A DNA stretch of 28,057 nucleotides, taken from Bacteroidales bacterium UBA3824 (GTDB taxonomy: Bacteria > Bacteroidota > Bacteroidia > Bacteroidales > UBA3824). A model generated the notes under the pieces. That model made no database searches. It was not told the DNA's origin and saw only the letters and a program-made list of their open reading frames with translations. Numbering within the stretch: the stretch's first letter is position 1; each line of letters starts with the position of its first letter. Of this stretch, positions 1 to 28,057 are shown piece after piece. Position numbers and translations under genes: made by a program. The stretch is from contig DGIK01000067.1 of NCBI GenBank assembly GCA_002393195.1, positions 1-28,057 on the forward strand, given 5' to 3'.

Positions 1-1357
1 CGCCGAGTTTGTTGTTGACTTCTTGAAGTTCGTATTCGTCGTTGCTCTTGGCTACAATGCCGCCGCCCGCCTGAAACCACAATTCGTTATTCCTCGATAC
101 GAAGGTGCGGATTGTAATTGCCTGATTGAGAGAGCCGTCAAGACCAATAAAACCGATGCAACCGCCATAAATGCCACGGCTGTGCGGCTCGATTTCATTG
201 ATGAGTTGCATTGCGCGCACCTTGGGCGCACCGCTGAGAGTGCCGGCGGGGAAGGTGTCGATGAATGTGCGCGAAGGCACGGCATCGGGGCGAAGATTGC
301 CAGAAACGCGGCTCACCAAGTGGATGACGTGGCTGTAAAACTGAATGTCCTTGTAGAAATCCACTTTCACGTTGTTGCAGTTGCGGTTGAGGTCGTTGCG
401 GGCAAGGTCAACGAGCATCACGTGTTCCTCGTTTTCCTTGGGGTCGTTGCGGAGATATTCGGCGTTTTTGCGGTCTTGTTCGGGGTCGCCGGTGCGCTTG
501 GTAGTGCCTGCAATCGGGTCGATGTAGGCGCGTCCATTCTCGATGCGGCAGTGAGTCTCAGGCGACGAACCAAAGATGCGGAGTCCGCCAAAATCGAAGT
601 AAAACAAGTACGGACTCGGATTGATGCTGCGGAGGGAGCGGTAGAGCATAAAATCGTCGCCTTCATATTTTTGGATGAAACGGCGCGACAATACGATTTG
701 GAACACGTCGCCACGGAGGCAATGCTTGATGCCCTTGCGGATGTTTGCCTTGTGCTCTTCGTCGGTGAGGGTGGATGTCGTGTCGCCAACAGTGCGGAAT
801 TTGTATTCGCGGACGTTGGTGCGCAGGAGTGCCTGTTCGATTTTTGTGATGCAATCGTCCTCGCCGTCCTGCAACATATCAATGATTGTCAGGGTGTTAG
901 AATAATGATTGAACACCACGACGGTCTTAAACAATATGTACAACATATCGGGCGCGTCGTTGTTTTCGGCGTAGGTGTCCTCCACGGGGATGTCCTCAAA
1001 ATAACGGACGGCGTTGAAGGACGTGTAGCCATAAAGTCCGCAATATTTGGCGTCGTCGCCCTTCACCTCAAAATTGGCGAGAAACTCGCTGAGGGCAGTC
1101 TCCACGCGGTAATTTGCGGTGATTGGCTTGCGGGTGATGATTTCGCCGGGCATTTTGAAAACTGCAGTGCCGTGCTCCACCGAAAACGACGCAATCGGGC
1201 TGATGCCGATGAATGAACGCGAATTGTCGTTGCCGTGGTAGTCGTTGCTCTCCATCAACGCGCTTTGGATTCCAATGTCGCGCAGGCGCATATACGCACT
1301 CACGGGCGTGTGCATATCGCCGAGGATGGTCTTGGATTTGGTTTTGTAAGTGTACAT
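1..1357 (-). CDS. trpE: Anthranilate synthase component I (TrpE), 3' end cut by window edge
   Basis: Open from ATG at 1357 to the window edge, 452 codons with no stop. It converts chorismate and glutamine-derived ammonia to anthranilate, the first step of tryptophan synthesis, normally with TrpG. Visible motifs are LMES near residues 34-37 (the LLES-type feedback tryptophan site), FGSSPETH and PIAGT (residues 281-285), DLARND (from 317) and GTLSGAPKVRAM (372-383) of the chorismate-binding core. The last residues seen, QAGGGIVAKS to EVNNKLG, are typical of the TrpE C-terminus, so only a short tail is missing. Family members are usually about 465-520 residues. The start lies about 45 bases downstream of an attenuator hairpin with a WWW leader peptide, so expression is probably controlled by Trp-tRNA supply. 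The 397-codon plus-strand ORF opposite it is a shadow. Confidence 0.96.
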   Translation of the reverse strand, partial: MYTYKTKSKTILGDMHTPVSAYMRLRDIGIQSALMESNDYHGNDNSRSFIGISPIASFSVEHGTAVFKMPGEIITRKPITANYRVETALSEFLANFEVKGDDAKYCGLYGYTSFNAVRYFEDIPVEDTYAENNDAPDMLYILFKTVVVFNHYSNTLTIIDMLQDGEDDCITKIEQALLRTNVREYKFRTVGDTTSTLTDEEHKANIRKGIKHCLRGDVFQIVLSRRFIQKYEGDDFMLYRSLRSINPSPYLFYFDFGGLRIFGSSPETHCRIENGRAYIDPIAGTTKRTGDPEQDRKNAEYLRNDPKENEEHVMLVDLARNDLNRNCNNVKVDFYKDIQFYSHVIHLVSRVSGNLRPDAVPSRTFIDTFPAGTLSGAPKVRAMQLINEIEPHSRGIYGGCIGFIGLDGSLNQAITIRTFVSRNNELWFQAGGGIVAKSNDEYELQEVNNKLG

Positions 1358-1400
1358 ATTTGTATGTGTTTAGTTAATGTTTTCTATTGTTGATGACATC

Positions 1401-1436
1401 AAAAAAGGTCTGCCGTGAGTTACGACAGACCTTTTT
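1401..1436 (-). terminator. trpE attenuator terminator hairpin
   Basis: Stem GGTCTGCCGT (1407-1416) pairs with ACGACAGACC (1422-1431) apart from one mismatch, and A and T runs flank both sides. Read on the minus strand it is an intrinsic terminator between the leader peptide and trpE. Its 5' arm and loop also contain AACTCACG, which can instead pair with the antiterminator arm at 1472-1487. Confidence 0.88.
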
Positions 1437-1471
1437 CTTTTTTAAGCGTTATGTGTTTTATGGATATACAC

Positions 1472-1487
1472 AAGGTCGCGACTCACG
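1472..1487 (-). promoter_or_regulatory. trpE attenuator antiterminator arm
   Basis: Minus-strand reading CGTGAGTCGCGACCTT is largely complementary to the 5' half of the terminator (AAGGTC, then CG, then ACTCACG). The leader peptide stop codon (1483-1485) sits inside this arm. A ribosome that reaches the stop would cover it and let the terminator form. A ribosome stalled at the Trp codons would leave it free to pair and prevent termination. Confidence 0.8.
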
Positions 1488-1542
1488 ATTTTTGATTCCG
1501 CAAGCGCCACCACCAATTGTTATATGCCATAAGGTTTTTCAT
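1483..1542 (-). CDS. trpL: trp leader peptide upstream of trpE, three consecutive Trp codons
   Basis: A 19-codon ORF reads MKNLMAYNNWWWRLRNQKS and then TGA. Three tandem TGG codons (1507-1515) are followed by an antiterminator arm and an intrinsic terminator before trpE, which is the layout of ribosome-mediated tryptophan attenuation. An internal ATG at 1530 could also serve as start (15 residues) and would match the upstream trpB leader more closely, because from that ATG through the WWWRLR codons the two leaders are nearly identical in DNA. No strong Shine-Dalgarno sequence is visible, as is usual in Bacteroidetes. The peptide presumably has no function apart from its translation. Confidence 0.9.
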   Translation of the reverse strand: MKNLMAYNNWWWRLRNQKS

Positions 1543-1566
1543 AATCTTTAATTATCATTTCGGCTG

Positions 1567-1598
1567 CAAAGAAAAATATATTTTTTGAGATATGCAAA
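1567..1598 (-). promoter_or_regulatory. Promoter of the trpE transcript (Bacteroidetes type)
   Basis: Minus strand: TTTG (1595-1598), a 20-base spacer, then TTTCTTTG (1567-1574), close to the -7 consensus TAnnTTTG. Transcription would start some 20 bases before the leader peptide start at 1542. The trpB promoter has exactly the same spacing. Confidence 0.6.
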
Positions 1599-1655
1599 TT
1601 TTTTTGGGGAAATTTTAGAAAATTTTTATCCGCCCCAAAAAAACTCTCTGCAATC

Positions 1656-2990
1656 CTATTCATTATAATCGCTGAAATTGTACTCGCCGATTGCGATGTC
1701 GGAGAGTTTTTTCAGGGGAAGGTTTTTGAGTGTTTCTGCCGATTCGTAATCATAGTCGCCGCCCGCCGCAGGATATTTGGTGTGTTTTTCAAGGTCAAAC
1801 TCGCCACCGTAGCACTGCGGCCAACCGTGCACGCCATCTATATCTATGCCTGTAAACGTGATGCCGCCTATCAGGTAAAAGTCGCCGTCTTGAAAACGTA
1901 GATGGTAACTACGTTTAAACTCGTTGGTGGTTTCTTCGGCCTCTTCATTGTATGATGTATAAATCCACCACTCACCATTGTCCCAAATATTAACACCTAC
2001 ATCGTGGAGAGTCTTGTAAGACTTGAAAAGCGTGTATCCGTCGTCGCCGCCCCAATAAACAGCCAACTTGCCGCCGTGTTTTTCGGCAGCCACCAAGTCG
2101 CTTTTGCCGTCGCCGTTGATGTCATTTTCGGCTATCGAAAGGCTATCTTTGTTGCCGCTGTAAAGTTCGGCGATTGTCTTGCCTGACTGTGCAAACTCGC
2201 CGCCTTTGTTCGTCACGCCAAACACTTTCAAGTCTTGCTCCAACGGCTTGAACTCGGGGTCGCGGACAAACTTTTCGCCGTCCCAAATGTAATAGGCGGA
2301 GGGATAAGTCCAAGATTCATTGTTGTCAACGAGCGGAATCAACGACTTTGCCAAAATCCTGTCCTCGCCGTCCCATTTAACAACCTCAGCCTTCGCCAAA
2401 AGTTTGCCGTCTTCTGTCACAGAATACCAAACTGTGCTTGCAATCGCCTTTTTCAGGTCGTTGTAAGTATCTTTTGGGAAATCAGCGGCATTGGCGTAAA
2501 AATCGTCGATGCCGGGCTTGGGCAACAGATTGTTGATTTTGGTGATTGTGCCGTCTTTGTATGAAAACAATTTGTATTCCTTAGATGACGCCATACCGCA
2601 ATAGTCGCACACCAAGTCCAAAATCACGACCACAGCGCATCCGTCGTCTTTGTACGGGAAACAGTGTACATCGATGCCCATATCCCACGGACGGAAATTA
2701 AAGATATGTTCGGGTTTGCATTCTTCAAGTTTCTTCAAGTCGTTCATCGAGAATCCAGCAAGATCTTTCTCCGCCAATTTTTCGGCTACTTCAATTACGA
2801 TGGGTTTGGCGTCGGATGCGGGTTGGGTTGCCACAGTATCAGATGTAGAGACGTTGCGTGCAACGTCTCTACCAGTGGCGGCAGTGGTGTCGGCAGATGT
2901 ACCGGCATTTTGATTTGTCGTACCGCCGCCGCATGATGCCAACAATGTCAGCGCGGCGAAGGCGGCGATGATTGAAAGTGTCTTTTTCAT
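1656..2990 (-). CDS. Secreted lipoprotein with an EF-hand-like calcium loop, function unknown
   Basis: The protein is 444 residues if it starts at 2990, where MKKTLSIIAAFAALTLLASC gives a clean lipoprotein signal with the lipidated Cys at residue 20. An in-frame ATG at 3068 would put 26 residues in front of the signal peptide and lies upstream of the promoter, so I reject it. A Thr/Ala/Ser-rich linker (residues 22-62) follows. Residues 289-298 (NDINGDGKSD) form a DxNxDG loop as in FG-GAP/VCBS or dockerin calcium sites, and much of the rest is rich in aromatic and acidic residues. I do not recognise a named family. It lies between trpB and trpE but has its own promoter and no evident link to tryptophan. 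Residues 40-49 are encoded by a 28-base palindromic repeat. Confidence 0.85.
   Translation of the reverse strand: MKKTLSIIAAFAALTLLASCGGGTTNQNAGTSADTTAATGRDVARNVSTSDTVATQPASDAKPIVIEVAEKLAEKDLAGFSMNDLKKLEECKPEHIFNFRPWDMGIDVHCFPYKDDGCAVVVILDLVCDYCGMASSKEYKLFSYKDGTITKINNLLPKPGIDDFYANAADFPKDTYNDLKKAIASTVWYSVTEDGKLLAKAEVVKWDGEDRILAKSLIPLVDNNESWTYPSAYYIWDGEKFVRDPEFKPLEQDLKVFGVTNKGGEFAQSGKTIAELYSGNKDSLSIAENDINGDGKSDLVAAEKHGGKLAVYWGGDDGYTLFKSYKTLHDVGVNIWDNGEWWIYTSYNEEAEETTNEFKRSYHLRFQDGDFYLIGGITFTGIDIDGVHGWPQCYGGEFDLEKHTKYPAAGGDYDYESAETLKNLPLKKLSDIAIGEYNFSDYNE
2845..2872. repeat. 28-bp perfect palindromic repeat inside the lipoprotein gene
   Basis: Arms GTAGAGACGTTGC and GCAACGTCTCTAC (13 bp each) surround a 2-base centre. 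It lies in frame in the low-complexity linker just after the lipobox and is translated as part of GRDVARNVST. The arm resembles dispersed GTAGAGACG-type palindromes I recall from Bacteroidetes and cyanobacteria, so it may be a mobile MITE- or REP-like unit captured by a coding region. Confidence 0.8.
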
Positions 2991-3025
2991 AATTGATGAT
3001 TGGGTTTGATTGTTTTTTCCGACAG

Positions 3026-3054
3026 CAAAAATAATCAAAAATTTGACTGACAAA
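3026..3054 (-). promoter_or_regulatory. Promoter of the lipoprotein gene
   Basis: Minus strand TATTTTTG (3026-3033) is a perfect TAnnTTTG -7 element. The nearest TTTG upstream (3051-3054) is 17 bases away, a little short. Transcription would begin about 28 bases before the ATG at 2990, which supports that start and independent expression from trpB. Confidence 0.5.
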
Positions 3055-3098
3055 AAAATTCGCTCCAAAATTTTTGATTGTCAACCATTTACAGCACC

Positions 3099-3137
3099 AC
3101 CGTCCAAATCTAAAGTTGAACTTTAGATTTGGACGGT
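3099..3137. terminator. 39-base perfect palindrome between trpB and the lipoprotein gene
   Basis: Arms of 19 bp, starting A plus CCGTCCAAATCTAAAGTT, surround a single central base. It lies 30 bases after the trpB stop codon and before the lipoprotein promoter, where it can fold into a very stable hairpin and probably ends trpB transcription. It has no long U-run, so it may instead be a dispersed palindromic repeat. Confidence 0.7.
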
Positions 3138-3166
3138 AGCATTGTAATCTACTGTATGTTAACAAC

Positions 3167-4354
3167 TTACAACTTAAAATAATTGGCGTAAGTATTCATA
3201 TCCTTGTCGCCGCGACCAGAAACGGTGATTACCACTGTCTCGTCCTTGCCGAAGGTGAGTTTTGGCAACATTGCCAATGCGTGCGCGCTCTCGATGGCGG
3301 GGATGATGCCTTCGAGTTTGGTGAGTTCGAGAGCCGCCGTCATTGCCTCCGCGTCGGTGATTGCAAGCACCTTGGTGCGACCAACTTTGGCGAGATGGGC
3401 GTGCATTGGACCTACGCCGGGATAGTCGAGACCCGCCGAAATGCTGTAAGGCTCGGTAATCTGACCGTCCTCGTCCATCATCACGAGCGAGCGGCTGCCG
3501 TGAAGGATGCCTTCTCGTCCGAGGTGGATTGTCGCCGCCGATTTTTCGGGGTCTTCAAGTCCAAGACCGGCTGCCTCGGCTGCGTAGAGGCGCACTTTTT
3601 CGTTCTCAATATAATGATAGAACGTGCCAGCCGCGTTGCTGCCGCCGCCGATGCAAGCAAGGAGATGGTCGGGATAGTCGCGACCAGTCTGTGAGAGGAG
3701 TTGCTTCTTGATTTCCTCGCTTATGACGCTCTGAAACCTCGCCACCATGTCGGGGTACGGGTCGGGACCAACCACAGAACCTATTATATAATGCGTGTTG
3801 GCGGGGTTACAACACCAATCGCGTATAGCCTCGTTAGTGCCGTCTTTGAGGGTGCGGTTGCCGGACATCACGGGAACCACCGTTGCGCCAAGCATCTTCA
3901 TCCTCTGAACGTTGAGGAATTGACGCTTGACGTCCGTCTCGCCCATATAGACCACGCACTCCATATTCATCAATGCGCATACCGTAGCCGTTGCCACGCC
4001 GTGCTGACCCGCACCGGTCTCCGCCACGATGCGAGTCTTGCCGAGACGACGCGCAAGGAGTATCTGACCGAGGGCGTTGTTGAGTTTGTGCGCACCCGTG
4101 TGACAAAGGTCTTCACGTTTGAGATAGATGTTTGCGCCATACTTTTCGCTAAGGCGATTGGCGTGGTAGAGCGCGGTAGGGCGCCCCACATAGTCATGAA
4201 GAAGTTGATTGAACTCCGCCTGAAACTGAGGGTCGCCCATGATTTTCAGGTAGTTTTCTTTGAGTTCCACAACGTTTTTGCGGAGGATTTCGGGGACGTA
4301 TGCGCCGCCAAACTCTCCATAATAACCGTTTTCGTTGATTGAGTATTTGCTCAT
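3167..4354 (-). CDS. trpB: Tryptophan synthase beta chain
   Basis: TrpB joins indole with serine to give tryptophan in a PLP-dependent reaction, normally as an alpha2-beta2 complex with TrpA. The 395-residue length is normal for the TrpB1 class. The N-terminus [26 protein letters not shown] with the PLP lysine K90, AETGAGQHG with the catalytic E112, the phosphate-binding GGGSNAAG (236-243) and the C-terminal VSGRGDKD are all present. It appears alone here, with its own promoter and Trp attenuator, and is separated from trpE by a lipoprotein gene. In many Bacteroidetes trpB directly precedes trpE in one operon, so the arrangement suggests a later split. Confidence 0.97.
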
Positions 4355-4390
4355 TTTATGTTGGTTTTTTAATTAGTTGCTACATCAAAA

Positions 4391-4423
4391 AAAGGTCTGA
4401 CGTGAGTTTTACGTCAGACCTTT
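4391..4423 (-). terminator. trpB attenuator terminator hairpin
   Basis: A perfect 10-bp stem, GGTCTGACGT (4394-4403) with ACGTCAGACC (4411-4420), has a 7-base loop and is followed on the minus strand by a T run. It closely resembles the trpE attenuator in stem sequence. AACTCACG in its 5' half (minus strand) can pair with the antiterminator arm at 4455-4463. Confidence 0.9.
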
Positions 4424-4454
4424 CTATATTGTATTCATACATACAAGGCGATTC

Positions 4455-4463
4455 AACTCACGG
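4455..4463 (-). promoter_or_regulatory. trpB attenuator antiterminator arm
   Basis: Minus-strand CCGTGAGTT begins 4 bases after the leader stop codon and complements AACTCACG inside the terminator 5' arm and loop. A ribosome at the leader stop would cover it. Confidence 0.75.
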
Positions 4464-4467
4464 ATTT

Positions 4468-4524
4468 TTACATTCGCAAGCGCCACCACCAATTGTTATA
4501 TGCCATTGTCGCAATCATTGTCAT
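4468..4524 (-). CDS. trpL: trp leader peptide upstream of trpB, three consecutive Trp codons
   Basis: An 18-codon ORF reads MTMIATMAYNNWWWRLRM and then TAA. From the internal ATG (4506) 32 bases are identical to the trpE leader, covering MAYNNWWWRLR. The same order follows: leader stop, antiterminator arm, terminator, structural gene. The start codon abuts the stop codon of the HEPN stump (TAAATG). Three starts are possible (4524, 4518, 4506); the last is the one shared with the trpE leader. Confidence 0.9.
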   Translation of the reverse strand: MTMIATMAYNNWWWRLRM

Positions 4525-4647
4525 TTAAACTTTTGTCGCCGCAAAGTTGGGAAGAAATTTTTTAATTTGCAAATTTTTTTTGAGATTTTTTGCCTTTTCC
4601 ATCTCCAATTCTACAATCGTGATGCGCTCTTCGTCATTCAAACTCAT
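4525..4647 (-). pseudogene. Truncated HEPN-domain protein, only the first ~20 codons kept
   Basis: The ATG overlaps the MNT stop codon (ATGA), typical translational coupling in MNT-HEPN pairs. The product would be 40 residues. MSLNDEERITIVELEMEKA matches the N-terminal pattern of HEPN (UPF0332-like) proteins, which begin with DEER/xLVxLRxEKA. After that the sequence turns into Lys/Asn-rich low complexity (KNLKKNLQIKK) and ends at 4525. The usual 120-135 residues with the Rx4-6H RNase motif are absent, so no toxin can be made. The trpB promoter (4542-4573) lies within the degenerate part, so the original 3' end was probably lost when the trp leader region joined here. Homology is judged by eye from about 20 residues. 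Confidence 0.6.
4542..4573 (-). promoter_or_regulatory. Promoter of the trpB transcript, inside the HEPN stump
   Basis: Minus strand: TTTG (4570-4573), a 20-base spacer, then CAACTTTG (4542-4549), one base from TAnnTTTG. It has the same geometry as the trpE promoter. The start would fall a few bases before the leader peptide ATG. Confidence 0.6.
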
Positions 4648-4958
4648 TTCAATACGATTTTATCTTGTTCCACATTATGATAAAACGGCAAAAAAGTCCA
4701 ACTTTGCCACTGTTTTTTTGTATAAACGTGCGTACTGATGTACTGCCCGATGTCCAACCCATAATCATAAAACGGGTAAGTCATATCGTAATCCGCACTT
4801 GTAATACGTTCTTTGTCGAGCAACACCAACAAATCCCAATCGCTGTCGGGACGATAATCCCCACGCGCCCGCGACCCATACAGATACAGGCTACTGTCTT
4901 GTGGCAAAATCTCCGCCGCAAGAGTCCGCAAATGCTGTATTACTTCCGATTGTTCCAT
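4644..4958 (-). CDS. MNT-type nucleotidyltransferase (antitoxin half of an MNT-HEPN pair)
   Basis: The protein has 104 residues from ATG 4958; an upstream in-frame ATG at 4991 would add 11 unlikely residues. The minimal nucleotidyltransferase signature GSx10DxD is complete: G28-S29 in LYGSRARGD, then D40 and D42 in DSDWDLLV. The length is typical of stand-alone MNT proteins, which in characterised pairs neutralise a HEPN ribonuclease by adding AMP near its active site. The overlapping downstream gene is a broken HEPN stump, so this MNT has no visible partner. It could persist as a solitary antitoxin against a HEPN protein elsewhere, or be decaying. It sits next to the CRISPR array, forming a small defence-like islet. 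Confidence 0.88.
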   Translation of the reverse strand: MEQSEVIQHLRTLAAEILPQDSSLYLYGSRARGDYRPDSDWDLLVLLDKERITSADYDMTYPFYDYGLDIGQYISTHVYTKKQWQSWTFLPFYHNVEQDKIVLK

Positions 4959-5030
4959 ATTGCAAAAAATATCTACGGCAAAATTAAACAAAATATTGAA
5001 TCTAAGAAAGAAAAAATTTCACCATCCAAA

Positions 5031-5070
5031 AATTGGAACGCGGACGGCTCGTCCGCCACACAAATTATCG
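5031..5070. repeat. REP-like element (single copy next to the CRISPR array)
   Basis: AATTGGAAC is followed by the 17-base palindrome GCGGACGGCTCGTCCGC (arms 7, loop 3; 5040-5056) and then by CACACAAATTATCG. The same 9+17+14 layout, with related flanks but different palindrome arms, occurs twice at 10419-10503, so this looks like one dispersed 40-base family. Confidence 0.6.
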
Positions 5071-5071
5071 C

Positions 5072-5326
5072 ACACAAATCCTTGTTCTAATGGAATATGC
5101 TCTCTGACTGTTATTAGTATTGTCTGTCGCAGTCTTGAAATGTAACACAAATCCTTGTTCTAATGGAATATGCTCTCTGACTCAACTTACAAATTACGTA
5201 AGTGATGCGGTTGTTCACACAAATCCTTGTTCTAATGGAATATGCTCTCTGACAATTAATAACCATCTGTGCCATGATGATTAAACCCTACACAAATCCT
5301 TGTTCTAATGGAATATGCTCTCTGAC
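5072..5326. CRISPR. Orphan CRISPR mini-array, 4 repeats and 3 spacers
   Basis: Four identical 37-base repeats start with ACACAAATCCTTG and end with ATATGCTCTCTGAC, at 5072-5108, 5145-5181, 5217-5253 and 5290-5326. The three spacers are 36, 35 and 36 bases (5109-5144, 5182-5216, 5254-5289) and do not resemble one another. There is no degenerate end repeat and no cas gene within the window. The repeat lacks a strong internal palindrome, and its ends do not have the GTTG...CAAC form seen in many type II and VI-B repeats, so I do not assign a type. The AT-rich stretch on the right (5360-5650) is the more likely leader side, which would mean transcription on the minus strand; this is inference. 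Confidence 0.93.
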
Positions 5327-5359
5327 AGCAAAAATTGTAATGCTGTCAGCGTCAGAGAG
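5318..5359. repeat. Hairpin joining the last CRISPR repeat to its flank
   Basis: CTCTCTGAC, the end of the last repeat (5318-5326), is repeated inverted as GTCAGAGAG at 5351-5359. A competing 8-bp stem, CTGACAGC (5322-5329) with GCTGTCAG (5342-5349), overlaps it. The flank can thus fold back on the repeat end in two alternative ways. Confidence 0.65.
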
Positions 5360-5655
5360 TTAGGGTTCTATTTTAACACTTATTTAAGAGATTTTGAGAG
5401 AAATTAACCCCTTTGTAATAGTAAACTTTACTTTTAATGTAAAGTTCAGCTTCCACTTTTTCTAAACAAATGTTAAAAAGCACGCGGAAGGTGCGTTGTC
5501 TTTTCGTTTGTCCTTTTTTGCAATATGTCAAAGAACTGCGTTTTTTCAACGACATAAAATTAAGAACATTTTTTCAGTCCGCAAAATTTTTAAGTGGTTT
5601 GTTTCAAAAAAATTCTTACATTTGCGCATCAAAAACATAAAAAAACTAATACACC
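5360..5655. other. Gene-free AT-rich stretch between the CRISPR array and the next gene
   Basis: No convincing coding sequence: the 60-codon minus-strand ORF at 5373-5555 has no recognisable features. The stretch holds an inverted repeat AACTTTAC/GTAAAGTT (5424-5446) and, at its right end, the promoter of the 5656 gene. It may include the CRISPR leader. Confidence 0.5.
5617..5624 (+). promoter_or_regulatory. -7 element of the promoter for the secreted protein gene
   Basis: TACATTTG matches TAnnTTTG exactly, 31 bases before the ATG at 5656. The nearest upstream TTTG (5598-5601) is only 15 bases away, so the -33 part is uncertain. Confidence 0.5.
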
Positions 5656-6516
5656 ATGAAAAGAACACTTATTATAATTATGTTGATGCTCGCATCGACG
5701 CTCTCAATGGCACAACTCAGCCCGAGCGCGGAGGGCATACGCCAAAAGCTGGCAGAATACGCCAGAAGCAAAGGCATGAAAACCAACTACGAGGGCGACG
5801 CGCTCTCTATACAACGCGACTCATTGAACTACGCAGTCGATTTTAGTGCTGTGAGCCCGGTAATCGTAGTAATACGACTCTTTGACATCGACATCACCTC
5901 ATGCGACCCCGCCTGCATCAGGAAGACCGCCAACTACATCAACCTTTTTTTCAGTACAATCAAGGCATCTATCACGCCCGACGGCAAATGCATTCGCCTT
6001 TCAACGTCATCTCTTGTCAACGATGCACAAAGCGTTACCGCCACACTCGACCAAAACCTCTCAACCCTCGCAATGGCATGGCAATATTGCAGCCAAAAAT
6101 ACGATGAATTTGTTTATAATAAGGACTTTGCAAATCTTCGCATCCCGTTTGAGGTTTATTCTGTCAATATCGTCAATGTTGACAAGGACGACAATTTAGT
6201 CACAGAGTATGGCGAGGACATCAAATCCGCCGACACGCAATACATCAACTCGGAGCTCTCGATAATTGCTTACGAAGAAGGCGACTATCAAATTGATGTT
6301 AAATTCGTCTTGCCCGATGGCACTTTCTCAAAGGCTGCGGACGACGGATTGGATTACACTTTCTCTAACATTATCCACATGACCCAAGGCCAAGCCACCT
6401 ACATCGGTGGCGGCTGGGGCAGCCCAAATCCCGGCACATGGGCTCCTGGAAACTATGAACTTATCTTCTACTACAAAGACAAACCATTCTACGCAAAGCC
6501 ATTCACAATCCATTAA
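5656..6516 (+). CDS. Secreted protein of unknown function
   Basis: The 286-residue protein starts with a classical signal peptide (MKRTLIIIMLMLASTLSMAQ, cleaved near residue 19) and has no lipobox, so it is probably periplasmic. Residues 20-150 show an alternating alpha/beta pattern (AEYARSKGMKTNYEGDALSI, then a strand-rich stretch and helix NQNLSTLAMAWQY-like) that recalls YbjN-type small domains, but only weakly. The C-terminal 80 residues look like a beta-sandwich (YQIDVKFVLPDGTFS ... GNYELIFYYKDKPFYAKPFTIH), similar in style to accessory domains of other Bacteroidales secreted proteins. I do not recognise a named family. It has its own promoter and no operon partner, and it is convergent with purT. 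Confidence 0.8.
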   Translation: MKRTLIIIMLMLASTLSMAQLSPSAEGIRQKLAEYARSKGMKTNYEGDALSIQRDSLNYAVDFSAVSPVIVVIRLFDIDITSCDPACIRKTANYINLFFSTIKASITPDGKCIRLSTSSLVNDAQSVTATLDQNLSTLAMAWQYCSQKYDEFVYNKDFANLRIPFEVYSVNIVNVDKDDNLVTEYGEDIKSADTQYINSELSIIAYEEGDYQIDVKFVLPDGTFSKAADDGLDYTFSNIIHMTQGQATYIGGGWGSPNPGTWAPGNYELIFYYKDKPFYAKPFTIH

Positions 6517-6517
6517 C

Positions 6518-6588
6518 AATGCATAATGCATAATTGCCATCCGGCGGAAGCCCAATTATGCATTATGAATTATGAATTATGCATTGAT
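6518..6588. terminator. AT-rich inverted repeat between convergent genes
   Basis: CAATGCATAATGCATAATTG (6518-6537) is mirrored by CAATTATGCATTATG and a second AATTATGCATTG copy ending at 6588. It lies directly between the stop codons of the secreted-protein gene and purT and can act as a two-way terminator. The ATGCATAAT motif recurs at 10326-10360 after another stop codon, so it is also a repeat family. Confidence 0.6.
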
Positions 6589-7769
6589 TAAACTGTAACG
6601 TGAATCTTCTTTGCCATTTCCTGAACCTTTTTGCGGGCTGCATCGACGGACTCGGCGCGGGCGAGAAGCACTGCCATGCGGCGGTGTCCGTTGACGCTTG
6701 GCTTGCCAAAAATCCTCATCGTGGTATCGGGAATCGACAGCGCGTCCTCCAAACCTGAGAATGTGATGTCGTGGCTCTCGCCGTCCACAACAATTGCCTT
6801 TGATGCCGAAGGACCATGGAAAGCAATGTTTGGAATCGGGAGACCGAGAATGGCGCGGGCGTGCAATGCAAATTCCGACAAATCCTGCGAAATCATCGTC
6901 ACCATGCCCGTATCGTGCGGACGCGGCGACACCTCGCTGAATATCACATCGTCGCCCACTACAAACATCTCCACGCCAAAAATGCCGCGACCGCCGAGAG
7001 CCGTCGTTATCTTTTCAGCAATACACTTAGCCTTTTCGAGCGCGGCGGGGTTCATAGGCTGAGGCTGCCACGATTCCTGATAATCGCCATCTTTTTGATA
7101 ATGTCCGATTGGCTCTAAGAAACTCGTACCGCCGATGTGCCTTACGGTGAGGAGCGTAATCTCGTAATCAAACTTTACAAAACCCTCCACAATCACCTTG
7201 CCCGCACCGGCGCGACCGCCTTCCTGCGCAATGTGCCACGAGCGGTCGATGTCGTCCTCGCTCTTAATCACCGACTGACCATGCCCCGACGAACTCATGA
7301 TGGGCTTTACGACGCACGGGATGCCAATCTCCTTGACAGCGGCGCGAAATTCGTCCTCCGTGGCGGCAAACCTGTAAGGCGACGTCTTGATGCCCAATGT
7401 CTCGGCGGCAAGGCGGCGTATGCCTTCGCGGTTCATAGTCAGGAACGTTGCATTTGCCGTGGGAATCACATTATAGCCCTCCTTCTCCAATTCGAGGAGC
7501 GTCTGTGTGGCAATCGCCTCCACTTCGGGGATGATGAAGTCGGGTTTTTCAGCCTCAATGATTTCGCGCAGACGCTTGCCGTCCAACATCGACACCACAT
7601 AACTCTTGTATGCAACGTGCATCGCGGGCGCATCGGCGTATTTATCGAGTGCAACCACCTGTATGCCAAAACGTTGGAGTTCGATGGCAATCTCCTTGCC
7701 CAATTCTCCCGATCCGCACAGCACAGCCTTCTTGCCACGCGGCCTATTCAATGTACCTATCTCTAACAT
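6588..7769 (-). CDS. purT: Formate-dependent phosphoribosylglycinamide formyltransferase
   Basis: PurT uses formate and ATP to make formyl-GAR in purine synthesis, replacing the folate-dependent PurN step. The length of 393 residues is almost that of the E. coli enzyme (392). It is an ATP-grasp protein: the N-terminal loop GSGELGKE (residues 19-26), the glycine-rich [12 protein letters not shown] (155-166), FGVEMFV (264-270) and [14 protein letters not shown] (278-291) are all visible, and the C-terminal PurT-specific region ends in KKIHVTV. The start at 7769 has no competitor nearby. It is monocistronic, divergent from the MORN-caspase gene and convergent with the secreted-protein gene. No purine riboswitch-like structure is seen upstream. 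Confidence 0.96.
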
Positions 7770-7807
7770 AATTTCCGACAGTTTTAAAAATTTGATTGTT
7801 CACATCG

Positions 7808-7815
7808 CAAAAATA
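7808..7815 (-). promoter_or_regulatory. -7 element of the purT promoter
   Basis: Minus strand TATTTTTG fits TAnnTTTG. It lies 39 bases upstream of the purT ATG. No clear TTG box is found at the expected distance. Confidence 0.45.
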
Positions 7816-7879
7816 TACAAAAAACAATATCATTAGCGTTTAATTGGCACAAAAATTTCATTAATTACCAACAAATATC

Positions 7880-7887
7880 TATTTTTG
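7880..7887 (+). promoter_or_regulatory. -7 element of the MORN-caspase gene promoter
   Basis: TATTTTTG fits TAnnTTTG exactly and lies 32 bases before the ATG at 7919. The -33 box is not obvious. Confidence 0.5.
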
Positions 7888-7918
7888 CACGAAACACAAC
7901 ATTTAAATCATAATTGAA

Positions 7919-10327
7919 ATGAAACAGACAACAAACCAGAAGACACTCCTTGTCGCCGCGCTCGCGCTCACAGCCTCGGCTGCCGCAAACGCCCAGTGCA
8001 TCAGCGGCAACTGTTATGATGGCTACGGGGTATATCAAGAAGAGAGATACCGATACACCGGCTTCTTCGACAACGGCAACCCCAACGGACATGGCGTACT
8101 ATATTATAACAGTGGCAACATCTACTCAGGCGAGTTCAAAGATGGCAAACGCAATGGTCAAGGCACCTACTACTTTGCGGAAGACGGTATGCGTTACATC
8201 GGCTTTTTCAAGGATGGCGTAATGCACGGCCCCATCGACGAAATCCCTCCATCAGGCAAGCCACACCACGACGTGTACAAGGAAAACGAACTCATAGAAC
8301 CAGAACCCACCAAAGGTACTGTGTATGGCAACAGCAAAAATGGCTACAACGTAACACTCTATGAAGACGGCTCGCGCTATGTGGGCATGAACCGCGACAA
8401 CAAACACAACGGATGGGGCACTATCACAAAAGATGATGGCTCTATCTACACCGGCGAATTTTTGGACAACAAGTTCAACGGCTACGGAACTCTCACAAGC
8501 CCCGACGGAACCATCACAGAAGGCATGTGGGAAGACGACCGTTTTGTCGGCGAACTCAAAAACCAGACCGGCTGCGTGAGCGGCGACTGCAAAAACTCCT
8601 ACAGCGTCCTCGTCAAAAACGGCGAAAAATACATCGGCGAGTTCAAAAACGGTCTCCCGCACGGCATGGGCAGATACATACTCGCCGACGGCAGCAGCTA
8701 CGTAGGCAGCGTCGTAGCAGGCAAAATAGACGGCTACGGCACTCTCAAATACGCAGCATCCGAAGATCCCAAAGCACCAAAAAAATACGTGGGCGACATC
8801 CGAAACGGCAAGCCAAACGGATACGGAGCTTTGTTCTACAATAACGACGACTTCTACTACGGACACTTTGTCAACAACGTATTTGACGGGCAAGGTGTCT
8901 ATGTAGAACAATCGACCCTCAAAAGGAAGTCGGGCTTATATTACAAAGGCGAACTCGTAAAAGAAATGCCGGAACAAGACTTCGACCTCATCTTCGGCGA
9001 CAAAAACGGATACGGACTGCGACTCACCGAAGGCGGACGCTATACGGGCAACCTCATGAACGGCACACCAGAAGGTCAAGGTACTCTCGAATCATACGAC
9101 GGATTGTCGATATTCTGCGACTTTGAAGACGGACTCGCCAATGGCCATGGAATGTGCGAAAATAGCAACAACGGCACAAAATACATCGGACAAATCCGCG
9201 ACAACAAGATAAGCGGCAAGGGCTTGATGTACTATCCCAACGGAACCAAAGAAAAGGGAACTTTTAGAGACGGCGTCCTTACGCAGGAAACCGCCATGTC
9301 TGCCAACATCCAGAAGCCGGACGTAGGCTGGAACGCTCCTCTGCAATACAACACCAACGTAACGGAAGGCTCATATACCGTAAAACTTTGTGTAAGTTCC
9401 TCATCGCCAATAGAAGAAGTATCCCTCTACCTCAACAACAAACCCGTTGTCAACAAGAACGTAACCGGTGCCAAGAAAGCGAACGACCCCTTATGCGACT
9501 ACACATACGAGTACAAAATACAACTCGAGCCAGGACGCAACGAAATCATGGCGGCTGTGAAAAACGCCGGCGGCACCACAAAAACCGACACCCGATACAT
9601 TTCGTGGGTATCCTCTGACGCCATCAGCAAACAAAAACGCGTAGCCCTCGTCATAGGCAACGGCGCATACACCAACATCTCGCCGCTCAAAAACCCAACC
9701 AACGATGCCAAACTTATGGCAAAAGAACTCAGAGCCCTTGGTTTTGAAGTAATTGAACGCACCGACATCACCCGCGACGAGATGAAAGAAGCCGTATATA
9801 ATTTTGGCGACCGACTCAGGGAAACAAAGGCAGTGGGACTCTTCTTCTACGCCGGACACGGCATACAGGTGGACGGCATCAACTATCTCGTGCCTGTAAA
9901 CGCCTCTCTTGCCAAAAGGGATGAGGTAGAGAATGTTTGTTTCAGCATCAACAAGGTGATAGGTCAATTGGCATACGCACAAAACGACCTCAATATCATC
10001 ATCCTCGATGCCTGCCGTAACGATCCATTCGCTGCTACAGGCAGAGGCGGTCTTGCACAATTCGACGCTCCCAAAGGCACTATGATTGCCTACTCCACCG
10101 CTCCTGGCAAAACAGCAGCCGACGGCGACGGCGCAAACGGTCTCTACACCGAACAACTCGCAAAGGCCATCAAAAATCCTGAATACAAAATGGAGGACGT
10201 CTTCAAACAAGTACGCGCAGAGGTATATCGAATCTCCCACGAAGCAGTCCTGAACGGCACAATGCCAGAAGAACAAATTCCCTGGGAAAACTCCTCAGTA
10301 TTCGGCGACTTCTACTTTGTAAGGTAA
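7919..10327 (+). CDS. Secreted MORN-repeat protein with C-terminal caspase-like (C14) protease
   Basis: The 802-residue protein has a signal peptide (ANAQ, cleavage near residue 25). Residues 35-455 are MORN-type repeats (YxGxFxxGxxxGxGxxxxxxG), interrupted near 105-135 and 205-230. A beta-sandwich-like module (about 475-565) leads to a peptidase C14 domain (572-800) with both catalytic residues: His647 in FFYAGHGIQ and Cys699 in ILDACRNDPF. A C-x-S-G-x-C motif occurs twice, at 27-32 and 219-224, each opening a MORN block, which points to internal duplication and possible disulfides. Caspase-like domains with these motifs are typical of bacterial metacaspase/orthocaspase relatives. The substrate is unknown; MORN repeats may bind lipid or envelope partners. 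It has its own promoter and a strong terminator at 10360-10405. Confidence 0.93.
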   Translation: MKQTTNQKTLLVAALALTASAAANAQCISGNCYDGYGVYQEERYRYTGFFDNGNPNGHGVLYYNSGNIYSGEFKDGKRNGQGTYYFAEDGMRYIGFFKDGVMHGPIDEIPPSGKPHHDVYKENELIEPEPTKGTVYGNSKNGYNVTLYEDGSRYVGMNRDNKHNGWGTITKDDGSIYTGEFLDNKFNGYGTLTSPDGTITEGMWEDDRFVGELKNQTGCVSGDCKNSYSVLVKNGEKYIGEFKNGLPHGMGRYILADGSSYVGSVVAGKIDGYGTLKYAASEDPKAPKKYVGDIRNGKPNGYGALFYNNDDFYYGHFVNNVFDGQGVYVEQSTLKRKSGLYYKGELVKEMPEQDFDLIFGDKNGYGLRLTEGGRYTGNLMNGTPEGQGTLESYDGLSIFCDFEDGLANGHGMCENSNNGTKYIGQIRDNKISGKGLMYYPNGTKEKGTFRDGVLTQETAMSANIQKPDVGWNAPLQYNTNVTEGSYTVKLCVSSSSPIEEVSLYLNNKPVVNKNVTGAKKANDPLCDYTYEYKIQLEPGRNEIMAAVKNAGGTTKTDTRYISWVSSDAISKQKRVALVIGNGAYTNISPLKNPTNDAKLMAKELRALGFEVIERTDITRDEMKEAVYNFGDRLRETKAVGLFFYAGHGIQVDGINYLVPVNASLAKRDEVENVCFSINKVIGQLAYAQNDLNIIILDACRNDPFAATGRGGLAQFDAPKGTMIAYSTAPGKTAADGDGANGLYTEQLAKAIKNPEYKMEDVFKQVRAEVYRISHEAVLNGTMPEEQIPWENSSVFGDFYFVR

Positions 10328-10359
10328 TGCATAATTCAATGCATAATGCACAATGCATA

Positions 10360-10405
10360 ATAACAAAAAGCGCAGTTCGATGATTCGGACTGCGCTTTTT
10401 GTTAT
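10360..10405. terminator. Bidirectional terminator after the MORN-caspase gene
   Basis: The 17-base arm ATAACAAAAAGCGCAGT pairs perfectly with ACTGCGCTTTTTGTTAT, around a short loop that can add two more CG pairs. A and T tracts on both sides make it functional in either direction, serving the caspase gene and the opposing kinase operon. Confidence 0.9.
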
Positions 10406-10418
10406 GGCTCTTTCATTC

Positions 10419-10544
10419 AATTGGAGTGCAGGCTGCCAGCCTGCCTTACAGATAGTTGCATGTAATTGGAGTGCAGGCTGCCAGCCTGCTTCACAGATAG
10501 TTGGTGCAGGCTGCCAGCCTGCCCTTTGCAGACGAGCCGTCTGC
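10419..10544. repeat. Cluster of REP-like 17-base palindromes
   Basis: GCAGGCTGCCAGCCTGC occurs three times (10428-10444, 10473-10489, 10506-10522). The first two are inside 40-base units (AATTGGAGT, palindrome, then YTYACAGATAGTTG) spaced 45 bases apart, and the third lacks part of the flank. A fourth 17-base palindrome, GCAGACGAGCCGTCTGC (10528-10544), has the same 7-3-7 form but a different arm sequence, like the one at 5040-5056. The cluster fills the gap between the terminator and the 3' end of the kinase gene. Confidence 0.85.
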
Positions 10545-10557
10545 ATCCCATCTTCAA

Positions 10558-12834
10558 TTACTTGTTCTTCAGGAACCCCTTGAGAGTGTTGAGCAATACG
10601 TTGATTTCTATGGGCTTGGTGATGTAATAATTGCAACCGGCGGCGATGGTCTTTTCCTTCTCGCCGGTGAGCGCGTAGGCGGTCTGCGCAATTATAATCA
10701 CATCCTTATTGAACTCGCGGATTTTTGCAGTGGCATCGTATCCGTTCATTACAGGCATCTTGATGTCCATAAGGACGAGGTCTATTTCGGGATGCGCCTT
10801 CATGGCGTCCACAGCCTCCTGACCGTTGCGAGCCCAAAGTATCGTAGCCTTGGTCTCGGCGAGCACTTCTTGCATGTACGCAACATTCATATCTTCGTCC
10901 TCTGCCACAAGAATCACCTTGCCTTCGAGCGACGCCTCGCTATTGCCATCGGAAGACGCGCCATACTCGTCGGCGGTATTGAGTTCGGGGTCGTATGGCA
11001 TTGTGAAGAAGAATGTGGAGCCTACACCTTCCTCCGATTCCACCCACATCTCGCCGCCAAGGAGTTCGGCGAGTTTTTTGGAGATGGTGAGACCAAGACC
11101 AGTGCCGGTCTGATTCTTGTCGTCCTTCTGCTCTATCTGACCAAAACGCTTGAAGATGACATCGAGCTTGTCCTTCGGCATTCCGACGCCGGTATCCTTG
11201 ACGTAAAACAGCAATTTGTCGGGGCCGCTGAACTTGTAGCCAAACTCGATGAAGCCCTGCTTTGTAAATTTCATCGCATTGCCGATGAGATTGTTGAGAA
11301 TCTGCTTGAAACGGAACGGGTCTGTATTGATATTGAAATCGTCGGTCTCCACAGCCTTTTGCATCTTGAGCTCAAACGGCTTGTTTTTCATATCGTTGAT
11401 TTGATACTGCGAGATGTAAATCTCGTTCATAATCGGATTGAGCTGCACGATGCGCGGCTTTACCTTGAGTTGTCCCGCCTCTATCTTGGATATGTCGATG
11501 ATGTCGTTGATGAGGTTGAGGAGGCTCTTGCCGCTGTTGATGATGAAAGAGAGATATTTTTCCTTGTTTTTATCGAAGCTGCCGGGCTTTGTGAGCAGTT
11601 CGGAGAATCCGATGATAGAGTTCATCGGGGTGCGGATTTCATGGCTCATATTGGCGAGGAACGCCGATTTGAGCTTGTCGGATTCCTCGGCACGGCGACG
11701 AGCCTCCACGAGTTCGCGCTCGTATTGCTTGCGCTTGGATATGTCCTTGATTGTTACCACGCTGCCCGACTTGTCGTTGCCCCTGTACGGTATTACAGAA
11801 ATCTCGGCGTCGAAAGGCTCGCCGTTTTTCCTTGTAGCCACAGCCTCAAATGTGCGCTCGGTAAACTTGCAGTTGCCAGTCTGACGGAATTTGGCTATCT
11901 CCACTTCAAAAAATTCCCACTGCTCTTTGGGTACTACAACCGATTGGAATGGCATGCCGATAGCCTCGTTTTGCGTATATCCGATAATGCGCTCCGCCGC
12001 CGGGTTGAAGGTGATTACCCTCAAATCTGAATCGAGTCCAATGATGGCGTCGAATGACGACTTATTGACCTTGGAGAATATCTCGTTGGCATCCTGCTCC
12101 TTTTTCTGCGCGGCATCTCGCTCATCCTCGCGTTCCTTGATGGTATCCATCATCGAGCAAAAATGCTGACAAAGCACGCCGACCTCGTCCTTGCCGGTGT
12201 CCTTGAGCTGCGGCATAGAATAATCGCCGCTCTTGATGATGTGCTCCATCGTATCGGAAAGCTCGGTGATGGGTTTTACGAGCAATTTGTTGAGCAGCAA
12301 CACCACTACAATTACAACCACGAGTGTAAGCACAAGTTTTGTAAGCGTGCTGATGAAATACTCATGCTTCATTATCTGTATCGACTTGGTATTGAACCTG
12401 GCGTACACAGTACCGCACATAATATTCTTGAATTGTATGGGCTCTATCGCTATTATATACTTGCCATCTTCCGTAAACGACACCGACGACTCCTTGCCCA
12501 CAGGCTGCGCGGCAATGGAGCTCGACCGGTCGTAAGAGGCGAGGATATTGCCCTTGAGGTCGTATATGTGGACGTTTTCAAGTTCGTCGAACGACTTGAT
12601 TTTTTCGAGCGTCTTTTGGATGTCCTGCGGATTGATGAAATCGACCATACTTGTATTGAGGTCGGCTATCATCTTTGCAATCTGGGAACTCGATTCCTTC
12701 ACGTACTCATTGACGTATTTGTCGTTGGCGGATTGGAACGACATCGCAGTGATGATTTCTGCCGTAATCACCACCGCAAGCATTGCGGCGATGAGCTTGT
12801 ACTTGATTGGCAAGTTTGCGAAGAACTTTCTCAT
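10558..12834 (-). CDS. Membrane hybrid histidine kinase (sensor-HAMP-PAS-HisKA-HATPase-REC)
   Basis: The 758-residue protein has membrane segments at about 13-33 and 160-182 around a 130-residue periplasmic sensor, then HAMP (about 183-240), PAS (about 255-368), a HisKA domain with phospho-acceptor His398 in FLANMSHEIRTP, an ATPase domain with N519, DTGVGMP (547-553) and GTGLGL (577-582), and a C-terminal receiver with Asp690 in LVLMDIKMPVMNG. All catalytic residues are present. It is the last gene of a four-gene minus-strand operon, 40 bases after the YfiR-like gene. No DNA-binding output is fused or adjacent, so the phosphate probably passes to a phosphotransfer protein or regulator encoded elsewhere, or the receiver regulates the kinase itself. 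The 509-codon plus-strand ORF opposite is a shadow. Confidence 0.95.
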   Translation of the reverse strand: MRKFFANLPIKYKLIAAMLAVVITAEIITAMSFQSANDKYVNEYVKESSSQIAKMIADLNTSMVDFINPQDIQKTLEKIKSFDELENVHIYDLKGNILASYDRSSSIAAQPVGKESSVSFTEDGKYIIAIEPIQFKNIMCGTVYARFNTKSIQIMKHEYFISTLTKLVLTLVVVIVVVLLLNKLLVKPITELSDTMEHIIKSGDYSMPQLKDTGKDEVGVLCQHFCSMMDTIKEREDERDAAQKKEQDANEIFSKVNKSSFDAIIGLDSDLRVITFNPAAERIIGYTQNEAIGMPFQSVVVPKEQWEFFEVEIAKFRQTGNCKFTERTFEAVATRKNGEPFDAEISVIPYRGNDKSGSVVTIKDISKRKQYERELVEARRRAEESDKLKSAFLANMSHEIRTPMNSIIGFSELLTKPGSFDKNKEKYLSFIINSGKSLLNLINDIIDISKIEAGQLKVKPRIVQLNPIMNEIYISQYQINDMKNKPFELKMQKAVETDDFNINTDPFRFKQILNNLIGNAMKFTKQGFIEFGYKFSGPDKLLFYVKDTGVGMPKDKLDVIFKRFGQIEQKDDKNQTGTGLGLTISKKLAELLGGEMWVESEEGVGSTFFFTMPYDPELNTADEYGASSDGNSEASLEGKVILVAEDEDMNVAYMQEVLAETKATILWARNGQEAVDAMKAHPEIDLVLMDIKMPVMNGYDATAKIREFNKDVIIIAQTAYALTGEKEKTIAAGCNYYITKPIEINVLLNTLKGFLKNK

Positions 12835-12874
12835 ATTGGTTTATTTAGTTTTTGGGTTATTATGCTGTTCGTTA

Positions 12875-13402
12875 CTATTGTTTCTGATACTTGTGGTCTG
12901 GCGCAAGTATGTACGTACTGATGCCAAGCGGCGAGTTTAGCACGGCTTCCTTATTAAAAAAGTATGTTGTCTGCCCCGTTTCGTGCTCTTGCCTGACATA
13001 AAACATACATCCTTTTTCCAAAATCTCCAGATCGTTGGTGATTGTGAGTATCTGCCGCCCCGCCACCTTCTCGATAATCTTGCTTGCATCGATGGAGGTG
13101 CCCGATTCGATGAATACGACATCAGCCTGTGAGATGTCATCATCAATGTTGGAGATGCGCCTTATCTCCACGTCACTGTCGAGAATCTTGCTATTGGCAC
13201 CCTTGTCAAGCGCGAGCTGGAACGATTCGTCCGATTGTGGGGCTATCATGATTATTGTCTTGCCATTCTGTTTTTCGGCTGGCCACGAGGCGTACTTGGC
13301 AAGCTTGATGACACCTTGGATGTCGCTCGGTTGTGCCTCCTGATAGTTGCCTACGGGATACGTAAAGAGTAACAATAATATGTTGAATATACAATTGAGC
13401 AT
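12875..13402 (-). CDS. YfiR-like (DUF4154) periplasmic protein
   Basis: The 175-residue protein is counted from ATG 13402, which begins the signal sequence MLNCIFNILLLLFTYPVG. A longer in-frame start (13468) would overlap the previous gene and put charged residues before the signal. The DUF4154 hallmarks are visible: IKLAKYASWP near residues 32-41, a central Rossmann-like stretch (ADVVFIESG), and the C-terminal FFNKEAVLNSPLGISTYIL. In Pseudomonas, YfiR is a periplasmic repressor of the diguanylate cyclase YfiN. Here there is no GGDEF gene; instead it lies between two membrane sensors and a hybrid kinase, so it probably modulates one of their periplasmic domains. That role is inference from context. 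Confidence 0.85.
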   Translation of the reverse strand: MLNCIFNILLLLFTYPVGNYQEAQPSDIQGVIKLAKYASWPAEKQNGKTIIMIAPQSDESFQLALDKGANSKILDSDVEIRRISNIDDDISQADVVFIESGTSIDASKIIEKVAGRQILTITNDLEILEKGCMFYVRQEHETGQTTYFFNKEAVLNSPLGISTYILAPDHKYQKQ

Positions 13403-13430
13403 AGTTGGCTTGGTTTTGTGCTTTCTTACG

Positions 13431-16136
13431 TTATTCTTGTTCGGGCAAAATCTCGCCATCGCCATCATCTATTGGCGCTTGCCCGCTGATTATCTGCTGA
13501 AGGCGTGCGATTTCTTCGTCCTTTACCTTTACTTTTTCTTTTAGTGTGTTTTCTATTTTGCGGCTCTTGGTAATGCGCTTTTCGAGCTCCTTCTTGTAGA
13601 ATTGCGCGCTTTGGTTTGCCTTGTCCATCTTCTGACGGTTGTCGGCGTTGTTGCGCTTGGTCTCCACAAGCTCGCTGTTGATTGTGGCAATCTCCATGTC
13701 CTTGCTCTGCAAGGTTTTCTTGAGGCTGCTGAGTTCGGCGGTGAGTTCCTTGTTGGTGTTTTTGGCTTTTGTGAGTTCCTCCTCGGTATTCTGCTGTCCC
13801 GTGATGTCGGCGGCAAGGCAGAGTATGCGGCTTACATTGTTTTCTGAGTCGTAGATCGGGATGAAGGTGTTTTTGATTTTTCGGGTGTCCTTGTTAATCT
13901 TAAATTCGATGTTGTAAGTCTCGGTGGTGCCTTGTTTTACATTGTCCCACACCTTCTTAAATTCGTCGTACTTGGAGAGCGTGAGCTGCAGAATTTCGTA
14001 AACATTCTTGCGTCGTATGTCGTTGACGTCGAGGGTGTAGCGCAGTGCAAAACGGCGGTTGGCCTCCAAAGTGTCGCCCTTGGTGCTGAATATAGCCACG
14101 AGCATAGTCTTGTTCAAGGCGTTGTTTACCTGCTCTATTTGGTTGAGCTCGTTTTGCGTAGTTACCACAAGGCTGTTGAGAGTCTCTATTTCGTTTTTGA
14201 GCTGATCCTCTCGCTCCTCCATAAGTTTTGACTGCTGTCTCGATTGCTGAAGCAGCATCGTGGTCTGCTCGTTGATTTTTGCATTGGCGATGGTGGAGGC
14301 GATGTTTTCGGAGATTCGTTCTACAAACTGTATCTGGTACTGCTCAAACTTGACGAATGCCGCAAATTCCATCACACCGTACAGATAGTCGTTGTACAGG
14401 AGCGGTACAAACATCAACGCCTTGGGCTTAGCCTGACCGAGACCCGACCCAATTTCGGTGTAATTGTCGGGTACGTCGTTGATGATGATTGTGTGCTTCT
14501 CCATCGCGCACGCGCCAATGATTCCCTCGTCGAGGGCGAGGATGCGCTTGTGGAATCTCTGATGTCCAAATGCAAACACGGCATACAGCTCAAAACATTC
14601 TGCATCCTTATTGTCGGGCATAGTGGTGCGTATAAAAATACCGCCCTGTGTTACGTTGATGTACGGCACGAGTCTGTCGATAACGGCGTCGCAGAGTGCG
14701 TGGATGTCGGAGATGTTGTTTCGGAGGATGTCGGAGAATATGGAGTGTCCCTCGGTAGCCCATTGGTTTTGGTGTTCTTCGTTGAACCTCTGCTGCTCCT
14801 TTTCGCTGGTCTCGAGCATGTCGTTGCGGAGGTCCACAAGCGACGAGCCTATCGGATTATTTGTGATGGATGTGTCGTATTCTGCCTCGAGCTTCTTTTC
14901 CCTTAGCTGCGTGGCAAAGTCGGAGGTGTGTTTCAGCGACTTGGCGAGCGTCCGGATGCTATTGACAATATCTAACCACTCCAATGGTATCTTGGACAAT
15001 TGCGGGAGGTACTTGTCGAGCACGTATTCGCCATTGGTGATGCGCTCGATGAGCTTCTTTGCACTTGCAAATGGCCTTACGATGTTTTTGGATAGCACAA
15101 TTAATAATATAGACAATACCAATATTATCAACGAAACAAAAACCACCGACTTAACCAAAGTGCCGCTCTGCTCCTCCTCTATTTCGCTGAGCTTGTTGAT
15201 GCAAATCATCGTGAAATTGTCGTCGTTGCAGGCGAGCGGGATGCGCTTGCAATGGATGTAAACTTCTTCCCTATTGTTTTCGATGAGTTCGCACACGGCG
15301 TCCACGGGGAGATTTTCGGCGGTCTTAGCCATGATGCCGAGCTTCTCTTCCGTAAAACGCAATACCTCGTGGATATTTCGGTTGAGGAAGTCCTTGTTGC
15401 GGGAGTAGAATATATTGCCGGTGCTGTCGGCGATGTAGATGGTGCTCGACGCCGGAATCTGATTGTCGAGCATATTGCGGTAGTATTTTTGGTCGATGTC
15501 GGCACCAATTACTCCGCAAAACCTCTTGTTGGTGTATATCGGCATCATGCACACAATCACATTGGAAATGTCGGCATTTTCGCTGAGGCTCAATACTTTG
15601 GGTGTATTGTCATGCTTGATTACACGGTATATGTCGTATATCTCCGACGATGATGTCTGGAGGTCGTTGGAGGTTTCTGGATTGCCCATGTTTTCGTGGC
15701 TGATGTATTTGGTGTACCATCCTATCGGGAATCCGGGATTGGTGTTTACGAGCAGGCTGTCGGAATTGTCGAAAACATACGGCTCCGAAATAATGAACAC
15801 TGACTTTGCGCTCTGGTCGCCGGAGATGAACCTAAGCATCATCTTCCTCGTGAGATCCTTAGCCTGCGCCGGGTCCTGCAAGGTCTGCTCCGAAATGGCC
15901 TCCGCCATTGTCTGCAATTTGATGATGGTCTGTGCGAGCTGCTGCTCCATGCCGATGGTGTACTTGTCGTTGCGTATGTTGGTCTTGAGCTTGCAATAAT
16001 CGGTGATACGCGACAACATCAGCCTGTCTTGTATAAACAATATGGCCGCCGATAGTATCACGGAGCACACGATGACCGTTATGACAGTCTTCCATCTTAC
16101 AGTGTTTGTTATATTATGTCTTGTTTGGGCGTCCAT
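13431..16136 (-). CDS. Membrane sensor: Cache-like, HAMP, GAF, PAS and coiled coils, no catalytic domain
   Basis: The 901-residue protein has TM1 (about 17-37), a large periplasmic region (38-327) resembling a double Cache sensor (YTNKRFCGVIGADID ... STIYIADSTGNIFYSRN), TM2 (328-349), HAMP (350-405), GAF (about 465-620, with LDEGIIGACAMEK and GSGLGQAKPKALMFVPL), coiled coil (622-675), PAS (676-785) and a long C-terminal coiled coil (785-885) ending in an acidic tail. There is no kinase, cyclase or methyl-accepting hairpin signature I can identify. The GAF domain is clearly paralogous to that of the preceding gene. It sits 31 bases after that gene and 28 bases before the YfiR-like gene. It probably relays signals by protein contact, for example to the hybrid kinase. 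Confidence 0.88.
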   Translation of the reverse strand: MDAQTRHNITNTVRWKTVITVIVCSVILSAAILFIQDRLMLSRITDYCKLKTNIRNDKYTIGMEQQLAQTIIKLQTMAEAISEQTLQDPAQAKDLTRKMMLRFISGDQSAKSVFIISEPYVFDNSDSLLVNTNPGFPIGWYTKYISHENMGNPETSNDLQTSSSEIYDIYRVIKHDNTPKVLSLSENADISNVIVCMMPIYTNKRFCGVIGADIDQKYYRNMLDNQIPASSTIYIADSTGNIFYSRNKDFLNRNIHEVLRFTEEKLGIMAKTAENLPVDAVCELIENNREEVYIHCKRIPLACNDDNFTMICINKLSEIEEEQSGTLVKSVVFVSLIILVLSILLIVLSKNIVRPFASAKKLIERITNGEYVLDKYLPQLSKIPLEWLDIVNSIRTLAKSLKHTSDFATQLREKKLEAEYDTSITNNPIGSSLVDLRNDMLETSEKEQQRFNEEHQNQWATEGHSIFSDILRNNISDIHALCDAVIDRLVPYINVTQGGIFIRTTMPDNKDAECFELYAVFAFGHQRFHKRILALDEGIIGACAMEKHTIIINDVPDNYTEIGSGLGQAKPKALMFVPLLYNDYLYGVMEFAAFVKFEQYQIQFVERISENIASTIANAKINEQTTMLLQQSRQQSKLMEEREDQLKNEIETLNSLVVTTQNELNQIEQVNNALNKTMLVAIFSTKGDTLEANRRFALRYTLDVNDIRRKNVYEILQLTLSKYDEFKKVWDNVKQGTTETYNIEFKINKDTRKIKNTFIPIYDSENNVSRILCLAADITGQQNTEEELTKAKNTNKELTAELSSLKKTLQSKDMEIATINSELVETKRNNADNRQKMDKANQSAQFYKKELEKRITKSRKIENTLKEKVKVKDEEIARLQQIISGQAPIDDGDGEILPEQE

Positions 16137-16167
16137 TTCGTCGTCTTAAAGTTGTATAATAGTTTGG

Positions 16168-18078
16168 TTATACTCTTTTTCTTGAAGCAGAGGCGTCGTT
16201 GAGCCTTGCATTTTCCTTGGCGAGCTTGGCTATCTCAGCCTTGCAGCTTTGGATTTCCTCGTCTTTTTGGGCGAGTTCGTTCTTCGCCTTGTGGAGGCGC
16301 TTGGTGTAGTCTTCGAGGCGTTTGCCTTTTTCCTGAAGCTTGAAGAGGTTTTTGGTGTTTTCCTTCACGTATGAAATCGTGCTGGCGATGTCTTCCGTGA
16401 GCCTCTCAAGAAATTTGATGCGGTAGTCCTCAAATTTTTCGGTGCGGCACAGCTCTATCACGCCGTATATGTCGTCGTTGAGCAATAGCGGCGCCACTAT
16501 CAGGCTGCTTGGCTTGGTGTTGCCAAATCCAGAACCTATCTTGATGTAGTCTTTGGGGATGTCGTCGATGATCTGCATCGTCTTTTCCACCGCGCATGTG
16601 CCAACGATGCCTTCGTATAGCGACACCTTCTTCGTAATAAACTTTTTGCGGTCGGCGGCGTAGGTGGCTTTCATCTCGAGGTGTATGTCGTCGGGCTCTT
16701 CGTCCACATATATATATATAGCGCCATAATCAGCCTCCATATAATGAATCAACGCCCTCACAGTCTCGTTGCAAAGGCTGTCGATATTGTTGTTGTTGCG
16801 GCGGAGTATGTTGCCAAAATCGGCGAGACCGATGTTGATCTTGTCCTGTATCTCGTCCTCACGGCGGCGGGCGAGCTGTCGCTCGGTCTGTTCGTCAAGG
16901 TTTTTCTTCATGTTGATGAGCGCGTTGCCAAGTTCGTCGTTGCTGCTCAGCAGGGCAAATCCGTCGGTGTGCCTATTGTTGCCGATGTCTTCGGTAAACT
17001 GCTGCTTCTGCTTGAGATTGCCGATAAACTCGGAAAGCTGCATGCACATCATATCCATCTCGTTGGTGCTGTCGGGGCTTATCTCAGCTGGCACGAGTTC
17101 GCCTTTGAGCAGGCGCGAGAGGTAGTCGTTCATATTTTGGATGGGCTTGTTGACCGACCAAAACAGCACGAGGAAGAACGGTATGCCTATCGCCAACATC
17201 ACAAGCTGCGTGAGGAAGACGCTCCAGATGGCTTTTTTTCTTATCTGCTGACGGAGCAATGCAGATTCGAGCATCATGTCCTCCATGTTGGTGAGCATGG
17301 TGCTTAGTTGTACGCTTGCCTCGCCCTTGTAGCCTTCGTAATTGTCGATGCCAAGCAACAATTGTTTACTGAAAAGAAGGTTGAATGTCGTTCTGTATTC
17401 CGCAAACTGGTCTTCGAGTTTGAAAATCTGATACTTAATCACCATGCTGGCGTTGCCAACATTTTTGAGGGTAGCATGTACGCCGTCTATCTGCTTATTG
17501 AATTTTACGTAATCTTCCACGTTGCTCTTTTCGAGAAAATGCTCCTCGTATTTGGTCGCCTCCACAAACTTATTGTAAACACCCACGACAGCAGTCTGCA
17601 AAATCGAATTTTTTACCGTGTTGCGGCTTGTGGCAAGACGTCCGCCATCCTGCGTCAATTCCGAAATCTCATTCTCAATAGCCCTGATGTCGTCTATCTT
17701 CTGCTTGAAGAGCGAAAATTCGTCTTGAAGTATCGTTACCGACTGCTTGATGCCCTTGCTTTCGTCGAGCGGATGCGATATAAGGTACGCAATGCCGCCG
17801 TCGATGCTGCGGCACACTGCGTCGATGGTTTCCTTGAGGGCGTCTTCCTTTTCCTTGTCCTTCCTTCCTGTATAGAGATTAAACAACTCGTACTGCGCGT
17901 TGCGGAGGTCGGAAATGTCGTTTTTGAGCTTGTTTTCCTTCTGGAAACTGTCTTCGAGCATATCGTATGTATGTATTAGGTAAAAGGCAGACAATCCCGT
18001 CGCCACAACGTAGATGGCGAAGCAGACGAGCATTATCCTGAATTTTACCTTGACGGCTATTTTCTCCGGTGTCTTCAT
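16168..18078 (-). CDS. Membrane sensor: periplasmic helical domain, HAMP, GAF, coiled coil, no catalytic domain
   Basis: The 636-residue protein is the first gene of the sensor operon. TM1 (about 14-36) and TM2 (284-308) enclose a mostly helical 245-residue periplasmic domain, like four-helix-bundle ligand domains. A HAMP domain (about 309-365) follows, then a GAF domain (425-575; SLYEGIVGTCAVEK, GSGFGNTKPSSLIVAPL, DDIYGVIELC) and a C-terminal coiled coil (576-628). No output domain is visible. The architecture is a shorter version of the next gene product, and the GAF segments align well by eye, so the two arose by duplication or recombination of the cytoplasmic half. A (TA)n run encoding YIYV is at about 16709-16721. 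Confidence 0.87.
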   Translation of the reverse strand: MKTPEKIAVKVKFRIMLVCFAIYVVATGLSAFYLIHTYDMLEDSFQKENKLKNDISDLRNAQYELFNLYTGRKDKEKEDALKETIDAVCRSIDGGIAYLISHPLDESKGIKQSVTILQDEFSLFKQKIDDIRAIENEISELTQDGGRLATSRNTVKNSILQTAVVGVYNKFVEATKYEEHFLEKSNVEDYVKFNKQIDGVHATLKNVGNASMVIKYQIFKLEDQFAEYRTTFNLLFSKQLLLGIDNYEGYKGEASVQLSTMLTNMEDMMLESALLRQQIRKKAIWSVFLTQLVMLAIGIPFFLVLFWSVNKPIQNMNDYLSRLLKGELVPAEISPDSTNEMDMMCMQLSEFIGNLKQKQQFTEDIGNNRHTDGFALLSSNDELGNALINMKKNLDEQTERQLARRREDEIQDKINIGLADFGNILRRNNNNIDSLCNETVRALIHYMEADYGAIYIYVDEEPDDIHLEMKATYAADRKKFITKKVSLYEGIVGTCAVEKTMQIIDDIPKDYIKIGSGFGNTKPSSLIVAPLLLNDDIYGVIELCRTEKFEDYRIKFLERLTEDIASTISYVKENTKNLFKLQEKGKRLEDYTKRLHKAKNELAQKDEEIQSCKAEIAKLAKENARLNDASASRKRV

Positions 18079-18383
18079 TTCAAATTTTTCTTCTTTATAG
18101 AATTGTCAACATCAAATTTGTTGCCGTTTTTGCATTACTAAAGCAACAATTGGAGCGATTATGACATTCCAATCAAATTTCAAATTTAATTTTTTTTGCT
18201 TATTAAAAAAAAGATTTTTTGCAAAAATATTAAGATATTTTGCAACTGTTTGTGTTACAGAAAATTGCAGCGACAGTTTTTTTTATTTTTTTTTATAAAT
18301 AAATTGGGTGTTTCAAAAAAAAGGCATAAATTTGCAACGTCAATTTAAATAAGACTGATTACACTTAACGAAGCATAACATCA
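18079..18383. other. AT-rich divergent intergenic region
   Basis: It separates the sensor operon (-) from lysA (+) and contains no plausible gene. On the plus strand it carries a strong lysA promoter. On the minus strand two TAnnTTTG matches (18181-18188 and 18222-18229) are candidate -7 elements for the sensor operon, neither with a convincing TTG box. No riboswitch-like structure was recognised. Confidence 0.5.
18304..18334 (+). promoter_or_regulatory. lysA promoter (Bacteroidetes type)
   Basis: TTG (18304-18306), a 20-base spacer, then TAAATTTG (18327-18334), a perfect match to TTG-N20-TAnnTTTG. The predicted leader is about 40 bases with no obvious Shine-Dalgarno sequence. Confidence 0.75.
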
Positions 18384-19538
18384 ATGTTCGACAAAGAATT
18401 GATAAAAAGGTTTGAGACGCTGGACACACCTTTTTATTATTATGACATCCAGCTGCTCCGCGAGACGCTCTCAAGGCTCAAATCCGCTGTGGACAAATAC
18501 GGCTACTGCGTTCATTATGCCGTAAAGGCCAACGCCAACCCAAGGATACTCCAAGAGATAAGCTCGTTTGGCTTCGGTGCCGACTGCGTAAGCGGCAACG
18601 AAGTGCTCCGCGCCCTCGAATGTGGCTTCCCCGCCGACAAGGTGGTTTTTGCCGGCGTAGGCAAGAGCGACACAGAGATTGAAATAGGCATCAAAAACAA
18701 CATCTTCTGCTTCAACGTGGAATCTCTGCAGGAGCTCGAAGTCATCAACAAGATAGCCGGACAGAATGGCAAGACGGCAAGCGTAGCCCTCAGGCTCAAT
18801 CCGGGCATCGATGCGCACACCAACAAGTGCATCAACACCGGCCTCGCCGACAGCAAATTTGGCATCGACTTCAACCAAATGGAGGCTACAATCACCTTCG
18901 CACAAAAACTCAGCAACATCAAGCTCATTGGCATACACTTCCACATCGGCTCGCAGATACTCGACAAAGAGCCATACAGGCTGCTCTGCCAGCGCAGCAA
19001 CGAGATGCAGGAAAAATTAAGCCTCATGGGGCTCGACCTCCCGGAAATCAACCTCGGCGGCGGTCTCGGCATAGATTACGACGACCCCGACAAAAACCCC
19101 GTGCCAGACTTCGAATCGCTTATGGATCTCATACACGCCAACCTCGACGTGAAGGACAGGCAGAGAGTTCATTTTGAATTTGGCAGGGCGATAGTAGCGC
19201 AATGCGGCACGATGGTCGCAAAGACACTATATATAAAGCCTGCATCGCAGACCACATTCGCAATTGTGGACGCCGGATTCACCGACCTGATAAGACCCGC
19301 ACTCTACGGCGCGCACCACAAAATCGAAAACCTCACATCGCACTACGCGCAGAAAGACAAGTACGACATCGTGGGCCCGATTTGCGAGTCAACCGACGTT
19401 TTCGACACCGGAATCACACTCCCAAAAACAGTTCGAGGCGACTTAATCGCCTTCAGAAGTGCCGGAGCATACGGAGAAATCATGGCATCACGCTATAATC
19501 TGCGAAATTTGCCCAATGTGTATTATTCTGACAATTAG
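18384..19538 (+). CDS. lysA: Diaminopimelate decarboxylase
   Basis: LysA decarboxylates meso-diaminopimelate to lysine, the last step of lysine synthesis, using PLP. The 384-residue protein is a fold-III alanine-racemase-like enzyme: the PLP lysine is K48 in HYAVKANAN, GIHFHIGSQ (183-191) and the phosphate-binding GGGLGI (225-230) are present, and the substrate-contacting Cys334-Glu335 lies in PICESTD. The usual EPGR motif reads EFGR (265-268), a mild deviation. It is slightly shorter than many LysA proteins (about 400-420) but similar to other Bacteroidales versions. It appears to be monocistronic, with its own strong promoter, and has no other lysine-pathway gene beside it except possibly the unlinked aminotransferase downstream. 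Confidence 0.95.
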   Translation: MFDKELIKRFETLDTPFYYYDIQLLRETLSRLKSAVDKYGYCVHYAVKANANPRILQEISSFGFGADCVSGNEVLRALECGFPADKVVFAGVGKSDTEIEIGIKNNIFCFNVESLQELEVINKIAGQNGKTASVALRLNPGIDAHTNKCINTGLADSKFGIDFNQMEATITFAQKLSNIKLIGIHFHIGSQILDKEPYRLLCQRSNEMQEKLSLMGLDLPEINLGGGLGIDYDDPDKNPVPDFESLMDLIHANLDVKDRQRVHFEFGRAIVAQCGTMVAKTLYIKPASQTTFAIVDAGFTDLIRPALYGAHHKIENLTSHYAQKDKYDIVGPICESTDVFDTGITLPKTVRGDLIAFRSAGAYGEIMASRYNLRNLPNVYYSDN

Positions 19539-19621
19539 GCAATTGCACAACCCACAAAAGAAAAATTGCAAATTATTGAAAAAAAAATGACAATATTTTT
19601 TTTTGATTTGCAAAAAATATA

Positions 19622-19629
19622 TAATTTTG
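19622..19629 (+). promoter_or_regulatory. -7 element of the OmpA-family gene promoter
   Basis: TAATTTTG fits TAnnTTTG, 52 bases before the ATG at 19681. A TTG lies 16 bases upstream (19603-19605), a short spacing. Confidence 0.45.
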
Positions 19630-19680
19630 TGAAATTGAAATAGTAAAAATTTTTAAGAAAAGTCCTAATAATAAATTAAC

Positions 19681-21795
19681 ATGAAAAACCGATTTTTATC
19701 GTTAGCGTTTGTCTTAATCACGATGTCGGCAGTATTTGCTCAGACGGCATCTGCACAAGACTCCCAGCTGCTCCAAGCCGCTGAAGAGGCTGCTTACAAC
19801 AACGATTGGACAGCAGCGTCTAACAGTTACAAGCAATTGGTTGGCAGTAACCCCGAGAATGCAAACTATCACTCTCAGCTTGGTTATTGTTATCGTAACC
19901 TTGGCGACAAGCAGCAGGCCATCGCGGAATTCCGCAAAGCTGAATCTCTTTACACTGCTAAAGAGAAAACTAAAGTTGCAGCCCAGACCAATCAGATAGC
20001 ATTGGCGAGGACTCTCAGAGAGAACGAACAAATCGACGAAGCTCTCACTGTACTGGAAGCACTCCAGAGCAACGTAAACAACTCTCTCAAGAAAGCCGTT
20101 GAGAACGAAATCGAGAGCTGCAAATTCGCGCAGTCTCAGAAGTCCAGCCCCAAGGACTACATGGTTCTCAACCTCGGCGCATTTGTAAACGGCGACAAGG
20201 TGGACCACTCACCCGTACTCTCGCCCAATCAGAAAGAATTGTTCTTCACCTCCCGCAGGGAGCTCGAAGGACACAGCACCGTGTCTGAAAACATGGTTGA
20301 CGAGAATGTGTACCGCTGCACAATCGTGGATTCTACCAACACCTGGTCGAAACCCGAAGCTGTAAACGGCGACCTCAACACAAGCGGTCACGATGCAGTA
20401 GTAGCCATCTCGCCCGACGGCAACGAGATGTACATCTACCGCGAGGACGACAACGGCAGCCTCCTCCTCTCAAGAAGGAACGGCAACTCTTGGTCGGCTC
20501 CCGAACTCCTCGGTGGCAACATCAACACTCCTTACGAGGAAAAAGGTGCAGCTCTCTCGCCCGATGGTAGCAAGCTCTACTTCGCAAGCGACAGGCCCGG
20601 TTCTAAGGGCGGCCTCGACATCTTCGTGGCTACACGTCAGGACAATGGCGCATGGGGCAGCGTCAAGAACCTTGCAGAAATCAACACTGAAGCCGACGAG
20701 GAAGGTCCCTGCGTATCCGCAGACAACTCCAAGCTCTACTTCAGCTCTAAGGGTCACACCGGCATCGGCGGCTACGACCTCTTCACCGCTCCCATCAACG
20801 GTGACAATGTAGGTGCTCCCGAGAACCTCGGTTCTCCCATCAACTCCAACGCAGACGAGCTCTACGTATTCGAGAACGGCAAGAAGATTTACTTCTCCTC
20901 CAACCGTGGCAACGGCATGGGCAACTACGACCTCTACGTAGCTGGTCCCACCTCGCTCATGGCTACACCCGAAACCGTAGTGAACGGCAAAGTGAAGAAC
21001 TGCAAGGGCGAGATGCCTAAGACCAACATCTCCGTAAGGGACAACTCCACCGGCAAGACCCAGGAAATCACTCCCTCTGCAAGCGGCGACTACTCCTTCA
21101 CTACCAACCGTGGTCACAACTACACAATCACTGTAACCGCAAATTCAAGCGTTGTATTCACCGAGATTTTCGACATCGCTACCAACGCTCCCGCTACAAA
21201 GGATTACCAGACCATCCAGCTCGATCCTCAGAACGACTGCAACGAGATTGTTGCTGACAATGGCCTCACTCCCGACGGCATCGACAAGAAGCGTTACGAC
21301 GACGAAGGCGACGGCACACTCTACGACCGCTACATCGAAATCGAGGATGTACTCTTCGAGTACGGCAAGGCTGACGCCCTCAGGAGCAACAGCAAACTCG
21401 ACGAACTCGCTGATTACCTCAAGCAATTCCCCAAGGCCAAGGTTATGGTCAAGGGTTACGCCGACTCCAAGAGCTCCGCTTCTGCAGTCAACGCAAAACT
21501 TGGTCTCCGCCGTGCTAACCAAGGCAAGCAGTACCTCTTGAACAAGGGTGTTAAGTCTTCCCAGATTGTTGTTAAGTCATTCGGTGAGGAAAACCCTGTT
21601 GCTATCAACATCCTCAACGGTGAGTATAGCGACGAGTGCGCAAGGTACAACCGTCGTCTTGAGTTCAAGATGATTGAACAGGGCGAAACCACGATGCTCA
21701 TCCGTGGCATCCGCAACGTTCCTTCTCACCTCAAGAACCCCGATTACAAGCGCGACTACAACAAGGCAAGCGGCTGGCCTGAGACCAAGAAGTAA
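19681..21795 (+). CDS. OmpA-family envelope protein with TPR, PD40 propeller and carboxypeptidase-regulatory modules (PorE-like)
   Basis: The 704-residue protein begins with a Sec signal (cleavage near AQTASAQ, residue 26) and no lipobox Cys. TPR-like helices (28-150) are followed by PD40/WD40-like propeller strands with repeated SPDG..LYFAS motifs (175-420), a carboxypeptidase-regulatory-like beta domain (434-515) and an OmpA peptidoglycan-binding domain (553-668; VLFEYGKADALRSNS, NAKLGLRRAN, YNRRLEF). This domain order is that of PorE, a type IX secretion component that docks on peptidoglycan, but known PorE is a lipoprotein, so this may be a paralogue with a structural envelope role. Frequent CTC/AAC/GGC codons compared with neighbours suggest high expression. 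priA follows 56 bases later with no clear promoter, so read-through is possible. Confidence 0.88.
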   Translation: MKNRFLSLAFVLITMSAVFAQTASAQDSQLLQAAEEAAYNNDWTAASNSYKQLVGSNPENANYHSQLGYCYRNLGDKQQAIAEFRKAESLYTAKEKTKVAAQTNQIALARTLRENEQIDEALTVLEALQSNVNNSLKKAVENEIESCKFAQSQKSSPKDYMVLNLGAFVNGDKVDHSPVLSPNQKELFFTSRRELEGHSTVSENMVDENVYRCTIVDSTNTWSKPEAVNGDLNTSGHDAVVAISPDGNEMYIYREDDNGSLLLSRRNGNSWSAPELLGGNINTPYEEKGAALSPDGSKLYFASDRPGSKGGLDIFVATRQDNGAWGSVKNLAEINTEADEEGPCVSADNSKLYFSSKGHTGIGGYDLFTAPINGDNVGAPENLGSPINSNADELYVFENGKKIYFSSNRGNGMGNYDLYVAGPTSLMATPETVVNGKVKNCKGEMPKTNISVRDNSTGKTQEITPSASGDYSFTTNRGHNYTITVTANSSVVFTEIFDIATNAPATKDYQTIQLDPQNDCNEIVADNGLTPDGIDKKRYDDEGDGTLYDRYIEIEDVLFEYGKADALRSNSKLDELADYLKQFPKAKVMVKGYADSKSSASAVNAKLGLRRANQGKQYLLNKGVKSSQIVVKSFGEENPVAINILNGEYSDECARYNRRLEFKMIEQGETTMLIRGIRNVPSHLKNPDYKRDYNKASGWPETKK

Positions 21796-21851
21796 CAGCA
21801 GTCTATTGCACTTGTATTCGTAAAATAGAATCATTATTGCTCTAATAATAA

Positions 21852-24344
21852 ATGTACCGGAGATTTGCCGAAGTAATAGTGCCAGTAACGTTACAGTTGC
21901 CGATGCTCTTCACTTACGAAATCCCCGGTATATTTTTGTCTAAATGCGTGGTAGGCGCAAGGGTCGTTGTATCTTTCGGAAAGTCGAAAATATATTCGGC
22001 AGTAGTAAGAAGAATCACCGACGTCTGCCCGCAAGACTGCGAAATAAAGGAAATTATCGAGGTACTCGACACAGTACCCGTAGTAAATGCAATCCAACTC
22101 CAGTTTTGGGATTGGATTGCATCTTATTATATGTGCTCATTAGGCGAAGTGTGCAGGGCTGCATTGCCGGCGGCTCTCAAACTCGAAAGCTCCACCGTAC
22201 TCTACCGCACCACCAAGCCAACAGACCTCACCGAACTAAAACCAAAAGAAGCTCTGCTCCTCGCCTCGTTCAACGACAAGACAACGGAACTCGAACTCTC
22301 CAAAGCCTCCAAATACACCGGACTCAAAAACAACATCGCCATCATCAAAAACCTTATCGGAATGGGATACCTCGTTGCCGACAAGGTAATAGAAGAAAAA
22401 TACAAGCCAAAAATCGCAAAATTCGTCTCCTTGTCGGAAACCATCACCACCGAAGACGAACTCCGCCAAACACTCGACGCTCTCGCGCAAAAAACGCCCA
22501 AACAGTTTGAGACGTTGATGACATTCGTGAAAATATTGAAGGCGACAGCCTCAGACGGCACATCAACCCTCCACAACGAAATAGAGCGCAAGACGCTGCT
22601 CCAAAATCCGCACATATCACCATCGGCACTCAACGCGCTCATATCCAAATCGCTCCTGATAGAGACACAGCACGAAGTGAGCCGCATAGCCGCATACGAC
22701 GGCGACATACAGCTCAGCCATGAGCTCACCGCAGCCCAGCAGACCGCATACAACGACATAAAAAGCCAATTTGAACACAATAACACGGTGCTGCTGCGCG
22801 GCGTCACAGGCAGCGGCAAGACCGAAATCTACATAAAACTCATCGAAGAGTGCATCAACCAAGGCAAACAAGTATTGTACCTATTGCCGGAAATAATACT
22901 ATCATCACAGATAATCCGCCGCCTGCAAAAAGTATTCGGCGACGACGCCGGAATATACCACAGCAAAATTTCCGACCAAGAACGCGCCGAAATGTGGCAT
23001 CGGCTATGCTCGCCCGAATCCAAAAGTTACAAGCTGATAGTGGGCGTAAGGTCGGCGATATTCCTGCCAATGAGCAACCTCGGACTCGTAATCATAGACG
23101 AAGAGCACGACGCATCATTCAAGCAACAAGACCCCGCGCCGCGCTACCACGCAAGAGACTGCGCGATAATGCTCGCCTCGATGCACCACGCCAAGACGTT
23201 GCTCGGCTCTGCCACACCGGCAATAGAATCGTATTACAACGCATTGAACGGCAAATACGGACTCGTGGAGCTGCTACAACGCTACACCAACGCCGGAGTG
23301 CCAGAAATCAACGTCATCGACACCCTCGAAGCCGCCCGCAGCAACAATATGAAATCGATCTTTTCCTCCTTCCTCATCGGGGAGATAGACCGCACCATCA
23401 AGCAGGGGCAGCAGGCTATGATTTTCCGCAACAGGCGCGGATTTTCGCCATACGTAGAGTGTCAGACGTGCGGATGGGTGCCTTCATGCGAAAACTGCGA
23501 CGTAAGCCTCACATACCACAAACGCGAAAACAGGCTCGTATGCCATCATTGCGGATTCGTGATGGACATGCCACACAACTGCAAAGCGTGCGGCGGCTCC
23601 TCGCTCACAACCAAAGGATACGGCACCGAAAAAATAGAGGACGAAATCAAAATATTCTTCCCCGACGCACGCATCGCAAGGCTCGACGCCGACGTCACCA
23701 CATCAAGGCAACGATACGAACAGATAATATACGAATTTGAAAACGGACACACCGACATCATCGCAGGCACACAGATGCTATCCAAGGGGTTTGACTTCAA
23801 AAACCTGCACCTCGCCGGCGTACTCGGCACCGACACGATGCTCAATTTTCCCGATTTTAGAGCCGAAGAGCGCGCATACCAATTGCTAATGCAGGTGAGC
23901 GGGCGCACGGGTCGATTGTCCAAACGCGGGAAGGTGGTGATACAGACATCGCAACCGCGCACCCCTGTCATCGAAGACGTATTGAACGGCGATTACAAGC
24001 ACTTCTACGACCGTGTAGTGGCAGAGCGCAGCATGTACGCCTACCCGCCATTCACAAGGCTTATACGATTGCAACTCAAGCACAAAGAGAGCCTATTTCT
24101 CGACAATTGCGCATTAATATTAGCATCGTCCTTGAGAAAAATGTTTGGCGACGGGGTGCTGGGACCAGAATATCCAGTGCTGCCCCGAATTCAAAACCTT
24201 TACATAAAGGAAATTTTACTAAAAATTAGCCGAAATCATTACGGAATCCAAGCAAAAAATAGTATCTTAGCGGCGATTGGCGACCTGCGTGCAGGCGTCA
24301 GCAAAGGCGGTTTGATAATAAATATCAACGTCGATCCGCAGTGA
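21852..24344 (+). CDS. priA: Primosomal protein N' (replication restart helicase)
   Basis: PriA recognises stalled forks and reloads the replicative helicase. The 830-residue protein has the N-terminal 3'-DNA-binding domain (MYRRFAEVIVPVTLQLPMLF...), a superfamily 2 helicase core with Walker A GVTGSGKTE (317-325), the DEEH box (416-419) and GSATP (452-456), and the PriA-specific zinc region with eight cysteines (537, 540, 546, 549, 564, 567, 577, 580), followed by motif VI QVSGRTGR. The length is slightly above the 730-residue E. coli enzyme and usual for Bacteroidetes. The stop codon runs directly into a heptamer repeat. Confidence 0.97.
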   Translation: MYRRFAEVIVPVTLQLPMLFTYEIPGIFLSKCVVGARVVVSFGKSKIYSAVVRRITDVCPQDCEIKEIIEVLDTVPVVNAIQLQFWDWIASYYMCSLGEVCRAALPAALKLESSTVLYRTTKPTDLTELKPKEALLLASFNDKTTELELSKASKYTGLKNNIAIIKNLIGMGYLVADKVIEEKYKPKIAKFVSLSETITTEDELRQTLDALAQKTPKQFETLMTFVKILKATASDGTSTLHNEIERKTLLQNPHISPSALNALISKSLLIETQHEVSRIAAYDGDIQLSHELTAAQQTAYNDIKSQFEHNNTVLLRGVTGSGKTEIYIKLIEECINQGKQVLYLLPEIILSSQIIRRLQKVFGDDAGIYHSKISDQERAEMWHRLCSPESKSYKLIVGVRSAIFLPMSNLGLVIIDEEHDASFKQQDPAPRYHARDCAIMLASMHHAKTLLGSATPAIESYYNALNGKYGLVELLQRYTNAGVPEINVIDTLEAARSNNMKSIFSSFLIGEIDRTIKQGQQAMIFRNRRGFSPYVECQTCGWVPSCENCDVSLTYHKRENRLVCHHCGFVMDMPHNCKACGGSSLTTKGYGTEKIEDEIKIFFPDARIARLDADVTTSRQRYEQIIYEFENGHTDIIAGTQMLSKGFDFKNLHLAGVLGTDTMLNFPDFRAEERAYQLLMQVSGRTGRLSKRGKVVIQTSQPRTPVIEDVLNGDYKHFYDRVVAERSMYAYPPFTRLIRLQLKHKESLFLDNCALILASSLRKMFGDGVLGPEYPVLPRIQNLYIKEILLKISRNHYGIQAKNSILAAIGDLRAGVSKGGLIININVDPQ

Positions 24345-24421
24345 GAGAGGAGAGATTATATGAGGAGAGAGGAAAGAGGAGAGATTAAAGATTAAAGAGG
24401 AAAGATTAGAGATTAAAGAAG
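24344..24421 (+). repeat. Purine-only heptamer tandem repeat after priA
   Basis: About eleven 7-base units of the type (A/G)(A)AGA(TT/GG), for example AAAGAGG, AGAGATT, AAAGATT, start at the priA stop codon. The seven units from 24373 to 24421 are in perfect 7-base register; one earlier unit (24358-24365) is 8 bases. Apart from T in the TT units, the plus strand is all purine. Confidence 0.75.
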
Positions 24422-24462
24422 AACAAATAATAAAAAACAATATATAAAAACAAACACATAAA

Positions 24463-25653
24463 ATGAGATTATCTTCACGAATTGGCAGGGTATCTGAATC
24501 TCAGACACTCGCCATGAGCCAAAAGAGCAGGGAGTTGAAAGAGACTGGCGTTGACGTAGTGGACCTCACCGTCGGACAGCCCGACTTCTTCACGCCCGAC
24601 AACGTAAAGGCTGCCGCCAAGAAGGCTATTGACGACAACTACTCCTTCTACAGCCCGGTGCCGGGTTACAAGGATTTGATTAAGGCTGTACAGAAAAAAT
24701 TCAAGGACGAAAACGGTCTCGACTTCGCCGAAAACCAGATTGTGGTATCCACCGGCGCAAAACAATGCCTCGCCAACACTATGCAGGTATTGTTTCAGGA
24801 AGGCGACGAAGTGATAATCCCCACCCCCTACTGGGTGTCGTACCTCGACCTCGCACGCCTCTGCAACGCAACGCCCGTCATCATCAACGGCAACCCCGAC
24901 AACTACTACAAAATCTCGCCTGAGCAGCTCGAAAAGGCAATCACGCCCAAGACGCACGGTTTTATCCTCAACGCGCCTTCCAATCCATCGGGCTCTATAT
25001 ACACCAAGGACGAACTCAAGGCTCTCGCCGACGTACTTGCAAAATACCCCGAGATTGCAATCATCTCCGACGAAATCTACGAGCACCTCACCTACGACGG
25101 CGAACACTGCTCCATCGCATCATTTGACAACGTAAAAGACCAGACCATCGTCCTCAACGGCGTATCCAAGGCATACGCAATGACAGGATGGCGCATCGGC
25201 TACATGGGCGCACCCGTAGAAGTGGCAAAGGCTGTACGCAAACTCCAGAGCCAGACCACATCCGGCACATGCTCCATCGCTCAGAGGGCTGCTCTCGAAG
25301 CCCTCACCGGCGACCAGACCATCATCGCCAAAAACAACGAAGTGCTCATCAAACGCCGCGACCTCATGGTAAAGAGCCTCAAGGCTATTCCAGGCGTCAA
25401 ATTCAACGTGCCGCCGGCAACATTCTACTGCTTCCCCGATTTCAGCGCATACATCGGAAAGAGCTTCAACGGCAAGAAACTTGCTAACTCATTCGACTTC
25501 TGCGACTACCTGCTCAACGAAGCACACGTAGCTTGCGTGGCTGGCGGAGCTTTCGGCGTGGACGAGTGCATCAGGATGTCTTACGTCGTTGGTCTCGACC
25601 GCATCGAAGAGGCGTTCAAGCGCATCAACAAGGCGCTCGCCAACCTGAAATAA
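24463..25653 (+). CDS. PLP-dependent class I aminotransferase (aspartate aminotransferase-like)
   Basis: The 396-residue fold-I enzyme belongs to the aspartate/aromatic aminotransferase I-gamma group by its features: VGQPDFFTP (37-45), YSPVPGYKDL, STGAKQ (96-101), the PLP contacts N174 (APSNPSG), D203 and Y206 (SDEIYEHL), the Schiff-base lysine K236 in VSKAYAMTGWRIGY, and the carboxylate-binding R371 in CIRMSYV. The likely reaction is aspartate + 2-oxoglutarate to oxaloacetate + glutamate; aromatic substrates or prephenate cannot be excluded from sequence alone (aspC/aspB-like). It lies 118 bases after priA across the heptamer repeat. No TAnnTTTG promoter is evident in the gap, and an intrinsic terminator follows. 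Confidence 0.93.
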   Translation: MRLSSRIGRVSESQTLAMSQKSRELKETGVDVVDLTVGQPDFFTPDNVKAAAKKAIDDNYSFYSPVPGYKDLIKAVQKKFKDENGLDFAENQIVVSTGAKQCLANTMQVLFQEGDEVIIPTPYWVSYLDLARLCNATPVIINGNPDNYYKISPEQLEKAITPKTHGFILNAPSNPSGSIYTKDELKALADVLAKYPEIAIISDEIYEHLTYDGEHCSIASFDNVKDQTIVLNGVSKAYAMTGWRIGYMGAPVEVAKAVRKLQSQTTSGTCSIAQRAALEALTGDQTIIAKNNEVLIKRRDLMVKSLKAIPGVKFNVPPATFYCFPDFSAYIGKSFNGKKLANSFDFCDYLLNEAHVACVAGGAFGVDECIRMSYVVGLDRIEEAFKRINKALANLK

Positions 25654-25683
25654 CACTCACAACAATCAGAGCACAGCAAACAC

Positions 25684-25722
25684 AAAAAGGCGGAGGCAAC
25701 AGCAAAATTGCCCCGCCTTTTA
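25684..25722 (+). terminator. Intrinsic terminator after the aminotransferase gene
   Basis: AAAAGGCGGAGGCA pairs with TGCCCCGCCTTTT (one internal mismatch) around a short A-rich loop and runs into T-rich sequence, 31 bases after the stop codon. Confidence 0.88.
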
Positions 25723-25724
25723 TT

Positions 25725-25754
25725 TTGCCAATTGAAAATAAAACACTAAATTTG
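25725..25754 (+). promoter_or_regulatory. Promoter of the membrane lysozyme-like gene
   Basis: TTG (25725-25727), a 19-base spacer and TAAATTTG (25747-25754) match the Bacteroidetes consensus. The box begins directly after the preceding terminator, giving a leader of about 23 bases to the ATG at 25784. Confidence 0.7.
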
Positions 25755-25783
25755 TACTATATTTCACAAAAAAAATTACGGCG

Positions 25784-26536
25784 ATGTTAAAAAACGTTTG
25801 GAAATATGTACAGAAAAAAATCGCGTATTTAAAACGTGTAAAATATTCCCTTATGAACAATTTTAAAAAGAAAAAGCAAAAGCCCACTCGCAAGAAAGAA
25901 GCCGACAAGACAGACAAGCTGCCATTGTTCATCATTGTGGTAGTAGGGCTCACAGCACTCTTTTTGTTTTTAAAATACTGCAGCCACACGCCCCCGCAGC
26001 CACAAGACATGGGCTACGACGCCGCAATTGGCAATTACGGACACGACATCAAGATTCTGGCGCACCAATTCAACCTGCCCCCAGAATACCTTATGTCCGT
26101 GATAATGCTCGAATGTTCGGGGCGCAAGGACGTGCCGCCAAGATTTGAACAAGGGGTCTATAACAAGCTTCTCGAAGTGAAGGAGCAACGGCGTGCGTCA
26201 TTGGAATCCATCACATACCGAGACCTCGCCGACGCCACCGACGAGGCTCTGCGCAACCTCGCATCGTCGTGGGGGCCATTCCAATTGATGGGGTACAAAT
26301 GCCTCCACCTCGGCATCAAAATCAGGGATTTGCGCGGCAACAATTCTCTGTATTTTGGCGTGAAATGGATAGATGCCACATACGGCGACTACGTGCGCCA
26401 AGGCAAATACGCCGACGCATTCCACATCCACAACACCGGACGCCCCGTCCCCAAAAGCGGCAAATACTTCACCTACGACCCCAAATACGTCCCCAACGGC
26501 CTGCAATATATGAAATACTTCAAGGAGCACATGTAA
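25784..26536 (+). CDS. Membrane-anchored lysozyme-fold (lytic transglycosylase-like) protein
   Basis: The 250-residue protein has a Lys-rich cytoplasmic N-terminus (1-46) and one membrane segment (47-64), followed by an extracytoplasmic domain. IKILAHQFNLPPEYLMSVIMLECSG places a Glu (E110) where SLT/lysozyme-like enzymes carry the catalytic residue. ASSWGPFQLMGY (160-171) matches the S.GPFQLM/G.mQl motif, and HNTGRP (216-221) is in the usual position of the family N-G segment. The likely role is peptidoglycan cleavage or remodelling from the inner membrane; endolysin-like N-acetylmuramidase activity is an alternative. An in-frame ATG at 25853 would drop 23 basic residues; I prefer 25784 because of the promoter position. 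It is monocistronic. Confidence 0.85.
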   Translation: MLKNVWKYVQKKIAYLKRVKYSLMNNFKKKKQKPTRKKEADKTDKLPLFIIVVVGLTALFLFLKYCSHTPPQPQDMGYDAAIGNYGHDIKILAHQFNLPPEYLMSVIMLECSGRKDVPPRFEQGVYNKLLEVKEQRRASLESITYRDLADATDEALRNLASSWGPFQLMGYKCLHLGIKIRDLRGNNSLYFGVKWIDATYGDYVRQGKYADAFHIHNTGRPVPKSGKYFTYDPKYVPNGLQYMKYFKEHM

Positions 26537-26554
26537 TAAAACAATTTGATAAAT

Positions 26555-26636
26555 AATTGGAATTAGAATGTATCGGCGGTCAGCCTCTGCGCCGCCTCGG
26601 GGCGGCGGGCTGCCCCCATACATTCTAATTTCAATT
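26555..26636. repeat. Large structured inverted repeat downstream of both flanking genes
   Basis: The outer arms are 19 bases (AATTGGAATTAGAATGTAT with one G-T wobble to its partner at 26618-26636). The 44-base interior is GC-rich and itself folds: AGCC...GGCT around CGCCGCC (26590-26596) and GGCGGCG (26601-26607). It lies between convergent genes and can serve as a terminator. The mosaic of AT-rich arms and a GC-rich core suggests a small mobile or REP-like element. Confidence 0.75.
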
Positions 26637-26691
26637 TCGGGTTTTCGGTTTCGGTTTTCAGTTCTGGCTTTCGACTTACGGGAAAAGGTAA

Positions 26692-27837
26692 TTATCTGCA
26701 CCGCACCGCGCGAACCGTACGACCGTACCGACGGTCGTACCAACAGTCGGGATACACGCCGCCGGAGCCGAAGTCGAGGTCGCGCCCGTAGTCCGGGGCG
26801 TCCGTATCGAGCGACGACGACCAATAGCCACCGTAGGAGCCCGCGCTGTAGAGACCCGTACCGCTGCGGTAACCGGCGGCAGGAAGAAATAGCGAATTTG
26901 AATTATTACGGCTCTTTACAATACGACCAGCTACACCCGTGCCATTGTAATTGCTTGTCCATTCCCAATCGCAATTGTCATGCAATTCCTGAATCTCCGC
27001 CTGTGTAGGCATACGCCAATCCTTGCCAAGATTTGCAGTGGCGGCGTCGTCTTCCGGCAACAAGACGGTCAGATAGTCGGTGAAGCCGTTGTAACCATAG
27101 CTCGATTCGTTACAATATTTGGTCATTGTAGAGGATGAACCATTGCAATATTTGTATGTAGACCAAGAGTAATCATCATCTTTCGGCTCCGTTTCGCCCC
27201 ACGCAAAATAGTCGCCATAATCCCACGGATTCTGTGCGCCGACGTTGCAAGTAGCCCAAATTGTGCCAGAAGGCAAGCCGAGGTCAACATCATATTCAGT
27301 TTTCTCCATCCACTTGGCTGTTACTGTCAGGTCGTCAGATACAGGTTGAGTGAACTCATAGACATTTTCACCCTCATACCATCCCAAGAAATAAAATCCT
27401 TCTTTCGTCGGGTCTTCGGGTTTTGTGGCGGATTTGCCATCTTCCACCGTCTGTGCAGCCACTTCACTACCGCCATCGGTGTTGAAGGTTACGGTGAATG
27501 TTTTTATTTTCCATTTTGCGGTCAATGTCAGATCGGAAGTTACTGGCGATGCAAAGTCGTAGAGACTTTCACCATTGAACCAACCTTCGAAATTGAATCT
27601 ATCTTTCGTCGGGTCTTCGGGTTTTGTGGCGGATTTGCCATCTTCCACCGTCTGTGCAGCCACTTCACTACCACCGTCGGTGTTGAAGGTTACGGTGAAG
27701 GTTTTAGTCTCCACAGGGTCTGGTTTGTCGTTGTTAGACGGGGTAGTCTGCTTGGAGTCGTCATCGTCGTCATCGCCGCATGAAGCGATGGAAAACAATG
27801 AGAACGAAATCAACAAATAAAAAAGAAATCTTTTCAT
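26692..27837 (-). CDS. Lipoprotein with two InlB-type repeats and a C-terminal FISUMP domain
   Basis: The 381-residue protein has a lipobox SIASC (Cys20) followed by the acidic run GDDDDDD, typical of Bacteroidetes surface lipoproteins. Two Listeria-Bacteroides repeats occupy residues 45-111 and 112-178 with an exact 67-residue period (TFTVTFNTDGGSEVAAQTV ... TAKW). A FISUMP (Fibrobacter succinogenes major paralogous) domain fills 181-381: GLPSGTIWATCNVGA, YFAWGET, DWRMPT, AAGYRSG, YWSSS and the terminal RTVRAVR. Such proteins are thought to be surface-exposed adhesion or binding proteins; no enzymatic role is known. The final 65 or so codons are strongly GC-rich compared with the rest. It lies 37 bases after an Rpn-like gene end. 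Confidence 0.92.
   Translation of the reverse strand: MKRFLFYLLISFSLFSIASCGDDDDDDSKQTTPSNNDKPDPVETKTFTVTFNTDGGSEVAAQTVEDGKSATKPEDPTKDRFNFEGWFNGESLYDFASPVTSDLTLTAKWKIKTFTVTFNTDGGSEVAAQTVEDGKSATKPEDPTKEGFYFLGWYEGENVYEFTQPVSDDLTVTAKWMEKTEYDVDLGLPSGTIWATCNVGAQNPWDYGDYFAWGETEPKDDDYSWSTYKYCNGSSSTMTKYCNESSYGYNGFTDYLTVLLPEDDAATANLGKDWRMPTQAEIQELHDNCDWEWTSNYNGTGVAGRIVKSRNNSNSLFLPAAGYRSGTGLYSAGSYGGYWSSSLDTDAPDYGRDLDFGSGGVYPDCWYDRRYGRTVRAVRCR
27401..27705 (-). repeat. Tandem DNA repeat encoding the InlB modules
   Basis: The segments 27401-27504 and 27602-27705 are nearly identical (about three differences in 104 bases) at a 201-base offset, equal to the 67-codon module length. The sequence between the copies differs, so the conserved core has been recently duplicated or homogenised. 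Confidence 0.85.
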
Positions 27838-27874
27838 AGTTTTAAATTATTAGAATTATTAAATTGATTGTCAA

Positions 27875-28057
27875 CTATTCAATAGCTGATATTTCATCAG
27901 TGGTGAGACCAGTGCAATCAGCAATGGTTTCGAAGTCAAGGCCTTTGGCTTTCATCTTACGGGCAGTTTCGATGGCTTGGGCTTTTGCACCTTCGGCACG
28001 TCCTTCTGCAAGACTTAATTCTCTGACTGTCTTGTCCCTGTCGTTGCGAAGGAACTC
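27875..28057 (-). CDS. C-terminal part of an Rpn/PD-(D/E)XK nuclease family protein, cut by window edge
   Basis: Sixty codons plus the stop TAG are in the window; the start lies beyond the right edge. The visible sequence (EFLRNDRDKTVRELSLAEGRAEGAKAQ in part, then ARKMKAKGLDFETIADCTG and LTTDEISAIE) is the characteristic C-terminal tail of Rpn-type recombination-promoting nuclease/putative transposase proteins: an AEG(x)AEG helix, then a short helix-turn-helix-like motif. The catalytic PD-(D/E)XK core is not in the window. Family members are often multi-copy and variable in their tails. Confidence 0.8.
   Translation of the reverse strand, partial: EFLRNDRDKTVRELSLAEGRAEGAKAQAIETARKMKAKGLDFETIADCTGLTTDEISAIE

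Follow-up and report, generated by a model that had tools for sequence, protein, structure and literature searches.

Two predicted tryptophan attenuators on the parted trp operon of an uncultured Bacteroidales genus

Operon fission is usually thought to cost co-regulation. The window analyzed here, a 28,057-nucleotide stretch from Bacteroidales bacterium UBA3824, raises the question of how two parted pieces of one tryptophan pathway each came to carry a leader of the attenuator type, and what this could mean for their control. On the minus strand of the window, trpB and trpE are separated by a lipoprotein gene, as the preliminary description of this DNA had reported, and each trp gene is preceded by a leader of its own (Table 1). 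The window cuts trpE at the contig end; the gene continues on contig C192 (24-nt exact overlap) and is followed there by trpG-D-C-F-A. The genus consists of uncultured gut bacteria, of which 18 genomes were surveyed: the window's own genome, labeled G000, and 17 relatives. Other G numbers denote relatives, and L numbers denote the loci that were read.

Table 1. Positions of trp genes, leader elements, and neighboring features in the window
Feature	Position	Strand	Remarks
trpB	3167-4354	minus	395 aa; 97-99% identical in G002, G008, and G011
trpE	2-1357	minus	cut by contig end
Lipoprotein gene (cargo)	1656-2990	minus	FG-GAP_3 match slightly below cut-off; called lipoprotein from the appearance of its N-terminus
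Perfect palindrome, 39 nt, 19-nt arms	3099-3137	minus	3' of trpB; possible terminator or small repeat
trpB leader, whole	4542-4573 to 4387-4423	minus	promoter-like element to terminator
trpB leader, promoter-like element	4542-4573	minus	TTTG, 20-nt spacer, CAACTTTG; Bacteroidetes -33/-7 type
trpB leader peptide	4468-4524	minus	MTMIATMAYNNWWWRLRM, then stop; three consecutive UGG at 4483-4491; start codon provisional
trpB attenuator, segment 1	4475-4482	minus	CGCUUGCG, Arg-Leu-Arg codons; pairs with segment 2 in the consensus
trpB attenuator, segment 2	4456-4462	minus	CGUGAGU; predicted antiterminator strand
trpB attenuator, segment 3	4401-4407	minus	ACUCACG; terminator loop and 3' arm; complements segment 2
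trpB leader, intrinsic terminator	4387-4423	minus	-20.6 kcal/mol, then T-run
trpE leader, whole	1598 to 1401	minus	
trpE leader, promoter-like element	1567-1598	minus	TTTG, 20-nt spacer, TTTCTTTG
trpE leader peptide	1483-1542	minus	MKNLMAYNNWWWRLRNQKS, then stop; UGG codons at 1507-1515
trpE attenuator, segment 1	1499-1506	minus	
trpE attenuator, segment 2	1481-1487	minus	
trpE leader, intrinsic terminator	1401-1436	minus	-19.9 kcal/mol, T-run; segment 3 at 1414-1420
Inverted repeat	2845-2872		GTAGAGACG...CGTCTCTAC, within the lipoprotein gene
Small nucleotidyltransferase gene	4644-4991	minus	NTP_transf_2; directly upstream of the trpB leader
Exact 36-bp repeats, n = 4	5073-5326		spacers differ; CRISPR-like by repeat pattern alone
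Protein with MORN repeats and caspase domain	7919-10327		PF00656; both in one protein

Two homologous leaders

Both leaders contain a short ORF with three in-frame UGG codons directly upstream of a trp gene, together with an intrinsic terminator between this ORF and the first structural gene. The promoter-like elements have the same spacing (TTTG-N20-8-mer), as originally noted, and a Bacteroidetes promoter consensus, TAnnTTTG, is quoted in the accessible part of PMC6414381. Aligned base by base from the promoter to beyond the terminator, the trpB and trpE leaders reached a local score of 149, whereas none of 300 dinucleotide shuffles exceeded 35; their transcribed parts alone scored 111, with no value above 31 in 500 shuffles. 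This alignment bears out the earlier claim that trpB has a complete attenuator copy of its own, homologous to that of trpE. The longest exact match is the 32-nt stretch ATGGCATATAACAATTGGTGGTGGCGCTTGCG, found at 4475-4506 and 1499-1530 and coding for MAYNNWWWRLR, exactly the identity first pointed out. Leaders homologous to that of trpB occur in G002, G008, and G011. The stop codon of the trpE leader peptide falls within segment 2; that of the trpB leader is shifted and begins 9 nt before GTGAG.

Leaders before Bacteroidetes trp genes, a position that both window copies share, are represented by the Bacteroid-trp RNA (Rfam RF01692), listed in a table by Weinberg et al. 2010 (PMC2864571, accessible part). 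A Trp-codon peptide, a helix between segments 1 and 2 (1:2), and a terminator arm are likewise common to the window leaders and this RNA. In contrast to it, the window copies score below the family cut-off, and one genome has two of them, on two pieces of the pathway. Against a gathering score of 49 bits, which neither copy reached, the trpE leader obtained 45.7 bits (E 0.015) in the scan of the window, and the trpB leader 30.7 bits (E 0.3), not significant alone, in the scan of its own genome. A scan of relatives covering five loci with seven leaders yielded one match, the G002 trpE leader at 51.7 bits, which passes the cut-off and is the orthologue of the window's trpE copy. Because only this one of the seven leaders was matched, the model covers this group poorly. 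Given their scores below the cut-off, the window copies are named here Bacteroid-trp-like attenuators rather than curated members of the family.

Predicted switching and its traces in the alignment

We propose that the trpB and trpE leaders would work as ribosome-mediated tryptophan transcription attenuators. When tryptophan is short, a ribosome would stall at UGG-UGG-UGG and mask segment 1, the Arg-Leu-Arg codons; segment 2 (CGUGAGU) would then pair with segment 3 (ACUCACG), no terminator would form, and the genes would be transcribed. When tryptophan is plentiful, the ribosome would reach the stop codon and mask segment 2, so that the terminator could form, and in RNA that is not translated segments 1 and 2 would pair with each other, again with formation of the terminator. 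The leaders may accordingly be read as a switch that turns the trp genes down under ample tryptophan, with both the ribosome stalling and the tryptophan response deduced from sequence. The E. coli trpL attenuator follows a four-segment logic with stalling at Trp codons, and the same logic is predicted for the window leaders. Three features differ from trpL: the trpE leader peptide has its stop codon within segment 2, the codons that immediately follow the Trp codons make up segment 1, and only about 7 nt of segment 2 are conserved.

An RNAalifold consensus of 24 leaders, 21 from the genus and three from outgroups, contained both the terminator and the 1:2 helix, the latter formed by CGCUUGCG (Arg-Leu-Arg codons) paired with CGUGAG. 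In 10 of the 21 consensus pairs, at least one sequence had changed on both sides with pairing kept, a count blurred at the top pairs by the terminator loop of four trpE leaders (G004, G009, G013, G016), which is out of register in alignment A1. The GTGAG of segment 2 was present in all 35 distinct leaders, a set preselected for the loop motif CTCAC, since the leader finder kept only leaders whose ORF contains TGGTGG and whose terminator contains CTCAC, and dropped all others before these counts were made. 'RLR' is probably conserved because its codons pair with the antiterminator strand.

Folding of partial RNAs reproduced the alternatives of the proposed switch. RNA lacking segment 1, as if masked by a ribosome stalled at the last UGG, and extending no further than segment 3 gave the antiterminator between segments 2 and 3 (2:3) in nine of the nine leaders folded. 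RNA freed 15 nt past the start of the stop codon gave the terminator in nine of nine, including G001, whose segment 2 this set-up leaves just exposed without preventing the terminator. The complete RNA folded into the terminator in every set-up, even when freed as by a stalled ribosome; the antiterminator would therefore have to act by forming first, as it does in the classic attenuation model. Mutually exclusive 1:2, 2:3, and 3:4 pairings were thus obtained in silico, the 2:3 pairing only in RNA ending before the full terminator. Covariation in the 2:3 antiterminator amounted to a change from U-A to A-U in four leaders of related genomes and from C-G to U-A in one, and its score was equaled in 68 of 2000 re-pairings of the two sides, a weak signal because most positions never vary.

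Leader number follows operon layout

A covariance model of the leader was combined with gene positions across the 18 genomes of the genus and returned 23 matches of at least 94.8 bits, the next match standing at 40 bits. Since each of the 23 either is a row of the model or has the same sequence as one, the result lies in their count and not in their score. The layout trpBEGDCFA with one leader was found on one contig in G001 and G003 and across contig ends in G015, and the layout trpEGDBCFA with one leader on one contig in G004, G005, and G009 and across contig ends in G012 and G017; G014 shares the latter order on a contig that starts inside trpE and bears no leader. The split layout trpB / trpEGDCFA with two leaders is that of G000 and G002. 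G011 also has trpB split off and two leaders, both on one contig (L121), which ends 15 nt after the second terminator, so that the assignment of the second leader to trpE is our inference; trpE-G-D and part of trpC lie on another contig of this genome, in which trpF and trpA were not seen. Three pieces, trpB / trpEGD / trpCFA, with three leaders occur in G013 and G016, the latter having all three on one contig with trpCFA in the opposite direction. For G008, only the trpB part with one leader is available, the trpE piece being unassembled, and G006 and G007, with one leader each, have assemblies too broken to class.

The preliminary description had proposed that a single leader in unsplit relatives, with extra leaders only in split ones, would speak for duplication. 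Such a pattern emerged: unsplit operons had exactly one leader in eight of eight genomes (five on a single contig, three across contig ends), and split operons had one leader per piece, namely two in 3/3 genomes with trpB / trpEGDC(FA) and three in 2/2 with trpB / trpEGD / trpCFA, although these counts are not independent events, as the genomes are related and are metagenome assemblies. In the outgroup loci L006-L011, a leader precedes trpB, and none of like build was found before trpE; in L009 and L010, trpE is preceded by a small WW-containing frame that lacks a strong terminator.

Seventeen weaker matches in the genus were rejected as further attenuator copies: 11 lay antisense over leader terminators, and the six elsewhere, when read, each ended in a hairpin, none being a leader of the attenuator kind (in one, the Trp codons belong to the end of a 241-aa ORF). 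G010, 94% complete, had no trpE or trpC match, a TrpB match of only 36%, and no leader, and is probably unable to make tryptophan by the trp route. Between trpD and trpC lies a gap of about 288 nt in the window's genome (L148:1625-1911), about 290 nt in G002, and 205 nt in G011, compared with 0-11 nt in G001, G003, and G015, which likewise have the two genes side by side; no leader was found in this gap of the window's genome.

Across the order, strict filters gave matches in 98 of 393 Bacteroidales genomes, 94 of them outside the genus, and laxer searches (E 0.01, E 0.001) then covered these 94, the 295 genomes without a match being judged by the strict filters. Two leaders were found and read in three of the 94; most matches in the other 91 were counted by the model, whose weakest hits may be nothing more than a terminator (G277). 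One of the three, G255, belongs to another family and has a trpEG / trpDC split with a leader on each piece (L238:3449-3577 and L228:819-945), its relatives G047 and G160 having one leader each; this genome is 65% complete and has a TrpB-like match of only 34%. The other two, G214 (L242:8427-8684) and G023 (L244:3153-3424), from two families other than the window's, have a pair of complete trp attenuators upstream of trpE, arranged in tandem and not separated by any gene. Two leaders without an intervening gene had been named beforehand as the case that would argue for independent origin; the case exists, in these distant genomes and only as tandems before trpE. The G214 pair scored 67 against at most 31 when shuffled, and its first copy scored 31-49 against the three other leaders tested; the copies, alike above chance and closer to each other than the first is to those three, point to tandem duplication. 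The G023 pair, at 25 against at most 29 when shuffled, showed no likeness above chance. Tandem leaders may provide double-stringency control and may also represent an intermediate for copying.

Second matches in G369 (C8), G104, G242, G076 (C1), G274, and G277 (C226) were read and found not to be leaders; those antisense over a first match were set aside, and a 30-bit match in G369 (C7) lies outside this reading. In G058, an attenuator-like leader at L247:6345-6475, MQFIRFNNNWWWRNFRDKQWS followed by a stop, precedes a 454-aa PALP-family protein; the protein is 31-35% identical to TrpB, and no closer TrpB was found in that genome.

Origin of the second leader and the genes in the gap

Taken together, these observations are best explained by two Trp attenuators that go back to a split of the operon in an ancestor, with one copy per half and variable cargo added later, a reading in which we place considerable confidence. 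In the ancestor of the window's clade, the trp operon would have parted between trpB and trpE; each half would have been left with, or have acquired, its own homologous copy of promoter and attenuator, and unrelated accessory genes would have settled between the halves, in a set differing by species. This order of events is our reconstruction. We propose that both halves would stay under tryptophan control, since each has its own attenuator copy.

In a tree of the leaders, the trpB leaders of the window's clade are grouped (100/99), as are its trpE leaders (98/97), and the window's trpB and trpE leaders are not placed as sisters; the two separate, supported groups imply that the doubling is older than these species. 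The 32-nt identity, which might be taken as a sign of recent duplication, was rejected as such, for in its 35-nt core the window's trpE leader matches the trpE leaders of G012 and G017 at 32 positions, exactly as many as it shares with the window's own trpB leader. The identity is better regarded as a conserved core that would be held by RNA and codon constraint and does not necessarily reflect recent copying; near-identical leader cores are easily misread in this respect. Outside the core, the likeness of the window's pair is 72% for the promoter part and 73% for the part that follows the Trp codons. The promoter parts of trpB-trpE leader pairs in the window's clade are 70-76% alike, close to the highest values for unlike leaders; this does not hold for these pairs after the Trp codons, where the window's pair is mid-range, so that the evidence on local copying is mixed. 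Of the original proposal that the control region was duplicated when the operon broke, the homologous second copy tied to fission stands, and the use of the 32 bases to date the copying to the break does not.

Single-leader lineages stand between the window's clade and the G013 lineage in a tree of PriA, comprising 15 genomes of the genus (G003 and G015 partial; G016 and G017 outside the set searched; G006 with a weak match only). The split therefore arose at least twice or was undone several times. Although their gene orders differ, G003, G005, G012, G015, and G017 have a nearly identical TrpE; in the pairs compared, 15-18% of its four-fold sites differ, as against 27-54% in PriA for the pairs with PriA. 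Exchange of trp genes within the genus is thus likely and confuses this history.

Such exchange offers an alternative for the source of the copy only, and it is compatible with both attenuators working. One leader, the trpE leader (or the trpB leader), may have been imported with trp genes from a trpE-first relative, which would make the window's arrangement a recombinant of trpB-first and trpE-first operons. Single-leader operons of both orders do occur in the genus, the trpE core is as close to the G012 and G017 leaders as to its neighbor before trpB, and the conflict of the gene trees with PriA suggests an exchange of this kind. However, the window's clade has trpE leaders that group by themselves, its TrpE is the outgroup to the genus's other TrpE with no donor visible, and the promoter parts of its trpB and trpE leaders are, as a rule, slightly closer to each other than those of its trpB leaders are to leaders of other lineages; we therefore consider import a serious alternative that is nonetheless somewhat improbable. 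That the second leader lacks function, whether as a relic or as an artefact of assembly, is very improbable, even though the genome is a metagenome assembly with a contamination of 6.4% and the stop codon of the trpB leader is shifted. The same layout recurs in two further species, with both leaders on a single contig in G011; the trpB copies keep all their elements in genomes in which 17-33% of the four-fold sites of trpB differ from those in the window; and the shifted stop is still near enough to GTGAG for a terminating ribosome to be expected to cover it. Convergence of two independent leaders on Trp-rich peptides and terminators is scarcely conceivable given the 32-nt exact match, the identical promoter spacing, and a score far above shuffles, although likeness beyond the core is only about 60-80% for most of the genus's non-orthologous leaders.

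Two attenuators in one genome have a counterpart in Corynebacterium diphtheriae, for which the accessible part of PMC1262725 gives candidate trp attenuators before trpB1EDGC and trpB2A, one for each trp operon. That species belongs to another phylum and has trpB itself doubled, whereas the window's genus has single trp genes, parted into as many as three pieces, and also contains unsplit operons with which these can be compared. Split trp operons, with the pathway in two or more sub-operons, are common in marine bacteria and are described as gene orders, the word 'leader' being absent from the accessible part of that source (PMC2395257). Titles and the beginnings of abstracts in the openly licensed literature contained no report of an attenuator on each trp piece in Bacteroidetes. 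The attenuator kind is ordinary and known; one copy per operon piece is an arrangement that appears new for Bacteroidales. As unsplit, two-piece, and three-piece layouts exist in one genus with attenuators tracking the pieces, the cost of fission and its remedy become directly testable.

More tentatively, an attenuator copied along may make the trp pieces (B, EGD, CFA) self-sufficient regulated modules that accessory genes could part and that could be inverted and rejoined in a new order, fission then being a route to gene-order change without loss of control. The trpEGD-B-CFA order of six genomes of the genus is joined exactly at the module borders where G013 and G016 are broken. If this speculative view were true, operon gene order could change by fission with copied attenuators while regulation is kept.

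The gap itself does not bear out the suggestion that insertion of the lipoprotein gene broke the operon, a cause rejected here because G002 and G011, which share the two-leader layout, carry other cargo at the same spot. Between the halves, G002 carries a Tsp45I-type restriction enzyme and a DNA methylase (on two contigs overlapping by 55 nt), and trpB of G008 runs into the same sequence that precedes this restriction-modification pair; in G011, the gap is occupied by genes for a zinc-ribbon protein and an unknown protein, by a weak match to AbiEi, and by a gene of AbiEii type. The cargo must therefore have arrived after the split or changed since. Among the genomes read, only G000 has the lipoprotein at this site, and all its relatives in the genus are on contigs that carry neither trpB nor trpE. 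Over long stretches, the two best of these show 43-44% identity, and short N-terminal stretches reach up to 63%. With its variable cargo, the trpB-trpE gap marks a place next to trp genes in which restriction-modification, AbiE-type, and lipoprotein genes come to lie. A parallel is the accessory protease gene that adjoins the trp operon of Flavobacterium psychrophilum and is co-transcribed with it, according to the accessible part of PMC6414381. An inverted repeat similar to the one within the lipoprotein gene, GTGGAGACGCG...CGCGTCTCTAC, lies directly after trpB in G002, G008, and G011.
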